From: Kaustia mangrovi
GTDB taxonomy: Bacteria > Pseudomonadota > Alphaproteobacteria > Rhizobiales > Im1
Assembly (NCBI RefSeq): GCF_015482775.1
Contig: NZ_CP058214.1
Location: 4,020,501-4,084,500 of the forward strand
Direction: 5' to 3'
DNA: 64,000 nucleotides
Part shown: one piece after another, positions 1 through 64,000 of the stretch
How positions within the stretch are numbered: position 1 is the first letter of the stretch
Layout: each line of letters starts with the position of its first letter
Notes under the pieces: generated by a model
What the model was told of the DNA's origin: nothing
Databases searched by the model: none
What the model saw: only the letters and a program-made list of their open reading frames with translations
Program-made: the position numbers and the translations under genes

Positions 1-519
1 CGCGAGAAGGAGACCGGGTCGATCATGAACTTCCGGGCCTCGCCTGTCGGCCGGCTCGAATTCCTGCTCGGCAAGCAGGTGCCTTATGTGCTGATCGGCT
101 TCTTCAGCTTCGTCAGCCAGATCGTGCTGGCGCAGGTCCTGTTCGGCGTGTCGGTGAAGGGGTCCATGGCGGCGCTCTCGCTCGGCGCGCTCCTCTATGT
201 CATGGCCGCGACGGGGTTCGGCCTGTTCGTGTCCTCCTTCACCCGCAGCCAGGTGGCGGCCATCGCCGCGGCGGCCGTCCTGTCGCTCATTCCCGCGGTC
301 AACTTCTCGGGCCTCCTGGTGCCCGTCTCCGCCCTGACCGGCGGCAGCAGGCTGGTCGCGCCCCTGTTTCCCTCCGCGTGGTTCCAGCAGATTTCGGTCG
401 GCACCATGACCAAGGCGCTTCCGATGAGCGATCTGTGGGCCGAGCAGGCCATGCTCGCGCTGTTCGCCGTCGTGTTCGTGGTCGCCGCGCGCTTCGCGCT
501 GCGGAAGCAGGAACGATAG
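1..519 (+). CDS. rbbA: RbbA-like ABC transporter, C-terminal permease part (5' truncated by window)
   Basis: The reading frame is open from base 1. It begins with REKETGSI followed by MNF, the conserved cytoplasmic segment of ABC-2 permeases, so the ATG at 25 is internal and the gene starts upstream. About 172 residues are visible, with hydrophobic helices around a conserved NFSGLLVPV segment and the usual Lys/Arg-rich end. In enterobacteria RbbA is a fused ATPase-permease encoded just before yhhJ. Here the next gene starts 2 bp after this stop and looks like YhhJ, which supports the name. Likely an inner-membrane exporter subunit; the substrate is unknown. Confidence 0.85.
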   Translation, partial: REKETGSIMNFRASPVGRLEFLLGKQVPYVLIGFFSFVSQIVLAQVLFGVSVKGSMAALSLGALLYVMAATGFGLFVSSFTRSQVAAIAAAAVLSLIPAVNFSGLLVPVSALTGGSRLVAPLFPSAWFQQISVGTMTKALPMSDLWAEQAMLALFAVVFVVAARFALRKQER

Positions 520-521
520 GC

Positions 522-1643
522 ATGCCGAGTCTTGCCAACATAGCCCGCCTCGGCGTGAAGGAATTCCGCAGCCTCAAGGCCGATCCCGTCCTTTCGGTGC
601 TGATCCTCTACGTCTTCACCCTCGCCATCTACTCGGTGGCGACGGGCGTGCAGTTCGAGGTGCGCAACGCCGCCGTCGCGGTCGCCGACGAGGATCGGTC
701 CCATCTGTCCAGACGGATCGCCGGCGCGATTCAGCCGCCCTATTTCAGCCCGGCCGACGAGATCGCGCCGGCGGAGATCACGCCGGCGATGGATGCCGGT
801 CGCTATGTGTTCGTGATCGAGATCCCGCCGGATTTCGAGAAGGACGTGCTGCGCGGCCACCGGCCGAGCGTGCTCATCGATATCGACGCGACCGCCATGG
901 CGCAGGCCGGCAACGGCGCCTCCTACCTCCAGAAGATCGTCGCGCAGGAGGTGGCGGGCTATCTCTCTCAGGGCGCGGATGCGGGCCAGGCGGTCAGGGT
1001 CGTCACGCGCGCCCGCTTCAATCCCAATCTCCAGTCCATGTGGTTCACCGCGGTCATGCAGGTGATCAACAACATCACCATCCTGTCGGTCATCCTGACC
1101 GGTGCGGCGCTGATCCGCGAGCGCGAGCACGGGACGCTCGAACACCTGCTCGTCATGCCGGTGAGCCCGGCGGAGGTGATGCTCGCCAAGATCTGGGCCA
1201 ACGGGCTGGTCATCGCGACGGCGGCGCTGCTGTCGCTGCTGCTCGTGGTGGAGGGGCTGCTCGGCGTGCCGGTGCACGGCTCGTTGGCGCTGTTCATCGC
1301 GGGCGCCGTGCTCTACCAGTTCTCCGTGACCGCGCTCGGCATTCTGCTGGCGACCTTTACCCGGTCGATGGCGCAGTTCGGGCTCCTGATCATCCCGGTG
1401 ATTGTCATCATGAACCTCTTGTCGGGGAGCACGACGCCGCTGGAGAGCATGCCGGTCTGGCTTCAGAACGTTACGCAGCTCATGCCCTCGACCCACTTCG
1501 TGGCCTTTGCGCAGGCCGTGCTCTATCGCGGTGCCGGGCTGTCCATCGTGTGGCCGGAACTCGTCTGGATCGCGGGCATCGACGTCGCGGTCTTCGCCAT
1601 CGCCCTGTCGCGCTTCCGTACCACCATGCTCAGCGCGCGCTAG
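522..1643 (+). CDS. yhhJ: YhhJ-like ABC-2 type exporter permease
   Basis: A 373-residue ABC-2 permease. One N-terminal membrane segment (about residues 23-43) is followed by a large extracytoplasmic domain (about 44-165) and then a C-terminal block of five or six helices. The cytoplasmic signature RREHGT-like stretch reads REREHGTLEHLLVMPV. The ATG at 522 follows GATAGG and lies 2 bp after the rbbA stop, so the two genes are co-transcribed. An earlier in-frame ATG at 378 would overlap rbbA heavily and is not preferred. Likely partner subunit of the RbbA exporter at the inner membrane. Confidence 0.85.
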   Translation: MPSLANIARLGVKEFRSLKADPVLSVLILYVFTLAIYSVATGVQFEVRNAAVAVADEDRSHLSRRIAGAIQPPYFSPADEIAPAEITPAMDAGRYVFVIEIPPDFEKDVLRGHRPSVLIDIDATAMAQAGNGASYLQKIVAQEVAGYLSQGADAGQAVRVVTRARFNPNLQSMWFTAVMQVINNITILSVILTGAALIREREHGTLEHLLVMPVSPAEVMLAKIWANGLVIATAALLSLLLVVEGLLGVPVHGSLALFIAGAVLYQFSVTALGILLATFTRSMAQFGLLIIPVIVIMNLLSGSTTPLESMPVWLQNVTQLMPSTHFVAFAQAVLYRGAGLSIVWPELVWIAGIDVAVFAIALSRFRTTMLSAR

Positions 1644-1682
1644 ATGTGAGCTTTCCGGTTCGAAAGCGCGGGAACACAGGGA

Positions 1683-1724
1683 CCTGGAGCCATCTGCGTC
1701 CAATCGGGCGCATGTCGCTCCAGG
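1683..1724. terminator. Hairpin between convergent genes
   Basis: CCTGGAGC at 1683-1690 pairs with GCTCCAGG at 1717-1724, and inner segments (TGCGTCC with GGGCGCA) extend the stem. It lies between the convergent yhhJ and dctM genes, so it may act as a bidirectional terminator. No clear T-tract follows on either strand. Confidence 0.55.
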
Positions 1725-1742
1725 CGGCAGGGCAGGGAGCGG

Positions 1743-3026
1743 TCAGCGCAACAGGCTCGGCAGGGCCAGCGTGACCTCCGGGATGTAGGTGACGGCCATG
1801 AGCACGGCGATCTGGATCAGGAGCATGGGCCAGAGCGCGCGCGAGATCTGCTCGATGGACAGCTTGGAGATGGCCGAGCCGACGAACAGCGAATAGCCGA
1901 AGGGCGGCGTCGCCATGCCGATGGCGAAGTTGATCACCACGAGCGCGCCCAGATGGATCGGGTCGAGGCCGAGCTGGGAGCCGATGGCGGTCAGGACGCC
2001 GCCGAGGATGATCATGGCGGCGATATTGTCCATCACCGCGCCAATCACGAGCAGCGCCACATTCAGCATCAGCAGGATGACGATCGGATTGTCGGAGACC
2101 GACAGGATCGCATCGGCGAGCGCTATGGGAAGCTGTTCCAGCGCGATCAGCCAGCCGAAGGCCGACGCCGTGGCAATGATGAAGCAGACGATGGCCGTCG
2201 TCTTCATCGATTCCAGGATGATCGCGTAGAGGCTTGCGACCTTCAGCTCGCGATGGACGAACAGGCCCACGACGAGCCCGTAGAAGACGCCGACCGCGGC
2301 GGCCTCCGTCGGCGTGAAGATGCCGCCATAGATGCCGCCGAGGATGACGGCGGGCGCACCGAGCGCCCATTTGGCGTCGTTGAGGGCTGCCAGCAGCTCC
2401 TTGCCGGTCGAGCGGCGGGTCTCGCGCGAAAGTCCCATGGCGCGCGCGGAGATCCAGCACCACACCATCAGCCCGCCGGCGATCAGGATGCCGGGAACGA
2501 TGCCGGCGAGGAAGAGCTGGGAAATGGACTCCTCCGACACCACGCCCCAGATCACCATGGGGATGGAGGGCGGGATCATCTGCCCGATGGGGCCGGATGC
2601 CGTGGCGAGCGCTGTGGAGAAGTTGCGCCGGTAGCCGCGCGCCTCCATCTCCGGGATCATGATCTTGCCGATGGCCGCGGTGGTCGCGGGCGCGGAGCCG
2701 GAAATGGCGGCGAAGAAACTCGCCGACAGCACGGTCACCATGCCGAGCCCGCCGGTGACATGGCGCACCAGCGCCTGGCACAGCCGCACGAGCCTGGCCG
2801 ACAGGCCGCCATGCATCATGAGGTCGCCGGCGAGCACGAAGCCCGGAATGGCGAGCAGGCTGAAGACCTGCGTGCCCGCGATGGTGCGCTGGGCGAGCAC
2901 GATGAAGTCGATATCGGCGTACCAGAGCCCGACGAGGGTGGCGAGCGCGAGCGTGGCGACGATGGGCACGCCGCCGACGAGCAGGGCAAGGAAGGTGAGC
3001 CCGAGGGCGATGCCGGTCTCAGTCAT
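1743..3026 (-). CDS. dctM: TRAP transporter large permease DctM
   Basis: A 427-residue, very hydrophobic protein of normal DctM length, with about 12 helices and family motifs such as GVPIV, SGSAPATTAAIG and FTPTEAAAV. It is the large membrane subunit that moves substrate using the sodium gradient. ATG at 3026 overlaps the dctQ stop by 8 bp, typical of coupled TRAP genes. It is the last gene of an operon whose earlier genes (FAD oxidase, regulator, amidohydrolase, dctP) now lie beyond the prophage at 47.2-51.3 kb. The substrate is unknown; the linked enzymes suggest an organic acid or lactone. Confidence 0.93.
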   Translation of the reverse strand: MTETGIALGLTFLALLVGGVPIVATLALATLVGLWYADIDFIVLAQRTIAGTQVFSLLAIPGFVLAGDLMMHGGLSARLVRLCQALVRHVTGGLGMVTVLSASFFAAISGSAPATTAAIGKIMIPEMEARGYRRNFSTALATASGPIGQMIPPSIPMVIWGVVSEESISQLFLAGIVPGILIAGGLMVWCWISARAMGLSRETRRSTGKELLAALNDAKWALGAPAVILGGIYGGIFTPTEAAAVGVFYGLVVGLFVHRELKVASLYAIILESMKTTAIVCFIIATASAFGWLIALEQLPIALADAILSVSDNPIVILLMLNVALLVIGAVMDNIAAMIILGGVLTAIGSQLGLDPIHLGALVVINFAIGMATPPFGYSLFVGSAISKLSIEQISRALWPMLLIQIAVLMAVTYIPEVTLALPSLLR

Positions 3027-3531
3027 CGACAGACTCCTCGACGACGGCGTCGGACGTGCGCTCGACGGGGCGGAACAGGCGGACGGTACCGTGGAGCACG
3101 ATGGCGGCTCCGGCGACCGGCGCGGCCATGTGGAGCCACTCCACCGGATAGCGCACGGCGGCGGAGACCTGGCCGAGCGTGGCGGCGACATAGTCCCAGC
3201 CCGAGGACGCGAGCGCGGCGCCGAAGACGATCACCAGCAGCGTGATGGCGCGTTCCCAGACGGCGGAGACGGGCGCCGGCAGGAACCCGGTGATCAGGGT
3301 GAGGCGCACATGGAAGCCCTCGCGCACACCGAGGCTGCCCGCCAGCAGGACGATCCAGGTGAACAGGAACAGGGCCAGCTCCTCCGTCCAGCCGAAGGTC
3401 TCGCCGAGCACATAGCGCGAGAAGACCTGGAGGATGAGGCTGGTCATCGCCACGGCCGCCATGATGGCCACGACGGCGCCTGTGACCTTCGCGACGAGGC
3501 GCGAGACGGCATCGAGCGCGGATAACATCAT
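3019..3531 (-). CDS. dctQ: TRAP transporter small permease DctQ
   Basis: A 170-residue protein with four predicted helices and the DctQ-type segment FGWTEELALFLFTW (about residues 47-60), where the conserved Glu-Glu sits. The start is the first of two adjacent ATGs at 3531. The prophage end lies only 11 bp upstream of it. In the uninterrupted locus the bases before the start would include AGGGG, a plausible ribosome-binding site belonging to the dctP side; the insertion replaced it. The frame stays open upstream into the prophage to about 3768, so an extended protein is possible. Confidence 0.9.
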   Translation of the reverse strand: MMLSALDAVSRLVAKVTGAVVAIMAAVAMTSLILQVFSRYVLGETFGWTEELALFLFTWIVLLAGSLGVREGFHVRLTLITGFLPAPVSAVWERAITLLVIVFGAALASSGWDYVAATLGQVSAAVRYPVEWLHMAAPVAGAAIVLHGTVRLFRPVERTSDAVVEESVDD

Positions 3532-3537
3532 GGAAGA

Positions 3538-3542
3538 CTGTC
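3538..3542. repeat. Left 5-bp target-site duplication (CTGTC)
   Basis: CTGTC directly precedes the TGTTAGGGG terminus of the prophage and is repeated directly after its TACA end at 47053-47057. A 5-bp duplication is the size made by Mu-type transposition. Confidence 0.9.
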
Positions 3543-3567
3543 TGTTAGGGGACACATCAAACTGGAG
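3543..3567 (+). repeat. Prophage left terminus with end-binding site L1
   Basis: The terminal repeat begins TGTTAGG and contains the site GGACACATCAAACTGGAG at 3550-3567. It matches the right terminus (inverted) at 20 of 25 positions. By analogy with Mu attL this is a transposase binding site next to the cleavage point. Confidence 0.85.
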
Positions 3568-3570
3568 TAA

Positions 3571-3600
3571 CCGGGAATATCCGGGAACGTCCGGGAATTG
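3571..3600 (+). repeat. Three CCGGGAA repeats in exact 10-bp phase
   Basis: CCGGGAATAT, CCGGGAACGT and CCGGGAATTG follow each other directly, so the CCGGGAA core recurs every 10 bp on one face of the helix. They lie just inside the left terminus, between end sites L1 and L2. They may bind a phage or host protein that bends the end or controls outward transcription; no binding protein can be named from the sequence. Confidence 0.7.
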
Positions 3601-3665
3601 GTGAAAAGTGCAGGGATCGCGGGGCGTTGCGGGGGATTGGGCGCGGCGGTGTTCTGTGCGGCGTC

Positions 3666-3714
3666 GGACACTTGAAAGTGGAGGCGCGGGGCGTTTGGAC
3701 ACATGAAGCTGGAG
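3666..3714 (+). other. Transposase end-binding sites L2 and L3
   Basis: GGACACTTGAAAGTGGAG (3666-3683) and GGACACATGAAGCTGGAG (3697-3714) share the consensus of L1 and lie 31 bp apart in the same orientation. With L1 they make a three-site left end like that of Mu. The rest of 3543-3880 holds no convincing gene. Confidence 0.75.
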
Positions 3715-3880
3715 GCGGCGACAGCACGCGGCGAGCGTTCGAACGCGCTTCGAAACGGCTTCAAGCATTTTCTGCTACCCATGCGTTTACCAAGGATTCG
3801 AAATAACTTCCGCGCACAAATCGCGGAGGTTGAATTCACTTTCTCGCCGCAATTCAATCACCACTGTGAGCCGACGAGCA

Positions 3881-4408
3881 TCAGGCCCGACGTTTACCGC
3901 CTCCAGGGGCCGCCCTGGCCTCGCGCAAGCGCTTTCGAAGCCGCGCCTCGAGCCAGGGCACCAGGCTCAACAGCTCGTCGCGATCGCCGGCGTCCTCGGC
4001 CCGCTCGATGAGCGCATTGTAAGCGCGCGTGAGCTCGTCCGACAGCGCGTCCGGCGGCAGTTTTATGCCCTCCTCCTTGTGAACGCGTGCAACGGCGCGG
4101 CTGACTTCCTTGAAAACTTCCGCCTGGATGCCGGACGTGCTGGACGATGGGCTAGATTCCTCCCCTCCGATGTCACCGAGGTTCCTGCCCGCCAGCCAAT
4201 CGAGGCTGGTACCGGTTTTCGCCGCCAGACGTGAAAGACCTTCAAACGAAGGGTCTGCCTTACCTTCAATCCAGCTTTGCAAGGTCGACTTGGCAACGCC
4301 GGCTGCACTTGCCGCCTCGGCCCGGTTCTTGAACCGTTTTTCGAGTTCTCTCAACCGGTTTCCCACTTCAGTACGGAAAGAGGGAACGGCCTTGTCCTTC
4401 TCTGACAT
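3881..4408 (-). CDS. Phage repressor (c-type, helix-turn-helix)
   Basis: A 175-residue protein with an XRE-type helix-turn-helix at about residues 13-70 (key run AGVAKSTLQSWIEG) followed by a Ser-rich linker and a charged helical C-terminus. It is transcribed leftward, away from the rightward early genes, which is the position of Mu c. Start ATG at 4408; an upstream in-frame ATG at 4480 would lie inside the operator region and is not preferred. It probably holds the prophage silent by binding the palindromes at 4409-4539. No strong terminator follows, so its transcript might leave the prophage into dctQM. Confidence 0.85.
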   Translation of the reverse strand: MSEKDKAVPSFRTEVGNRLRELEKRFKNRAEAASAAGVAKSTLQSWIEGKADPSFEGLSRLAAKTGTSLDWLAGRNLGDIGGEESSPSSSTSGIQAEVFKEVSRAVARVHKEEGIKLPPDALSDELTRAYNALIERAEDAGDRDELLSLVPWLEARLRKRLREARAAPGGGKRRA

Positions 4409-4539
4409 TGGTTCCCATTTCCCATATTTTGTTGATAATAAAAGAATTTTCGGTGCACGCCGATATGGGTTGCCGGCCACAAAGTGGGAACGGATTTTCG
4501 GTTTGACGCGAACCGAAAATCCGGTCTATCGTTTGTGTC
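4409..4539. promoter_or_regulatory. Divergent early operator/promoter region
   Basis: Between the repressor and ner genes lies a perfect 13-bp inverted repeat: CGGATTTTCGGTT at 4491-4503 and AACCGAAAATCCG at 4511-4523, 7 bp apart. A third half-site, AATTTTCGGT, is at 4445-4454. A second motif, TTCCCA, recurs near the repressor start (4412 onward) and inverted as GTGGGAA near 4484. TTGACG at 4503-4508 and TATCGT at 4527-4532 (18-bp gap) could be the -35 and -10 of the rightward early promoter, overlapping the right operator arm. Likely bound by the repressor, Ner or both. Confidence 0.7.
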
Positions 4540-4866
4540 ATGTCCAAAGCACCTGCAATTCATGACATCCCAAAAGAACCCGCCGTGAGGCGGGCATGGA
4601 TCATGTTCCAGTTGCGCATCCGGGGTCTTTCGACCCGCCGGCTGGCCGCGCGCGAAGGTTGCTCGCGCCAGGCGATTTCGGCGGCGGCAACAGGCTTCGG
4701 ATCAAGTCACCTGGAGGAGGCGCTCGCACACGCGATCGACCTCACGCCGCAGGAGCTCTTCCCCGAACACTACGACGCTCGCGGCCAGCGGATCGGCTGG
4801 ACGCGCGTTCCCAATCGTAGCGGCCACAAGGCACAAGGCAATGTCAAAAAGACCGACGCGGCCTGA
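4540..4866 (+). CDS. ner: Ner-like early transcription regulator
   Basis: A 108-residue protein with a helix-turn-helix (RGLSTRRLAAREGCSRQAIS, about residues 29-48) and the Ner/Nlp-family ending LTPQELFPEHYDARGQR (about 67-83). In Mu, Ner is the first early gene and represses both the repressor promoter and, later, its own. It is divergent from the c repressor and begins right after the operator palindrome, matching that role. The C-terminal 30 residues extend beyond the usual Ner length and overlap the next gene by 26 bp. Confidence 0.85.
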   Translation: MSKAPAIHDIPKEPAVRRAWIMFQLRIRGLSTRRLAAREGCSRQAISAAATGFGSSHLEEALAHAIDLTPQELFPEHYDARGQRIGWTRVPNRSGHKAQGNVKKTDAA

Positions 4867-5089
4867 CAGCGCCCGGTGGGCCTGGAGCTGGCGGGACTAC
4901 GAGCGGCGCTTCGGCGACCGGCCGGACGCGCCGTGGCTCACGGTGACGGTGCGGTTGTCCGAGGAGGACATGGCGCGGCTCGCCGCGATGGCAGCGGAGG
5001 CGGGTACGACATCGGCCAAGCTCGCGGCCTCGATCGTGCGCGAGGTGCTGGCCGATGACCTGGCGGCGCACGGGGAGGCGGCGCGATGA
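4841..5089 (+). CDS. Small basic protein, possible ribbon-helix-helix
   Basis: An 82-residue protein. A Trp/Arg-rich N-terminus is followed by the segment TVTVRLSEEDMARLAAMAAEAG (split here as TVTVRLSEEDM, ARLAAMAAEAG) and a helix ASIVREVLADDL, the strand-helix-helix layout of CopG/Arc-type DNA-binding proteins. The function is inferred from that pattern only. It overlaps ner by 26 bp and is joined by an ATGA overlap to the next small frame, so it is part of the early operon. Its target, if it binds DNA, is unknown. Confidence 0.6.
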   Translation: MSKRPTRPDSARWAWSWRDYERRFGDRPDAPWLTVTVRLSEEDMARLAAMAAEAGTTSAKLAASIVREVLADDLAAHGEAAR

Positions 5090-5283
5090 CTGAGGCGATG
5101 CTGGCGGCAGATCATCGCCGCGCAATCCAGGTAGCAAATTCGCTTGAAGCGTCGGAGCTCAACGCGATCAGTGCTCTCGTTTCGCATCTGGTGTCGCGTC
5201 GAGCTCCATTCCGTGAAGCAAGAACAGCGCTACGGCGATTGTCGTCTGCACTGCGGTCAAGCCGCGAGGGAGATGCACCATGA
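5086..5283 (+). CDS. Hypothetical 65-residue early protein
   Basis: A short, mostly helical, Arg-rich frame whose ATG overlaps the stop of the preceding gene (ATGA). No family is recognised. Its last 116 bp lie opposite the end of the minus-strand gene at 5168-5602, which is unusual for this compact phage, so one of the two may not be real. The ATGA coupling argues for this frame; the better protein-like composition argues for the minus-strand gene. Confidence 0.4.
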   Translation: MTEAMLAADHRRAIQVANSLEASELNAISALVSHLVSRRAPFREARTALRRLSSALRSSREGDAP

Positions 5284-5602
5284 TGCGTGTCCCTGCGTGT
5301 TCATTGGCCTTGGCCATTGCCATCGCCTGCAGATACCGCTCGCGGAGCAGCCTTAATCCGCCGGAACTCAACGTTTCGAGCGCTCGCAGTCCGTCGCGAC
5401 CCATAAATTCCAGCGTTGCGTCGACCTCGGTACCGTATCTGCTATCGCAAGCGATCTCCGATGCTGCTGCTGCCACCTGCTTGTTCAGTGGCCATAGGGC
5501 ACGCATCACGTCCTCCGGCGACAGGCCGATTGGTTCCAGACTCTCCAGCGGCTTGCCTGTTTGTGCCTCAAGAAAGCGCTTGAGAGCGTCAAATCGCTTC
5601 AT
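5168..5602 (-). CDS. Hypothetical 144-residue protein against the early operon (moron)
   Basis: A well-composed 144-residue protein, probably helical, with no recognised family. The start ATG at 5602 has a purine-rich GGGGGA upstream. It is read leftward inside an otherwise rightward early region, the pattern of an independently expressed moron gene, and has a somewhat lower GC content than its neighbours. It ends opposite the 65-residue frame at 5086-5283. Without its own identifiable promoter its expression in the lysogen is an inference. A function cannot be assigned. Confidence 0.6.
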   Translation of the reverse strand: MKRFDALKRFLEAQTGKPLESLEPIGLSPEDVMRALWPLNKQVAAAASEIACDSRYGTEVDATLEFMGRDGLRALETLSSGGLRLLRERYLQAMAMAKANEHAGTRIMVHLPRGLTAVQTTIAVALFLLHGMELDATPDAKREH

Positions 5603-5701
5603 TCCACATTCCCCCGACTCGGTTGGTAGCGCTCCGAGTGTAGGGGGCGGCGCGTCCGCGGCCCAACCCCTCATGCCTCCCGACCGGGCTGCGGGCGCGC
5701 C

Positions 5702-6538
5702 ATGTCTCATCACAGATGGAGGTTCTCGTTGAAGGACGGTTTCCGGACCATACCGCTCGACCGGATCGAGGTTCCCGAACGCCTGCGGGCGGTCGACGAG
5801 GACCATGCGCTCGTGATCTCCACGTCGATCGCCGAGCATGGTCTTCTCAACCCGATCACGGTGCAGGGCACGGCCGACGCCTACCGGCTGCTCGCGGGCG
5901 CACACAGGCTGCGCGCCGTCGAGCTGCTGGACTGGCAGGAAGTCGATGCGTTCGTGACGAGCGCCGACGGCGAGGAAACCCTGCTGATCGAGATCGCGGA
6001 GAACCTGCACCGCAACGAATTGTCCGCCCTGGAGCGCGCCATCTTCGTGATGAAGTACCGCGAGACCTGGGAGCGCAAGCACGGGAAGATCAACGCCAAG
6101 GGTGGGCGGCCGAAAAACCGGGCCAACTTGACCCAGTTTCTCAATGAGCACCTGGGAACCGGCTTCAAGGCGCATGTCGCCGAGCGGCTGGGCCTCAGCG
6201 AGAGCGCGATCAAGCGCGCGCAGTATATCGGCGCGCGGCTCCGTCCCGAGCTGCGCCAAGCACTGGCTGGGACGGAGCACGCAGACAATCAGAGCCTGCT
6301 CAAGAAGCTGGCGGCGCTGGAGCCAGATGCGCAGCGCACGGTGGCGAAGTCCTATGCGGCCAAGCCCGACATCAAGGCCGCGCTGGCCCAAGTCTCCGGC
6401 CGGCCGCGCGCGACGGCCGACGATCCGCTCGCGAAGCTCAAGCGGATTTGGCGCCATGTGCCGACCGCGACGAAGCGCGCCTTTCTGGAGCAGCTTGCCG
6501 AGAGCGGCGAGATCAATGAGCTGATCGGGGAGCTCTAG
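5702..6538 (+). CDS. ParB/Spo0J N-terminal domain protein
   Basis: A 278-residue protein with a ParB-type domain at about residues 15-110: IPLDRIEVPERLR, then SIAEHGLLNPITV, LLAGAHRLRAVELL and EIAENLHRNELSALERA. Those box I/II-like motifs form the CTP-binding fold of ParB proteins. A helix-turn-helix (about 155-175, AERLGLSESAIKRAQ) follows. ParB-like proteins are regular members of the early region just before MuA in alphaproteobacterial Mu-like phages, where they probably regulate or assist replication rather than partition. The next gene starts directly after the stop. Confidence 0.85.
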   Translation: MSHHRWRFSLKDGFRTIPLDRIEVPERLRAVDEDHALVISTSIAEHGLLNPITVQGTADAYRLLAGAHRLRAVELLDWQEVDAFVTSADGEETLLIEIAENLHRNELSALERAIFVMKYRETWERKHGKINAKGGRPKNRANLTQFLNEHLGTGFKAHVAERLGLSESAIKRAQYIGARLRPELRQALAGTEHADNQSLLKKLAALEPDAQRTVAKSYAAKPDIKAALAQVSGRPRATADDPLAKLKRIWRHVPTATKRAFLEQLAESGEINELIGEL

Positions 6539-7003
6539 ATGGCACGGGACCGCCGCGACAGGGGCACGCTGGACCTTCTTGCCTGGGAGCCACCCGAGCT
6601 GGTGCACCGCTTCGACGAGAAGCGGGTCCGGTCGTCGTCTATGCGCGCACGGATCGCCCAGGCGGTCTCGGAGACCTGCAAGGAAAGCGGCCGGACGCGG
6701 GATGAGATCGCGGAGGCGATGAGCGCCTGGCTCGGCGAGGACGTCAGCCGGGCGATGCTCGACGCCTATGCGAGCCCCGCGCGCGAGGCCCACACCATCT
6801 CCTATCTGCGCCTCCTGGCGCTCGTCCACGTCACCGGCGACATCCGCCTGCTCCAGATGGGCGCGGAGATCTTCGGGCAGTCGGTGGTCGAGGATCGATG
6901 GTTGCCCTGGGTGGAGGTCGGCCAACTCGCCGACCGGCGGGACGAGATCAATGGCGCGTTCGATGCGGCACGGCGTGCGGCCAGGAGGGGGGCGCGCGGA
7001 TGA
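6539..7003 (+). CDS. Early protein preceding the transposase
   Basis: A 154-residue, highly charged protein starting at the base after the ParB-like stop and overlapping MuA by 4 bp. Helical segments such as DEIAEAMSAWLGEDVSRAML (about residues 59-78) suggest a DNA-binding bundle, and a gene of this size commonly sits at this place in related phages. No catalytic motif is visible. Its strict coupling to both neighbours suggests a role in transposition or its control, but this is position-based inference. Confidence 0.7.
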   Translation: MARDRRDRGTLDLLAWEPPELVHRFDEKRVRSSSMRARIAQAVSETCKESGRTRDEIAEAMSAWLGEDVSRAMLDAYASPAREAHTISYLRLLALVHVTGDIRLLQMGAEIFGQSVVEDRWLPWVEVGQLADRRDEINGAFDAARRAARRGARG

Positions 7004-9003
7004 TGCGATCGACGCTCACACAGGAGTGGTTCACGGCGGCGGAGCTGGCGGAGTTGACGCTGCCGGGGATGCCGAAGACCAAACGTGGCGTGCAGTTGAT
7101 GGCGCACAGAGATGGCTGGACCTCCGACGAGCGGCAATGGTCCGACGATGCACCGCACGGTGTCTGGCGCGAACGGTCAGGTCGGGGCGGCGGAATCGAG
7201 CTGCATTTCTCCGTCCTCCCGGCGCGTGCCCGTGCCCGTGTAGCACGGATGTACTCGACCGGCCCCACGGTCGTGCAGCCCGAGCGGCCGGTGCAGTCGA
7301 CGCAAGACCTGTGGGACCGGTGGGAGGCGCTTTCGGAGAGCCGGCGCAACAAGGCGCTGGAGAAACTCGCCATCGTCGAGCAGGTGCGCTCCCTGGAGGC
7401 GGCCGGAACCGCGAAGGAACTGGCAATCGATCTGGTTTGCGAGCCGCAGGGGATCGCGTCGAGCACCTATTGGGGATGGGAGCGGCGGATTGCCGGCGCG
7501 TCGCGCGCGGACTGGGCGCCGCTGCTCGCCGATCAGCGCGTCGGCCGCACCGCGACTGCCGGCTGCCACCCGCAGGCCTGGGACATGATCAAGGCGGATT
7601 ATCTGCGCCCCGAGCAGCCGGCATTCTCCGCCTGCTACCGGCGCATGACGGAGGCGGCGGCCGAGCATGGCTGGTCGCCCATACCGTCTGAGAAGACCCT
7701 CAAGCGCCGGCTGGAACGGGAGGTACCGCGCGGGGCGCGGGTGCTGGCGCGCGGCGGGCGCGACGCGGCCTCGAAGATCCTGCCCGCGCAAACACGCGAC
7801 CGCTCCGTGTTCCACGCCATGGAAGCGATCAACGGCGATGGGCACCGCTTCGACGTGTTCGTGCGCTGGCCGGATGGCGAGATCGAACGGCCCGTCATGG
7901 TCGCCTTCCAGGATCTCTATTCCGGCATGATCGTCGGCCACCGGATCGAGCGTTCGGAAAGCTGGCCGCTCGTGCGCGCCGCCTTTGCCGACATGATGGA
8001 GAGCTTCGGGATCCCCGAGCACTGCTATCTCGACAATGGCCGGGCCTTCGCCTCGAAGATGATGACCGGGCGCATGAAGACCCGGTTCCGCTTCAAGGTA
8101 AAGCAGGACGAGCCGGAGGGGCTGCTCACGCGCCTCGGTGTCCAGGTGCACTGGACCACGCCCTATCACGGCCAGGCCAAGCCCATAGAACGCGCCTTCC
8201 GCGATCTCTGCGAGGAGATCGCCAAGCACCCCGCCTGCGCCGGTGCCTATACCGGCAACAAACCGGATGCCAAGCCCGCCAATTACGGCTCGAAGGCCAT
8301 ACCGTTCGAGAGCTTCGAGGCGCTGGTCGCCAAGGAGATCGCGCGGCACAACACGCGCACCGGCCGGCGCACGGCCATCGCGCGCGGCCGGTCCTTCGCC
8401 GACGTGTTCGCGGAGAGCATGGCCGCGCCCGACACGATCGTCACGCACGCCGTGCCGCAACAGCTCCGGCTGTTCCTGATGGCGGCAGAAGGCGTGACCG
8501 CGCGCAAGCCCTCTGGCGAGATCCATCTCGGCGGGAACCGCTATTGGGCGGAGCCGCTGGTAGAGGTCGCCGGGCGCAAGGCCATTGTGCGCTTCGACCC
8601 GCAGGACCTCCTGCGCCCGGTGGCCGTCTACAGCCTCGACGGACGCTTCATTGCTGAGGCCGAATGCATCGACGCCAGCGGCTTCAACGACATGGACGCG
8701 GCACGCGATCACGCGCGCAAGCGGCGCCAGTGGCTCAAGGCGCAGCGCGAACTGCTGGACCTCGAGCGGCGCATGACCATCGACCAGGTCGCGGAGCTCC
8801 TGCCGGAGGCCGAACCGGCCCAAGCGCCAGAGCCCCCGCGCGTGGTGCGCATGGTGGCCAACGGCACGACCGGCCAGGCCGAGCCTGTGGAAGAGATGAC
8901 CGCCGAGCGGGCGGCGACGAGTTTCGGGAGGGCGGTTCGCGCGGCGGCGGCGGAAACGGCCGACGTGCTGGCCTTCCCGGAAAAAGAGAGGGACGCCGGG
9001 TGA
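7000..9003 (+). CDS. Mu-type DDE transposase (MuA)
   Basis: A 667-residue transposase, close to the 663 of MuA. The N-terminal winged-helix domain (about residues 7-80) is followed by end-binding helices and then the catalytic core, with D280 in NGDG, D345 in YLDNG and E397 in KPIERAF; the spacing matches MuA (D269, D336, E392). A beta-barrel domain and a basic tail follow; the tail would contact MuB. ATG 7000 is preceded by AGGAGGGG. It joins phage ends to target DNA, and the repeats at 3550-3714 and 47006-47045 are its likely binding sites. Confidence 0.96.
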   Translation: MMRSTLTQEWFTAAELAELTLPGMPKTKRGVQLMAHRDGWTSDERQWSDDAPHGVWRERSGRGGGIELHFSVLPARARARVARMYSTGPTVVQPERPVQSTQDLWDRWEALSESRRNKALEKLAIVEQVRSLEAAGTAKELAIDLVCEPQGIASSTYWGWERRIAGASRADWAPLLADQRVGRTATAGCHPQAWDMIKADYLRPEQPAFSACYRRMTEAAAEHGWSPIPSEKTLKRRLEREVPRGARVLARGGRDAASKILPAQTRDRSVFHAMEAINGDGHRFDVFVRWPDGEIERPVMVAFQDLYSGMIVGHRIERSESWPLVRAAFADMMESFGIPEHCYLDNGRAFASKMMTGRMKTRFRFKVKQDEPEGLLTRLGVQVHWTTPYHGQAKPIERAFRDLCEEIAKHPACAGAYTGNKPDAKPANYGSKAIPFESFEALVAKEIARHNTRTGRRTAIARGRSFADVFAESMAAPDTIVTHAVPQQLRLFLMAAEGVTARKPSGEIHLGGNRYWAEPLVEVAGRKAIVRFDPQDLLRPVAVYSLDGRFIAEAECIDASGFNDMDAARDHARKRRQWLKAQRELLDLERRMTIDQVAELLPEAEPAQAPEPPRVVRMVANGTTGQAEPVEEMTAERAATSFGRAVRAAAAETADVLAFPEKERDAG

Positions 9004-9045
9004 ACGGCGCCCCCATGAAGTCAATTCAAGCAAGGGAAAACTCAC

Positions 9046-10044
9046 ATGACGGCAACGAAAACGCAAGAGTGGCCAGCTCCGCGCTACACGCCCGATATCG
9101 CGGAGGAGGACCGCAAGGCCTGGACCGAACTCACCGGGCGCATGGCCGCGGTCGCGGCGCGCTATGGCTGGTCGAAATCGGAGGTCGCGCGCCGGTCGGG
9201 CATCGCCACCGGCACGCTGTCGCAGTGGTATGACGGCAATTATGCCGGCAGCTTCGCCAACGTCTCCATCAAGGTCTCCCGCTGGCTGGAGAGCGTGGCG
9301 GAAGTCGCCGCGACGGCGGCCCGGATCCCCAGGGCGCCCGGCTATGTGGCCACGCCGACCTCGCGCGAGCTCTCCGACATGCTGCTCTATGCACAGACGC
9401 TCGGCGAAATGGCGGTGGTGACGCTCGGCGCCGGCATGGGCAAGACCATGACGGCCCGCCACTATGTGGAGACCCGGCCGCACGCCTTTCTCGTCACAAT
9501 GCGCCCGACCACGTCCAGCGTGCACGGCATGCTGGTCGAGCTCTCCCAGGCGCTCGACGTCAATGAGCGCAATCCCGGCCGGCTCGACCGGGCGCTCGGC
9601 GAGAAGCTGCGCCGCAACGGGCGCGAGACGCTGCTGATCGTCGACGAGGCGCAGCATCTCTCCGACCAGGCGGTCAACGAGCTGCGTTATTTCCTGGACG
9701 AATATGGCTGCGGCATCGCGCTGCTCGGCAATGAGGAGCTCTATGGCCGCTTCGGCGGGCACAAGGCGGTCCCGGCCTATGCCCAGATCCACAGGCGCAT
9801 CGGCAAGCGGCTGCGCCGGCTGCAACCGCTTGACGACGATGTCGGCGCGCTGATCGCCGCCTGGGGGATCGCGGACGAGACGGTGACGAAGCTCGCCCGC
9901 GCGCTCGGCCGCAAGCCCGGTGCGTTGAGCCAGATCTCCAAGACCCTGCAGCTCGCCGGGATGTATGCCGCCGGCGAGGAACGGGCCGTCACGGCGGCGG
10001 ACGTCAAGGCCGCTTGGGCGGATCGCGGCGGAGAGGAGCTTTGA
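9046..10044 (+). CDS. MuB-type transposition target-selection ATPase
   Basis: A 332-residue AAA+ ATPase. The N-terminal helix-turn-helix (about residues 40-65) precedes the nucleotide-binding domain with Walker A GAGMGKT (128-134) and Walker B LLIVDEAQH (196-204). The C-terminal helical domain matches MuB. MuB polymerises on target DNA, directs MuA to insertion sites and protects the phage itself from self-insertion. The gene lies 42 bp after MuA with a purine-rich AAGGGAAA before the ATG. Confidence 0.95.
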   Translation: MTATKTQEWPAPRYTPDIAEEDRKAWTELTGRMAAVAARYGWSKSEVARRSGIATGTLSQWYDGNYAGSFANVSIKVSRWLESVAEVAATAARIPRAPGYVATPTSRELSDMLLYAQTLGEMAVVTLGAGMGKTMTARHYVETRPHAFLVTMRPTTSSVHGMLVELSQALDVNERNPGRLDRALGEKLRRNGRETLLIVDEAQHLSDQAVNELRYFLDEYGCGIALLGNEELYGRFGGHKAVPAYAQIHRRIGKRLRRLQPLDDDVGALIAAWGIADETVTKLARALGRKPGALSQISKTLQLAGMYAAGEERAVTAADVKAAWADRGGEEL

Positions 10045-10045
10045 C

Positions 10046-10276
10046 ATGCTGAGCCACGCTCTCGAGGCCCTGCGCGACCGGTTTCGCGACTATGAGCAGG
10101 ACGGCATGGCGATGGAGCCGGAGGCCGTCCGCACCGTCGTCGCCTCGCTCACGGCCTTTCAGATCGAAGCCCGGAACATGGAGGAGATGCTCCGGGGCGA
10201 ACGCGGTCATGTCGTGTCGTTCCCCGGCCGGCAGAAGGCGGCACCGACCGCCGGAGGAGGCGACGATGCAGCCTGA
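10046..10276 (+). CDS. Hypothetical 76-residue early protein
   Basis: A small acidic-then-basic protein that begins 1 bp after the MuB stop, with GAGAGGAG upstream, and overlaps the next gene by 11 bp. It is predicted to be two helices with a Gly/Ala-rich tail. No family is recognised; its position ties it to the replication module. Confidence 0.6.
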   Translation: MLSHALEALRDRFRDYEQDGMAMEPEAVRTVVASLTAFQIEARNMEEMLRGERGHVVSFPGRQKAAPTAGGGDDAA

Positions 10277-10949
10277 ACCGATCACCTGCCGGCTGATCGT
10301 GGAAGCCGTTGCGGAGTTTTACGGCCTCTCGATCGTCGACCTCCTGTCGCACCGCCGGCCGCAAAGGGTCACGCGGGCGCGGCAGGTGGCGATGTGGGCC
10401 GCGAAACGGCTCACGACACGGTCCCTCACCGATATCGGCCGGTTTGTCGGCGGTCGCGATCACGCAACAGTCTCGCATGCCGTGCGCGTCGTCGACGAGC
10501 TGCGCGAGCGCGATGCCGACTTCCGGCAACAGACCGACGATGTGGTCCTGGCCGTGGAGGCCACGGCGCGGACGCTGGCACGGTTTCATGCGAACGGGCC
10601 GGAGGACGTCGATCCCGTCGCCGTTGCAAGGCGGATCCTCGCCACGCCGCGTGGCGTGCCCATTGTGTCGATCCCCGAGATCACGGCGCTCGCCAGTGCG
10701 GTGTCCGCGCAGGAGTTGACAGACAGCTCCAAGATGATGACCGGCCCCATGAAGAGGTTCCGGTCCGAGCCTCGGGACAGGGAATCCGAATTCGATCTCT
10801 ACCGCGCTGTGGCTGAGGTGCTTGAGGCCGACCGCGCCCTCAAGCAGGCGCAATGGACCCATGGCGAGCGCGGCGCTCAAGCACGCCTCGACCGGGGCTT
10901 GAAGGCCCTTCGCGAGACTTTCGAAAGGGAGACTGAACATGTCGACTGA
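10266..10949 (+). CDS. Phage protein with DnaA domain IV (origin-binding) fold
   Basis: A 227-residue protein whose N-terminal 80 residues look like the DNA-binding domain of the initiator DnaA: YGLSIVDLLS, RARQVAMWAAKRLT, SLTDIGRFVGGRDHATVSHA. The GGRDHATVSHA block is the DnaA signature that reads the DnaA box. The ATPase domain of DnaA is absent, and the rest is a charged helical region of unknown function. It lies between MuB and DUF3164 in the early operon. It may bind DnaA boxes on phage or host DNA, to recruit or divert host replication proteins. Confidence 0.85.
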   Translation: MQPEPITCRLIVEAVAEFYGLSIVDLLSHRRPQRVTRARQVAMWAAKRLTTRSLTDIGRFVGGRDHATVSHAVRVVDELRERDADFRQQTDDVVLAVEATARTLARFHANGPEDVDPVAVARRILATPRGVPIVSIPEITALASAVSAQELTDSSKMMTGPMKRFRSEPRDRESEFDLYRAVAEVLEADRALKQAQWTHGERGAQARLDRGLKALRETFERETEHVD

Positions 10950-11592
10950 AACCACCACCACACCGGCCGACGACGGCACCGTCATGGTGTCCGGGAAGGC
11001 CTACATGCCCGACGCCAAGGGCGCGCTCGTGCCGGTGGAGACCATCAAGCCCGCCGTGAAGCTGGAGGACGAGCTCGTGCGCAAGATCCACGGCTACGCC
11101 GCCGAGCTCTCAGCCCAGATCGCCCGCTTCAAGGGGCACTGCTTCGAGGATCTGGGCAGCTTCGAGGCGCTGCTCGCCCAGGAATACGGCGCCACGAAGG
11201 GCGGCGCGAAGGGCAACAAGTCCTTCATGACGTTCGATGGCACCAGGAAGGTGAGTGTCCAGGTCTCCGACCTCATCGAGTTCGGACCGCAGCTCCAGGT
11301 CGCCAAAAGCCTTGTCGACGAGTGCCTGGCGGAATGGTCGGAGGATGCGCGTAGCGAGATCCGCGCCATCGTCACGCGCGCCTTCAATGTCGACAAGGAG
11401 GGCCAGATCAACCGGGCGGAGCTCTTCATGCTGCTTCGGATGGAGATCGAGGACGCCCGCTGGCAGCAGGCCATGCAGGCGATCCGCGACGCGATCCGCG
11501 TCGTCGGCTCCAAGGTCTATATCCGCTTTTACGAGCGAGACCGGCCAGACGATCAATGGCGCGCCATCACCATCGATCTCGCCAAGGCGTGA
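10939..11592 (+). CDS. DUF3164 family phage protein
   Basis: A 217-residue protein of the DUF3164 family, found in the early regions of Mu-like phages near the replication genes. The start overlaps the previous gene by 11 bp and the preceding bases (GAAAGGGAGA) make a good ribosome-binding site. The middle segment ARFKGHCFEDLGSFEALL and the C-terminal IRFYERD are typical of the family. Its biochemical role is unknown; it is an early gene, not a virion gene, by position. Confidence 0.85.
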   Translation: MSTETTTTPADDGTVMVSGKAYMPDAKGALVPVETIKPAVKLEDELVRKIHGYAAELSAQIARFKGHCFEDLGSFEALLAQEYGATKGGAKGNKSFMTFDGTRKVSVQVSDLIEFGPQLQVAKSLVDECLAEWSEDARSEIRAIVTRAFNVDKEGQINRAELFMLLRMEIEDARWQQAMQAIRDAIRVVGSKVYIRFYERDRPDDQWRAITIDLAKA

Positions 11593-11603
11593 GGGAGGCG
11601 GAG

Positions 11604-12044
11604 ATGCTCGACGTTCTGGCACGAACGATCGCGGTTGGCGCGCTGCTTGGGGGCTCGCTCGCACCGTCTTTTGCCGAGACGGTTGGCGGGGAGCGCATCC
11701 GCATCGTCGACGGCGATACCATCGCGATCGGCGATCAACGCATGCGGCTGCTCGACATCGACACGCCTGAGATCGACAGCCCGCGCTGCGACGTGGAGGA
11801 GGATCTCGGTCACCTCGCGGCGGAGCGTCTTTCCCGGCTGATCGCCGACCGGCTGGTCGTGATCGACCGCTCGGGCACGCATGACCGGTGGGGCCGGCCT
11901 CTCGTGCGTCTGATCGTTGGCGACGAGGATATCGGCGACATCCTCGTGCGCGAGGGGCTGGCGGTGCGCTGGGAGCCCGGACGCGAGGCCTGGGAGGCTC
12001 GCGCCCGGCATTGGTGCGGCGACGACTGGAGGGCGGAGGAATGA
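11604..12044 (+). CDS. Secreted thermonuclease-like protein
   Basis: A 146-residue protein with an N-terminal signal peptide (cleavage probably after SFAE near residue 24) and a staphylococcal-nuclease fold: RIVDGDTIAIGDQRMRLLDI, the acidic/Arg pattern of the Ca-dependent site, then DRWGRPLVRLIV and VREGLAVRW. The family cleaves DNA or RNA and is normally exported. It sits in the early operon, 11 bp after DUF3164 and overlapping gemA by 4 bp. An exported nuclease here might attack incoming DNA in the periplasm; that is inference. Confidence 0.85.
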   Translation: MLDVLARTIAVGALLGGSLAPSFAETVGGERIRIVDGDTIAIGDQRMRLLDIDTPEIDSPRCDVEEDLGHLAAERLSRLIADRLVVIDRSGTHDRWGRPLVRLIVGDEDIGDILVREGLAVRWEPGREAWEARARHWCGDDWRAEE

Positions 12045-12703
12045 CCGCGACCGTCACCAAGGCGCAGATCGGCGCGATCCATGCGCTCAAGGCGCGTGCC
12101 GGCCTCGACGAGGAGGCCTATCGCGACATGCTGGAGACGCGCACGGGCAAGCGCTCGTCGACGGCGCTCTCGCGGGCCGAGGCGATCGCGGTGATCGACC
12201 ATCTCAAGCTGGTCTCGAACAGGCCCGGACACGGTGTCGAGGCCGCTCCGAAGCCCGCCCGAGGCGCGCAAGCACTCGACGGGCCCTATGCCGGGGTCTG
12301 CCGGGCGCTGTGGATCTCTGCCTGGAACCTCGGCCTCGTGCGCGACCGCACCGACCGGGCCCTGGTGTCCTTCGTGCGCCGCCAGACCGGAATCGACCAT
12401 CTCAACTGGGTCCGCGATCCGATGGACGCGCGGCAGGCGATCGAGGCGCTCAAGAGCTGGATCGCACGCGAGGCCAATGTTGTATGGGATCTGCCGGCGG
12501 CCGAGCGGCGCAGTCTTGGCCTGTCGCCCGCCCGCTGGCGCAAGATTGCCGTGGTCGATGCGCAGCGCCGCCGGCTCCATGTGCTCGGCCGGCCGGCAGA
12601 CCTTCCCCAATCGTTCCACGACTTGAGCGACACCGAACTCGACGATCTGGCCTCCGAGCTCGGGCGGGCGATCCGCCGATCGGCGCGCCAGGGGAGCGCA
12701 TGA
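12041..12703 (+). CDS. gemA: GemA/gp16-family regulatory protein
   Basis: A 220-residue protein of the DUF1018 (Mu gp16/GemA) family: an N-terminal helical part opening AQIGAIHALKARAGLDEEAY with the MLETRTGKRS motif, then a C-terminal domain (FVRRQTGIDHLNWV). In Mu, GemA alters host gene expression and DNA topology. The ATG overlaps the nuclease stop (ATGA), so they are one operon. Length and order match related Mu-like phages. Confidence 0.85.
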   Translation: MTATVTKAQIGAIHALKARAGLDEEAYRDMLETRTGKRSSTALSRAEAIAVIDHLKLVSNRPGHGVEAAPKPARGAQALDGPYAGVCRALWISAWNLGLVRDRTDRALVSFVRRQTGIDHLNWVRDPMDARQAIEALKSWIAREANVVWDLPAAERRSLGLSPARWRKIAVVDAQRRRLHVLGRPADLPQSFHDLSDTELDDLASELGRAIRRSARQGSA

Positions 12704-12774
12704 TGGGCAGGCGGCGCTGCGCATCGACCACGGCAATCTTGCGCGGTATCCGCTTTCAGGAGGAGGCCGCGTGA
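12700..12774 (+). CDS. Possible 24-residue peptide
   Basis: A tiny frame starting with two ATGs that overlap the gemA stop and ending where the next gene begins. It may encode a peptide, or simply keep ribosomes moving between gemA and the next gene. Nothing supports a function. Confidence 0.25.
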   Translation: MMGRRRCASTTAILRGIRFQEEAA

Positions 12775-12989
12775 TGACGGGGGCGCCGGCCAGGACGGAG
12801 GCGTTGCCTCTCCTCCATTGGGAGGACCTGGCCGAGATCGAGCGGATCCGAAGCGAGCGGGACGCGATCTGCGCGCGCATGGCGCGCCTGCCGCTCCACA
12901 GCCATCGCCGTGTCGTGCTCCAGGCGCGCCTGGCCGAGCTCACGGCGCGCCAGTTGAAGCTCGAGCTGAAAGTCAGGGGTGCATCGTGA
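12774..12989 (+). CDS. Hypothetical 71-residue coiled-coil protein
   Basis: A short Arg/Leu-rich protein predicted to be a single long helix or coiled coil (about residues 18-70). ATG 12774 is 7 bp after AGGAGG, so it is preferred over the GTG 3 bp upstream. The stop overlaps the GTG start of the Mor-like activator. No family is recognised; the location suggests an early/middle phage gene. Confidence 0.6.
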   Translation: MTGAPARTEALPLLHWEDLAEIERIRSERDAICARMARLPLHSHRRVVLQARLAELTARQLKLELKVRGAS

Positions 12990-13384
12990 CGGGCTACGGC
13001 TGGCTGCCCTCCATCCTCGCCGAGATCGCCGAGACGGCCGGCCTGGAGGCCGCGCTCAAGCTCGCCGCCGAACGGGGCGGCACGGAGGTTTACATTCCGG
13101 CGGCTTGCAGCGATGATCACTGGCTCGCCGCCTGCGTCGGCCGCGAGGCGGCGGACAGGATCTGCCGGCACTTCGCGAGCGGCCATGGCGGCATCTCGCT
13201 GCGCCTGCCGCTCGGGCCCCAGGGCTCCATCGCGGAGATGAGGCGGATTGCCGACCGCATGATCGCGGAAGGCCGGCCGACGAGCGAGATCGCCCGAGCG
13301 GTGGGGTACACCAGCCGCACCGTGGAGCGACGCCGGGCGCGACTACGTTCGCGCCACGACCCGAGACAGGGTAGTCTCTTCTGA
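12986..13384 (+). CDS. mor: Mor-type transcription activator
   Basis: A 132-residue protein with the Mor/C layout: an N-terminal dimerisation part (ILAEIAETAGLEAALKLA, then GGTEVYIP) and a C-terminal helix-turn-helix (PTSEIARAVGYTSRTVERRR, about residues 97-116). In Mu, Mor turns on the middle promoter and hence late transcription. The GTG start overlaps the preceding stop. It is the last gene of the early block and the next phage gene is the endolysin, so it probably activates the lysis and morphogenesis genes directly. A separate C activator was not found. Confidence 0.85.
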   Translation: MTGYGWLPSILAEIAETAGLEAALKLAAERGGTEVYIPAACSDDHWLAACVGREAADRICRHFASGHGGISLRLPLGPQGSIAEMRRIADRMIAEGRPTSEIARAVGYTSRTVERRRARLRSRHDPRQGSLF

Positions 13385-13410
13385 GCTACATGTTCGCTCG
13401 GGGGGAAATC

Positions 13411-14001
13411 ATGAGGATCATACTGGTGGCGCTGCTGCTGGCGTCGACATCCCTTGTCTTGGCTGCACAGGAGCAGATGTGGGTAACGTCTGACGATCTG
13501 AACCGAAGGACCTGCCCGGCGGTCTCTTGCGGCATTGTGGGCACCCTGATGTTCCGCGAGTCCGCCCAAGTTTTCGAGAGGAAGGCGGACTGGGTTCGCA
13601 TTACGCAGTACTACGACGCATCGTGCAAGGGAGGCCGCTCCGAATATGTCGCCTCCGGCAATGCGGCCTGTGTGCCATCCAACGGCATCGAGGACGGCCG
13701 CTTTGCCGAGTGGGTTTCCGCAAAGTATCTGTCGGCCCGCCGTCCAGCCGATCCCGCCGAGAATGCCCAGGGCACGGCGAAGCTAATCGGCCATTCGGAC
13801 GATTTCGCCATTCATCAAGACGAATTCGTGAAGGCCACCGAACGCCTCTTGGCGTCTGGAACCTGTACGGCAAAGGACCTCACGGATGTGGGCGGATGGA
13901 TGAGATCCACCAGCAGAGGCAGCGGCGTTTATTTCACCCTCTGCCGTAGCGGCTCCGACAGAATTTACCTCGATATCGAGACTGGCCGGACTTTCCGCTA
14001 G
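13411..14001 (+). CDS. Secreted SH3-like hypothetical protein (cargo)
   Basis: A 196-residue protein with a signal peptide (RIILVALLLASTSLVLA) and an SH3b-like segment, LNRRTCPAVSCGIVGTLMFRE (given in parts: LNRRTCPAVSCGIVG, TLMFRE), at about residues 32-52. The four-Cys pattern suggests disulphides, so it acts outside the cytoplasm. The ATG at 13411 has GGGGGAA 4 bp upstream; an earlier ATG at 13390 is less likely. The GC content is lower than in flanking phage genes, and no phage family is recognised, so this is probably a moron. It might change the lysogen's envelope. Confidence 0.65.
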   Translation: MRIILVALLLASTSLVLAAQEQMWVTSDDLNRRTCPAVSCGIVGTLMFRESAQVFERKADWVRITQYYDASCKGGRSEYVASGNAACVPSNGIEDGRFAEWVSAKYLSARRPADPAENAQGTAKLIGHSDDFAIHQDEFVKATERLLASGTCTAKDLTDVGGWMRSTSRGSGVYFTLCRSGSDRIYLDIETGRTFR

Positions 14002-14160
14002 CGCTGTATCTCGGTTTGAGATTTGTCTACGGGTGAAGTCTGAGCCTACTATATCCACCTTGCCCGTATAACAACGATATCCCCGAGACGTTCAATAGCT
14101 CAGTTGCCAATTGGGCGCACGTTTTCTACGATTTCGACTGGGTATCTGGGGGAATAAATC

Positions 14161-14757
14161 ATGGGATCGGTAGATATACTGAAGTGGGCAGTCATGGTGG
14201 GTGCCGTGATTGCGGTGGTGGGAATTGTTGGGTTTCTTAACAGCAGGAAAAAGCGGAGAGAGGCAGAGCAGTATAATGCCGCAATCGAACGGGAACGACA
14301 GGCACTCCTGAACGACTCGGACACGGTGTTATCAACGCCGTTGGACCCCGCCAGTTTTGGCTATCGTCCTGTGGGCAGGGAAAATCTGCTCGCAGTGGAG
14401 GAAGATACGGCCCGAATGGAACTGAAGAGTTCGGGCACGTACCGCACCCGAGGATCATCCGTTTCCATTCCAATCGTGAAGGGAGTTCGATATCGCGTCG
14501 GTAGCGGTTCGGTTCGCACTGAGAAATCGTGGCAAGTGACGGCAACTGGGCGTCTGCTGGTAACAGACAAGGCGGTTGTCTTCGAAAGCCCCGAGAAAAA
14601 TGAACGAATGACATGGGGTCAGATAGCTGACATAGAGCTATTGATAGACGGCTACCGGATTGCCAAACGGACAGGTCCACCGCGAATATTCGTGGTTGAT
14701 CCTCCGGATCCGAGGTTTGCGGCAGTTATAGAACTGATGTTGACGCGTGTTGACTAG
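14161..14757 (+). CDS. Membrane-anchored protein with PH-like domain (cargo)
   Basis: A 198-residue protein with one N-terminal membrane helix (about residues 7-26), a charged linker, and a beta-rich C-terminal domain. The run TGRLLVTDKAVVFESPEKNE followed by MTWGQIADIEL resembles a bacterial PH-type fold. ATG 14161 follows GGGGGAATAAATC. Its base composition is clearly more AT-rich than the phage core. It ends just before a strong terminator (14795-14816). The domain assignment is from the sequence pattern only. It might act in superinfection exclusion, but there is no direct evidence. Confidence 0.6.
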   Translation: MGSVDILKWAVMVGAVIAVVGIVGFLNSRKKRREAEQYNAAIERERQALLNDSDTVLSTPLDPASFGYRPVGRENLLAVEEDTARMELKSSGTYRTRGSSVSIPIVKGVRYRVGSGSVRTEKSWQVTATGRLLVTDKAVVFESPEKNERMTWGQIADIELLIDGYRIAKRTGPPRIFVVDPPDPRFAAVIELMLTRVD

Positions 14758-14794
14758 GTTGCCGGCTTCATTGACCACTGGCAAAGTAGCGTAC

Positions 14795-14816
14795 GCCCCC
14801 GACGCCTGTCGGGGGC
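14795..14816 (+). terminator. Hairpin terminator, conserved copy 1
   Basis: GCCCCCGAC-GCCT-GTCGGGGGC followed by ATTTT is a strong intrinsic terminator at the end of cargo locus 1. Nearly the same sequence, including loop bases CT and the trailing GGCA, recurs at 24946 and 39436. Confidence 0.85.
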
Positions 14817-14874
14817 ATTTTCGGGATGGCGCTCGGCTTAAGTCGAACTGATCGACGTGACCGGAGCGCACCCC

Positions 14875-15933
14875 ATGGGCCTTTCCACACCCTCTTTCGA
14901 CGCGGCGGCGCGCGAGGCCGTCGAGGCCATCGCCATGGAGCGCGGCTTCGAGCCGGCCGCGCTGCTCGCCGTCGCCTGGGTGGAGAGCGCCGGCGTGCCC
15001 TTCTGGCGCGTGGATGGCGAGGAGCTGCCGCCCATTCGCTTCGAAGGGCACTATTTCCACCGCATCCTCAAGGGCAAGGCGGACAGGAAGCCCCACCTCC
15101 TGGAGCGCGCGGTCGCCGCCGGGCTGGCGCATCCAGACGCCGGCGCGGTGAAGAACCCGTCGAGCTATCGGGCGCGCTACGAGCTGCTCGCTCGTGCCAT
15201 GGAGATCGATACGGACGCCGCCCTGCGCTCCATCTCCATGGGGCTCGGCCAGGTCATGGGCGACCACTGCCTCAAGCTCGGCTTCAAATCCGTCGAGGCC
15301 ATGTGGCAGATGGCGCGCTCGGGGCTCGACGGCCAGCTCTGGCTCATGGTGCGCTATATCGAGACCTTCGGGCTCTCCGGGGCGCTGCGCCGGCAGGACT
15401 GGCGCGCCTTCGCGAGGGGCTATAACGGCCCGAACTACGCGGCCGGCGGCTATCACACCAAGCTCGCGACAGCCTATCGCAGCTTCGCCCGCCAGACCGA
15501 CGAGCACGATCTCTCCCGCGACCTCCAGAAGAGCCTCGCCGCCGCCGGCTATCCGGTTGCGGTCGACGGTATTGTCGGGCGCGAGACCAAGGCCGCCATC
15601 CGGCGCTTCCAGGAAGACCACGGCCTCGTCGCGGACGGCATTGCCGGGCCGATGACGCGCGATGCGCTCGACCGGGCGCTTGAGGCGAAGGCGGCCGAGC
15701 GGCGCAAGAAACAGGCGGCCGGCGTCGCTGGCGGTGCTGTCGCGGTGGGCATGTCGACCGGCGAGGTGGTCTCGGCGGTGCGCCAGGGCAGCGACGTCGC
15801 GCAGATGGCGCGGTCGCTCACCGAGGCGGTGGGGATTTCCGGGCTTGTGGCGGGTATCGCCGTCTCGCTCGCGGTCGGCATCGTGGTGTGGCGGATCGTG
15901 GCGACCAGGCGCCATGCGGAGGATCCGGCATGA
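14875..15933 (+). CDS. N-acetylmuramidase endolysin with PG-binding domain and C-terminal membrane helix
   Basis: A 352-residue lysis enzyme. The N-terminal muramidase domain (about 10-195; E37 in AWVESAG is the likely acid, SMGLGQVMG near 120) cleaves the glycan strand. A peptidoglycan-binding domain (about 205-265, AVDGIVGRETKAAIRRFQ) follows, then a Lys-rich linker and a C-terminal helix (about 322-345). ATG 14875 is 9 bp from GGAG; a GTG at 14857 is an alternative. No separate holin was found here. The membrane helix might let this protein associate with the inner membrane. Confidence 0.88.
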   Translation: MGLSTPSFDAAAREAVEAIAMERGFEPAALLAVAWVESAGVPFWRVDGEELPPIRFEGHYFHRILKGKADRKPHLLERAVAAGLAHPDAGAVKNPSSYRARYELLARAMEIDTDAALRSISMGLGQVMGDHCLKLGFKSVEAMWQMARSGLDGQLWLMVRYIETFGLSGALRRQDWRAFARGYNGPNYAAGGYHTKLATAYRSFARQTDEHDLSRDLQKSLAAAGYPVAVDGIVGRETKAAIRRFQEDHGLVADGIAGPMTRDALDRALEAKAAERRKKQAAGVAGGAVAVGMSTGEVVSAVRQGSDVAQMARSLTEAVGISGLVAGIAVSLAVGIVVWRIVATRRHAEDPA

Positions 15934-16322
15934 CGGGCGGCACCGACACGGCCGCGACACTCCTGGACGAGGTCGAGATCCTGCGTGAGCGGGTGCGCCA
16001 GCTCGAGCAGGCTCTCTACGGGTCAGCCAGCCGCATGGAGGAGTACCAGCATCGCCTCGGGCTCACGGTCATGCAGAGCCGTTTACTCGGCGCGTTGATG
16101 GCGCGCGAGGTGATGGGCAAGGAAGCGCTCATGATCGCGCTCTATGGCGACCGCAAGCAGGACTGGCCCGACGACAAGACCATCGATATTCACGCCTTCA
16201 ATCTGCGCCGGAAACTCGCTGTCCACGGCGTCGAGATCCGCACAGTCAGGGGGATCGGCTATGTCCTCGACGATGCCGCGAAGGATCGCGTTCGCCGGAT
16301 CGTGGGAGCGGAGGCGGCATGA
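15930..16322 (+). CDS. OmpR/PhoB-type winged-helix DNA-binding protein
   Basis: A 130-residue protein. An N-terminal coiled-coil stretch (about 10-35) precedes a winged helix (about 40-118) with the recognition helix IDIHAFNLRRKL and the wing VRGIGYVLDD, both typical of OmpR/PhoB regulators. There is no receiver domain, so no phosphorelay control is evident. The ATG overlaps the endolysin stop and the stop overlaps the spanin gene, so it is part of the lysis operon. It may be a late regulator; the partner and DNA target are unknown. Confidence 0.85.
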   Translation: MTGGTDTAATLLDEVEILRERVRQLEQALYGSASRMEEYQHRLGLTVMQSRLLGALMAREVMGKEALMIALYGDRKQDWPDDKTIDIHAFNLRRKLAVHGVEIRTVRGIGYVLDDAAKDRVRRIVGAEAA

Positions 16323-16570
16323 TCGCGGCTTTGTTCTCCAAGATCGGCCGCACGGCGACGCTGATCGGAATCGGCATCGCCGTCTTCGCAGGTTCCGTGC
16401 TTGCGGCATTCGGCATGGGGCGCCGTGAAGGACATCTGAGTGCCCGTCGCGACGCCTATCGAAACACCCTCAATCACGTAAAGGAGCGCCGAGATGTGGA
16501 GGAACGCGTTCGCCGCATGTCTCCTGACGAGCGCCGTCGCCGGCTGCGCAAATGGGCCCGCGACCGATGA
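16319..16570 (+). CDS. Inner-membrane spanin (Rz-like)
   Basis: An 83-residue protein with one N-terminal membrane helix (about residues 10-33, IGIGIAVFAGSVLAAFGMG) and a charged, helical periplasmic part rich in Arg and Glu. Size and layout fit an inner-membrane spanin. A lipoprotein frame (16494-16715) overlaps its 3' end in another frame, the classical Rz/Rz1 arrangement. Together they would fuse inner and outer membranes in the last step of lysis. Confidence 0.75.
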   Translation: MIAALFSKIGRTATLIGIGIAVFAGSVLAAFGMGRREGHLSARRDAYRNTLNHVKERRDVEERVRRMSPDERRRRLRKWARDR

Positions 16571-16715
16571 CTGGTGCCTCAATAGCGAGGCCGATCGCCC
16601 GAGCGAGAAGACGATCGACGCGATGAGCGATGCCGAGGTCGCCGAGACCTTGATCCACGACATGTATGGCGCCGGCCGGTGCGGCTGGAGGCCCGGAAAC
16701 GGGAGCACGGAATGA
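16494..16715 (+). CDS. Outer-membrane spanin lipoprotein (Rz1-like)
   Basis: A 73-residue protein with a lipoprotein signal, LLTSAVAGC, so Cys18 would be the lipidated first residue of the mature protein. The start lies inside the inner-membrane spanin gene in a different frame. Outer-membrane spanins are usually short and Pro-rich; this one has few prolines, which lowers confidence slightly, but location and lipobox are convincing. Confidence 0.75.
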   Translation: MWRNAFAACLLTSAVAGCANGPATDDWCLNSEADRPSEKTIDAMSDAEVAETLIHDMYGAGRCGWRPGNGSTE

Positions 16716-16761
16716 AGGAGTGCAAAGTGCTGAGCAATCGACTCCACAGGTGGCATCCCTG

Positions 16762-17088
16762 ATGGCGGCGGATATCCAGCCCTGGCTGTCCTCGCTCGCG
16801 CTCGTCGTCTCGGTCGCGGGCACGCTCTATGCCTGGATCACGGCGCGCTCGCGGGGCAATGCCGAGCAGATCGCCACACTGGAGAAGCGCGTGAACAAGC
16901 ACGACCGCCAGCTCGACCAAGTCGAGACCACACTCCAGCACCTGCCGTCGAAGGACATGACCCAGCGCATGGAACTGACATTGTCGGAGGTTCGCGGCGA
17001 GATCGCGGTCCTGAGCGAGCGCCTCCAGCCGGTCTCCTCGATTTCCGAGCGACTGCAGGACTTCCTGCTGGAGCAGGCCAAGAAATGA
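16762..17088 (+). CDS. DUF2730 family phage membrane protein
   Basis: A 108-residue protein with one N-terminal membrane helix (WLSSLALVVSVAGTLYAWI) and a long coiled-coil region (NAEQIATLEKRVNKHDRQLD onward). This matches DUF2730 proteins, which lie between the lysis and packaging genes in Mu-like phages. The ATG at 16762 has no strong ribosome-binding site; a GTG at 16720 would add 14 residues. It may be a lysis accessory or packaging accessory protein. Confidence 0.75.
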   Translation: MAADIQPWLSSLALVVSVAGTLYAWITARSRGNAEQIATLEKRVNKHDRQLDQVETTLQHLPSKDMTQRMELTLSEVRGEIAVLSERLQPVSSISERLQDFLLEQAKK

Positions 17089-17384
17089 GCATGGACCGCA
17101 TCATCCGCGAGGAGGCCCGCCTCATCATCCTGCGCGCCCTGGCCGAGCAGGACGACGAGCAGCTCAATTCGGAGCTTTTGCGCGTCACGCTGGAGACCTT
17201 CGGGATTTCGCGGATGCGCGCCTGGGTGCACGGGGAGCTCGCCTATCTCGCCGAGATGGGCGCGGTAACCGTGACCGAGGCGGGCTCGGTGCGTGTGGCC
17301 CAGCTCACCGAGCTCGGCGCGCGCCACCTCGCCCGCAATGTCGCCATCGAGGGCGTCAAGCGGCCCTCCCGGCCGGAGGCCTGA
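17085..17384 (+). CDS. Mu gp26-like phage protein
   Basis: A 99-residue protein with a winged-helix-like pattern (NSELLRVTLETFGISRMRAW, then AELGEMGAVTV-like residues). It overlaps the previous gene by 4 bp (ATGA) and precedes the small terminase gene, the place of Mu gp26 and similar proteins of about 100 residues. Its role is unknown. Confidence 0.75.
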   Translation: MSMDRIIREEARLIILRALAEQDDEQLNSELLRVTLETFGISRMRAWVHGELAYLAEMGAVTVTEAGSVRVAQLTELGARHLARNVAIEGVKRPSRPEA

Positions 17385-17388
17385 GCCG

Positions 17389-17970
17389 ATGGCCCGCCAC
17401 GCCGGACGCGGGCGCCTCTCCGCCATCGAGCAACTGCCGGAGGAGGCCGAGCCCATCGTCGCCTGGGCGATGCAGGAGCTGCGCGCGCGCAAGCACACCC
17501 AGGTCGATATCTGCGAGGAATTCAACAAACGCCTCGTCGGACTCGCGGCGGATATGGGCACCGAGATCGAGCCGATCTCCCTGTCGTCCTTCAACCGCTA
17601 TGCCATCCGTCTCGCCGCCTCCGCCCGCCGGCTGGAGGAGACGCGCGCCATCGCGTCGGCGCTCACCGAACGCCTCGGCCCCGACCAGGCCGACGACCTG
17701 ACCGTCATGGTGGCGGAGACCATCAAGACGCTGGTCTTCGAGCTCCTCGAAGGCGACGGCGACATCACGCCCAAGGGTACGATGGAGCTCGCCCGCGCCC
17801 TGCACTCCGCCGTCTCCGCGCAGTCGGTCTCCAGCGACCGGCGCCGCAAGGTCGAGGCGGAGTTCGCGAAGAAGGCCGAAGACGCCGTCGACAAGGTGGC
17901 GGAGGCGCGCGGCCTCACCGCCGAGACGGTCGAGGCGATCAAGGCGAAGATCCTCGGAGTGTCGCAATGA
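17389..17970 (+). CDS. Small terminase subunit (DUF3486, Mu gp27-like)
   Basis: A 193-residue helical protein of the DUF3486 family: RLSAIEQLPEEAEPIVAWAM at the N-terminus, QVDICEEFNKRL and SSFNRYAIRLA, then a coiled coil. In Mu gp27 is the putative small terminase. It lies directly before and overlaps by 4 bp the large terminase gene. It should recognise the packaging site near the left end of the phage. Confidence 0.85.
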   Translation: MARHAGRGRLSAIEQLPEEAEPIVAWAMQELRARKHTQVDICEEFNKRLVGLAADMGTEIEPISLSSFNRYAIRLAASARRLEETRAIASALTERLGPDQADDLTVMVAETIKTLVFELLEGDGDITPKGTMELARALHSAVSAQSVSSDRRRKVEAEFAKKAEDAVDKVAEARGLTAETVEAIKAKILGVSQ

Positions 17971-19607
17971 GCGCGGTCGCGGACGCCGAGGCCGGCCCCG
18001 TCACGGCCGAGGAATGGGCGGCCCATCGCCGGCGCACCACCCAGGCGCTGCCGGAGCCGCTTGCCGGCAAGGCCCTGCCGGAGATCCTGCTGCCGTATCA
18101 GGCGGAGCTGCTGGCGGCGACCTCGGCCCATGCCCTCGTCGTCACGGACAAGTCGCGCCGGATCGGCGCCACCTGGGGCGTCGGCGCGGACGCCGTGCTC
18201 ACCGCCGGCGCGCAAAAGTCCGCCGGCGGCATGGACGTGCTCTATCTCGGCTACAATCTCGACATGGCGCGGGAGTTCATCGACACCTGCGCCATGTGGG
18301 CGAAGGCCTTCGCCCCGGCCTGCTCGGCGGTGGAGGAGTTCCTGTTCGTCGAGCAGGACGCGAACGGCGCGGAACGTGCGATCAAGGCCTTCCGGATCAC
18401 CTTCGCCTCCGGCTTCGAGATCGCGGCACTGTCGTCCAAACCCCGCTCGCTGCGCGGCCGCCAGGGCTATGTCATCCTTGACGAGTTCGCCTTCCACGAC
18501 GATGCGGAGGAGCTGCTCAAGGCCGCCATGGCGCTGCTCATCTGGGGCGGCAAGGTGCTCGTCATCTCCACCCACAATGGCGTCGACAACCCGTTCAACC
18601 AGTTGATCCAGGAGATCCGCGAAGGCCGCCGGCCAGGCAAGGTGGTGCGCTGCACCTTCGACGACGCGCTGGACCAGGGGCTCTATCAGCGCATCTGCAT
18701 GGTGACGGGCCGCGACTGGTCGCCGGAGGCGGAGGCGAAATGGCGCGACGAGATCCGCGCCTTTTATGGCGAGGATGCGGCGGAAGAGCTCGACTGCATC
18801 CCGAGCCAGGGCTCCGGCGTCTACCTCACCGGGGCGCTGATCGAGGCCTGCATGACGCCGCGCGCGCCGGTCCTGCGGCTCGCTTGCCCCAAGGGCTTCG
18901 AGCTGCTCGGCGATGCGGAGCGCGAGTCCGTCGTCGCCGACTGGCTGGCGGAGAATGTCGATCCCTGGCTCAAGCTGCTGACCCAAGACCTCCGGCACTA
19001 TTACGGCTTCGACTTCGGGCGCTCCGGCGATCTCTCCGTCTTCTGGCCGATCGAGGAAGGGGCGGACCTCGTCCTGCGCGCGCCCTTCATCCTGGAGCTG
19101 CGCAACGTTCCCTTCCGGCAACAGGAACAGATCCTGTTCCGCATCGTCGACAGGCTGCCGCGCTTCTCCGGCGGCAAGCATGACGGGCGCGGCAACGGGC
19201 AGTTCCTCGCCGAATACGCCCAGCAGCGCTATGGCGCGATGCTCATCGAGGCCGTGATGCTCTCCCAGCCCTGGTATCTGGAGCATGTGCCACGGCTCAA
19301 GGCGCGCCTTGAGGACCGCACCATGGCGTTCTCCCGCGATGCCGACGTGAAGAGCGATCTGCGCCAGTTCCGCATGATCCGGGGCGTCCCCATGATCCCG
19401 CAGACGGCGGAGACGAAGGGTGCCGATGGCGGCCAGCGCCATGGCGATGCCGGCGTCGCCGCCGTGCTCGCCGTGGCAGCGGCGGAAGACGACACGGTGG
19501 CCTATGAGTACACGCCGGCGCGCGTCTCGTCGGCCGACCGCTTCTGGCAGGCGCCGCGCGGCGACCTCGGGCCGGAAAGCTGGCAAACCAAGCGAGGGCT
19601 CTGGTGA
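17967..19607 (+). CDS. Large terminase subunit (Mu gp28-like)
   Basis: A 546-residue packaging motor. The ATPase domain has an atypical Walker A, DKSRRIGATWG (about 61-71), and Walker B YVILDEFAF (168-176). The C-terminal nuclease domain includes YYGFDFGRSGDLSVF, where Asp residues of the RNase-H-like fold bind metal. It cuts and translocates phage DNA into heads. The length agrees with Mu gp28. The last codons overlap the portal gene. Confidence 0.92.
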   Translation: MSAVADAEAGPVTAEEWAAHRRRTTQALPEPLAGKALPEILLPYQAELLAATSAHALVVTDKSRRIGATWGVGADAVLTAGAQKSAGGMDVLYLGYNLDMAREFIDTCAMWAKAFAPACSAVEEFLFVEQDANGAERAIKAFRITFASGFEIAALSSKPRSLRGRQGYVILDEFAFHDDAEELLKAAMALLIWGGKVLVISTHNGVDNPFNQLIQEIREGRRPGKVVRCTFDDALDQGLYQRICMVTGRDWSPEAEAKWRDEIRAFYGEDAAEELDCIPSQGSGVYLTGALIEACMTPRAPVLRLACPKGFELLGDAERESVVADWLAENVDPWLKLLTQDLRHYYGFDFGRSGDLSVFWPIEEGADLVLRAPFILELRNVPFRQQEQILFRIVDRLPRFSGGKHDGRGNGQFLAEYAQQRYGAMLIEAVMLSQPWYLEHVPRLKARLEDRTMAFSRDADVKSDLRQFRMIRGVPMIPQTAETKGADGGQRHGDAGVAAVLAVAAAEDDTVAYEYTPARVSSADRFWQAPRGDLGPESWQTKRGLW

Positions 19608-21181
19608 TGGCCGAGCACGTCTCTCCGATCCTCGGCCCCGATGGCCGGCCCGTCCGCCGCAAGCTCCTCATGGAGCCGCAGGCCGAGCCCGAGCTCACCG
19701 GCATTCGCAGCGTTTGGACGGAGCCCGTCGCCACCGGCCTCACGCCGGACCGGCTCGCCTCCATCCTGCGCCGCGCCGACGAGGGCGACCTCCACGATTT
19801 CCTGATCCTGGCGGAAGAGATCGAGGAGCGCGAGCCGCAATATGCCACCGTGCTCGGCAACCGCCGCCGGGCGCTCACGCTGATCGAACCCACCGTCGTC
19901 GCCGCCTCCGACGACAAGCCCGACCAGGAGATCGCCGATGCGGTGCGCGAGCTGATCGCCAGGCCGGACTTCGCCTTCGCCCTGGAGGATCTGACCGACG
20001 CGCTCGGCAAGGGCTTCTCCGCGGTGGAGATCGTCTGGGGCACGGAGAAGGGCCGCTGGGTGCCGGCGGAGTATCGCTGGCGCGAGCCGTGGTTCTTCCA
20101 GTTCGACCGCCGCACCGGCAAGACGGTCATGCTGCGCGACCAGGGCAACCCGGAAGGTGTGGCCCTCAACCCCTATGGCTTCATGGTCCACCTCGCCCGC
20201 CTCAAGACGGGCAAGCCGTGGCGGGCGGGGCTCGCCCGCATCGCGGTGTGGTCCTTCATGCTCAAGGGCTTCACGGCGAAGGACTGGATGGCCTTTCTGG
20301 AGGTCTACGGCATCCCCTGGCGCTTGGGCAAATACCGCTCCGGCGCGACGGCGGAGGAGAAGCACACCCTGATGCGCGCGGTGCGCGGCATTGCCGGCGA
20401 CGCCGCCGCCATCGTGCCGGAGGGCATGGAGATCGAGATCCTCGAGGCCTCCGCCTCGCGCGGCTCCGACGCGTTTGAGAAGAAGTGCCGCTATCTCGAC
20501 GAGCAGGTCTCCAAGATCGTGCTCGGCCAGACCACGACCACCGACGCAATCTCCGGCGGGCACGCGGTCTCCAAGGAACACCAGGAGGTCCGCCGCGATA
20601 TCCAGAAGGCGGATGCCCGCAATCTCGCCGCCACCATCAACGCCCAGCTCGTCGAGCCCTTCGTGGCGTTCAATTTCGGGCCGAGGCCAGTCTATCCCCG
20701 CGTGGCCCTGCCGGTGCCCGACCCGGAAGACCTCAAGGCGCTGATGGACGCGACGAAGACCTTTGTGAGCCTCGGCGGCAAGGTCGGGATGTCCGTCGTC
20801 CGCGACAAGATCGGCTTCGAGGATCCCGACGAGGACGAGGAGCTGCTGGAGCCTCCCGGCCGGAGCGCCCCGGCGGAGGATCCGCAGCCCGTTGAGGCGC
20901 GCGCCCGGCACGGCGCCGGCTGCCCGGTCCACGGCCGCACGCTCGCCCGCGAGGAGGCCGAGCCCGACGAGATCGACGATCTGGCCGAGGACGAGCTCGA
21001 CGCGTGGGAGGAGATCGCCGCGCCGCTCGTCGAGCCGATCATGAGGGCCGTCGAGGAGGCCACGTCCTTCGAGGATCTGGAGGAACGGCTCAAGAGCGTA
21101 CACCCGGACGGCGAGAGGCTTGCCCGGCGCCTGGCGGTGCTCACGACGATCTCGCGCGGCCTCGGCGATGTGAGCGACTGA
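19607..21181 (+). CDS. Portal protein (DUF935, Mu gp29-like)
   Basis: A 524-residue protein of the DUF935 portal family with conserved blocks such as LILAEEIEEREPQY, LGKGFSAVEIVW and KYRSGATAEEK. Twelve copies would form the DNA gate of the head. It begins at the terminase stop; a GTG 3 bp upstream could serve instead. The C-terminal third contains an acidic region (about 405-470), perhaps facing the scaffold. Confidence 0.92.
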   Translation: MAEHVSPILGPDGRPVRRKLLMEPQAEPELTGIRSVWTEPVATGLTPDRLASILRRADEGDLHDFLILAEEIEEREPQYATVLGNRRRALTLIEPTVVAASDDKPDQEIADAVRELIARPDFAFALEDLTDALGKGFSAVEIVWGTEKGRWVPAEYRWREPWFFQFDRRTGKTVMLRDQGNPEGVALNPYGFMVHLARLKTGKPWRAGLARIAVWSFMLKGFTAKDWMAFLEVYGIPWRLGKYRSGATAEEKHTLMRAVRGIAGDAAAIVPEGMEIEILEASASRGSDAFEKKCRYLDEQVSKIVLGQTTTTDAISGGHAVSKEHQEVRRDIQKADARNLAATINAQLVEPFVAFNFGPRPVYPRVALPVPDPEDLKALMDATKTFVSLGGKVGMSVVRDKIGFEDPDEDEELLEPPGRSAPAEDPQPVEARARHGAGCPVHGRTLAREEAEPDEIDDLAEDELDAWEEIAAPLVEPIMRAVEEATSFEDLEERLKSVHPDGERLARRLAVLTTISRGLGDVSD

Positions 21182-21182
21182 G

Positions 21183-22358
21183 ATGAGGGCTGAGAGCTTC
21201 CGCACGCCCGCCAATGTCGCGCCCGAGGTCGGGGACTATTTCACGTCCAAGAACCTCAGGCCCGCCTTCTCCTGGCTGGATGTCTGGGGCGAGGAGCACG
21301 GCTACGCCTTCACCGTCGCCAAGGCCGTCGAGGAAGACGTGTTGACGAGCTTTCGAGGCTCCATCGAACGCGCGATCGCGAAGGGCCAGGGCTTCGAAAG
21401 CTGGAAGGCGGGTATCCAGACCGAGCTCTCCAAGCTCGGCTGGTGGGGCCGGCGCACCGTCGTCGATCCGGTGACCGGCGAGCGCAGCGTGGTGGACTTC
21501 TCAAAGCCGCGCCGGCTCAAGACCATCTTCTGGTCGAACATGCGCGCCGCCCGCGCCGCCGGCCAGTGGGAGCGGATCCAGCGCACCAAGGCCGCGTTGC
21601 CCTATCTCCTCTATGTCCGCACCACCTCGGCCGAGCCCCGCCAGGAGCATCTCCAGTGGGCCGATACGGTCCTTCCCGTCGACGATCCGTTCTGGAACAC
21701 GCACTATCCGCCCAATGGCTGGGGCTGCAAATGCGCCGTGCGCCAGATCTCGAGACGAGAGGCCCGCCGGCGCGGCGTTTCCGAACCGCCGGCGGTGGAG
21801 ACGAAACCCTTCCGCAATCGCCGCACCGGCGAGGTGACGGACGTCCCGGTCGGGATCGATCCGGGCTGGCAGACCAATCCCGGAAAGGCGCGCGCCCGCA
21901 CATTGCTCCGCAAGACGGTCGAGACGCTCGAGGCCGCCGGCCCGGACCGCGCCCGCGACCAGATCCGCGACCTGTGGGCCGGCCCGCTGCCGGCGGTGGT
22001 GACCAAGCTCCCGGAGCGCGTCCACATGCCCGTCGCCGTGGCGCCTGTGCTAGCGGAACAGACGAAATCGCGCAGCTCCCTGGTCGTCGTCTCCAACGAC
22101 ACAGCCGCGCTCAAGACGACAAAGCACAAGTTCGCCCTCGATCGCGTCGGGCTCGTCCAGGAGATGATCGACCGGGGGCGTATCGTGGCCGATGTCCACG
22201 ATACGTCAGCGCGCAATGTCTATCTCGATATCGAGGGCCAGCTCTGGTTCCTCGCCATCGGCCGATCGCGGGATGGCTATCTCTATGTGCGAACGCTGCA
22301 CCCGACCAGCCGGCGCCGGATGCTGAAGAAGCTTAAGCAAGCGGGGGAAGAGGAGTAA
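21183..22358 (+). CDS. Head morphogenesis protein gpF, with possible C-terminal nuclease-like domain
   Basis: A 391-residue minor head protein. The gpF/SPP1 gp7-type domain (about residues 60-240) has GFESWKAGI, RTTSAEPRQEHLQWADTVLP and the Cys/His-like HYPPNGWGCKCAVRQI. Residues about 310-390 form a distinct tail (VHDTSARNVYLDIEGQLWFL and YVRTLHPTSRRRM) like the barnase/RelE-type domains often joined to phage head proteins. Such domains may be injected with DNA. The start lies 1 bp after the portal stop. Confidence 0.85.
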   Translation: MRAESFRTPANVAPEVGDYFTSKNLRPAFSWLDVWGEEHGYAFTVAKAVEEDVLTSFRGSIERAIAKGQGFESWKAGIQTELSKLGWWGRRTVVDPVTGERSVVDFSKPRRLKTIFWSNMRAARAAGQWERIQRTKAALPYLLYVRTTSAEPRQEHLQWADTVLPVDDPFWNTHYPPNGWGCKCAVRQISRREARRRGVSEPPAVETKPFRNRRTGEVTDVPVGIDPGWQTNPGKARARTLLRKTVETLEAAGPDRARDQIRDLWAGPLPAVVTKLPERVHMPVAVAPVLAEQTKSRSSLVVVSNDTAALKTTKHKFALDRVGLVQEMIDRGRIVADVHDTSARNVYLDIEGQLWFLAIGRSRDGYLYVRTLHPTSRRRMLKKLKQAGEEE

Positions 22359-22489
22359 GCGGCCGGGAGGACGCGACCCCTCCGCGGTGAGACACCGGCA
22401 CCTTCGATTTCGCACGGCCGCTGGATCACAATGTACATTCGCTCGACGGCGAAAACAACAGTATGCTCTCGGGCGAAACTGAGCGAGAT

Positions 22490-22987
22490 TCAGCCGACCA
22501 GAACGGTTGAAACGGAGAACGCGCCATAGGCGAAAAGAACAAATGCAAAAGTAACCAATAGGACCGTCACAATGGCGACGAGGACGGCAGTTCGGGTCAA
22601 CCACTTTGGTGGGCCGGACAGCTTCGCATCCGCAGAAACCTCTCGCCACTCATACATCGCGTGCCAGGTCACGAGAAACTGGTAGGTGTATGCAATGCCG
22701 CTGGCGAATACGGCTGCGATCAATCCCCACACAAACGGCCTCATCGCCGCGAACACTGCGCTCAGAACTGCATCCCCCGTACCCCAAAGTTGCCCGACAA
22801 AAGCGAGTAACGCGACAACGGCGCCCGCATTGACGAGAATTGCCGAGCGCAGCGCCACCGTGCCGATATCCACCGTGGCCCGGTCACAGTGAACATAGAG
22901 CTCCTTGCGACACTGCCAGGTTTGCTCCTCGCGACGAAGCTTCGCCCTATACCACTCGTTGTCTCGTTCTGAGTCGCTAGTCATCAC
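22490..22987 (-). CDS. Hypothetical membrane protein, opposite strand (cargo)
   Basis: A 165-residue protein with three or four membrane segments (about residues 48-70, 82-108 and 130-160) and a charged cytoplasmic N-terminus. It is read against the late genes and is more AT-rich, as expected for a moron expressed from its own promoter. The bases 22359-22489 downstream hold no gene. No family is recognised. Small membrane proteins in this context often block superinfection, but here that is only a guess. Confidence 0.65.
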   Translation of the reverse strand: MMTSDSERDNEWYRAKLRREEQTWQCRKELYVHCDRATVDIGTVALRSAILVNAGAVVALLAFVGQLWGTGDAVLSAVFAAMRPFVWGLIAAVFASGIAYTYQFLVTWHAMYEWREVSADAKLSGPPKWLTRTAVLVAIVTVLLVTFAFVLFAYGAFSVSTVLVG

Positions 22988-23115
22988 ATCCCTCCAAAGT
23001 GCAGGTTGCTAGCCGCGTCCGCGCGCTACGCGCCCAACTGGAGCATAGCCGCTATACCGCGCCTTCCCGTACGGCATACACTGAGGCAGCCTTGTAGCAT
23101 GCTCGGGAATGTCCA

Positions 23116-23409
23116 ATGACCCGTCGAAAGGGCGAAATCACGAGGAGCCAGATCGACCGGGGCTATCCCTACCAGGTCGAGATCGTCATTCCTCCCAACG
23201 GTCTGGGCCGGAAGATCGACGATATCTATACCTTCCTGCGCGAGCGCGGCTATGCCTTCAAGAAGCGCGGCGGGCGCGATCGGCGGACGGAGGGGATCTT
23301 CCACACCTCGCGCTATTGCTTCACGTCGATGGAGCACGCCCAGGCCTTTCAGGACAGGTTCGGTTGCCTCTATTCTGGCGAGATCGTCGTCGTGGAGCGG
23401 AAACGATAA
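23116..23409 (+). CDS. Hypothetical 97-residue protein (cargo)
   Basis: A 97-residue basic protein with an alternating strand-helix-strand pattern (QVEIVIPPNGLGRKIDDIYT, then YCFTSMEHAQAFQDRFG). The fold might be ferredoxin-like. It lies 13 bp before the SRAP gene and is probably co-transcribed with it. No family is recognised. The function could be linked to the SRAP protein's DNA-repair role, which is inferred only from position. Confidence 0.6.
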   Translation: MTRRKGEITRSQIDRGYPYQVEIVIPPNGLGRKIDDIYTFLRERGYAFKKRGGRDRRTEGIFHTSRYCFTSMEHAQAFQDRFGCLYSGEIVVVERKR

Positions 23410-23422
23410 CGGGAGCTGAACC

Positions 23423-24133
23423 ATGTGCGGCCGCGTCTTCTCCAAATCGAGTGCCAGGCAACTCGTCTCCGCATTTGCCGCGGATCGCGCGGCCGAGCGG
23501 GAGGGCGGCGACGGTGGCGACGACATTGACGATATCGGCCCGACCTACAACGGCCCGCCGGGGAGAGATTACCCGCTAATCATCGCCGAGCTGGACATGC
23601 CGGGCCGCGTGTTCGTGCTGGCGCGCTGGGGGCTGATACCGCGCTGGATGCGCGATCCGAAAGGCGGGCCGAAGCCCATCAACGCCAGGGCGGAGGCGGT
23701 GGCCAGCAATGGAATGTTTCGCGCGGCGTATCGCTCGCGGCGCGCGCTGATGCCGGTCGACGGGTTCTTCGAGTGGAAGGCCGTCAAGGGAGAGAAAGCC
23801 AAGCAGCCCTATGCCATCGCCATGGCGGACGGCTCGCCCTTCGCGCTCGCCGCGATCTACGAATACTGGCGCGACCCCGCGAGCGGCCTGGAGGTGAAGA
23901 CCTTCGCGATCGTGACCTGCCGGGCCAACGCGTTGATGGCCGAGATCCATGACCGCATGCCGGTTGTCGTCGCGCCGGAGGACTACGAGCGCTGGCTCGG
24001 CTCCGAGGCGGATCCGCGCGACCTGCTCAAGCCGTACCCGCCTGAGCTCATGATCATGTGGCCAATCGCGACGCGGGTGAACAAGCCAGTGAACGACGAT
24101 CCGTCGATCCTGGACCCGTTGGAGCATAACTAG
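23423..24133 (+). CDS. SRAP-domain protein (YedK/HMCES family)
   Basis: A 236-residue protein with all family residues: catalytic Cys2 right after Met1 (MCGR), Asn87 (INARAE), Glu117 (DGFFEW) and His176 (IHDRMP). SRAP proteins use Cys2 to form a covalent link to abasic sites in single-stranded DNA and so protect replication. The residues needed for activity are present. A loop at about 25-40 (GGDGGDDIDD) is unusually acidic. Presence inside a prophage between gpF and the protease gene marks it as cargo; it might shield phage or host DNA after base removal. Confidence 0.92.
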   Translation: MCGRVFSKSSARQLVSAFAADRAAEREGGDGGDDIDDIGPTYNGPPGRDYPLIIAELDMPGRVFVLARWGLIPRWMRDPKGGPKPINARAEAVASNGMFRAAYRSRRALMPVDGFFEWKAVKGEKAKQPYAIAMADGSPFALAAIYEYWRDPASGLEVKTFAIVTCRANALMAEIHDRMPVVVAPEDYERWLGSEADPRDLLKPYPPELMIMWPIATRVNKPVNDDPSILDPLEHN

Positions 24134-24183
24134 AGATTGGATCGATCTTAGTCGCTCGGCAAGCGCACAGCGCTCTCGGGCCC

Positions 24184-24777
24184 CTAGACGCTCCCAAAGC
24201 CTTGCTCCGCTTCATGGTGCATTGTCACGGTGGACCCGGCATAGTTCGTCACGTGCCAGTGAGCTAAGAACACCTCGTCGAAATCGCTCACGCGCGTAAT
24301 GTCGAACAGTTTGTTCTGCTTGGAAAACGGGTAGCGAAGGCGTTGGCCATCTTTGTCGATTTCGTGGAATCGAACCAATAGCTTTTCGCAGTGCGCGGTG
24401 TATTCGTCATCGAACGGCTCGCCCGACCACCGTGCGCCGTAATCGCAAAGATCGCGCCACAGCGCCATAAGGTTATGCTCCATCTTCTGTGGTGGAGTTG
24501 GATCGTTCGTCCGAAATTGCTCAATAGCGGCCTTCAGATTCAGTTCAATTGAATGTCTGGCCAGATAGAGCACAGGGATTTGTAGATAATCCTGGCGCGG
24601 CCAACGCTTCTTCGCTTCCGCGAGGAGCACCTCAAAGCCATTGGCATAAGCGTGTGCGTAATAGCACAATGTCGATTCCAAGCCGTTTGGAGGTTCCTGC
24701 TGCACGAACCTCCGCACACGTGATGGCAATCGATCAATCTCGATAAGATCATAGAATTGCGATAGCTCGTCGGTCAT
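24184..24777 (-). CDS. HEPN-like helical protein (cargo)
   Basis: A 197-residue helical protein read leftward. The segment LYLARHSIELNLKAAIEQF followed some 15 residues later by HNLMALWRDL is a pattern found in HEPN-like helical proteins of bacterial defence and toxin loci. The classical RNxxxH catalytic motif is not evident, so ribonuclease activity is uncertain. Start ATG 24777 lies 6 bp after GGGAGAG. The gene is more AT-rich than the phage core. Confidence 0.6.
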   Translation of the reverse strand: MTDELSQFYDLIEIDRLPSRVRRFVQQEPPNGLESTLCYYAHAYANGFEVLLAEAKKRWPRQDYLQIPVLYLARHSIELNLKAAIEQFRTNDPTPPQKMEHNLMALWRDLCDYGARWSGEPFDDEYTAHCEKLLVRFHEIDKDGQRLRYPFSKQNKLFDITRVSDFDEVFLAHWHVTNYAGSTVTMHHEAEQGFGSV

Positions 24778-24945
24778 CGGACTCTCCCTGTCGCCGCCAA
24801 CGGAATGGCCTGTCAGCGCGGATATGGGCTTCCGGGCTACATTGCCCATCAATACCGCCGCACCCGCTTTCAAACGCTTTCGATTTGCCTTCAATCGCTA
24901 TCGTGGGGAGAGAGCGCCGGCCCGCTCCGTATCCGGGCGGTTCGA

Positions 24946-24963
24946 CCCCGACATCTGTCGGGG
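24946..24963 (+). terminator. Conserved hairpin copy 2
   Basis: CCCCGAC-ATCT-GTCGGGG followed by GCATTC. It matches the hairpins at 14795 and 39436 in stem, partly in loop and in the trailing bases. It lies between cargo locus 2 and the protease gene. The rest of 24778-24998 is the probable promoter region of the leftward gene; no other gene is visible. Confidence 0.7.
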
Positions 24964-24998
24964 GCATTCGGCCAGGCGGCTGTCGCCATTCTGGCCAC

Positions 24999-25976
24999 AT
25001 GACGACGCGATCCGCAACCGCCTTTCCCGCATTGCTCGCCCTGGCCGCCGAAGGGGCAGCACCCGACTGGGTGCAGCTCGTCCCGGCCGGCGAGAGCCGC
25101 GCTGTCGACGGGCGCACCTTCCGGCTGGACGATCCCGCCGCCGTGATCGCGGCGTCGATGGAGGCCGGTCTCGATCTGCCGATCGACTGGGAGCACGCCC
25201 AGGACCGACGGGCGGAGGATGGCGGGATCGCGCCGGCGGCCGGCTGGATCGTCGAGCTCGCCGAGCGCGACGGCGCCATCTGGGGGCGGGTCCAGTGGAC
25301 CGAGCGCGGCCGCGCCTCCGTCGAGGGGCGCGAGTATCGCTACGTTTCTCCGAGCATGCTCCAGCACCGGAAAACCAACCGCGTCCTGCGCATTATCGGC
25401 GCGGGGCTGGTCAACCGGCCGGCGCTCGTCATGCCGGCCCTTGCACGCGAAACCACCACCGAGGAACCAGACATGGACAAGGAGCTCCTGGAGGCGCTGG
25501 GCCTGAAGCCCGAGGCCTCCAAGGCCGATGCGCTCGAGGCCGTCGGCAAGCTGAAGGGCGACCTTCACACCGCCCAGGCCCGCGCGGAAACGCCGAGCCT
25601 GGACAAGTTCGTGCCCCGCGCGGACTACGACGCCGTGGTCGCCCGCGCCGAAACCGCCGAGACCACGCTGGCCAACCGCGACAACGAGACCCGCGAGGCG
25701 GAGATCGCCGCGCTGGTCGACGGTGCGGTGACCGCCGGCAAGATCGCCCCGGCCAATCGCGACTTCTATGTCGCCACGGCCCGCGAGGAGGGCGGGCTGG
25801 AGCGGCTCAAGACCTTCGTGGAGAGCGCCCCGCAGGTCGTCGCCAAGTCCGGCCTCGACGACAAGGATGCGCCCGGCGGCGCCGGCACGCTGACCGACGC
25901 GGAGACGGTCGTCTGCCGCCAGCTCGGCATGACCGAAGAGGACTTCGCGAAGTCCAGGGACGAGGAGACCCGATAA
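24999..25976 (+). CDS. Prohead protease with scaffold (Mu gpI/Z-like)
   Basis: A 325-residue protein. The N-terminal protease part (about 1-155) has the family run LPIDWEHAQDR and YRYVSPSML; His and Ser there are the likely catalytic residues. The C-terminal half is a charged, coiled-coil scaffold region, ending near LTDAETVVCRQLGMTEEDF. In Mu the protease (I) and scaffold (Z) share a reading frame. The preceding region has only a weak ribosome-binding site. It processes the head before DNA packaging. Confidence 0.88.
   Translation: MTTRSATAFPALLALAAEGAAPDWVQLVPAGESRAVDGRTFRLDDPAAVIAASMEAGLDLPIDWEHAQDRRAEDGGIAPAAGWIVELAERDGAIWGRVQWTERGRASVEGREYRYVSPSMLQHRKTNRVLRIIGAGLVNRPALVMPALARETTTEEPDMDKELLEALGLKPEASKADALEAVGKLKGDLHTAQARAETPSLDKFVPRADYDAVVARAETAETTLANRDNETREAEIAALVDGAVTAGKIAPANRDFYVATAREEGGLERLKTFVESAPQVVAKSGLDDKDAPGGAGTLTDAETVVCRQLGMTEEDFAKSRDEETR
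25473..25976 (+). CDS. Internal-start scaffold protein (gpZ-like)
   Basis: Inside the protease frame, ATG 25473 is 6 bp after GAGGAA and would give a 167-residue protein (MDKELLEALGLK...) made only of the scaffold half. Mu and many phages make scaffold in this way. The strong site, better than that of the full-length start, supports it. Confidence 0.65.
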   Translation: MDKELLEALGLKPEASKADALEAVGKLKGDLHTAQARAETPSLDKFVPRADYDAVVARAETAETTLANRDNETREAEIAALVDGAVTAGKIAPANRDFYVATAREEGGLERLKTFVESAPQVVAKSGLDDKDAPGGAGTLTDAETVVCRQLGMTEEDFAKSRDEETR

Positions 25977-26390
25977 ATGACGGCGCTGACACGAGACCGC
26001 AACACGCCGCGCGCGGCCGGCGATATCGACGAGCACGACACGAAGGGCGGTGTCCGGATCTATGCCGGCTCCATCGTCTGCCTGGACGCCACCGGCCATG
26101 CCGTGCCGGGCGCCGCTGCCGCCGACCTCACCGCGGCCGGCCGGGCGGAAGCCCATATCGACAATCGCGACGGGGCGGACGCGGATCTCCGCGTGCCGAC
26201 ACGGCGCGGCATCTTCCGCTTCGCCAATGACGGGGCCGACCCGGTCGACCGCACCCATATCGGCGCCGACTGCTACGTCGTCGACGACCAGACCGTCTCC
26301 GCGGCCGATGGCGGCGGCACGCGTTCCGTCGCCGGCCCGGTCGTCAATATCGACGCGCTCGGCGTCTGGGTCCGCCTCGGCGTCGTCTAA
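25977..26390 (+). CDS. Capsid decoration-like protein
   Basis: A 137-residue, beta-rich, Ala/Gly/Asp-rich protein without cysteine clusters, starting at the base after the protease stop. Features such as IYAGSIVCLDATGHAVP and HIGADCYVVDDQTV resemble the DUF2190-type cement proteins placed between scaffold and major capsid genes. It would trimerise on the outer head surface. The family match is by position and pattern. Confidence 0.7.
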   Translation: MTALTRDRNTPRAAGDIDEHDTKGGVRIYAGSIVCLDATGHAVPGAAAADLTAAGRAEAHIDNRDGADADLRVPTRRGIFRFANDGADPVDRTHIGADCYVVDDQTVSAADGGGTRSVAGPVVNIDALGVWVRLGVV

Positions 26391-26406
26391 CTCAAGGGAC
26401 ACCCCC

Positions 26407-27300
26407 ATGCTGATCAACAGGACCAATCTCGACGCCATTCGCGTCGGCTTCAAATCGTCCTTCCAGGCCGGCCTCGGCCAGGCGCCGTCGCAGTACACCC
26501 GCGTTGCCACGGTCGTACCGGCCTCGACGAAGGAACAGAAATACGGCTGGCTGGGCAAGCTGCCGAATGTGCGCGAATGGATCGGCCCGCGCGCGCTCCA
26601 GAACCTCCAGGAGCACGACTACGCCATCAAGGAGAAGCCCTGGGAGCTGGCCATCTCGGTCGACCGCGACGACATCGAGACCGACAATCTCGGCATCTAC
26701 AAGCCGATGTTCGAGGAGATCGGCCAGTCGGCAGGATCGCACTACGACCTGATCACCTTTTCCACGCTCAAGAAGGGCTTCGAGCTGCCCTGCTATGACG
26801 GGCAGGCCTATTTCGACACCGACCATCCGGTGCTCGACGAGGACGGCAACGAGGTCTCCGTCGCCAATACCGATGGCGGCGCCGGCGCGCCCTGGTTCCT
26901 GATGGCAGCCAACCGTCCGCTCAAGCCCGTCATCCTCCAGAAGCGCAAGGATTTCGAGTTCGTGGCCAAAGACGATCCGAAGGATGACAACGTCTTCATG
27001 AACCGAGAGTTCGTTTACGGGACAGATGCTCGGTTCAATACCGGCTTCGGCTTCTGGCAGATGTGCTGGGGCTCCGCCCAGCCGCTGACCCCCGCCAACT
27101 ATGAGACGGGCCGCACGGCGCTGACCTCCATGAAGGGCGATTACGGCCGTCCGCTCGGCCTGATGCCCAATCTCCTGGTCGTCGGGCCGGGCAACGAGGG
27201 CGCCGGGCGCGACATCATCAAATCCATGCTCGTCAATGGCGGCGAGAGCAACAAATGGGCGGGGACGGCCGAGCTGCTCGTCGTGCCCTGGCTCGCGTAA
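26407..27300 (+). CDS. Major head protein (Mu gpT-like)
   Basis: A 297-residue major capsid protein of the Mu gpT family, with FKSSFQAGLGQAPSQYTRVA at the N-terminus, KYGWLGKLPNVREWIG and the C-terminal AELLVVPWL typical of the family. It has the HK97 fold by family. It is shorter-named than a cleaved protein would need; no N-terminal propeptide is apparent. It lies 16 bp after the decoration gene. Confidence 0.95.
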   Translation: MLINRTNLDAIRVGFKSSFQAGLGQAPSQYTRVATVVPASTKEQKYGWLGKLPNVREWIGPRALQNLQEHDYAIKEKPWELAISVDRDDIETDNLGIYKPMFEEIGQSAGSHYDLITFSTLKKGFELPCYDGQAYFDTDHPVLDEDGNEVSVANTDGGAGAPWFLMAANRPLKPVILQKRKDFEFVAKDDPKDDNVFMNREFVYGTDARFNTGFGFWQMCWGSAQPLTPANYETGRTALTSMKGDYGRPLGLMPNLLVVGPGNEGAGRDIIKSMLVNGGESNKWAGTAELLVVPWLA

Positions 27301-27312
27301 CCGGAGGCCCTC

Positions 27313-27618
27313 ATGGCAGCGAAATCCCAGACAAAGGCGGCTGAAACAAAAGCCGCCACCACCGATGCACCCCAGCCGCCAGCCCAGGGCGGAGCCGGCG
27401 ATACGGCCGGCTCCGCAAAGGGCAACGAGGCAGGGGCCGGCACGGATGTGCTGGAAGTCACCGCGCGGCAGGACCGCCGCCGGCGCGCCGGTTTCGCCTT
27501 CGGGCGGGCGGCTGTCCGGATCCCCCTTGGCGATCTCAAGGCCGATCAGATCGCCGCGATCGAGGCCGACCCCCAGCTCGTCGCCACGCGCAAGGCGGGC
27601 GGCGAGCCCGAGACTTGA
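27313..27618 (+). CDS. Mu gp35-like (HI1506 family) protein
   Basis: A 101-residue protein with a disordered Ala/Gly/Thr-rich N-terminal half and a short structured end (RAGFAFGRAAVRIPLGDLKA, then IEADPQLVAT) as in HI1506/Mu gp35 proteins. It follows the major capsid gene, as in Mu. GGAGG lies close before the ATG. It may be a head-completion or minor capsid protein. Confidence 0.75.
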   Translation: MAAKSQTKAAETKAATTDAPQPPAQGGAGDTAGSAKGNEAGAGTDVLEVTARQDRRRRAGFAFGRAAVRIPLGDLKADQIAAIEADPQLVATRKAGGEPET

Positions 27619-27628
27619 GGTTCTCCCC

Positions 27629-27684
27629 GGAGCGGCCGGCCGTCAGCCGCTCCACTTGGGCCCCGGCGACGGCGTGCGCCGGGG
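27629..27684. terminator. Two successive hairpins after the head genes
   Basis: GGAGCGGC and GCCGCTCC form a stem at 27629-27653. CCCCGGCG and CGCCGGGG form another at 27661-27684, followed by GCACTTTC. The second resembles the CCCCGAC hairpins elsewhere in the phage but differs in loop and stem. They may terminate or attenuate transcription between head and tail modules. Confidence 0.55.
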
Positions 27685-27715
27685 GCACTTTCGTCCAGCG
27701 AGGTGAGAAGCCGCC

Positions 27716-28132
27716 ATGGCTTATGCGACCGAGGCCGATATCGACCGGCTCTATCCGGGCCAGCTCGACCGTCTCGCCTGGAACATGGAGGCGGATGCGC
27801 GCGACACCGCGCGGATCGCCGCCGCGCTCTCCGATGCCACAGCCTTCATCAACTCCTATATCGCGGCGCGCCATGCTCTGCCGCTGTCGACGGTGCCAGA
27901 CGTGCTGGTCACGCTCGCCGTCGACATCGCGCTCTGGCGCCTCGCCTCGACCGCCGATCTCCTCACCGAAGAGATCTCCTACCGCCACAAGCACGCTCAC
28001 GACTGGCTGAAGGACGTCGCCGCCGGCCGCGCCGCCCTCGATGTCCCCGCCGGCACGCCCGAGGCGACCGCCCCGGACCTTCCCGAGCTCGACGCGCCCG
28101 AGCGCCTGTTCCGCCGCGAAAGGGGGCTCTAG
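27716..28132 (+). CDS. Mu gp36-like head-tail connector (DUF1320)
   Basis: A 138-residue DUF1320 protein: MAYATEADIDRLYPGQL at the start, ALSDATAFINSYIAARHALP and LVTLAVDIALWRLA. These proteins are head-completion factors in Mu-like phages. GAGGTGAGAAG precedes the ATG. It is followed without gap by the gpG gene. Confidence 0.88.
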   Translation: MAYATEADIDRLYPGQLDRLAWNMEADARDTARIAAALSDATAFINSYIAARHALPLSTVPDVLVTLAVDIALWRLASTADLLTEEISYRHKHAHDWLKDVAAGRAALDVPAGTPEATAPDLPELDAPERLFRRERGL

Positions 28133-28641
28133 ATGTCGTCTGTCTCCATATCGGCCGATGTCGAGGGGCTCGCGCAAGCGGTCGCGGCCATCGACCGGCT
28201 TGCCGAGCTGCCGACCGGCGACCTCCTCGACGTCATCGGCGCGACCGGCGAAAGCCAGACGCGCCGGCGGATCGAGGAGGAGAAGACCGCGCCGGACGGC
28301 ACGCCCTGGGCGCCGAACCGGGCCGGCACCTCCATCTTGCTTCAGACCGGACGGCACCTGCGCGACTCCATCGGCTATCGCCGCGTCGGTTCGGACGAGG
28401 TCGAGTGGGGCTCCGCCTGGGAGCATGCGGACGTCCACCAGTTCGGGATGACCATCAAGCCGCGAAACGCAAAGGCGCTGAGCTTCGAGATCGGCGGCGA
28501 GACGATCTTCGCCCGCGAGGTGACGATCCCCGCGCGGCCGTTCCTGGGGCTCTCGGCCGACAACGAGGCGGAGATCGCAGAGGTGATCGACGACTTCATC
28601 GACGCGACCATCGGGGGCATCCCCTCGGGGGGACGCCATGA
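28133..28641 (+). pseudogene. Virion morphogenesis protein gpG, with probable 1-bp deletion near its end
   Basis: The first 165 or so codons encode a typical gpG protein (SQTRRRIEEEKTAPDGTPWA, LLQTGRHLRDSI, PARPFLGLS). The expected stop would be the TGA at 28639, overlapping the next ATG as in most junctions here, but it is out of frame. Six Gs at 28627-28632 precede it; one more G would restore the stop. As it stands the frame runs on through the next genes to 29473, giving 446 residues with a meaningless tail. The cause is a lost G, a sequencing error, or less likely ribosomal slippage on the G run. Confidence 0.75.
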
Positions 28642-29102
28642 GCATGCCCAGGATCGCGGATCTCCTGGACGCCATCGTCGCCGAGCTCGGCGCGCTCGAT
28701 GGCATAAAGGACTGCGCGCGCCATGGCGGGCGGTTCGACGTCGCCGAGCTCAAGCGCTTCGCCGTCTCCGCACCCGCCGTCCGCGTCGCCGCGCTCGGCA
28801 TCCGCGCGGTGCGCCAGGTCGACACCGGCGAGCAGGATGCCCGCCTTCGCATCGGCGCCTTCATCGCCACGAAAGACCGGCCGGAGCGATCGCGCGACGA
28901 CGCCGCGCTCGCTTACGTCCAGCGCGCGATAGAGACCGCCCAGCTCGGTCGCTGGGGGCAGCTCAAGGTGCATCCCGCGCGCGATCTCACGGCGGAGAGC
29001 CTCTATTCGGGCGAAGTCCAGGCAACGGGCATCGCGCTGTGGGGCGTGGTCTGGACCCAGACCGTGCGCATCGGCGACCCGGACGCGGAGCTCGCCCCAT
29101 GA
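28638..29102 (+). CDS. Mu gp37-like protein (DUF1834)
   Basis: A 154-residue DUF1834 protein with IADLLDAIVAELGALDGI at the N-terminus and FIATKDRPERSRDDAALAYV in the middle. In Mu gp37 is a tail-terminator-like protein made before the tail genes. Its ATG is part of an ATGA that should hold the gpG stop, and its own end overlaps the gpV start. It may close the tail or connect it to the head. Confidence 0.85.
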   Translation: MSMPRIADLLDAIVAELGALDGIKDCARHGGRFDVAELKRFAVSAPAVRVAALGIRAVRQVDTGEQDARLRIGAFIATKDRPERSRDDAALAYVQRAIETAQLGRWGQLKVHPARDLTAESLYSGEVQATGIALWGVVWTQTVRIGDPDAELAP

Positions 29103-29682
29103 GCTGGGCGGGCGATGTCGAGATCCAGCTCGCCGAGGTGGAGCGCCGGCTCGCCAATGCGGTGCGTGTCGGCAAGGTGGCGCAAGTCGACCCGGCCAAG
29201 GGGCTGGCGCGCGTGGAGATCGCCAGGGACCGGATGGCAATCCCGTCCTCACCCCCTGGCTGCCCTGGAGCGAGCGCGCCGGCGGCATCCGCACATGGTC
29301 GCCGCCGAGCGTGGGCGAGCAGGTCCGCGTCGTCGCGCCCTCGGGCGAGGTGGCGCAAGGCTGGGTCGATCCGGGCGGGTTTTCGAGCGAGACGCCCGCG
29401 CCGTCGGGCGATGGCAACCGCCATGTCATCGACAATGGCGAGGTCCGCGTGGAGATCGCCCGCGACGAGGTGATCGTGACGCGCGGGCAGGACGTGGTGG
29501 AGATGCGCGACGGCTATATCCGCCTGAAGCAGCACGACAACGATGCCCGCCTCGTCGCCCATGCCGACCAGGCCAAGATCGCCTGGGCGCTGCCGACCGA
29601 GCGCGCCGTCTTCGTCGATGGCGACGGCATCTGGCTCACTGAGGATGCGGGCCGCAAGGACGATCCGTTCCCGGACATTTGA
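29099..29682 (+). pseudogene. Baseplate assembly protein gpV, interrupted by a probable 1-bp deletion
   Basis: The frame starts MSWAGDVEIQLAEVERRLAN and continues to RVEIARDR; the same protein then goes on in another frame from DGNPVLTPWLPWSERAG (29233) through VGEQVRVVAPSGEVAQGWVD to 29682. The join needs one extra G in the GG at 29232-29233. With it the product is about 195 residues with the gpV baseplate-spike fold (OB domain then beta-helix, DEVIVTRGQDVVEMRDGYI). Without it neither part is functional. This is the second of three such defects. Confidence 0.8.
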
Positions 29683-29711
29683 TGTAGTGGACATTTGAAG
29701 GAGGTTTCGAA

Positions 29712-29942
29712 GTGGCGTCGAAAGAGCTTTACAAGATCGTCGAGGGCGTCTGGATCGCCGGCAAGTGGCACGAGCCGGGCGACAAGGTCGCGCTCACCCC
29801 GCAGGAGCGGAAATATCTGCCCTATTGGGCGCTCGCCCCGGTCAAGGCCCCCGCGAAAAAGCCGGCCGAGAAGACCGCGGCCAAGGCCCCGCCGGAGCCC
29901 GAGCGCCAGGCGAAGCCCGCCGCCAAGACGTCCCGGAGCTGA
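29712..29942 (+). CDS. Hypothetical 76-residue protein
   Basis: A small protein with an N-terminal beta-rich part (IVEGVWIAGKWHEPGDKVAL) and a Lys/Ala/Pro-rich tail like a linker. It is 30 bp after gpV with GAAGGAGG before the start. No known family; possibly a small baseplate or tail accessory protein. The sequence looks intact. Confidence 0.6.
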   Translation: MASKELYKIVEGVWIAGKWHEPGDKVALTPQERKYLPYWALAPVKAPAKKPAEKTAAKAPPEPERQAKPAAKTSRS

Positions 29943-29946
29943 TCCC

Positions 29947-30302
29947 GTGCCCGGCGTCGACCGCGATAGGGGAGCGCGCTGGATGGCTTCGACCATGTCG
30001 TCCAGTCCATCGGCGTGATCCTCACCACGCCCAAGGCCACGCGCGTCATGCGACGGGAGTTCGGCTCCGACGTGCCCGCGCTGCTCGACCGGCCGCTCAA
30101 CGCCGCGACCGTGGTCGACGTGATGGTCGCGGCCGCCGACGCCATCGACCGGTGGGAGCCGCGCTTCCGGGTCGAGAGCATCGACGTCGCCGGCGGGCCG
30201 GACGGGCGGCTCGATATCGCGGTCAACGGCACATATTTCCCGCGCGGCCATCTCGGCGACTTCACGCGGGCAAGCGAGGCACGCGCGGAGGTGAGCCTGT
30301 GA
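29947..30302 (+). pseudogene. Baseplate protein gpW (gp25-like), with probable 1-bp deletion
   Basis: A GTG at 29947 (GGAG 8 bp before) begins MPGVDRDRGAR, and the gpW protein continues in another frame as LDGFDHVVQSIGVILTTPKA and on to 30302. The frame break falls around 29976-29980 and one more C in GCGCG-CTGG would repair it. The intact product would be about 118 residues, of the gp25/gpW baseplate wedge family (LTTPKATRVMRREFGS). From the in-frame GTG at 30015 a shortened protein of 95 residues is still possible. Confidence 0.75.
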
Positions 30303-31156
30303 CCGGCATCACATTCACGGATCTGGAAAACCTCGATCCCCCGCAGATCGTCGACGAGCTGGACTACGAGGCGCTGCTCGCCGCGATCCGCGCCGACCTG
30401 CTCGCGCGCTTCCCGGATGTGGAGGGACTCATCGATCTGGAAAGCGAGCCGGCGCGCTATCTGATCGAGGCGGTCGCCTATCGCGAGCTCCTGCTGCGCG
30501 CCCGCGTCAACGATGCGGTGCGCGCCAACATGCTCGCCTTCGCCGGCGGCTCCGATCTCGACCATCTCGCCGCCTTCTACGATGTGGTGCGCCTGGCCGG
30601 CGAGAGCGACGAGGCGCTCCGCCGGCGCACCGTGCTCGCCATTGCCGGGCGCTCGCCCGGAGGCACCGCGCCGCGCTACCGCTCCGTCGCGCTCGGGGCC
30701 GATATCCGCGTCGCCGACGCCATCGCCTGGCGCGACGATCTCTCGCCCGTCGTCCAGGTCGCCGTCTTCGCGACCGACAATGGCGGCATGGCGGACGCGG
30801 CGCTTCTGGAGGCGGTGCGCGTGGCGCTGAACGACCCGGCGGTGCGCATGGTCAACGACACGATCGCGGTGCGCTCGGCCGTCACGACCACGGTCGATGT
30901 CGAGGCCGATATCTGGCTCCTGCCGGAGACGCCCAACTCCGTCTTCGACGTGCTGGAAGAGACCCTGCGCGAGGCCTGGGCGCGCGAGAGCGGGCTCGGC
31001 TTCGATATGACGCGCTCCTGGCTCACCGCGCGCCTCATGGTCTCCGGGGTGCACCGCGTGGACATTAGGAGCCCCGCCCAGAACATCGTGCTGCCGCCTT
31101 TTGAGGCCGCGCGTTTCGGCACCATCACTCTCAACAATGCCGGGCGGGACTACTGA
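30299..31156 (+). CDS. Baseplate protein J (Mu gp47-like)
   Basis: A 285-residue protein of the baseplate J family: FTDLENLDPPQIVDELDYEA, LIDLESEPARYLIEAVAYRE and the GGSDLDHLA motif. GTG 30299 overlaps the gpW stop. It forms the baseplate wedge with gpW and gpI. The length is slightly short compared with Mu gp47 (about 350). It is followed by a large hairpin (31178-31227). Confidence 0.9.
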   Translation: MTGITFTDLENLDPPQIVDELDYEALLAAIRADLLARFPDVEGLIDLESEPARYLIEAVAYRELLLRARVNDAVRANMLAFAGGSDLDHLAAFYDVVRLAGESDEALRRRTVLAIAGRSPGGTAPRYRSVALGADIRVADAIAWRDDLSPVVQVAVFATDNGGMADAALLEAVRVALNDPAVRMVNDTIAVRSAVTTTVDVEADIWLLPETPNSVFDVLEETLREAWARESGLGFDMTRSWLTARLMVSGVHRVDIRSPAQNIVLPPFEAARFGTITLNNAGRDY

Positions 31157-31166
31157 TGGCTCTCTT

Positions 31167-31226
31167 GCGTTTAGAACGGCACCGGCCCGCTCCCCCACCC
31201 GACCGCCCAAAGGAGCGGGCCGGTGC
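31167..31226 (+). repeat. 60-bp hairpin repeat, copy 1
   Basis: GGCACCGGCCCGCTCC (31178-31193) pairs perfectly with GGAGCGGGCCGGTGCC (31212-31227) across an 18-base loop. The whole 60-bp unit recurs at 44837-44896 with only 2 differences, including the loop. It lies between baseplate J and tail protein I. It may be a terminator, an mRNA processing or stability element, or a small mobile palindrome. Confidence 0.85.
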
Positions 31227-31253
31227 CTTGTGCCCCATTGAGCGGAGGAGCCG

Positions 31254-32366
31254 ATGACGGCGCACCTCCTGCCGCCCAATGCCACGGAGCTCGACAAGGC
31301 CTTCTCGCTGGCCTTCGACCCGGCGCCCGAGCTCGCGCCGGCCATCGACGCGGTGCGCGGGGCGAAGCTCGTCGCGCCGCCGCCGAGCTGGTTGCCCTGG
31401 CTCGTCTACGAATACGGGCTCGGCGAGCTCACGCCCTACGTCCCCAATCTCTACGACCTGATCCGCGAGGGCATCGACTGGCAGCGGATCCGGGGAACGC
31501 CCGCGGCGCTTGCCATGGGGCTCGGCTGGATCGGCTATGCGGGCGATATCGAGGAATGGCCGACCCGCCGGCGCGCCTGGAGCCGCTTCCAGCTCCGGCT
31601 CGACCGGGTGCGCGATACGGAAGACCCCGACCTCGAACGCATCGAGGGCATCGCCACGCTCTCGCCGCCGCTGCGCTCGCGCTTCTGGCGCGGGTTTCAT
31701 GGCTACGACGTCCGGCCGCTGGACTGGAGCTGGCAGCGCTGGAGCGGTGCGCGCTGGGCGTCCTTCTCCGGCGTGCGGCTCCATGAGGGCGGCCCCAAAT
31801 GGTCCTTCGGGCGCACTCACGATGTGGACCGCACGCTCGGCCAGGCCGAGCTCGAGGCGGCCGGCGCCTGGATCGCGCCGACCGGCGGGGCGAGCCTCTC
31901 CTGGGGGCCGTTCCCGTGGACAACACCCGGCATCGCCTGGACGGATAGCGGCGAAGAGGCCCGCCGGCGCGCCATCGCCGCCAATCTGGCCGCCCGCGAC
32001 ATCTATGTCGCGCTGATCGACGGCGACGGCCAGGTGATCGGCTATCGCCGGGCCCGCGCCGTCCATGCCGTCTCGCTCGATGTCGCCGGCGCCTACGAGG
32101 TCGACGGGGTGCGCTGGGCGCCGGACGAGCAAGGCACGGCCATCTATGTGGAGGCGCTGACCGGCTTCGGGGACGGCGCCGGCGCCGATATCGCTTCCGT
32201 CGCGCTCGCCTTCGACGCCACGCCCGCCGATCCGGCCCGGCCGGGCCTTCTCTGGGCCGGACCGGGCGAGCTTGTCACGCCCACCGGCCTCGTCGCCGAG
32301 ACCCCGGCCGCCATCGCGCTCGGGGAGACGGTGCGCGAGCGCATCCGATTCATCCTGAGGAGCTGA
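31254..32366 (+). CDS. Tail protein I (P2 gpI-like)
   Basis: A 370-residue protein whose N-terminal half matches gpI of contractile tails: LLPPNATELDKAFSLAF, WLPWLVYEYGLGELTPY, REGIDWQRIRGTPAAL. The C-terminal half (about 150-370) is longer than usual and may carry fibre-binding domains. It follows the hairpin; AGCGGAGGAG precedes the ATG. It joins fibre to baseplate. Confidence 0.88.
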   Translation: MTAHLLPPNATELDKAFSLAFDPAPELAPAIDAVRGAKLVAPPPSWLPWLVYEYGLGELTPYVPNLYDLIREGIDWQRIRGTPAALAMGLGWIGYAGDIEEWPTRRRAWSRFQLRLDRVRDTEDPDLERIEGIATLSPPLRSRFWRGFHGYDVRPLDWSWQRWSGARWASFSGVRLHEGGPKWSFGRTHDVDRTLGQAELEAAGAWIAPTGGASLSWGPFPWTTPGIAWTDSGEEARRRAIAANLAARDIYVALIDGDGQVIGYRRARAVHAVSLDVAGAYEVDGVRWAPDEQGTAIYVEALTGFGDGAGADIASVALAFDATPADPARPGLLWAGPGELVTPTGLVAETPAAIALGETVRERIRFILRS

Positions 32367-32371
32367 CCCCC

Positions 32372-35300
32372 ATGGCCCACGAACACCGCTCCGGACTTTC
32401 CGACGCCTATGACCGCTTTGCCGAGAGGCCCGACCATGCCCGGCTGGTCTTCCGCGAGAACCGCCTCGGCCAGGCCGCCGAGCTGAACGAGCTCCAGTCC
32501 ATCGCGGAGGCGCGAGGCACGCGCATCGGCAATCTGATCGGGCGCGACGGCGACCGGGTGGAGGGCGCGGAGATCGTCGTCGACGCGCAAGCCGGAACGG
32601 CGACGCTCACCGCCGGCCGCATCTATCTGCGCGGCGATGTGCGCGCCGTCTCCGAGGCGGTGCTCGCCGGCGTCCCCATGGCGGGCGATGTGCGCATCGG
32701 CGTGCGCTACCGGGTGAGCGTCGTTACCGAGGTGGAGGACCCGGACCTCGTGGGGCTCGCGCCGGGAACGGACGCGGAGGGCGAGCCGGGCGCGGCCCGC
32801 GAGGTGGAGAGCATCGTCTGGGGCTTCGAGGGCGACGGCAGCGCCGGCGAGCTCTACGCCGTCTATCTCCTGCGCGACGGCGTGGCCATCGACCAGACGC
32901 CGCCGCCGAACCTCTCCGGCGTCAACGCGGCCATCGCGCAGTACGACCGCGACGCCAATGGCAACTATATCGTGGAGGGCTGCCGGGTGACGGCGCTCGG
33001 CAAGAGTGGCGCAGACCAGATCTTCGCGATCTCCGAGGGCGTCGCCAACATCATGGGCTTCAAGCGGACGCGCCATGTGGCGCTCCGCCATGCCGAGCCG
33101 GAGGCCTTCGACGCCGGCGTCGTCGATGCCGAGCCCCACACTTTCGCCGATGGCGGCTCGGGCACGGTCACGGTGCCGCTCTCGCACACGCCGGTGGCCT
33201 CCATTCTCAACGCCATCGTCACGAAGGAGGTGACGGAGAGCGTCGTTCACGGCGCGGTCTCCGGCGCCAGCGACGAGCTGGGCAACACCTCCGTCACGGA
33301 GATCGTGTCGGTGACGCAAGGGGCGACCACCTATGTGGAAGGCGCCGACTATGTGCTCAATGCCGACCGGGTGGACTGGTCGGCCGGCGGCGGCGAGCCG
33401 GCGCCGGGATCCTCCTACGACGTGACCTATCGCTATCTCGACGCGGTGGTGCCCGACGCCTTCGACGACGACACGGTGACGCTCTCCGGCGGGGTGACGG
33501 GCACGACCGTGCTGGTGAGCTACGAATGGAAGCTGCCGCGCGTGGATCTCCTCTGCCTCGACCAGGACGGCAACGCGGTCTATCTCAAGGGCGTTTCCGC
33601 GCGCTCGCGGCCGGCCGCCCCCGTCGCACCGGTCACGCTCCTGCCGCTGGCGGAAATCTCCAATGGCTGGCGGGGCAAGCCGGCGGTCGCCAATACCGGC
33701 GTGCGGGCAGTGCATTACGACGTGCTCTGGCGCTATCTCAACCGCCTCGTCGACGCGCTCGACCTGATCGCGCTGGAGCGCCTGCGCCGCGACATCGACT
33801 CGCGCGAACCGGTGGCCAAGAAGGGCGTCTTCGTCGATCCCTTCACCTCCGACCGCTATCGCGATGCCGGCGAGGCGCAGTCGGCGGCCGTCTTCTCCGG
33901 CTCCATGCAGCTTGCCGTCGACCCGACCTTCTATGCGCCGCCGCTGTCGGCGCCCGTCACGCTCGACTGGAGCGAAGAGGTCGTCATCGCCCAGGAGCTC
34001 GCGACCGCGTGCCAGAAGATCAACCCCTATGCCAACTTCACGCCGCTGCCGGCCGGCCTGGCGCTCGATCCGGCAGCCGACTTCTGGGTCGAGCACGAGA
34101 CGGAATGGACGTCGCCGGTCAGCCGCCAGTTCGGCTCCGGCTCGCGGACCCGCACGACGACGCGCGACGAGCTGGTCGACGAGCGCGAGGAGCTGCTCGA
34201 GTTCCTGCGCGAGATCGACGTCGGTTTCCAGATCTCCGGCTTCGGCCCTGGCGAGGAGCTCGACAGCCTCACCTTCGATGGCATCGACGTCACCCCCGCC
34301 GGTCCGCTTGCCGCCGATGCGCAAGGCGAGATTGCCGGCAGCTTTGCGATCCCCGCGAATGTGACGGCCGGCCAGAAGCTCGTGCGCGCGGAGGGTGCCG
34401 GCGGGGCCTTCGCCGAGGCCGCCTTCGTCGGCCAGGGCGTCGTCGAGATCGACGTCATGAGGCGCGTCACCACGACCAGGCGCAGCCAGCCGAGCCGCTC
34501 CACGCGCCGGTCCATGTCCGGCGAGACGGGCGGCGGCGGAGCCGGCGCGGACCCGATCGCGCAGACCTTCATCCTGCCCGAGCCGCGCCATGTCGCCGGC
34601 GTGGATCTCAAGTTCTGCCTGATCGGCGACACGGCAAACGGCGTGCTGCTCCAGCTCGTCACCGTGGAGAACGGCATCCCCACGACCGACATCGTCGCGG
34701 AGGCCTTCGTGCACATGGGCACCGTGGTGCTCGACCAGTGGACGGCGATCCGCTTCCCGCTGCCCGTCTTCCTGCCGGCGGACCGGGAGTATGCGTTTGT
34801 CGTGAAGACCGACGATGCCGACCATTCCATCGCCATCGGCCGGGTGGGCGACTTCGACGCGGAGGCTCAGGAATGGGTTTCCGCCCAGCCCTACAGCGTC
34901 GGCGTCATGCTGTCCTCGTCCAACGCCCGCACCTGGACGCCGCATCAGGCCGAGGACGTGACCTTCCGCCTCGTCGCCGCCGCCTTCGCCCCCGCCACCA
35001 AGGTGGTCGATCTCGGCCAGCACGATCTCGTCGACGCCTCCGATATCCTGGCGCGCGCGACCGTGGAGCTGCCGACGGCGGACGCGCGGATGCAGTTCGA
35101 GATCGAGCGCGCCGACGGCTTGGTGACGCGGCTCGAGCCCGGCCAGGTCTGGGAACTCGACGAGTACGTTACCGAGGCGGTCACCCTGCGCGCCGTGCTC
35201 ACCGGCACGGCGACCATATCGCCCGTGCTCTATCCGGGCGTCCTGCTGGTCGCCGGCAAGATCCGCAACGAGGGCTCCTACGTCTCCCGCGCCTTCGCGA

Positions 35301-35560
35301 TGGGCACGAGCATCAGGCTCGCCGCCTACCTCAAGGCGCTCCTGCCGGCTGGCTCCGGCCTCACGGTCGAGGCCGATGCCGGCAACGGCAACTGGCAGGC
35401 ACTCCCGTCCGGCGGCTCGACGCTGCTGGAGGACGGCTGGACGGAGCGCGACTACGAGGTGGACCCGTACACCGCGCCCGAGGGCCGGCTGCGGCTCACC
35501 CTCACCGGCGGCCCGGCCGCGCGCCCCGCGCTCGCCGATCTGCGCGCGGTCTCGATCTAG
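32372..35560 (+). CDS. DUF4815 tail protein (large baseplate/fibre protein)
   Basis: A 1062-residue protein of the DUF4815 family: LSDAYDRFAERPDHARLVFREN (in two parts, LSDAYDRFAERPD and HARLVFREN) and LNELQSIAEARGTRIGNLI at the start, with beta-rich domains throughout. A Ser/Arg/Thr-rich linker near residues 690-720 separates the two halves. The family occurs in phages with contractile tails, near tail protein I, and is thought to be a baseplate-fibre component. It starts 5 bp after the gpI stop and is the longest gene of the prophage. Confidence 0.85.
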   Translation: MAHEHRSGLSDAYDRFAERPDHARLVFRENRLGQAAELNELQSIAEARGTRIGNLIGRDGDRVEGAEIVVDAQAGTATLTAGRIYLRGDVRAVSEAVLAGVPMAGDVRIGVRYRVSVVTEVEDPDLVGLAPGTDAEGEPGAAREVESIVWGFEGDGSAGELYAVYLLRDGVAIDQTPPPNLSGVNAAIAQYDRDANGNYIVEGCRVTALGKSGADQIFAISEGVANIMGFKRTRHVALRHAEPEAFDAGVVDAEPHTFADGGSGTVTVPLSHTPVASILNAIVTKEVTESVVHGAVSGASDELGNTSVTEIVSVTQGATTYVEGADYVLNADRVDWSAGGGEPAPGSSYDVTYRYLDAVVPDAFDDDTVTLSGGVTGTTVLVSYEWKLPRVDLLCLDQDGNAVYLKGVSARSRPAAPVAPVTLLPLAEISNGWRGKPAVANTGVRAVHYDVLWRYLNRLVDALDLIALERLRRDIDSREPVAKKGVFVDPFTSDRYRDAGEAQSAAVFSGSMQLAVDPTFYAPPLSAPVTLDWSEEVVIAQELATACQKINPYANFTPLPAGLALDPAADFWVEHETEWTSPVSRQFGSGSRTRTTTRDELVDEREELLEFLREIDVGFQISGFGPGEELDSLTFDGIDVTPAGPLAADAQGEIAGSFAIPANVTAGQKLVRAEGAGGAFAEAAFVGQGVVEIDVMRRVTTTRRSQPSRSTRRSMSGETGGGGAGADPIAQTFILPEPRHVAGVDLKFCLIGDTANGVLLQLVTVENGIPTTDIVAEAFVHMGTVVLDQWTAIRFPLPVFLPADREYAFVVKTDDADHSIAIGRVGDFDAEAQEWVSAQPYSVGVMLSSSNARTWTPHQAEDVTFRLVAAAFAPATKVVDLGQHDLVDASDILARATVELPTADARMQFEIERADGLVTRLEPGQVWELDEYVTEAVTLRAVLTGTATISPVLYPGVLLVAGKIRNEGSYVSRAFAMGTSIRLAAYLKALLPAGSGLTVEADAGNGNWQALPSGGSTLLEDGWTERDYEVDPYTAPEGRLRLTLTGGPAARPALADLRAVSI

Positions 35561-35573
35561 AGGAGGTTCTCCC

Positions 35574-36425
35574 ATGGCCATCGTCGACAACAGGACGCCC
35601 GCGCGGGACTATCTCCTCCCCGAGGGATCGAACAATCTGGAGGACGACGTCCTCCGGCTCGTCGCCGCGCTGTCGGCCATCGACACCGACGTGGCGGCGA
35701 TCCTCGCCTCGCTCGCCGGCAAGGCCGAGGCCGTCCACGGGCATTCCATCGGCGACATTGCCGGCCTCCAGGGCGCGCTCGACGGCAAGATGGATGCGGG
35801 CGCGACCTTCAGCCTGGACGGCCTCTCCGACGTCGACGTGGCGGGCGCGGCGAACGACCAGTTCCTGAAATATGCAGGTGGGCAGTGGATCCCGGCGAAG
35901 CTCGACGCCGGCTATGTCGTCTCCGGCACCTTCGCGGAGGCGCGCATGCCGGCCTATCTCAGATCGACCGCGCTTTCGAACAGCTACGCGCCGGCCGCCC
36001 ACACCCATGCGATCGCCGGCGTGACCGGCCTCCAGGCCGCGCTCGACGCCAAGGGCAGCCTCGGCGAGGCGGGCCTGTGGTCGGCCGTCCAGTTCGGCGG
36101 CGTGCAGACGCTCGCCGACGGTGCCAGCGTCACGCCGGACATGAATGGCGGCCAGCACTGGTACTGGGCGCTCGGCGCGGACGGCAACCTGCTGGAGGCC
36201 CCGTCCAGCCTGCCGGCGGCCGGCTCGGCCTCGGCCGCCGGCATTCTGGAGATCGCGATGTCGGGCGGCGCCTTCGTCCCGGCCTTCGACGCCCTCTACA
36301 AGCAGGCCGATGGCGAGGCCGTCGACCCGCCGTCGAGCGCGGACGGCGAGACCACGCTCTATTCCTGGCTGCTCACCGCCGGCGGCGCGATCGTCCTCAC
36401 CAAGATCGGGGACGGCCTCGCATGA
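35574..36425 (+). CDS. Tail fibre protein
   Basis: A 283-residue fibre. The N-terminal part (to about 70) is an attachment region. Then come short repeats of the collagen/phage-fibre type, GHSIGDIAGLQGALDGK and AHTHAIAGVTGLQAALDAK, which share the pattern H-I-x-G-x-x-GLQ-A-LD-K. A globular tip follows. AGAGGAGG lies 8 bp before the ATG. It is the likely receptor-binding protein or its shaft. Confidence 0.82.
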   Translation: MAIVDNRTPARDYLLPEGSNNLEDDVLRLVAALSAIDTDVAAILASLAGKAEAVHGHSIGDIAGLQGALDGKMDAGATFSLDGLSDVDVAGAANDQFLKYAGGQWIPAKLDAGYVVSGTFAEARMPAYLRSTALSNSYAPAAHTHAIAGVTGLQAALDAKGSLGEAGLWSAVQFGGVQTLADGASVTPDMNGGQHWYWALGADGNLLEAPSSLPAAGSASAAGILEIAMSGGAFVPAFDALYKQADGEAVDPPSSADGETTLYSWLLTAGGAIVLTKIGDGLA

Positions 36426-37129
36426 CGGTGACCGCGCCTTACTACACGCTGGCCACGCCCCGGCTCTCGGGCTTCCTCTATATCGGCGACGATATGCAGA
36501 CCAATGCGGCCAACCAGGCCGCCATGCTGTTTCCGGCAATGCCGATCGGCAAGCCGCAGGCCGACCGGCTCGTCGTCTCGCTGCTCATGTCGTCGCGCTA
36601 TTCGAGCGAGGGCCAATCGGGGAGCAATTCGTGGATCGAGGACGCCTTCATCGGTGGCGTGGCGGCAACGCGCAATGATGGCATTTCCTCCACCGAGAGA
36701 ACGCCGACCGCCATCGCCTCGCGACTCGTGCCCACGGGCCGCACGGCCGACATCGCCTACACGCTTCGCAACCCCCAGCGCGGGGCGGCTGTCGGCGTCG
36801 GAGTTTTCTACGGGCTGTCCACCGATGCCGCCGCCGACAGCGACAGGCTGCGCTTCTCCAGCGATCACACGCCGAGCCTGGCCATCACAATCCCCGCCGG
36901 AGGTATCGGTCTGTGGTCGGTCGGCATCGGGGCGGACAGGGCCTCGACGCTGGCCTGGACGGGCGCGACCGAGATCGCCCGCCGGGTGGATGCCGGATCC
37001 TTCGTCTGGTCGGCCGCCCTGGTCGTCAACGACACCGGCGGCGATCTTGTCGGCCACGAGGCGGAGGCGAGCTGGACCTTCGACGCGACCTGCACCATGT
37101 GCGCCGCCTCCTTCGCGCCTGGAGCCTGA
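36422..37129 (+). CDS. Hypothetical fibre-associated protein
   Basis: A 235-residue beta-rich protein overlapping the fibre gene by 4 bp (ATGA). Low Cys content, many Ser/Thr/Asp residues and alternate hydrophobic patterns suggest an adhesin or fibre tip. It carries no membrane segment. No known family; the place after a fibre gene is typical of receptor-binding or fibre assembly proteins. Confidence 0.65.
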   Translation: MTVTAPYYTLATPRLSGFLYIGDDMQTNAANQAAMLFPAMPIGKPQADRLVVSLLMSSRYSSEGQSGSNSWIEDAFIGGVAATRNDGISSTERTPTAIASRLVPTGRTADIAYTLRNPQRGAAVGVGVFYGLSTDAAADSDRLRFSSDHTPSLAITIPAGGIGLWSVGIGADRASTLAWTGATEIARRVDAGSFVWSAALVVNDTGGDLVGHEAEASWTFDATCTMCAASFAPGA

Positions 37130-37133
37130 GCCC

Positions 37134-37301
37134 ATGCCCGCCTGGATCCGCGCCATCGGAAAGGACGCGCTGCTTCATGCCGCCGCCGCCGCCGTCCTCA
37201 CCGTCGCGGTCGGCCTAGCCGAGCTGGCGCTGGGAACATTGGCGAGCTGCCTGCGACCAAGGATCAGCAAGCATCCTCTGTGCCGCTGTGGATTCAAATA
37301 A
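37134..37301 (+). CDS. Small membrane protein, probably truncated
   Basis: A 55-residue protein starting PAWIRAIGKDALLHAAAAAV with a membrane helix. After about residue 35 the composition changes and the frame ends in RISKHPLCRCGFK, which looks foreign to the protein. Base composition also drops from here on. It seems the 3' part of a larger membrane-protein gene was lost when cargo locus 3 was acquired. Confidence 0.5.
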   Translation: MPAWIRAIGKDALLHAAAAAVLTVAVGLAELALGTLASCLRPRISKHPLCRCGFK

Positions 37302-37402
37302 GGGGTGCTGCTACCGTCTGATACACTTCGATTGGTTCGCAGAAAGACCGCAATACCGCGTGCTTTCTGCATTTCCAGATACTGTTCTCTCATGTGCTGG
37401 CT

Positions 37403-38074
37403 ATGCCGAATGATTTCTACGTGATGCGGGTCCAGAGCCGCATCGGAACCGCCAAATATAACGTCAGGCTGGAAATCCAACCCGATGACGCGACAGACGT
37501 TGATCCCACGCCCAGAAGGGATTTGGACGGTGCTTATGTACTTCCGATCGTGCAGCCATCTGACAACGAGCGACATATTGTGCTGGGCAAGTTTATGGAT
37601 GAGTGGAGCAAATTGGAGATGGCGCTGAGTTTCTTGCTTGGCCACCTCACTTCGACTCCGATGGAAAGCGTGAGCGTGCTCATGAACGCACTTGGGAGTC
37701 GTGGACAACTTGACGTTATGCGAACACTAGCTCCGCTTCGGATCGAGGGGGGCAAAGTGGGCGAACTGGAAGCGCTTTTAGATCGTGTCAAAGCCCAAAA
37801 TACCAGGCGGAATAGGATCGTTCATGGTTACTGGGCGCTTGAGTTGGTCGTGGTCGACTGCGATGGAGCGCCAGCAATACGCTATCATCAATACAGAGAG
37901 TATTTTCCTAGCGATGCAGAGACCAAAATACGGATCGGGACCCCTTCCAACCGCAAGGTGCGCTCGAAGTACCTGTTCGGTCTTGGTCGCATAAAAACGA
38001 TAACGCGGAATATAATCGAACTGCGCCGCGATCTGGAGGCCTTCAAATCGCGGTGCTTACCGTCAGGGCAATAA
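37403..38074 (+). CDS. HEPN-type ribonuclease candidate (cargo)
   Basis: A 223-residue helical protein with the motif RNRIVH at 136-141 (R-N-x3-H), the HEPN ribonuclease signature, in TRRNRIVHGYWALE. An earlier helix, WSKLEMALSFLLGHL (about 68-82), is also typical of HEPN proteins in abortive-infection and toxin systems. ATG 37403 lacks a good ribosome-binding site; a GTG at 37394 is possible. It is AT-rich relative to the phage and follows the truncated membrane gene. It may cleave RNA on infection by another phage; activity is inferred from the motif. Confidence 0.7.
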   Translation: MPNDFYVMRVQSRIGTAKYNVRLEIQPDDATDVDPTPRRDLDGAYVLPIVQPSDNERHIVLGKFMDEWSKLEMALSFLLGHLTSTPMESVSVLMNALGSRGQLDVMRTLAPLRIEGGKVGELEALLDRVKAQNTRRNRIVHGYWALELVVVDCDGAPAIRYHQYREYFPSDAETKIRIGTPSNRKVRSKYLFGLGRIKTITRNIIELRRDLEAFKSRCLPSGQ

Positions 38075-38157
38075 AATTGACTGAGCGCCCTCGCAGTCCG
38101 CGCACCATAGGCTACCTGCCCTGTGCCTAATGGCAAGGAATAATTCCACGCTTTATC

Positions 38158-38877
38158 CTATTCAAACGCGATGTCGTGCGCCTGATTGACCGTAAATGAA
38201 ACCTGATACTCGAAGAGGAAGATGTTGGGCACTACAGTACGCGCAAAGCGTAACTTCTCGCTGATCGTCTTCGCGACGATCACGCCATTAACAGGCCTGC
38301 CACCTGCTATGGTCTGCTTGACCCAGCCCATATAGCGCGCGACTTGCCCGATCGCGCTGTCCGGGCTTTGCGCACGTTTCAACTCGAAAACGTAATAGGC
38401 ACCATCGGTGTCCACCGCGAGGATGTCGATCCAGCCGACAGCCGTAGGATATTCAATCCCACTTCGGCCAGTCTCATCTTGAAACAGTCTCAGGCGCCTT
38501 CCGTCGACGGCGACCCTGTCGAGGTTGTTGGCCAGAAAGTCGCGAAGCTGCTCCTCAAGCTGAAACCCCAATCCTTCCTCTTCATCCTCGGAGTTCTCCG
38601 CATCGCTTCCAACGTCGTCCTGCGGGCCAAGATATTCCTCGATATCAAGGCTTTCCTCGACGCCCGGTCTGAACAGCAATACCTTCGTGGCTGTCTCCTC
38701 CATGATCCAGCCCATTTTTCTCAGGCCATTGCGGAGCATGTGGCTGGTGCTGCCATTGTTGTGAGGATCGAGACCGGGTGGAATTTCCTCCGGATGCGCG
38801 CGAAGCCAGCTCTTCAGTCGATGTTCCCTTGCGCGACCGTCTTCCCCAAGCGTGACAACAAAATGCTTTCTGACCAT
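38158..38877 (-). CDS. NucS-like PDDEXK nuclease domain protein (cargo)
   Basis: A 239-residue protein. The C-terminal half is a PDDEXK nuclease of NucS type: LEEQLRDFLANNLD (E108/E109), EYPTAVGWIDILAVD (D151), VFELKRAQ (E165-x-K167) and GQVARYMGWV (Q178). The N-terminal 85 residues and an acidic linker (84-103) are not part of known NucS. NucS proteins cut branched or mismatched DNA; related nucleases restrict phage DNA. The ATG has AGGGGGTGGGG before it. A likely partner gene lies upstream (38957-39313). Confidence 0.8.
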   Translation of the reverse strand: MVRKHFVVTLGEDGRAREHRLKSWLRAHPEEIPPGLDPHNNGSTSHMLRNGLRKMGWIMEETATKVLLFRPGVEESLDIEEYLGPQDDVGSDAENSEDEEEGLGFQLEEQLRDFLANNLDRVAVDGRRLRLFQDETGRSGIEYPTAVGWIDILAVDTDGAYYVFELKRAQSPDSAIGQVARYMGWVKQTIAGGRPVNGVIVAKTISEKLRFARTVVPNIFLFEYQVSFTVNQAHDIAFE

Positions 38878-38956
38878 CCCCACCCCCTACGTCTTCGCCT
38901 CGCCGGGTAACCTCTCCATGGCAATAGATCTCTGCGGGCCCGGCCAACAGGACGTC

Positions 38957-39313
38957 TCAGAACGAGACCCGAGCCGTTGGACAGTATCGCTTGAAGACCT
39001 CTTGCAGCTTTTCGCGCGCAGTCGCAATTTGCGCCGACGTTGGAGGATTGGCTGGCGAGCCGCCGATCTGGCCCGGCAAACCTGTACTCTTCCTGATCAC
39101 CATATACGTGATGTCAGGCAACCCCTTCGCTTCCTCCTCGCAACTGATAAGGTCGAGCACCGGTTTCCATGGCCCTTGCGCAGGGATCCCCACGAGCCTG
39201 CCCAGTTCCGCATAGGAATTCTTGTCGCTTCGCGGCGCGCCCTCGCGGGCCCACGTCTTCAACACCTCACGAATTCGCGGCGCCTTGTCCTGATAGCGAA
39301 CTGCCCCTGCCAT
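38957..39313 (-). CDS. Winged-helix partner protein (cargo)
   Basis: A 118-residue protein with the pattern YAELGRLVGIPAQGPWKPVL, then LPDITYMVIRKSTGLPGQ, a winged-helix domain found next to or fused with DNA-cutting enzymes. The ATG (39313) is 6 bp after GGGAG. It is read in the same direction as, and 79 bp upstream of, the NucS-like gene, so the two probably form an operon. The function is unknown; DNA recognition for the nuclease is the natural guess. Confidence 0.65.
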   Translation of the reverse strand: MAGAVRYQDKAPRIREVLKTWAREGAPRSDKNSYAELGRLVGIPAQGPWKPVLDLISCEEEAKGLPDITYMVIRKSTGLPGQIGGSPANPPTSAQIATAREKLQEVFKRYCPTARVSF

Positions 39314-39435
39314 CTCGATCTCCCTATTTCCAAGGAACGATATTTCGAAAATCGAACTTTATCTGAGGTCATCGCTCGTGACCACCCGATGGCCCTTCAG
39401 GCACAGCGAGATGGACAAACGATCATGGCTCGCCT

Positions 39436-39453
39436 CCCCGACACCTGTCGGGG
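39436..39453 (+). terminator. Conserved hairpin copy 3
   Basis: CCCCGAC-ACCT-GTCGGGG followed by GCACCGG. It is the third copy of the element at 14795 and 24946 and lies between cargo locus 3 and the sheath gene. The remaining bases of 39314-39532 hold no other gene; part is likely the promoter for the leftward cargo genes. Confidence 0.7.
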
Positions 39454-39532
39454 GCACCGGAGGACGTGCGGATTGCGACATCTCTAGGGGAACAGCCGGA
39501 GCGTAGCCGGCGGCCTCACGGAGATCAAGCGC

Positions 39533-40957
39533 ATGACCACCGAATATCTGCACGGCGTCCGGGCGATCGAGATCAGCGACGGCCTGCGGCCTGTGCGCCG
39601 CGCCCGCTCGTCCGTCATCGGGCTCGTCGGCACCGCGCCCGACGCCGACGCGGCGACCTTTCCGATCAACACGCCGGTCGTGGTGGCCGGCAATACGCGC
39701 ACCGCGGCGCTGCTCGGGAAGACCGGCACGCTCGGCGACGCCATGGCCGCGATCTATGCGCAGATCGGCGCCATCGTCGTCGTCGTCCGCGTCGAGGAGG
39801 GGGGCACAGCCGAAGAGACGCTCTCCAATGTCATCGGCGACCCGCTGGCCAAGACGGGCGCTTACGCGCTCATGACCGCCGAGCAGGTGACGGGCTACAA
39901 GCCGCGCATCCTGATCGCGCCGGGCTTCACGTCCGACCGGCCGGCGACGGGCATCCAGCGCATCGACGTGACGGCCGGTGGCACGGACTACACCGAGGCG
40001 CCGACCGTCGAGCTCGACGGCGCGCCGACCGTCCCGGCAGAGGCAACCGCCATCGTCGAGAACGGCGCGGTCACCGCCGTCATCGTCACCCAGCCGGGCC
40101 TCGGCTACTCCGCCGCGCCGACCGTGACCCTCGCCGGCGGCGGCGGCGCGGGCGCGACGGCGACAGCCGTGCTCGGCACCACCGCCAACCCGGTCGCGGC
40201 CGCGCTCACCGGCATCGCCGCCCAGCTTCGCGGCTGGGTCTTCGCGGACGGGCCGAACACGGCCAGCGCGAGCGCGATCTCCGCGCGCGGGGATTACGGC
40301 TCCGACCGGCTCATGCTGTTCGATCCGCACCCGCTGGTGTGGGATACCGACACCGACACCAATGTCACAAGGCCAGCGTCCGCCTTCGCCGCCGGCGTCC
40401 AGGCCTTCGTCGACAACAAGCACGGCTTCTGGTGGCCGCTGTCCAACCGGCCGGTCAACGGCATCGTCGGTGCGACGCGGCCCATCGCCTTCTCGATCGG
40501 CGATGCCAACTCCGAGCACAATCTGCTCAACGAAAACGAGATCACGACGATCATCCGCAAGGACGGCTTCCGGTTCTTCGGGCTGCGCTCGACCGGCTCC
40601 GATCCATTGTGGGCCTTCCTGTCGGTGCGACGCACGGGCGACATGATCATGGACGAGATCGAGGCCTCGCATCTGTGGGCGCTCGACCGGCCGTTCTCCC
40701 AACAGCTCCTGCGCGAGATCGTGGAGAGCGTGAACGCCTATCTGCGCACGCTGATCGTGGAGGGCGCGATCGTCGGGGGCACGGCCTGGCTCAATCCCGA
40801 CTTCAATCAGCCGTCGGACCTCGTCCAGGGCAAGCTCGCCATCGATTTCGACATCGAGCCCGTGGCGCCTATCGAGCGGCTCACCTTCCGCGTCCACCGC
40901 AACCCCGAATACTACACCGCCGCGATCGAGGAGATCGTCCGCGACCTCGCGGCCTAG
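39533..40957 (+). CDS. Tail sheath protein with inserted repeat domain
   Basis: A 474-residue sheath protein. The N-terminal part (VRAIEISDGLRPVRRARSSV) and C-terminal part (RKDGFRFFGLRSTGSDPLW, FDIEPVAPIERLTFRVH) are typical of P2-like sheath. Residues about 143-222 hold two copies of a G-x-x-Y-x-x-APTV repeat (GGTDYTEAPTVEL and GLGYSAAPTVTL), a beta domain found in adhesins, inserted in the outer region of the sheath. It surrounds the tube and contracts upon infection, so the prophage is myovirus-like. Confidence 0.93.
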   Translation: MTTEYLHGVRAIEISDGLRPVRRARSSVIGLVGTAPDADAATFPINTPVVVAGNTRTAALLGKTGTLGDAMAAIYAQIGAIVVVVRVEEGGTAEETLSNVIGDPLAKTGAYALMTAEQVTGYKPRILIAPGFTSDRPATGIQRIDVTAGGTDYTEAPTVELDGAPTVPAEATAIVENGAVTAVIVTQPGLGYSAAPTVTLAGGGGAGATATAVLGTTANPVAAALTGIAAQLRGWVFADGPNTASASAISARGDYGSDRLMLFDPHPLVWDTDTDTNVTRPASAFAAGVQAFVDNKHGFWWPLSNRPVNGIVGATRPIAFSIGDANSEHNLLNENEITTIIRKDGFRFFGLRSTGSDPLWAFLSVRRTGDMIMDEIEASHLWALDRPFSQQLLREIVESVNAYLRTLIVEGAIVGGTAWLNPDFNQPSDLVQGKLAIDFDIEPVAPIERLTFRVHRNPEYYTAAIEEIVRDLAA

Positions 40958-40984
40958 ACCGGCTTGCCGGAGAGGAGCTCGTTC

Positions 40985-41488
40985 ATGCTCGATTACGTTC
41001 TGCGCAACTGCACGCTCTTCGTGGATGGCATCGGCCTTCACGGGGCGGTCACCACCATCACCCTGCCCAAGCTCACCGAGAAGGTGGAGGAACATCGCGG
41101 CGGCGGGATGGACGGGCCGATCGACATGGCGCTCGGGCTGGAAAAGCTCGAGGCGGGCCTGGAGATCGCCGATTACGACCCGCGCGTGCTGGGCCTGTGG
41201 GGCCTGGCGCCGGGTGTCGTCAAGCCCTTCACGGCACGCGGGCATCTGGTCGGCGAGGACGGGGAGGACCGGTCGGCGGAGATCAACATGCGCGGCCGCC
41301 TTCGCGAGGCCGATCCCGGCGACTGGAAGCCCGGCGAGCGGGCCCTGCTCAAGGGCATGATCGGGCTGCGCTACTACAAGCTCACCATCGGCGACGAGCT
41401 GATCCACGAGATCGACCTGCTCGCCGGCATCCGCACCGTCAACGGCACCGACCAGAACGTGGCCATGCGCCGCGCGCTGGGGCTCTAG
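40985..41488 (+). CDS. Major tail tube protein (P2 FII-like)
   Basis: A 167-residue tube protein, with LRNCTLFVDGIGLHGAVTTI at the N-terminus and MDGPIDMALGLEKLEAGLEI in the middle as in P2 FII. Length is as in the family. GGAGAGGAG precedes ATG 40985; an upstream frame start at 40964 is unlikely. It directly follows the sheath gene. Confidence 0.93.
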   Translation: MLDYVLRNCTLFVDGIGLHGAVTTITLPKLTEKVEEHRGGGMDGPIDMALGLEKLEAGLEIADYDPRVLGLWGLAPGVVKPFTARGHLVGEDGEDRSAEINMRGRLREADPGDWKPGERALLKGMIGLRYYKLTIGDELIHEIDLLAGIRTVNGTDQNVAMRRALGL

Positions 41489-41496
41489 GAGGGATT

Positions 41497-41775
41497 ATGG
41501 CGAAAGGCACCGATTACACATTGCTCCACCCGAAGGAAATCGGCGGCCACAAGATCACGACCGTCACGCTGCGCCGGCCGACCGGCAAGGACATCCGCGC
41601 GGTCGGCAGCGTGACGCGGCTGGAGAATACGGACTTTCTGGTGAAGCAGGTCGCCGATCTCTCCGGCCTGCCGCTGGAGACGATCGACGAGCTCGACGGC
41701 GAGGACGTGCTCAACCTGATCGAGAAGGTGAGCGTTTTTTTCGGCGGGAGCCAGGCGAGGACGTCGACGAGCTGA
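41497..41775 (+). CDS. Tail assembly chaperone (P2 gpE/Mu gp41-like)
   Basis: A 92-residue protein with the tail-chaperone features PKEIGGHKITTVTLRRPTGKD, in parts PKEIGGHKITT and VTLRRPTGKD, and LSGLPLETIDELDGEDVLNL. It is encoded between tube and tape-measure genes, like P2 E. Its last codons include GTT TTT TTC at 41734-41742, a run of seven Ts that can shift ribosomes by -1, so part of the product should carry a longer second half (41736-41903). AGGAGG precedes the ATG. Confidence 0.88.
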   Translation: MAKGTDYTLLHPKEIGGHKITTVTLRRPTGKDIRAVGSVTRLENTDFLVKQVADLSGLPLETIDELDGEDVLNLIEKVSVFFGGSQARTSTS

Positions 41776-41903
41776 TCGCGGATATCTGCGCGGTCTTCGC
41801 CTGGTCGCTATGGGAGGTCGAGGCCATGGCCATAGACGAACTGGTCGCCTGGCATGGGCGCGCGATGGAACGGGCGGCGCTGAAAGCCCGGCTCAGGCTT
41901 TAG
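41736..41903 (+). CDS. -1 frameshift extension of tail chaperone (E'-like)
   Basis: In the -1 frame, from the T run on, the sequence reads EDVDELIADICAVFAWSLW and AMAIDELVAWHGRAMERA, matching the GpE-type family of P2-like phages, and ends at TAG 41903. It has no start of its own with a good ribosome-binding site. The slippery site T TTT TTC is the classic efficient kind. The fused protein would be about 135 residues. It is needed in fixed ratio with the short form for tail-length assembly in related phages. Confidence 0.85.
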   Translation, partial: FFRREPGEDVDELIADICAVFAWSLWEVEAMAIDELVAWHGRAMERAALKARLRL

Positions 41904-42165
41904 CCTCTTCCCCGTCGCCCTTCTTCATCTCCGCCGCGATCTTGCGGGCAAGGCGCTCGTCGCGCTCCTCGATGGCGTCGCCGGCGGATTTCATGATCCG
42001 GTCGACCAGTCGCCAGGCGAGAACGAGAGGGATAAGTGCGCCGATACCGGTCGTGATCCACCCCATCCAGAAATCAACCTCTTCGGGGATCGTTATGTAT
42101 CCCTGATCCTGGATGAACCAAACGCCCAGGAAAACGGCGAGCACCAAGAACAGAAACCGAAGCAT
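41893..42165 (-). CDS. Small membrane protein on the opposite strand (cargo)
   Basis: A 90-residue protein with two membrane segments (about residues 3-18 and 33-52) and a charged C-terminal helix (DAIEERDERLARKIAAEMKK). It is read leftward between the chaperone and tape-measure genes, overlapping the frameshift product by 11 bp. Its start codon lies 11 bp from that of the tape measure on the other strand. No family is recognised. Confidence 0.5.
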   Translation of the reverse strand: MLRFLFLVLAVFLGVWFIQDQGYITIPEEVDFWMGWITTGIGALIPLVLAWRLVDRIMKSAGDAIEERDERLARKIAAEMKKGDGEEAKA

Positions 42166-42176
42166 AGCGAGCCCCC

Positions 42177-44204
42177 ATGGCCAATTTCGACGTTTCCGTC
42201 ACTGTAAGCCTGATCGATCGGCTCAAGCAACCTGCGCGCGCACTCCGGGGCACGCTCGGGCGGCTGGGCAGCGCCTTCGGCAAGCTCGGCGACAGGGCGA
42301 ACAGTGCCGGCGGCGAGGTCGAGAGCTTTGCCGACCGGGCCCGCAGCCGCTTCGACAAGCTCCAGGGCACGCTGGCCACGCTCGGCATGTCGTCACTCGC
42401 CCTCGGCCCCATGCAACAGACGGGCGACGCCATCGTGAATGCCATGCGCAAGCCCATGGCGGCGAGCGAGACCTTCGAGGACCGGTTGATCGCCTTCGGC
42501 AACACCGCCGGCATCTACGGCGCCTCGCTCAAGACGATCGAGGACCGGCTCGACGCGCTCGGCCCTGCCACCAACCGCTCCGCCGGCGAGCTCCTGGAGG
42601 CACTTGAGGTTCTGGTCGCCAAGGGGCTCGAGCCCGATCAGGCGCTCGGCGCGCTCGAGGCCGTGGGCAAGGGGGCCACGGCCACCAAGGCGCGCGTGGA
42701 GGAGATGGCGGCGGGATCCTTCGCGGTGCTCTCCAACCTCAAGGTGCCGGTGGAGGATCTCGATGCCGCGCTCGACGCGATGGCGCTCGCCGGCAAGCGC
42801 GGGGGCTTCGAGTTGAAGAACATGGCGAAGGAGTTTCCGATGCTCACCGCCGCCGCGGCCGGGCTCAAGATGCGCGGCGTCCAAGCGGCGGCGGACCTCT
42901 CCGCCGCGCTTCAGGTGGCGTTGAAGGGTGCGGCCTCGCCGGACGTCGCCGCGAACAACATGCAGAACTTCATGACCAAGCTCACCGCGCCGCTCACGGT
43001 CAAGAATTTCGATGACTTCGGCGTCGATCTGGAGGCGGAGCTGGCGAAGGCGGCGGAACGCGGGATCTCGCCGATCGAACACATGCTCGAGGTGATCCAG
43101 GAGGTGACCGGCGGCGACATGTTCCGCGTCGGCGAGATCTTTCGCGATATGCAGGTGCAGAACTTCCTCCGGCCGCTGCTCGCCAACATGGAGGAATACC
43201 GCCGGATCCGCGACGAAGCGATGGGCGCGCGCGGCGTGATCGACGAGGACTATGTCCGGCAGGTGGACAATGCGGCGGCGTCGACCAAGAGACTGGCGAA
43301 TGCGACCGATCGCCTCCAGCGCACGATCGGCGATGCTGTCAATCCGGATGTTGCCACCATGAAGGATCGCCTTGCCGGGCTCCTGGACCGTATCAATGCA
43401 CTGGCTGAGAACTACCCCGGCCTGTCAAATGGCATCGGAATGCTCGCACTGGGAGTCGGAGCAATAGCCTCCTTCGCTGCCAAGATCGGCTCAGTTGCAG
43501 TAGGCATCGCGGGTTTTGCCGCCGTCATGAAGATGGCCTTCGGTTTCGTGCCTGGCGCGCGGCTCCTCGGCGGCGTTCTGCGCGGTATCGGGCGCGGCGC
43601 GCGTGGGCTGGCGCGCCTCGGGCGGGCCGGGTTCAGCGGGTTCTTCTCAGGCCTCGCCAAGGGCGCCAAGACGGCGGCGGCGGAGGTGGGGCCGCTGAGC
43701 CGCAAGACCGGCACCTTTCTAAGCCGCTTCAAGGGGCTTTTGAAGCTCCGAAATGCCCTCAAGCTCGGCGGGGCTTTCGCGCTCGGTTCGATGATTGCCG
43801 AGGATCTTTCGCACACGACGGACGAGCGCCTCAAGGCCTCCGAGGCCAACGCCGCACGCTTCAAGGCCGCCGAGAAATGGCTCGATGACACCGCCTTCGG
43901 GCGCGCCTGGTCGAGCCTTGTGGAGGCAGCCGACAGCCTCAAGGCCCGCGTCGGCCTCGGTGACGGCGGCGAGACCCCGAAACGGCAGACGCTCAAGGAC
44001 GTCGCCCAGGAGGTCGACCAGAGCCGCACCGTCAACCAGGACGTTGCGATCTCCAACAACATCACCGTCAACGCCCGGACCGACGCCTCGCCGCAGGCCA
44101 TCGGCAACGCGGTGGCGCGCGGGGCGGAGGACGGCACGCGCCGGGCCTCCGGCGCGCTGCACGACGGCGGCGCCTTCGGGCCGGCCTATCAGGGGGCGCC
44201 GTAA
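42177..44204 (+). CDS. Tail tape measure protein
   Basis: A 675-residue protein starting MANFDVSVTVSLIDRLKQPA, with a long helical N-terminal region, membrane-like helices (about residues 418-460) and the end domain. Such proteins set tail length and help DNA enter the cell. At this length it predicts a tail of medium size (in siphophage and myophage, about 1.5 angstrom per residue gives roughly 100 nm). It comes directly after the chaperone pair, as in P2 and Mu. Confidence 0.92.
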   Translation: MANFDVSVTVSLIDRLKQPARALRGTLGRLGSAFGKLGDRANSAGGEVESFADRARSRFDKLQGTLATLGMSSLALGPMQQTGDAIVNAMRKPMAASETFEDRLIAFGNTAGIYGASLKTIEDRLDALGPATNRSAGELLEALEVLVAKGLEPDQALGALEAVGKGATATKARVEEMAAGSFAVLSNLKVPVEDLDAALDAMALAGKRGGFELKNMAKEFPMLTAAAAGLKMRGVQAAADLSAALQVALKGAASPDVAANNMQNFMTKLTAPLTVKNFDDFGVDLEAELAKAAERGISPIEHMLEVIQEVTGGDMFRVGEIFRDMQVQNFLRPLLANMEEYRRIRDEAMGARGVIDEDYVRQVDNAAASTKRLANATDRLQRTIGDAVNPDVATMKDRLAGLLDRINALAENYPGLSNGIGMLALGVGAIASFAAKIGSVAVGIAGFAAVMKMAFGFVPGARLLGGVLRGIGRGARGLARLGRAGFSGFFSGLAKGAKTAAAEVGPLSRKTGTFLSRFKGLLKLRNALKLGGAFALGSMIAEDLSHTTDERLKASEANAARFKAAEKWLDDTAFGRAWSSLVEAADSLKARVGLGDGGETPKRQTLKDVAQEVDQSRTVNQDVAISNNITVNARTDASPQAIGNAVARGAEDGTRRASGALHDGGAFGPAYQGAP

Positions 44205-44630
44205 ATGGCCGGCGTGCTCATGGGGCTCGGGCCGCTGCGCTTCGAGATGGCGAAGACGGCCTATGAGGAGCTCGCCCGCAAGGCGGAGGCCCGCTGGCCC
44301 GCCCAGGAGCGCATCGGCCGCGCGCCGGCGCTCCAGTTCGTCGGGCCGGGCGCGGACACCATCGAGCTCAACGGCACCGTCTATCCCGGCCAGATCGGCT
44401 CGGCCGACACCGTCGACCGGATGCGCGAGCTGGCAACGGAGGGCGAGGCGATGATGCTCGTCTCCGGCACGGGCCGCGTCTTCGGCCGCTTCGTGATCGC
44501 CAGGGCGGAGCACACCGGGTCGCATTTCGACGAGCGCGGCGGCGCGCGCCGACTTGAGTTCCGGCTGGAGGTCCGCGCCTATGGCGAGGACGGCAAGGGC
44601 TCCTCCAGCCTGTGGAGGCTCTACCGATGA
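44205..44630 (+). CDS. Tail protein U (P2 gpU-like)
   Basis: A 141-residue protein with LGPLRFEMAKTAYEELARKA and RWPAQERIGRAPALQFVGPG, the P2 gpU pattern. It starts at the base after the tape-measure stop. gpU is a tail terminator in P2. The stop overlaps the gpX start. Confidence 0.92.
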   Translation: MAGVLMGLGPLRFEMAKTAYEELARKAEARWPAQERIGRAPALQFVGPGADTIELNGTVYPGQIGSADTVDRMRELATEGEAMMLVSGTGRVFGRFVIARAEHTGSHFDERGGARRLEFRLEVRAYGEDGKGSSSLWRLYR

Positions 44631-44830
44631 TGGCGAGATCCCGCGAGGGCGACACCATAGACCTCATCGCCTGGCGCGAGATGGGCACGACCACGGCGGT
44701 GGAGGAGATCCTGGAGCTCAATCCCGCGCTCGCCCGCCTCGACCCCGTGCTGCCCATCGGCACGCCGGTCGAGCTGCCCGAGATCGTGCCGTCGCCGCCC
44801 GTCCGCCAGACGGTGCGGCTGTGGGATTGA
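44627..44830 (+). CDS. Tail protein X (P2 gpX-like, LysM-like)
   Basis: A 67-residue protein, REGDTIDLIAWREMGTTTAV and LELNPALARLDPVLPIGTPV, of the tail X family with a LysM-like fold. It overlaps gpU (ATGATG start) and is followed by the second copy of the 60-bp hairpin. In P2 it acts between tail tube and baseplate. Confidence 0.9.
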   Translation: MMARSREGDTIDLIAWREMGTTTAVEEILELNPALARLDPVLPIGTPVELPEIVPSPPVRQTVRLWD

Positions 44831-44836
44831 GCCCAT

Positions 44837-44896
44837 GCGTCTAGAACGGCACCGGCCCGCTCCCCCACCCGGCCGCCCAAAGGAGCGGGCCGGTGC
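44837..44896 (+). repeat. 60-bp hairpin repeat, copy 2
   Basis: The same unit as at 31167-31226 with 2 base differences over 60 bp. The arms are at 44848-44863 and 44882-44896; the last base pair of the stem is lost. It separates tail X and late control D, with no other sequence between the genes. Confidence 0.85.
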
Positions 44897-44920
44897 GGCA
44901 ACTGCCGAGGAGCTATTCGC

Positions 44921-45895
44921 ATGACGCCCGCCTTCCGCGTGTTCGCAGACGGGGCCGACGCCACGGCGCCCATCGCCGACCGGCTCCTGGAGCTCACCGT
45001 CACCGACAGTCCCGGCATGGAGGCCGACGAGGTCGCCTTGCGGATCGACGATCGCGGTCACCGCGTGGCGCTGCCCCGGCGCGGCGCGGGGCTCAGGGTG
45101 CAGCTCGGCTATCTGGAGACGGGACTCGCCGATATGGGGCTCTATACCGTCGACGAAGTGGAGGTCGAGGGCCCGCCCTGGACCATCGGCGTGCGCGGAC
45201 GCTCGGCCGACATGCGCGAGAGCTTCAAGGAACAGAAGAGCCGGCATTGGGAGGAGACGACGCTCGGCGACGTCGTCGGAAAGATCGCCGGCGAGCACGG
45301 TCTCGCCGCCGCCGTGGATCCCGCCATCGCGGACCGGCCGATCCCGTATTTCGCGCAGACGGCGGAGAGCGACCTCCATTTCGTCACCCGTCTCGCCCGC
45401 CGCCACGGCGCCATCGCCAAGCCGGCCGGCGGCGCGCTCGTCGTCACGACGCGCGGCAGCGGACGCACCGGCTCCGGCATGGCCATCCCCGCATTGACCG
45501 TGCGGCCGGGGGACGTCTCCACGGTGCGCGCCACCTTGCGCGACCGCCCGGCCCACCGCGCCGTCCAGGCCGACTGGCAGGACCGCGCCCGCGTCTCCCG
45601 CGAGCCGGTGATCGTCGGCGAGGGCGAGCCGAAGATGATCCTGCCCCATGTCTACCCGGACGAGGAGGAGGCCCGCCGCGCGGCGCAAGCCCGCGCCCGC
45701 GAACTCGACACCGCGAAGGGCCGCCTGTCGGTGGAGATGCCCGGCGCGACCTCCATCGTCGCCGAGCGCCAGGTGGCACTTGCCGGCTTCCGCGACGGGC
45801 TCGACGGCGTGTGGACCGTCACCCGCGCCGAGCATGTCCTGGACGGGAACGGGTATCAGACCCGATTCGAGGCGGAGGCTGGGAAAGAGACCTGA
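44921..45895 (+). CDS. Late control gene D / baseplate hub (P2 gpD-like)
   Basis: A 324-residue protein of the gpD family: LELTVTDSPGMEADEVALRI at the N-terminus, FAQTAESDLHFVTRLARRHG in the middle. It forms the baseplate hub around gpV in contractile tails. GAGGAG precedes the ATG (44921). It is the last structural gene of the prophage. Confidence 0.92.
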   Translation: MTPAFRVFADGADATAPIADRLLELTVTDSPGMEADEVALRIDDRGHRVALPRRGAGLRVQLGYLETGLADMGLYTVDEVEVEGPPWTIGVRGRSADMRESFKEQKSRHWEETTLGDVVGKIAGEHGLAAAVDPAIADRPIPYFAQTAESDLHFVTRLARRHGAIAKPAGGALVVTTRGSGRTGSGMAIPALTVRPGDVSTVRATLRDRPAHRAVQADWQDRARVSREPVIVGEGEPKMILPHVYPDEEEARRAAQARARELDTAKGRLSVEMPGATSIVAERQVALAGFRDGLDGVWTVTRAEHVLDGNGYQTRFEAEAGKET

Positions 45896-45957
45896 ATTCC
45901 CCTGGCCGACGGGGGACGGGGCGCGCCAACGCCCCGAACCGGGAGAAAGCACCTCCC

Positions 45958-46035
45958 ATGACCGCAAGCGGCCGCCTCGCGGCCATCCCGCCACCGTGGA
46001 CCACGGCAGGCGGGCTATATCCCAGGGCCCCTTAA
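45958..46035 (+). CDS. Possible 25-residue leader peptide coupled to com
   Basis: A short frame whose TAA shares its last A with the com ATG (TAATG). The com start has no clear ribosome-binding site, so translation of this leader might deliver ribosomes to com. GGGAG lies before its ATG. The upstream bases 45896-45957 hold a GGGGCG/CGCCCC hairpin (45918-45935). Confidence 0.35.
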   Translation: MTASGRLAAIPPPWTTAGGLYPRAP

Positions 46036-46250
46036 TGGAGAGTATCCGGTGCGGATCTTGCCGCCGCCTCTTGTGCAGGGCGGCTGAGCGAGCGATAGCT
46101 GGCGTCGTCGAGATCAAGTGCCCGCGCTGCGGGACGATCAACAGCCTGAGGCCAACGAGCCCTCAACCCGAACGCCGGCCGGAGCGTCCCGAGAAAGACA
46201 AGGACGCATGCACTGGCAGCTCCACAACACCGACGCCATCGCCTGGCTGA
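46035..46250 (+). CDS. com: Com-family translational regulator
   Basis: A 71-residue zinc-finger protein with the Com pattern: MESIRCGSCRRLLC and VEIKCPRCGTIN, with C6, C9, C29 and C32 as zinc ligands. Mu Com binds the mom mRNA and exposes its start codon so that the DNA-modification enzyme is made late. Here the gene overlaps by 43 bp a DNA methyltransferase gene in the place of mom. The C-terminal Pro/Arg-rich tail is longer than usual. Confidence 0.9.
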   Translation: MESIRCGSCRRLLCRAAERAIAGVVEIKCPRCGTINSLRPTSPQPERRPERPEKDKDACTGSSTTPTPSPG

Positions 46251-46915
46251 TCGACCAGTCGCCCGACCAGTTCGATGCCCTGGTGACCGACCCGCCCTAT
46301 TCCTCCGGCGGGCTCCACACGAAGGACCGCACGGCCGACAGCGCCAACAGCAAGTATGTCAGCAGCCCCGGCCTCTATCCGGAGTTCGCCGGCGAGAATC
46401 GCGACCAGTTCAGCTATATGCAGTGGTCGACGCTCTGGCTCACCGCCGCGCACCGGACGCTCAAGCCTGGCGCCCCGGCCATGATCTTCACCGACTGGCG
46501 CCAGCTCGCCGTCATGTCCTCGGCCATCCAGGCGGCGGGCTTCACCCTTCGCGGCTGCATCGCCTGGGACAAGACGGAGGCCGTCCGCCCCCAGAAGGGC
46601 CGCTTCCGCCAGCAGGCCGAGTTCATCCTCTGGGGCTCGAAAGGCCCCTGGCACGACAAGACGGGCCCGACGCATCCCGGCGTCTTCCGTTTCCCCGTCA
46701 CCGCCGGCGGCCCCAAGCGCCACACGACCGGCAAGCCCGTCCCCCTCATGGAGGCCCTGGTGAAGGCCTGCCCGCCGGGCGTGGTCCTCGACCCCTTCGC
46801 CGGCTCCGCCTCGACAGGCGTGGCCACCCTCCGCTCCGGCCGCCACTTCGTCGGCGTCGAGCGGGAGGAGGCATACTACCGGATCGCGTGCGAGAGGCTG
46901 AGCGAGGAGGGTTAG
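46208..46915 (+). CDS. DNA methyltransferase (N4/N6 amino type)
   Basis: A 235-residue methyltransferase. The catalytic motif DPPY is at 28-31 and the SAM-binding motif DPFAGSASTG follows at 195-204, the beta-class order (N6-adenine or N4-cytosine). It starts inside com, with AAGGA just before ATG 46208. In Mu, mom is at this place and protects phage DNA from host restriction. A base methyltransferase would do the same; the recognition sequence cannot be read from the gene. Confidence 0.92.
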   Translation: MHWQLHNTDAIAWLIDQSPDQFDALVTDPPYSSGGLHTKDRTADSANSKYVSSPGLYPEFAGENRDQFSYMQWSTLWLTAAHRTLKPGAPAMIFTDWRQLAVMSSAIQAAGFTLRGCIAWDKTEAVRPQKGRFRQQAEFILWGSKGPWHDKTGPTHPGVFRFPVTAGGPKRHTTGKPVPLMEALVKACPPGVVLDPFAGSASTGVATLRSGRHFVGVEREEAYYRIACERLSEEG

Positions 46916-46931
46916 CCCTCGACAACGTTCA

Positions 46932-46962
46932 AGGGCCGCTCGATACTCCCTCGAGCGGCCCT
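46932..46962. terminator. Perfect 12-bp hairpin after the methyltransferase
   Basis: AGGGCCGCTCGA (46932-46943) and TCGAGCGGCCCT (46951-46962) pair without mismatch across 7 bases. It stands 16 bp after the last gene. There is no T-tract. It probably ends late transcription before the right end. Confidence 0.75.
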
Positions 46963-47005
46963 CACTTGACCTTCGAAACCCGGCGCGGCTACAGGATGCA
47001 GGTGG

Positions 47006-47052
47006 CTACAGATTCAAGTGTCCGACACTCCAATTTGATGTGTCCGGCTACA
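47006..47052 (-). repeat. Prophage right terminus with end-binding sites R2 and R1
   Basis: On the minus strand, GGACACATCAAATTGGAG (47028-47045, R1) and GGACACTTGAATCTGTAG (47006-47023, R2) match the left sites. The element ends in TACA at 47052. R2 is the poorest match. A third site like Mu R3 was not seen. Confidence 0.85.
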
Positions 47053-47057
47053 CTGTC
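47053..47057. repeat. Right 5-bp target-site duplication (CTGTC)
   Basis: CTGTC directly follows the TACA end of the prophage and repeats the bases at 3538-3542. Confidence 0.9.
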
Positions 47058-47101
47058 CCCTATAGAGGTTGCGGCGGGCGCCTCCCCCTCACCCGGCGCC
47101 A

Positions 47102-47124
47102 CCCTCTCCCGCGAGGGGAGAGGG
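47102..47124. repeat. Small intergenic palindrome downstream of dctP
   Basis: CCCTCTCCC-GCGAG-GGGAGAGGG forms a perfect 9-bp stem. Units of this kind are widespread between genes of alphaproteobacteria. It lies in the former dctP-dctQ gap, 42 bp after the dctP stop, and may slow the exonuclease or attenuate transcription. Confidence 0.65.
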
Positions 47125-47165
47125 GGCCGTCGCGTCAGCGATGGGAGGGGGCTTGAGCGACAGGT

Positions 47166-48188
47166 TCAGCTGCCGCCGCCGACCTGTTTGAGCGTCTTGT
47201 CGAGCACATCCGCGCCGATCTGGTCGCGGAACTGGTCGTAGACCGGCTTCACCTTGGCGCGGAAAGCGGCGACGTCCTCGACCTCGTTGACCTTCATGCC
47301 TTCCGATTCGATCTGCCCGATGAGCTCCTTGACGTTGTTCGCGGCGATCTCGCGTTCGGCCTCAATCGCCATGGACGCGGCCTTGCGCACGGCCTTCTGC
47401 TCGTCTTCGGACAGCGTGTTCCAGGTCTTGGCCGACATCAGGAGGCCGAGCGCGGAATAGGTGTGCTTGGTCAGCGAGAGATACTGTGTGACCTCCGGAT
47501 ACTTGTTGGACTCGATCACCGCGACCGGGATCTCCAGCCCGTCGATCGTGCCCTGCTGCACGGCGGTGTAGACCTCGCCCCAGGCCATGGGAACGGCATT
47601 GCCGCCGAGCGACTTGAACATCTCGATATAGATCGGGTTCTGCATCACCCGGTACTTCACGCCCTCCACGTCGGCGGGCTCGGTCACGGGCCGGACATTG
47701 TTGATCATGTGGCGGAATCCGCCCTCGGCGAAGCCCAGCCCGATGATCTTCTTGGCTTCCAGATCCGACAGGAGCTTCTGGCCGACCTCGCCGTCGAGCA
47801 CCTCATGGGCCTGCTCCTCGCTCGAATAGAGGAACGGCATGTCGTTGAGCTGGAAGGAAGGAGCGACATTGGCGATCACCGCATTGGTGATGACGCCGAC
47901 ATCGAGCGTGCCGAAGGACAGGCCCTCCAGCATTTCCTTTTCGTCGCCAAGCTGGCGGTTGGGGTAATATTTTACCTCAAACGCGCCCGGCGCGACCTCC
48001 TCGAGCGCCTTGGCGAACTGGCGCGCGGTGATGGCATAGGGGTCCTTCTCGCCATCGGAGGTGGTCCAGCCGATCTTGAGCGTGGTCTCGGCCCGGGCCG
48101 GGGTCGTGCCGAAGCCCAGTGCGGCAGCGGCGGAGACGGCGATGCCGAGGCCGAGCAGCGCGCGGCGGCTTGTCTTGAACAGTGTCAT
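47166..48188 (-). CDS. dctP: TRAP transporter solute-binding protein DctP
   Basis: A 340-residue periplasmic binding protein with a twin-Arg-like signal peptide (TSRRALLGLGIAVSAAA, cleavage near ARA-E). Family features include the LGDEKEMLEGLSFGTLDVGV stretch, the conserved Arg in KYRVMQNPIYIEMF and the GEVYTAVQQGTIDGLE segment. It delivers substrate to DctQM, but the genes for those subunits are now 43.6 kb away beyond the prophage. The second of two ATGs (48188) is better placed for GGGAGG. It overlaps the amidohydrolase stop by one base. Confidence 0.93.
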   Translation of the reverse strand: MTLFKTSRRALLGLGIAVSAAAALGFGTTPARAETTLKIGWTTSDGEKDPYAITARQFAKALEEVAPGAFEVKYYPNRQLGDEKEMLEGLSFGTLDVGVITNAVIANVAPSFQLNDMPFLYSSEEQAHEVLDGEVGQKLLSDLEAKKIIGLGFAEGGFRHMINNVRPVTEPADVEGVKYRVMQNPIYIEMFKSLGGNAVPMAWGEVYTAVQQGTIDGLEIPVAVIESNKYPEVTQYLSLTKHTYSALGLLMSAKTWNTLSEDEQKAVRKAASMAIEAEREIAANNVKELIGQIESEGMKVNEVEDVAAFRAKVKPVYDQFRDQIGADVLDKTLKQVGGGS

Positions 48189-49120
48189 CATTGTCCTCCC
48201 TTATGGACGTTGACGGGGGTCGGCCGGCTCTCCTGCACCTCGGAAAATCCGTAGAGCCTGGCGGGGTTGTCGACGAGGATGCGGTTGCGGACCGCCTCGT
48301 CGGGCGCCCAGTCGGCGAGCATGTCGAGCAGCGCGCCGTCATTGGGCATGGGGATCTGAACGAAGGGGTGGGGCCAGTCGGTCGCCCACACCATCCGTTC
48401 CGGATTGTAGTCGATCAGCGCCCTGGCGAAGGGTTCGGCGTCGCGATAGGGCGCCTCGCGCTCTGCCGTGATGCGGTAGGCGCCTGAGAGCTTCACCCAG
48501 GTCCGGCCGGTGTCGACGAGCCTCATGAGAGTCGCGAAGGCCGGGTGATCCACGCCCTTCGCCGTGGACATGTGGCCGATATGGTCGATGACCGTGTCGA
48601 CCGGCAGGCGCTTCAGCCGCGTTTCCAGCTCATCGAACGCCGATATGTCGATCAGGAGCTGGAGATGCCAGCCGAGATCGGCGATCCGGCGGGCCATGCG
48701 TTCGGCCGCCTCGAAGGCGACGCCGCCGCCGAACAGGAGGTTCACGCGCACGCCGCGCATGCCCTGCTCGTCCATGGCGCGCAGCTCCGCGTCGGAGACC
48801 GTGTCGTCGACCACCGCGATGCCGCGCATGTCGAGCCTGGTTTCGCGCATGGCGTCGAGCGAGGCGCTGTTGTCGGTGCCGTAGACGCTCGGGTGGATGA
48901 TGACCGCGCGCGATATGCCGAGCGTGTCGAGCATGTGCTCGTAGGCTGAAAGCGGCGCCTCGGGCGGGGTGTAGGTGCGGTCGGGCACATAGGCATAGCG
49001 GTCTGCCGGCCCGAAGACGTGGAAGTGGGTGTCGACGGCGCCCTTCGGCGGGGCGAAGCGTGCCGGGCGCGGATCGGGATCGAAGGGCTGGCAGACGGGG
49101 ATGTCGCGGGTCTCGGTCAC
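48188..49120 (-). CDS. Amidohydrolase family 2 protein (LigI-like lactonase)
   Basis: A 310-residue TIM-barrel hydrolase with metal-binding DTHFHVFGP (HxH), DHIGHMS and ATDWPHP (Asp). It belongs to the PF04909 group that includes 2-pyrone-4,6-dicarboxylate lactonase and related sugar-acid lactonases. It begins at GTG 49120, overlapping the regulator's stop, with AAGGAG before it. It may open a lactone or dicarboxylic acid brought in by the TRAP transporter. Confidence 0.88.
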   Translation of the reverse strand: MTETRDIPVCQPFDPDPRPARFAPPKGAVDTHFHVFGPADRYAYVPDRTYTPPEAPLSAYEHMLDTLGISRAVIIHPSVYGTDNSASLDAMRETRLDMRGIAVVDDTVSDAELRAMDEQGMRGVRVNLLFGGGVAFEAAERMARRIADLGWHLQLLIDISAFDELETRLKRLPVDTVIDHIGHMSTAKGVDHPAFATLMRLVDTGRTWVKLSGAYRITAEREAPYRDAEPFARALIDYNPERMVWATDWPHPFVQIPMPNDGALLDMLADWAPDEAVRNRILVDNPARLYGFSEVQESRPTPVNVHKGGQ

Positions 49121-49848
49121 GTCCTGCTCCTTATGCCCAGCCTGTGGGCGGCGTTGATGATATGGGCCTTGGCCGCGGTCCGGGCGGCCTCGGGATCGCG
49201 TGCGGCTATCGCCTCGAAGATCGCCTCATGCTCGATCTGGACGCGCTCGCTCCAGCCCTGATGGGTGGCGGAATTGCGCCGCGCCGTGCCGATCGCCTGC
49301 TCCAGGCGATGGGCGAGGAAGCGCAGGAAATCGCGATAGATCGGATTGTCGGTGGCCTCCGCGATGGCGATATGGAAGGAGACATCGGCGGCCGTGCCGT
49401 TCTCTCCCTCGCTGACGGCCTTCGCCATGGCGGACAGGGCGGTGCGCATGGCCTCCAGCTGGGCTTCGGTACACCTGGCCGCGGCGAGCGCGGCCGCGCC
49501 CGCCTCCACATCGGTGCGCAGCTCGAAGATCTGTCGCAGTTCCGCGGGGCTCGCCCGTTCCGCCTCCAGCCGGAACACGGACAATTCCGGCGAATGCGAG
49601 ACGAAGGCGCCGACGCCGCGCTGGGTTTCCACCAGCCCGTCGGTCCGGAGTCGCGCGACCGCCTCGCGCACCACCGCGCGGCTCACGCCGAAGGCCTGGC
49701 AGAGCTCGGCCTCCGTCGGCAGGCGGTCGCCCGGAGCGAGCGCACGCGACGCGATCCGCTCGGCGATGCGGCGCGCGATCTCGTCGGACAGCCTCGCCGG
49801 GCGTTCGACCGGGGAGAACCCTTCCGCCATCGCCTCCTTCTCAGCCAT
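49117..49848 (-). CDS. GntR/FadR-type transcription regulator
   Basis: A 243-residue protein with an N-terminal winged helix (RLPTEAELCQAFGVSRAVVR, about 43-62) and a C-terminal FCD domain (about 85-230), which binds an effector through a metal site with conserved Asp and His residues. It is co-transcribed with the FAD oxidase (8-bp overlap). It probably regulates the operon by binding the palindromes near 51279-51296, in response to the pathway's substrate. Confidence 0.9.
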   Translation of the reverse strand: MAEKEAMAEGFSPVERPARLSDEIARRIAERIASRALAPGDRLPTEAELCQAFGVSRAVVREAVARLRTDGLVETQRGVGAFVSHSPELSVFRLEAERASPAELRQIFELRTDVEAGAAALAAARCTEAQLEAMRTALSAMAKAVSEGENGTAADVSFHIAIAEATDNPIYRDFLRFLAHRLEQAIGTARRNSATHQGWSERVQIEHEAIFEAIAARDPEAARTAAKAHIINAAHRLGIRSRT

Positions 49849-51259
49849 CGGCGAACACCTTTCCGGGGTTCATCAGCCCGTCCGGGTCGAGCGCCTGCTT
49901 GATGCGGCGCATGAGGGCGAGCTCCAGCGGGGTCTTGTAGCGGGCGATCTCGCGAGCCTTGAGCTGGCCGAGACCGTGCTCGGCGCTGATGCTGCCATCG
50001 AAGGCGGAGACCGTGTCGTAGACGGCATGGGTGAGGGGCTCGCGCAGCGCCTCCGTTCCCGCCGCGTCGAGCCTCGCGGGCAGGATCAGATTGTAGTGGA
50101 CATTGCCGTCGCCCACATGGCCGAAGGCCACGATCCTCACAGCCTCGCTCACCCGGGCGACCGCCTCGTCGGCGGCGGCGAGGAAGGCCGGGATCCGGCT
50201 CACCGGCACGCTGACATCGTGCTTGAGCTGGATGCCCTCGTGCTGGAGCCCCTCCGTGATGCCCTCCCTGAGGGCCCAGAGGCTCTCCGCCTGCGCCTCG
50301 TTGGCGGCGATGGTGCCGTCGAGCACGAGACCGGCCTCCATGAGCTCGGGAAGGAGGCCCTCGAACAGGGCGGCGAGCCCTTCGTCGGCGCGCGGCGTGG
50401 CGAGCTCCACGAGCAGATAGGCCGGGTAGGGGGCCTCAAGCGGATCGCGCGCGCCCGGCACATGGCGGATGGAGATGTCGATGCCGACCCGCATCATGAG
50501 CTCGATGGCGGCCACCCGGTCGCCGGTGGCCTGGCGCAACCGGCCGAGAATCGTCAGCGCGGCGGCAGGCTCGGGGATGGCGAGCAGCGCCACCACATGC
50601 TCGCGCGGGCGCGGGAAGAGCTTGACGACCGCGGCGGTGACGACACCGAGCGTGCCTTCGGACCCGATGAAGAGCTGCTTGAGATCGTAACCCGTATTGT
50701 CCTTGCGCAGCCGGCGCAGGCCGTTCCACAGCGTGCCGTCGGGCAGGGCGACCTCGAGCCCCATGACGAGGTCGCGCGTCATGCCGTAGCGCAGCACATG
50801 CACGCCGCCGGCATTGGTGGCGATATTGCCGCCAATGCGGCAGCTTCCCTCCGCGCCGAGGCTTAAGGGGAAGAGGCGGTCGGCCTCGCGCGCGGCAGCC
50901 TGGATGTCGGCGAGGATGCAGCCCGCCTCCACCGTCATCGTGTCGTCGATCGTGTCGATCTCGCGGATTGCGTCGAGGCGCTCCAGGCTGAGGAGCGCCG
51001 TGGGCGCGTCGGTGGAGGGCACGCTGCCGCCGACCATGCCGGTATTGCCGCCTTGCGGCACGACGGCGATTCCCGCCCGCTGGCAGATGGCGAGCGCGCC
51101 GGCGACCTCCCCGGCCGAACCCGGCCTGAGCACGGCGAGCGCCTGGCCGCGGAAGATGCCGCGCCAGTCCTGAAGATAGCGGGCCGTCTCGTCCGCGCCG
51201 CAGATCACGCCGCGCGGGGTGAGGAGCTGTCTCAGTTCGTCGAGCGTCGTCTGTGCCAT
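49841..51259 (-). CDS. FAD-linked oxidase, GlcD/D-lactate dehydrogenase type
   Basis: A 472-residue flavoenzyme. The FAD-binding part has PQGGNTGMVGGS and IGGNIATNAGG; the C-terminal domain has the metal/substrate motif GHVGDGNVHYN. The family oxidises D-2-hydroxy acids (glycolate, D-lactate, 2-hydroxyglutarate). ATG 51259 is selected; upstream starts extend into the operator. It is the first gene of the regulator-amidohydrolase-TRAP operon and is likely to act on the imported acid. Confidence 0.92.
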   Translation of the reverse strand: MAQTTLDELRQLLTPRGVICGADETARYLQDWRGIFRGQALAVLRPGSAGEVAGALAICQRAGIAVVPQGGNTGMVGGSVPSTDAPTALLSLERLDAIREIDTIDDTMTVEAGCILADIQAAAREADRLFPLSLGAEGSCRIGGNIATNAGGVHVLRYGMTRDLVMGLEVALPDGTLWNGLRRLRKDNTGYDLKQLFIGSEGTLGVVTAAVVKLFPRPREHVVALLAIPEPAAALTILGRLRQATGDRVAAIELMMRVGIDISIRHVPGARDPLEAPYPAYLLVELATPRADEGLAALFEGLLPELMEAGLVLDGTIAANEAQAESLWALREGITEGLQHEGIQLKHDVSVPVSRIPAFLAAADEAVARVSEAVRIVAFGHVGDGNVHYNLILPARLDAAGTEALREPLTHAVYDTVSAFDGSISAEHGLGQLKAREIARYKTPLELALMRRIKQALDPDGLMNPGKVFADG

Positions 51260-51278
51260 CGTGTGGGCTCGGTAGCAT

Positions 51279-51296
51279 GACATCAGATGTCTGACA
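51279..51296. promoter_or_regulatory. Candidate operator for the GntR-type regulator
   Basis: GACATC-A-GATGTC (51279-51291) and the overlapping TGTC-T-GACA (51288-51296) are two palindromes 20-40 bp before the FAD oxidase start. FadR-group regulators bind similar GT-x-AC-centred palindromes. Confidence 0.55.
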
Positions 51297-51404
51297 ACTG
51301 GAATTGCGGACGATGGAGCACACGGTTTCCCGCCGGTTCGGCTCCGCAGGCTGGCGGGTTTTCCCATGGGCTCCCGGTTGTCCGCGGAATCGAGAAAAGG
51401 ATGT

Positions 51405-51433
51405 TTGACACAATCAAGATAGATTGATATCAA
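51405..51433 (+). promoter_or_regulatory. Candidate sigma-70 promoter for the VOC gene
   Basis: TTGACA (51405-51410) and TATCAA (51428-51433) are 17 bp apart. The -10 lies within the palindrome TTGATATCAA (51424-51433). It would drive the gene at 51532. The rest of the 51260-51531 gap holds no gene. Confidence 0.5.
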
Positions 51434-51531
51434 CCTAAATACGGAACGCATCCGGCGGCGGCTGCCGCCGTTTCGCCAGATCGACGAGGCAGTCTTTTCG
51501 ACAAAATCACGCCAACCTAGGGAGCGCCCTC

Positions 51532-51936
51532 TTGCCGCAAGCCATCTTTGTCAATCTTCCGGTTGCCGATCTCGACCGTTCGAAGCGTTTCTTCGAGGGA
51601 CTCGGATTCTCCTTCAACGAGGCCTTCACCAATGACGAGGCGGCGGCGCTCGTCATCTCCGACACGATCTACGCCATGCTGCACACGCCGGAGAGCCTGC
51701 GCCGCTTCACCAAGAAGGACGTCGCCGACGCCCACGCCACGACGGAGGTGCTCCTGGCCCTTCGGGTGGAGAGCCGGGAGCGTGTCGACGCGCTCTTCGA
51801 GAAGGCGCTGGCCGCGGGCGGCAAGGAGCAGCGCGAGACGGAGGATCACGGCTTCATGTACGGCCGGTCGTTCGAGGATCCCGACGGTCACATCTGGGAG
51901 GTCTTCTGGATGGATCCCGCCCAGCTCCCGCAATAG
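51532..51936 (+). CDS. VOC-family (glyoxalase/bleomycin resistance-like) protein
   Basis: A 134-residue protein of the VOC superfamily: FVNLPVADLDRSKRFFEGLG at the start and FEDPDGHIWEVFWMD at the end, the latter with the metal-site Glu. Two beta-alpha-beta-beta-beta modules are expected. It starts with TTG at 51532, 8 bp after AGGGAG; no ATG gives the full domain. It is probably a small-molecule lyase or isomerase of unknown substrate. Confidence 0.85.
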   Translation: MPQAIFVNLPVADLDRSKRFFEGLGFSFNEAFTNDEAAALVISDTIYAMLHTPESLRRFTKKDVADAHATTEVLLALRVESRERVDALFEKALAAGGKEQRETEDHGFMYGRSFEDPDGHIWEVFWMDPAQLPQ

Positions 51937-51979
51937 CCCGCCACTCTTTCACGATCTTGACCGCAGGACGAGCGGATCC

Positions 51980-52891
51980 ATGAGCAAATCCCGAACTCTC
52001 ACACCATTCCTGTGGTTCGACAGCGAGGCGGAGGAGGCCGCGGAATTCTACGTCTCCGCCTTCGGCGACGGCCAGATCGGCTCGCTTACGCACTATACGG
52101 CGGAGTCGGCGGGCATGGCCGGCCGGCCCGAGGGCTCCGTTATGACGGCGGGCTTCGAGGTCGCCGGCCAGGGCTTCGTCGCGCTCAATGGCGGGCCGCT
52201 CTTCTCCTTTACGCCGGCACTCTCCTTCTTCGTCAACTGTTCGGGCGAGGAGGAGGCGCGGGCATTGTTCGACAGGCTCGGCGAAGGCGGGACGGAGCTG
52301 ATGCCGTTCGACCGCTACCCGTTCAGCCCCGCCTATGGATGGGTGGCGGACCGCTTTGGCGTCACATGGCAGATCAATTCCGTCCCCCGCACCGACAAGC
52401 TCGCGCCCTGCCTCCTCTTCGTCGGAGACCAGTGCGGCCGGGCGGAGGAGGCGATGACCCTCTACATGTCGCTGTTCCCACAGTCGCGGGTCGAGAGCGT
52501 CGACCGCTACGCGGCGGGCGAGGGGCCCGATGCGGAAGGCACCGTCAAGCACGCCGTCTTCTCGCTCGGCGGGCAGGAGGCCCGGATCATGGACAGCGCG
52601 CATGACCACCGGTTCACCTTCACCGAGGCGATCTCGCTACAGGTGCTCTGCGACACGCAGGCCGAGATCGACCGGCTGTGGGACGGTCTCGCGGAGGGGG
52701 GCGACCCGCAGGCCCAGCGCTGCGGCTGGCTGAAGGACCGGTTCGGCGTGTCGTGGCAGATCGTGCCGCGCGTGCTGTCCACCATGCTGGGCGACGCCGA
52801 CCGCGGGAAGGCGAGCCGTGTGACGGACGCCTTCCTCCAGATGAAGAAGTTCGACATCGCAACATTGGAACGGGCCTTCGAAGGCCGATAG
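51980..52891 (+). CDS. Tandem PhnB-like VOC protein
   Basis: A 303-residue protein with two PhnB-type (3-demethylubiquinone methyltransferase-like) modules, residues about 5-135 (LTPFLWFDSEAEEAAEFYVS; AYGWVADRFGVTWQI) and 145-285 (APCLLFVGDQCGRAEEAMTL; CGWLKDRFGVSWQI). The repeat of DRFGVxWQI shows an internal duplication. Metal ligands appear degenerate. It follows the VOC gene by 43 bp and is likely co-transcribed. Substrate unknown. Confidence 0.88.
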   Translation: MSKSRTLTPFLWFDSEAEEAAEFYVSAFGDGQIGSLTHYTAESAGMAGRPEGSVMTAGFEVAGQGFVALNGGPLFSFTPALSFFVNCSGEEEARALFDRLGEGGTELMPFDRYPFSPAYGWVADRFGVTWQINSVPRTDKLAPCLLFVGDQCGRAEEAMTLYMSLFPQSRVESVDRYAAGEGPDAEGTVKHAVFSLGGQEARIMDSAHDHRFTFTEAISLQVLCDTQAEIDRLWDGLAEGGDPQAQRCGWLKDRFGVSWQIVPRVLSTMLGDADRGKASRVTDAFLQMKKFDIATLERAFEGR

Positions 52892-52902
52892 GGAGAGAAA
52901 CG

Positions 52903-53256
52903 ATGGCTTATGTGGATGGTTTCGTGGCAGCGGTTCCCACGGCGAATCGCGAGGTCTACCGCAAGCATGCCGAGGAGGCGGGTGCTGTCTTCAAGGAGCA
53001 CGGCGCGCTGAAGATGGTGGAATGCTGGGGCGACGACGTGCCCGATGGCGAGGTGACCTCCTTCCCCATGTCGGTGAAGTGCAAGGAGGACGAGACGGTC
53101 GTCTTCGCCTGGATCCTCTGGCCCTCGCGCGAGGTGCGCGATGCGGGCATGGCGAAGGTGATGGAAGACCCGCGCCTCCAGCCCGACGCGAACCCGATGC
53201 CGTTCGACGGCAAGCGCATGATCTATGGCGGGTTCGAGGTGATCGTCGACATGTGA
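52903..53256 (+). CDS. DUF1428 family protein
   Basis: A 117-residue protein, AYVDGFVAAVPTANREVYRK and ECWGDDVPDGEVTSFPMSVK, of the DUF1428 (YbaA) family, with a ferredoxin-like fold. The function is unknown. Its start lies 11 bp after the previous stop with GGGAGAG before it, so the three genes form a small operon. Confidence 0.9.
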   Translation: MAYVDGFVAAVPTANREVYRKHAEEAGAVFKEHGALKMVECWGDDVPDGEVTSFPMSVKCKEDETVVFAWILWPSREVRDAGMAKVMEDPRLQPDANPMPFDGKRMIYGGFEVIVDM

Positions 53257-53278
53257 CGCCGTCCGGCGGGGCCGGATC

Positions 53279-54580
53279 TCACTCTCCGGCCCGCCGGCGC
53301 ATGTTCGCGACATCCTCCGCTGTGACGTCCGGCTCCTGGCCGCCCCACCGGGCGCGCATCCAGTTGGCAAGGTCGGCGACGGCCTCGTCGTCGAGCTCGC
53401 CGGCAAAGCCCGGCATGGGCTGCATGCGCGCAAGGCCGGGGAAGTCGAGGGCCGGGATGCCGTGGAGCACCGTCTGGAGAAAGTTGCGCGGGCTCTCAAG
53501 CCTGAGCGAGGCATTGGTCGCGAGCGGCACCGCGACATTGGGAATGCCCTTGCCCTCCGCCCCGTGGCAGCCGGAACAGAGATTGAGATAGGTCGCGCGC
53601 GCCGTCTGGGCGAGCTCGGGGGAGACCTCCACAGGGCTCGGCGCGGGCGGCGCGGCTGGCTCCTCCGGCATGGCGTCGAGATCGAAGAGATAGGCCGCCA
53701 TCGCGTCGAGATCGTCCTCGTTCATGTATTGCGTGGAGAAGTGGACGACCTCGAACATCCGGTCCGTCATAGAGCCTTGCGCGGACAGCCCGGTCTGCAT
53801 GAAGCGCGCGAGCAGGGGAGCGTCGAAGCCCATGCGGGTGAGACCCTCCTTGGTGATGTCGGGCGCCTCGACACCTTCCATCACCGCACCTTTCAGATAT
53901 TCGCTCTCCTCCATGCCCTGCATGGCGTTGCGCGGGGTATGGCACTCGCCGCAATGGGCGAGCGCGTCGACGATATAGCGGCCCCGGTTCCAGAGATCGG
54001 ACCGGTCCGGGTCGGACGCGACCGTTCCCTCCGACGGCAGGTTGAGAAGGTTCCAGAAGGTAAGCGTCTGTCGGATGTTGAACGGGAAGGCGAGATCGTT
54101 CTCCCGGTTCGCGACCGGCATGGGCGCGCGCGTCATGAGGTAGGCATAGACCGCGTCGATATCCTCCGGCGTCATCTTCCGGTAGGAGGCGTAGGGCATG
54201 GCCGGGTAGAGATGGACGCCGCCCTTCGCCACTCCGTCGCGCAAGGAGCGGTGGAAATCGGCGCGGCTCCACCCTCCGATGCCATGCTCCTCGTCCGGCG
54301 AGATGTTGGTCGAGTAGATGGTGCCGAAGGGTGTCTTGAAGGGAAGGCCGCCGGCCCAGGGCGCGCCGCCCGGCGCGGTGTGGCAGGCATAGCAGTCGGC
54401 GAGCGTGGTGACATAGGCCCCGCGCTCGGCGAGCGCGGCCATCTCGTCCTGCGTGAGCGGCTCGTCGATATCGGCGGACACCGCGCTCGTCTGGAAGGCG
54501 CCGAGGAAGACGGCGCCGGCGGCGATGGCACAGACGGCGGCAAGGCCGACGAGGCCGAGGAGAAGGGTGCGCAGTCTCAT
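53279..54580 (-). CDS. Membrane-anchored tri-heme cytochrome c
   Basis: A 433-residue protein with an N-terminal signal/anchor helix (about 5-28) and three haem motifs: CYACH (63-67), CGECH (210-214) and CSGCH (335-339). This is the layout of cytochrome subunits of periplasmic alcohol and aldehyde dehydrogenases. The start overlaps the 2Fe-2S gene by one base. It likely carries electrons from the molybdenum enzyme to the respiratory chain. Confidence 0.93.
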   Translation of the reverse strand: MRLRTLLLGLVGLAAVCAIAAGAVFLGAFQTSAVSADIDEPLTQDEMAALAERGAYVTTLADCYACHTAPGGAPWAGGLPFKTPFGTIYSTNISPDEEHGIGGWSRADFHRSLRDGVAKGGVHLYPAMPYASYRKMTPEDIDAVYAYLMTRAPMPVANRENDLAFPFNIRQTLTFWNLLNLPSEGTVASDPDRSDLWNRGRYIVDALAHCGECHTPRNAMQGMEESEYLKGAVMEGVEAPDITKEGLTRMGFDAPLLARFMQTGLSAQGSMTDRMFEVVHFSTQYMNEDDLDAMAAYLFDLDAMPEEPAAPPAPSPVEVSPELAQTARATYLNLCSGCHGAEGKGIPNVAVPLATNASLRLESPRNFLQTVLHGIPALDFPGLARMQPMPGFAGELDDEAVADLANWMRARWGGQEPDVTAEDVANMRRRAGE

Positions 54581-55125
54581 CAGCCGGTCACCAGGCCCGG
54601 CGTGTCGAGGATGACCTCGCGCACCGCCTCGTAGTAGCGGACATAGCCGGTGCAGCGGCAGATATGCTTGTCGAGCGCTTCGGTGATCGTCTGCTCCAGA
54701 TCCTCGCGTGCCACGGGTTCGCGCTTCAGCCGGTCGATCAGCACGCTCGCGCCGATCACGAAGCCCGGCGTGCAATAGCCGCACTGGAAGGAGAAATGCC
54801 TTATATAGGCCTCCTGAACGGGCGAGAGCGCGGTGATCGTGCCGTCGCCATCGCGCTCGGCAATCCCTTCGATGGTGCGCACCGTGCGCCCCGCGAACCA
54901 GTGCGCCCCGGTGATGCAGGTTCGCATCTCCTGCAGCGTGCCGTCCTCGTGCTCGACGATCACCGTGCAGGCGTGGCAGATGCCCTGGCCGCAGCCCATG
55001 CGCGCGCCGGTGAGGTTGAGATACTCGTGCAGGAAGCCCTGCATCATCATGCCTTCCGGCACGTCCACCGGCCCGACCGCGCGGCCGTTGACGGTGAGCG
55101 ACAGGGGCTTGGTGGCGAGCGTCAT
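54580..55125 (-). CDS. 2Fe-2S subunit of molybdenum hydroxylase (IorA-like)
   Basis: A 181-residue protein. The plant-type cluster is bound by C45, C50, C53 and C70 (GCGQGICHAC); the second cluster by C115, C118, C156 and C158 (QCGYCTPGF; ICRCTGY). Both clusters look complete. It passes electrons from the molybdenum subunit to the cytochrome. Overlaps of 4 bp with the large subunit and 1 bp with cytochrome c show one operon. Confidence 0.95.
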   Translation of the reverse strand: MTLATKPLSLTVNGRAVGPVDVPEGMMMQGFLHEYLNLTGARMGCGQGICHACTVIVEHEDGTLQEMRTCITGAHWFAGRTVRTIEGIAERDGDGTITALSPVQEAYIRHFSFQCGYCTPGFVIGASVLIDRLKREPVAREDLEQTITEALDKHICRCTGYVRYYEAVREVILDTPGLVTG

Positions 55126-57935
55126 GAGAGCGCCTCCAGGATCTTCTCCGGCGTGATCGGCAGCGCGTGGAAGCGCTTACCCGTGGCATGCGCGACGGCA
55201 TTGGCGATGGCCGGCACGACGGCGATCATCACCACCTCCGCGATACCCTTGGGCGCGTCGCTATCGGAGAGCGGCTCCAGAACCTCCGCGGTCTGGGTCC
55301 ACACCGCGACGTCCCGGGCGCGCGGAAGCGTGTATCGGTTCCAGTTCCAGGTGCCGTCGCCGGGGCCGTCCTCATAGAGCGGCAGATATTCATGGAGAGC
55401 GTGGCCTATGCCCATGGCAAGCCCGCCCTGGAGCTGGCCGGAGACGAGGTCGGGCACCACCTGCCGGCCGCATTCCATGATCGAATGGTGGGTGAGGAGC
55501 TCCACCTTGCCCGACCCCATGTCGACCGCGATCTCGGCGAGCGTGGCGACCGGCGCGTAATAGGTGACGGCGGCATTGTTGCGCTGGACCGGCGGGTAGA
55601 AGACGGAGACGCGCTCGACGAAATGCCAGCCGCCCGTCGTCATCAGCGCCTTGCGGTCGGCCGGCGCGCCATCGCCGTATTTGACCGCGAGCGCGTCGAT
55701 CGCGCCATAGAGATAGCCGGTGCCGGGCACGTCGAACTCCGCATCCGCCCATTGCCAGCGATTGAAGGTGTGCACCGTGACGCCGGTGACGAGGCCCAGC
55801 CGGTGCGCCTCCGCCGCGACCTGCTCGAAGGTGAGCGGCGGCAGCCCGCCGGCATTCACCATGCCGCGCTCGAGCCTCAGTTCGTCGCGGCGCACGTCGT
55901 AGGGCGCCATGGCGCCGCCGCCGATGCCGCGCGACCACAGCGAGCGCGCCGCCGGCCAGACCATCACGTCGAGGAGGGTGCGGGCGGCCTCCCGCGTCGC
56001 ATGGCCGAGATAGTAGACGCTGTTGGTGGCGCTCATGGGGGAGGTGAAGCGCGGCGTCCAGCGCGCGTTCTGCTTGCGCTTGTCCTCCTCCTCCTGGCTC
56101 ATCGTATAGGGCTCGTCGGTCGTCTGGAGCGGCATTTGCGGCCAGTCGACGACGCCGAAGGCCGTCTCGTCCGGCACGCGGCCGAGAATGTCGCCGACCA
56201 TGATGGCCTGCGAGGTGGTCACCCCCGGCCCCATCTCGTGGGCGACATGGGCAAACGAGATATGCCCGTCGGGCGTCACCTCCAGCGAGGCGGCGGCGGC
56301 CTCCGCGCCGGTGCCGTAGTCCTTCTGCACATGGCCGTAACCGACACCGTAGCGCTTGCCGGGATGGGCGGCCTCGTATTCCGCCTTCTTCTTGTGGCGG
56401 TCGGCCCAGAGCGGATGGGCCTTCGCCTTGTGAAGGATCTCCTCGTTGCGCAAGGCGCCGCCGGGGATCGCGCCCTGCGTGTTCTTCATGCCCGACTTGA
56501 AGACATTGGCGAGCCTGAGATCGATGGGGTCCATGCCGATCAGCTCGGCGGCCTCGTCGACCATCATCTCCGTCGCCGACATGGACTGGAGCGTGCCGTA
56601 TCCGCGCGTCGAGCCCGCCTCCACCGCGCGCGAGGCGAGTGCCGCGGCGGAGAAATCGCTCTTCGGCAGGTAGTAGATCGACTGCGTCGCCGTCGCGCCG
56701 ACGGAGGAGACGGGGAAGGAGAAGTTGGCCCGGCCCCCGCCGTCGCATTTGAAGTGCCCGGTCATGGCGCGGAACTTGCCGGTTTCGCGGTCGACCACGA
56801 GGGTGTTGTCCATCCAGAAGGCGTGGCGTTTGAGGCCGGTCTGGAACTGCTCGTAGCGGTCGTTTGCGAGCCTTACCGGCCGGCCCTCGCCATAAAGCGC
56901 CGCGACGACGCAGAAGAACGGGAAGATGTTGTGGTCCTTCGTCCCGTAACCCACCGTGTAGCCGACCTTGAGGTCGACCGCGCTCAACCGGAATTGAGAG
57001 GCCTGGACGAGTTCGGCGGAGACCTGCGCGATCTCGTATGGCGACTGGGTGGCCATCATCAGATGCAGCGCGCCGGAGGTCTCGTCGTACCAGACATTGC
57101 CGTTGTCGGCCTCCATGGCGGAGGCGTCGATGGATTGGGAGAAATAGGTCTGATTGAGGACCAGAGCGTCATCGCCGGCCCCGGCGATTTCCTCCTCGAT
57201 TTCGGCGGCCGCCGCCATGGCTGCGCTCTCGTCGGGCGATGGCCATTCGACGTCGTTGCCGGAGAACTTGCCGTAGACCACCTTCTCCTTGAGCGGGGAG
57301 TAGCGGTCGGGCGCGTCGGGCGTGTCGCCGCCGATACGCACATAGCGCGAGGCGCCGTAATTGGCGGGCGTGTTGTAGGCGGTCCTCTCGCCGTAGCGCA
57401 CCACCGTGTCGTCGAACCGCACACGCCGCTTGGCGGCGTCGAAGCGGGCGAAGTCGCGATAGATGAGCAGCGCCACCGGCTGGCCGAGCAGCCTTGGGGT
57501 CTCGCCCTTCGGCACCAGGAAGACGTCGCCGAAGAAATCGGGATGCGGCACGGTTATGCCGTCGGCAACAAGGTCCTCGTGCAGGACGAGACGGTCCGGC
57601 TTGAGATCCTCGCCGAGCATGGAGAGGTCGATACCCTCGAAGGTCCGGTCGGCCTTCGTCGCGTGGATCAGGAAGGCGTGCGACTGCTCCTTCGGCCAGC
57701 CCTCGAGGTTCCGGGCGCGGTAGTCGCGAGAGAAGGTCTTCTCGCCGGTCACCTTGGCGATGGCGTCGAGCCGGTAGCGCGGCTGGCCGGCCTCGTCGAG
57801 CCAGTCGGGCCCGGGCCGCGGCGGCGTCTCGACCAGCCGTGCCTCGGTTTCCGGCGGGAGAAAAGTGACATTGACCGCAACGCCGGTCGCCATGCCGGCC
57901 TTGAGAAAATGCCTCCGGCTAATGTGAGTAGCCAT
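55122..57935 (-). CDS. Molybdopterin-binding subunit of aldehyde/isoquinoline-type oxidoreductase (IorB-like)
   Basis: A 937-residue enzyme with a twin-arginine signal (SRRHFLKAGMATGVAVNV), so it is folded in the cytoplasm with its cofactor and exported. The substrate-side domains include EAGSTRGYGTLQSMSATEMM, and the C-terminal Glu in DSDAPKGIAEVVM matches the proposed catalytic Glu (KGIGEP-like). It hydroxylates aldehydes or N-heterocycles. There is no accessory chaperone gene within the window. It is the first gene of its operon. Confidence 0.92.
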   Translation of the reverse strand: MATHISRRHFLKAGMATGVAVNVTFLPPETEARLVETPPRPGPDWLDEAGQPRYRLDAIAKVTGEKTFSRDYRARNLEGWPKEQSHAFLIHATKADRTFEGIDLSMLGEDLKPDRLVLHEDLVADGITVPHPDFFGDVFLVPKGETPRLLGQPVALLIYRDFARFDAAKRRVRFDDTVVRYGERTAYNTPANYGASRYVRIGGDTPDAPDRYSPLKEKVVYGKFSGNDVEWPSPDESAAMAAAAEIEEEIAGAGDDALVLNQTYFSQSIDASAMEADNGNVWYDETSGALHLMMATQSPYEIAQVSAELVQASQFRLSAVDLKVGYTVGYGTKDHNIFPFFCVVAALYGEGRPVRLANDRYEQFQTGLKRHAFWMDNTLVVDRETGKFRAMTGHFKCDGGGRANFSFPVSSVGATATQSIYYLPKSDFSAAALASRAVEAGSTRGYGTLQSMSATEMMVDEAAELIGMDPIDLRLANVFKSGMKNTQGAIPGGALRNEEILHKAKAHPLWADRHKKKAEYEAAHPGKRYGVGYGHVQKDYGTGAEAAAASLEVTPDGHISFAHVAHEMGPGVTTSQAIMVGDILGRVPDETAFGVVDWPQMPLQTTDEPYTMSQEEEDKRKQNARWTPRFTSPMSATNSVYYLGHATREAARTLLDVMVWPAARSLWSRGIGGGAMAPYDVRRDELRLERGMVNAGGLPPLTFEQVAAEAHRLGLVTGVTVHTFNRWQWADAEFDVPGTGYLYGAIDALAVKYGDGAPADRKALMTTGGWHFVERVSVFYPPVQRNNAAVTYYAPVATLAEIAVDMGSGKVELLTHHSIMECGRQVVPDLVSGQLQGGLAMGIGHALHEYLPLYEDGPGDGTWNWNRYTLPRARDVAVWTQTAEVLEPLSDSDAPKGIAEVVMIAVVPAIANAVAHATGKRFHALPITPEKILEALS

Positions 57936-58111
57936 CGCGTCGAATCTCCTGAGGGGGGAGGAGGATCGGGAGGCGGGACACTCGAATTACTCTAGCTCAA
58001 CAACTGTGCAAAGCCAATGATTGCCGATGTTATGGAACGCAACCGTGCACAGCGGGGCCTCGGGTCGGGCGGCTGTCCGGGGCCATCCGATGCCGGATCC
58101 GCGTTCGTTAT

Positions 58112-58168
58112 TGCAAATGAGTTGCATTCGACCTTGGGCTGTGCCATGTGTTGCGAACGGTTCGCAAC
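58112..58168 (+). promoter_or_regulatory. Two palindromes upstream of sitA (metal-regulator sites)
   Basis: TGCAA-ATGAG-TTGCA (58112-58126) resembles Fur/Mur-type sites of alphaproteobacteria. GTTGCGAAC-G-GTTCGCAAC (58150-58168), a perfect 9+9 bp palindrome, lies 26 bp before the sitA ATG and may bind a second regulator or overlap the promoter start. The rest of the 57936-58194 gap is the divergent promoter region. Confidence 0.6.
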
Positions 58169-58194
58169 TGAGGGAACGCAGAGAGAGGGATTGG

Positions 58195-59100
58195 ATGTTC
58201 AGCCGCGCCAGACGTACATTCATCGCAGGTTTCGTCGCAGTCGCAGGGCTCGGCCTCATGGCCGGGCCGTCGCTTGCCGGGGACAGCTTCAAGGCCGTGA
58301 CGACCTTCACCGTCATCGCGGATATGGCGCGCAACGTGGCGGGCGACGCGGCCATCGTGGAGTCGATCACGAAGCCGGGCGCGGAGATCCACAATTACCA
58401 GCCCACACCGGGCGATATCCTGAAGGCCCAGGACGCCCAGCTCATCTTCTGGAACGGGCTCAACCTGGAGCTCTGGTTCGAGAAGTTCTTCCACAATCTG
58501 AGGGATGTTCCCGGCGTGGTCGTCTCCGACGGCGTGGAGCCGATGAGCATCGTCGACGGGCCCTATTCGGGCAAGCCCAACCCCCATGCCTGGATGTCGC
58601 CCGACACCGCCCTGATCTATGTCGACAACATCCGCGACGCCTTCGTGGAGCACGACCCCGACAATGCGGAGATCTACAGGGCGAATGCGGAGGCCTACAA
58701 GAAGAGGATCGCCGACACCATCGCCCCGATCAGGGCGGAACTCGACGCCATCCCCCAGGAGAAGCGCTGGCTTGTCACCAGCGAGGGGGCCTTCAGCTAT
58801 CTCGCGCGCGACTTCGGCCTGAAGGAGGTGTTCCTCTGGCCGATCAACGCCGACCAGCAGGGTACGCCGCAGCAGGTCCGCAAGGTCATCGACAAGATGC
58901 GCGAGGAGAATATTCCCGTTATCTTCAGCGAGAGCACCGTCTCGTCGAAGCCTGCCGAGCAGGTCGCCCGCGAGACCGGAGCGCGTTATGGCGGCGTACT
59001 TTATGTCGACTCCCTGAGCGAGCCCGACGGGCCCGTGCCCACCTATCTCGATCTCCTGCGGGTGACCTCCGACACCATTGCGAAAGGCCTGTCCGGATGA
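58195..59100 (+). CDS. sitA: Manganese/iron ABC transporter, solute-binding protein
   Basis: A 301-residue cluster A-I binding protein with a signal peptide ([18 protein letters not shown]) and metal ligands H66 (EIHNYQP), H131 (NPHAWMS), E197 (TSEGAF) and D272 or D278 ([10 protein letters not shown]). This His-His-Glu-Asp set is that of Mn/Fe binding SitA/MntC/PsaA. GAGAGAGGGA precedes ATG 58195. It is first of a four-gene operon, probably repressed by Mur/Fur with manganese or iron. Confidence 0.93.
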
Positions 59101-60041
59101 ACCTCCATCGCACTCCCTCAGCCCTTGCCGACGGGACCTCGGATGCCGATGGCGACGGCTCCGGCCTCGATGTCCGCAACGTCACCGTCACCTACCGCAA
59201 CGGGCATACCGCGCTCAGGGATGCGACCTTCACCACGCCGAGGGGCACGATCACCGCGCTCGTCGGCGTGAACGGCAGCGGCAAGTCCACGCTCTACAAG
59301 GCGATCATGGGTTTCGTCCGCGTCGCCAGGGGAACGATCTCGGTGCTCGGCCAGTCGGTCGACCAGGCGCTCCGGAAGAACCTCATCGCCTATGTGCCCC
59401 AGGCGGAGGAGGTCGACTGGAACTTCCCGGTGCTCGTGGAGGATGTCGTCATGATGGGCCGCTACGGCCACATGAACATGCTGCGCATCCCCACGGCGCG
59501 CGACCGCGAGGCGGTGTCGGCGGCGCTGGAGCGCGTCGGCATGGCCGACTATCGCAATCGCCAGATCGGCGAGCTCTCCGGCGGTCAGAAGAAGCGCGTC
59601 TTCCTCGCCCGCGCGCTGGCCCAGGACGGGCAGGTGATCCTGCTCGACGAGCCCTTCACCGGCGTGGACGTGAAGACGGAGGACGCGATCATCGCGCTCC
59701 TCAAGGGCCTGCGCGAGGAGGGCAGGGTGATGCTCGTCTCCACGCACAATCTGGGTAGTGTGCCGGAATTCTGCGACCGCACGGTGCTGGTGAAGAACAC
59801 GGTGCTCGCCTACGGGCCGACCGGGGAGGTCTTCACGCAGGCCAATCTGGAGAAGGCCTTCGGCGGCGTGCTGCGCCATTTCGTCTTCCCCGAGGCGGAG
59901 GCCGGCCGGGAGCGTCCCGTCAGCGTCATCACCGACGACGAGCGCCCCTTCGTCGTCTATGGCGGGCAGGAGGGGACGGACGGGCAGGACGACGCGGACG
60001 GGCCTGCGCGCAAGGCGCGGCGCGGGGAGGCTCGCCGATGA
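59097..60041 (+). CDS. sitB: Manganese/iron ABC transporter, ATP-binding protein
   Basis: A 314-residue ATPase with Walker [10 protein letters not shown] (about 57-65), signature LSGGQKKR (about 160-167) and Walker B VILLDEPF (about 180-187). An N-terminal extension of 23 residues and a C-terminal Asp/Arg-rich tail are unusual. The start overlaps the sitA stop (ATGA) and the stop overlaps sitC. It powers metal import. Confidence 0.93.
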
Positions 60042-60895
60042 GCGTCCTGCTGGAGCCCTTCTCATACGGCTATATGGTCAATGCCATGTGGGTCAGCGCG
60101 CTTGTCGGCGGGGTCTGCGCGTTCCTTTCCGCCTATCTGATGCTGAAGGGCTGGTCGCTGATCGGCGACGCGCTCTCCCACTCCATCGTACCGGGGGTTG
60201 CCGGCGCCTACATGCTGGGGCTGCCCTTCTCCATCGGCGCCTTCTTCTCCGGCGCGCTGGCGGCGGGTGCCATGCTGTTCCTCAACCAGCGCACCAAGCT
60301 CAAGGAGGACGCGATCATCGGCCTGATCTTCACCTCCTTCTTCGGGCTCGGCCTGTTCATGGTGTCGCTCTCGCCCACTTCGGTGAACATCCAGACCATC
60401 GTGCTCGGCAACATCCTCGCCATCACGCCCGCCGACACGCTGCAGCTCGCCATTATCGGCTTCGTGTCGCTCGCCGTCCTGCTCGTGAAATGGAAGGACC
60501 TGATGGTCGCTTTCTTCGACGAGTCCCATGCCCGCTCGGTGGGGATCAATGTCCCGGCGCTGAAGGTCGTCTTCTTCACGCTGCTGAGCGCCTGCACGGT
60601 GGCGGCCCTCCAGACGGTCGGCGCCTTCCTCGTCATCGCCATGGTCGTCACGCCCGGCGCCACCGCCTACCTCCTGACCGACCGCTTCCCGAGGCTGATC
60701 GCCATCGCCGTGGCCATCGGCACGCTGACGAGCCTCGTCGGCGCCTATGTCAGCTACTTCCTCGACGGTGCGACGGGCGGGATCATCGTGATCTCGCAGG
60801 CCGTCGTCTTCCTCGTCGCCTTCTTCCTCGCGCCGACCCATGGCATGCTGGCTGCGCGGCGCCGGGCGGCGGCAGCGCTGGAGGCCGGCAAATGA
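60038..60895 (+). CDS. sitC: Manganese/iron ABC transporter permease 1
   Basis: A 285-residue membrane protein of the ABC-3 family, about eight helices, with [20 protein letters not shown] (residues about 30-49), the family's conserved start of helix 2. It overlaps sitB and sitD by ATGA. It pairs with SitD as a heterodimer. It may also have arisen with SitD by duplication; their N-terminal thirds are alike. Confidence 0.93.
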
Positions 60896-61737
60896 CGTTC
60901 TCCCTCGACACCGCGCTCATGCCGTTCCAGTTCGAATTCATGGTGAATGCGCTCGTCATCTCCGTGCTGGTCGCGATCCCCGCCGCCCTGCTCTCCGCCT
61001 TCCTGGTGCTCAAGGGCTGGTCGCTCATGGGCGACGCCATCTCGCACGCGGTGCTGCCGGGCGTCGTCGTCGCCTATATTGCGGGGATCCCGATTGCCGT
61101 CGGCGCCTTCGTCGCCGGCATGGTGTGCGCGCTGGCGACGGGCTTCCTGAAGGAGAACAGCCGCATCAAGCAGGACACGGTGATGGGGGTCGTCTTCTCC
61201 TCCATGTTCGGTCTCGGCATCGTGCTCTACACCAAGATCCAGTCGGACGTGCATCTCGACCATATCCTGTTCGGCGACATGCTCGGCGTGAACTGGGGCG
61301 ACATCGCCGAGACGGGCATCATCGCGCTGGTCGCGGGCGGAACCATCGCGCTCAAATGGCGCGACTTCCTGCTGCACGCCTTCGATCCGGCGCAGGCGAA
61401 GGCCGTCGGGCTGCCCGTCCGGCTGCTCCATTACGGCCTCCTGGCGATCCTGTCGCTCACCATTGTCGGCGCGCTCAAGGCGGTCGGCATCATCCTCGCC
61501 ATCGCGCTGCTCATCGGGCCGGGCGCCATCGCCTTCCTGCTCGCGAGAAGCTTCGCCGCCATGCTCGTCCTGTCAGTCGCCATCGCGGTCGCGGCGTCGT
61601 TCCTCGGCGTCTATATGAGCTTCTTCATCGACAGCGCGCCGGCGCCGACCATCGTGCTCCTGATGACGGCGGGCTTCATCGCCGCATTCCTCGTCTCCGC
61701 GCGCCGTACTGCCAGGCTCGAGGCCGGCGGCGGCTGA
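60892..61737 (+). CDS. sitD: Manganese/iron ABC transporter permease 2
   Basis: A 281-residue ABC-3 permease with LVLKGWSLMGDAISHAVLPG (about 36-55), matching SitC. About eight helices. The last gene of the sit operon. Confidence 0.93.
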   Translation: MTFSLDTALMPFQFEFMVNALVISVLVAIPAALLSAFLVLKGWSLMGDAISHAVLPGVVVAYIAGIPIAVGAFVAGMVCALATGFLKENSRIKQDTVMGVVFSSMFGLGIVLYTKIQSDVHLDHILFGDMLGVNWGDIAETGIIALVAGGTIALKWRDFLLHAFDPAQAKAVGLPVRLLHYGLLAILSLTIVGALKAVGIILAIALLIGPGAIAFLLARSFAAMLVLSVAIAVAASFLGVYMSFFIDSAPAPTIVLLMTAGFIAAFLVSARRTARLEAGGG

Positions 61738-62048
61738 GCACGCCTCTCGGCCAGTTTGAGGCAGAGCAAAGACAGGCCCGCTTATCTCGCCTAGAGCATG
61801 GTGTTGTCAGGGTGAACGGCTTTGCCAGGCAGCGTCCGGATGCGCTCGCCTGCGCGGGCATGAGCGGCAAGAGGACCGGAAGGATCTGCCTTCCCCGCTC
61901 GCTCCCGCGAAGGCGGGAGCCCAGAGCGGCAGGCCACGGGTTTTGAGCGGTTCGACGAGAGGCCAACAATTCGGGACTGTTCTGCAATCGGGTGGCCCCA
62001 TCCGGTTTCGGAACGGTCTATCGACCTTGAAGTGCTGGAGTAATGGCC
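61738..62048. repeat. Intergenic region with palindromic repeat (hairpin 61901-61920)
   Basis: The 311-bp gap between sitD and nnrS holds no convincing gene. GCTCCCGC-GAAG-GCGGGAGC (61901-61920) with flanking CCCGCTC and CCCAGAG is a widespread intergenic palindrome of alphaproteobacteria. It might terminate sitD transcription. No FNR/NNR-type box (TTGAT-N4-ATCAA) was found before nnrS. Confidence 0.6.
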
Positions 62049-63302
62049 ATGACGCAGACGGAGGCATTGGGCGACCGGTCGGTGCCGCGCAGGCGCCGGC
62101 GGGCGGGCGAGACCGCACGGGACGGGCGGGGACGCCATCGCGGCGCGCCGGCCATCCTGCATTACGGGTTCCGGCCGTTCTTCCTGGCCGCCGCCCTCTA
62201 TGCCGCGCTGGCCATTCCTGCGTGGCTGTGGATGCTCCATGGGGGCCTTGTGCCTCACGGGCCGTTTGCCGCGCTCGACTGGCATATTCACGAAATGCTC
62301 TTCGGCTTCGTCGGGGCCGTCATGGCGGGGTTCATCCTGACCGCCGTGCCGAACTGGACGGGCCGATTGCCCCTGAGCGGATGGCCGCTTGCCATGCTCG
62401 TCCTGCTCTGGGCCACGGGGCGCGTCGCCATGGCGGCGGTGGCCGCCCCCGTCTGGGCCATGGGGCTGGACCTCGCCTTCCCGCTGGTGCTCGCGGCGGC
62501 GGTCTGGGTGGAGGTCGTCGCCGGGCGCAACTGGCGGAACGCGCCCATCGCCGCCATGCTGACCCTGTTCGGGCTCGCAAACGCCCTCCATCACGGCGAA
62601 AATCTGGGCCTCGTCCCGCCGGGTAGCGCGATGCGGCTGGCGCTTGCCGTCATCGCGATGCTGCTCGCGCTTATCGGCGGGCGGATCGTGCCGAGCTTCA
62701 CGCGCAACTGGCTCGTGAAGCACGGCAGCGAGCGGTTGCCGGCGCGCTTCGGCAGGCTCGACAAGGCCGCGCTCCTCGCCACGGGGCTTGCCGCGGCGAT
62801 GTGGGCGATCTGGCCGGAGCTGCTGGCGACGGGCGTGCTTCTCGCAGCCGCCGGCGTCCTGCTGTGCGCGCGGCTTGCCCGCTGGCGGGGGCTGGACACC
62901 GCCGACGAGCCGATCGTCTTGATCCTCCATATGGGATATCTGTGGCTCGCACTCTCCTTCCTGCTGCTCGGAGCGTCGGTTCTCCTGCCCCTGGCCGTGC
63001 CGGCGAGCGCGGCCCTGCATGCGCTCACGGCGGGCGCCATCGGCACCATGACGCTCGCGGTGATGACACGGGCGAGCCTCGGCCATACGGGGCGCGACAT
63101 CGCGGCGGACGGGTGGACGTCGGCGCTCTATCTCGCCGTTACCGCCGGGGCGGCCCTGCGTGTGGCGGCCCCCTTTGCGGACCGCTTCTACATGGACCTG
63201 CTGATCGGCGGCGGGGGCTTGTGGAGCCTCGCCTTCGCGCTCTTTGCTCTGCGCTACGGCCCGATCCTGTGCCGGCCCGGGCTGAAGAGCGCGCGCGGAT
63301 AG
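62049..63302 (+). CDS. nnrS: NnrS family protein
   Basis: A 417-residue protein with an Arg-rich cytoplasmic N-terminus and about 12 membrane helices. Typical segments are HYGFRPFFLAAALYAALAIP, LDWHIHEMLFGFVGAVMAGF and GGRIVPSFTRNWL, whose His residues bind haem/copper in NnrS. NnrS proteins help cells withstand nitric oxide. The ATG at 62049 is 8 bp after GGAG; an in-frame ATG at 62043 is too close. A Crp/Fnr regulator follows, probably its controller. Confidence 0.92.
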   Translation: MTQTEALGDRSVPRRRRRAGETARDGRGRHRGAPAILHYGFRPFFLAAALYAALAIPAWLWMLHGGLVPHGPFAALDWHIHEMLFGFVGAVMAGFILTAVPNWTGRLPLSGWPLAMLVLLWATGRVAMAAVAAPVWAMGLDLAFPLVLAAAVWVEVVAGRNWRNAPIAAMLTLFGLANALHHGENLGLVPPGSAMRLALAVIAMLLALIGGRIVPSFTRNWLVKHGSERLPARFGRLDKAALLATGLAAAMWAIWPELLATGVLLAAAGVLLCARLARWRGLDTADEPIVLILHMGYLWLALSFLLLGASVLLPLAVPASAALHALTAGAIGTMTLAVMTRASLGHTGRDIAADGWTSALYLAVTAGAALRVAAPFADRFYMDLLIGGGGLWSLAFALFALRYGPILCRPGLKSARG

Positions 63303-63440
63303 AAGCGGTTGCGGGGGGCGGGCCGGCGCCCCATGCACCCCATTGCACCTTTTGCACTGACACGGACAGACGGGTAGAAAGGGCAAACGGAAGGCCGCGC
63401 GGATGGCGGCTGGGCCTCGAGGCACGAGAAGGGGGCCGGT

Positions 63441-64000
63441 TTGCCGGATCTGGACCGATCTCTGATTGCGAACCTGCCACCCTTCGAGGGACTGTCGGGG
63501 CCCGATCTGGACCGGATCCTCGCCGAGGCGCGGCCCGCGCGCTATCCGAAGGGCCGGGCGGTCTTCGAGCAGGACGCGCAGGCCCGCTCCTTCTTCCTCC
63601 TGTTGAACGGCCATATCCGCGTCGTCCGCTCGACGGCCGACGGCGACCGGATCGTCATGCGCTATATCGACGAGGGCGAGCTTTTCGGCATCGCGCCCGC
63701 CATCGGCCGCGAGACCTATCCGGCCACGGCGGTCGCCGCGGTCGATTGCGTCGTGCTCGCCTGGCCATCGGCGCTGTGGGCGGATTTCGCCGCGCGCTAT
63801 CCCCCGTTCGCCGCCTGCGCGGCCCGCACGGTCGGCGACCGGCTGCAGGAGAGCCATGCCCGCGTCATGGAGATGGCGACCGAGCAGGTCGAACAGCGTA
63901 TCGCGCTCACCGTCCTCAGGCTCGCCGAGCGGTCCGGCCGCAAGACGCAGGACGGCATCGAGATCGATTTCCCCGTCAGCCGGAAGGACATCGCCGAGAT
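63441..64000 (+). CDS. Crp/Fnr family regulator, 3' truncated by the window
   Basis: The frame, open to the end of the window, starts with TTG at 63441 (AGAAGGGGG before it) and reads LPDLDRSLIANLPPFEGLSG. It has a cyclic-nucleotide-binding-type beta-barrel (FEQDAQARSFFLLLNGHIRV; MRYIDEGELFGIAPAI), the long dimer helix and the beginning of the winged helix (FPVSRKDIAE). There are no N-terminal cysteines, so it is of Dnr/NnrR type rather than Fnr, and may sense NO with haem. At least 186 residues are visible. It lies 138 bp after nnrS. Confidence 0.88.
   Translation, partial: MPDLDRSLIANLPPFEGLSGPDLDRILAEARPARYPKGRAVFEQDAQARSFFLLLNGHIRVVRSTADGDRIVMRYIDEGELFGIAPAIGRETYPATAVAAVDCVVLAWPSALWADFAARYPPFAACAARTVGDRLQESHARVMEMATEQVEQRIALTVLRLAERSGRKTQDGIEIDFPVSRKDIAE

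Follow-up and report, generated by a model that had tools for sequence, protein, structure and literature searches.

Single-base losses in three prophage tail genes and across the assembled chromosome of Kaustia mangrovi: probable assembly errors

The prophage tail region and its frame breaks

The analysed window is a stretch of 64,000 bases (G000:C1:4020501-4084500) from the single-contig genome of Kaustia mangrovi (4.63 Mb), and it carries a prophage that combines Mu-like head genes with P2-like contractile-tail genes according to Pfam and PHROG matches. Its gene set includes Mu gp36, gpG (Phage_tail_S), a gp37-like gene, gpV, a small gene, gpW/gp25, gpJ, a tail sheath gene, gpE/E', a tape measure gene and a gpD-like gene, several of these names being presumptive assignments after Mu and P2. 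The part of the tail module considered here contains the following features (window positions):

28133-28641, + strand: gpG-like tail completion gene (Phage_tail_S; Pfam PF05069, E 2e-19; phrog_26)
28627-28632, + strand: run of six G (G6), read from the sequence and identical in the sibling prophage described below
28638-29102, + strand: Mu gp37-like gene in a single open frame (phrog_490, phrog_1072; Pfam Phage_Mu_Gp37 at 21.8 bits, under the cut-off of 25)
29098-29682, + strand: gpV-like baseplate assembly gene in two frames, changing at 29231-29233 (baseplate assembly PHROGs, codon-usage detector, sibling prophage)
29712-29942, + strand: small intact gene between gpV and gpW (open frame; DUF7210 below cut-off)
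29948-30302, + strand: gpW/gp25-like baseplate wedge gene in two frames, changing at about 29966-29972 (GPW_gp25, E 4e-12; phrog_43)
30302-31156, + strand: gpJ-like baseplate gene, intact (Baseplate_J, phrog_6)

A 72-base direct repeat with a long internal hairpin lies between tail genes at 31155-31226 and 44825-44896, and the hairpin pattern was located three times in the genome, twice within this prophage and once within its sibling. Downstream of the tail module, positions 46209-46915 hold a DNA methyltransferase-like gene whose DPPY motif was read by eye.

The preliminary description had reported that gpG, gpV and gpW each lack one base, and all three frame breaks were found in the sequence, its open reading frames and its codon-usage profile, which shows the frame changes. 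The gpG frame that opens at 28133 meets the G6 run and remains open for 446 aa to 29473, beyond the next start at 28638. The gpV frame changes at a point at which the sibling has one base more, and each of the two gpV pieces has a weak match among the baseplate assembly PHROGs (6e-6 and 0.0043). The gpW gene is likewise one base short relative to the sibling, but its break lies some 8-10 bases upstream of the 29976-29980 interval first proposed. The gpV and gpW sites adjoin short runs and no long ones.

Frame breaks were also sought with a Viterbi model on codon usage in which frameshifts are allowed at a cost. The view that no further losses occur in the 64 kb proved roughly true, as the strict setting of this detector reported only 28628 and 29231 in the window (it missed the gpW break and began that gene at 30015 instead), although a looser setting added 49133, which was rejected as a pair of overlapping genes, and the loosest setting gave six more signals of doubtful worth.

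Comparison with a sibling prophage and with gpG relatives

A second prophage lies on the same chromosome at about 3911000-3955000 (L005-L007), about 113 kb upstream, and is 93-94% identical over the region. Recombination, or exclusion of one by the other, would be expected of two prophages this closely related on a shared chromosome. A near-DNA search of 61 genomes gave matches in 20, with close copies only in the own genome, while a phage collection returned 52 records of which none covered 80% of the query, and an exact pattern search in viral contigs gave no matches.

The alignment of the two prophages covers stretches of similarity in segments of at least 500 bases. Within these segments, the only unpaired one-base differences placed inside genes were at 29233 (gpV) and 29969 (gpW), and the window was the shorter copy at both, so that gpV and gpW each occupy one frame in the sibling. 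By our reading of the alignment, every other length difference is either offset close by or situated at a gene border or in intergenic sequence.

The end of gpG behaved differently, as the sibling has exactly the same G6 within a nearly identical tract, and the run is thus not peculiar to the window. The gpG frame of the sibling also reads on, to 515 aa. Codon comparison of the two copies showed constraint on gpG as far as the run (16 synonymous versus 4 non-synonymous differing codons) and on gp37 in its own frame (29 synonymous and 10 non-synonymous codon differences; 10/39). The frame in which gpG reads on is unconstrained, with 5 synonymous versus 35 non-synonymous differences (35/40 differing codons), and an extended gpG fusion protein was rejected on this ground despite the frame being open in both copies.

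The gpG relatives examined numbered 51, comprising 22 from contig collections and the best 29 places outside the own genome when 397 genomes of the order were searched, a search in which further, weaker matches existed. All 51, some of them near-identical to one another, have a stop within 15 residues of the junction equivalent to G6, and the named genomes that carry a relative include Rhizobium, two Stappia, Nitratireductor and Ancylobacter. The shift arrangement was found in 0/51 of these relatives outside the own genome, and only the sibling shares it.

One-base losses outside the prophages

Frame breaks were then counted in 800 kb of the chromosome outside both prophages and in 400 kb from each of three control genomes of the same order, G002 (also of the same family), G059 and G021, for a control total of 1.2 Mb. 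A break was retained when at least 25 codons with a positive score lay on both sides, a filter that reduced the signals from 31 to 19 in the own sequence and from 2 to 0 in G002. The own sample gave 18 one-base losses and one gain, although some of these 19 breaks may be overlap artefacts, one of them (L130, position 5316) lying at a gene junction. In comparison, G002, G059 and G021 gave 0, 0 and 1 breaks, the single one being a gain, so that no loss was detected in 1.2 Mb. Looser settings applied to the first 400 kb gave 51 signals at the loosest and 16 at the middle level. Two further signals were rejected by eye, L071 7688 as a gene junction and L077 311 as the edge of a piece.

Artificial losses and gains were introduced to measure recovery. 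In the stricter run, which used 20 of the 40 own pieces, the detector recovered 38/80 losses in the own sequence and 24, 37 and 46 of 80 in the controls, and 54/80 gains in the own sequence and 25, 49 and 60 of 80 in the controls. An initial run that counted excess signals only recovered 44/60 losses and 37/60 gains in the own sequence compared with 24/60 and 20/60 in G002, a genome in which the detector recovers fewer introduced changes. These recovery rates indicated that neither the contrast between own and control sequence nor the bias towards losses is an artefact of the detector.

The losses were associated with G/C runs. A run of at least 4 lay within about 12 bases of 13/18 losses compared with 13.6% of random positions (binomial p 2e-8), and a run of at least 5 lay near 4/18 compared with 2.6% of random positions (p 0.001). 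Runs of at least 7 numbered only 3 in the own 800 kb versus 5, 7 and 14 in the 400 kb samples of the controls, a contrast that we take as supporting evidence only, since the genomes differ in G+C (controls 61.8, 64.2 and 69.3%; own 67.2%).

The detected losses amount to about one per 44 kb, which after correction for sensitivity gives a rough estimate of about 200 (~219) genome-wide. Under a uniform rate, about 7.7 pairs within 740 bases and about 0.45 triples within 1350 bases would be expected in the genome. The three-loss cluster in the window is somewhat tighter than this rate gives, and one of its three members is not independent. In L130, a similar cluster in the thi genes has losses at 3984, 4867 and 5316, of which 5316 is at the gene junction mentioned above, together with a gain at 2892, and its three losses span at most 1.4 kb. 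The breaks in these thiamine genes (G000:C1:2892-5316) are probably further assembly errors.

Conserved genes were broken in the same manner. The valine-tRNA ligase gene (valS) lies in three pieces in three frames, with each step a one-base loss by coordinates, and no other place in the genome exceeded the family cut-off for a second valS. None of 12 relatives had valS pieces that differed in frame within a single contig; two carried two pieces sharing a frame, and in two the gene was split over contigs. The radA gene occupies two frames in the own genome and forms one main piece in 12/12 relatives. For valS, mutY, radA, thiE and thiD, the two halves of each gene align to successive parts of a single NCBIfam model. 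As valine-tRNA ligase is indispensable to a living cell, the valS losses lie in the sequence and not in the organism. An early detector signal in serS, which would have made it a broken essential gene, was false, as serS (G000:C1:515365-516873) is one open frame of 587 aa; it matches its model in two pieces of that frame and seems to carry an extra internal stretch in comparison to relatives.

Origin of the missing bases

Losses in an indispensable gene, an excess over control genomes that is biased towards losses, and an association with homopolymers are the marks expected of assembly error, and all were observed here. We consider it very probable that the three missing bases in gpG, gpV and gpW are errors of an assembly that contains such errors genome-wide. 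The local sequencing or assembly error originally proposed is therefore well supported as an error, but a purely local one was rejected because like losses are spread over the chromosome and affect valS and other conserved genes. Base calling would have dropped single bases, mostly in or near G or C runs, along the whole chromosome, a pattern typical of incompletely polished long-read assemblies, and long reads were presumably used here. Whatever process split valS in the assembly probably also produced the gpV and gpW losses. The G6 of gpG is probably a longer run called short, which would account for gpG in both prophages at once and which the rarity of G/C runs of at least 7 in the assembly can explain, yet the shared run fits common descent or gene conversion equally well and to that extent counts against the error reading.

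A comparable error pattern has been described in long-read bacterial assemblies, where false deletions predominate at homopolymers and affect A/T more than G/C runs (PMC12007338). As in our genome, the errors in the cases described there are mostly false deletions at moderate homopolymers, occur genome-wide and split conserved genes (PMC12007338). The cases differ in that A/T runs are hit most there, whereas the genome studied here has 67% G+C and its losses gather at G/C runs.

Recent inactivation of the baseplate genes, the other origin first suggested, would require real one-base deletions of gpV and gpW in this copy and an older real loss at the gpG end in both prophages. Prophages do decay, one-base losses in structural genes are what decaying prophages would likewise show, and the gpG state is indeed common to both copies. 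Codon comparison with the sibling, taken from the nucleotide alignment in the reading frame of the window, bears on this in both directions: for the gpV upstream piece (4 synonymous, 8 non-synonymous) and the gpW downstream piece (1 and 4) the differences are too few, or too often non-synonymous, for constraint to be proved, but the part of gpV downstream of its break is under constraint (21 synonymous, 6 non-synonymous) and contains no internal stop. A check for wider decay of the prophage gave no further strict break in the window. The same type of loss in housekeeping genes, including valS which the living cell needs, also sets this genome apart from one in which only prophage genes are decaying. 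No positive evidence for inactivation was found, and we regard it as unlikely.

Programmed shifts at these sites, which the preliminary description had also raised, were unsupported, as gpV and gpW are single-frame in the sibling and the gpG read-on frame is unconstrained. The form of this idea that deserves consideration concerns gpG, where a real G6 shared by both prophages would act as a slippery site on which ribosomes step back by one base. Translation of gpG would then terminate at the stop overlapping the gp37 start, which would couple gpG to gp37. The in-frame G GGG GGA fits the general slippery-site form X XXY YYZ; the site is identical in both prophages; and the -1 frame at G6 reaches a stop directly, at 28639-28641. 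Programmed -1 frameshifting is established for phage tail assembly chaperones, as in P2 E/E+E' and lambda G/GT, and gpG resembles these in being a tail gene with a slippery-looking run and a downstream stretch in the -1 frame. However, gpG is a tail completion protein rather than a chaperone and its relatives do without a shift, ending at an ordinary stop in every case; no obvious purpose would be served by a shift that only terminates the protein; the assembly contains few long G/C runs; and a shift in gpG would leave the gpV and gpW breaks unexplained. The prophage moreover carries the shift site customary in contractile tails, in its normal position. A gpE/E' pair at 41497-41904 contains a T7 run at 41735-41741, with E' lying in the -1 frame. 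Both gpE and E' have matches to tail families, and the sibling preserves the E' reading frame, an arrangement that we take to be the well-known programmed -1 shift of contractile-tail chaperones in its ordinary, expected location. A programmed shift at the gpG run is accordingly highly improbable.

Under the preferred reading of genome-wide assembly error, gpG, gpV and gpW are probably intact in the organism. The breaks described here point to no new biology, and pseudogenes, gene loss and programmed shifts read from this genome sequence are unsafe before they have been checked by accurate reads.
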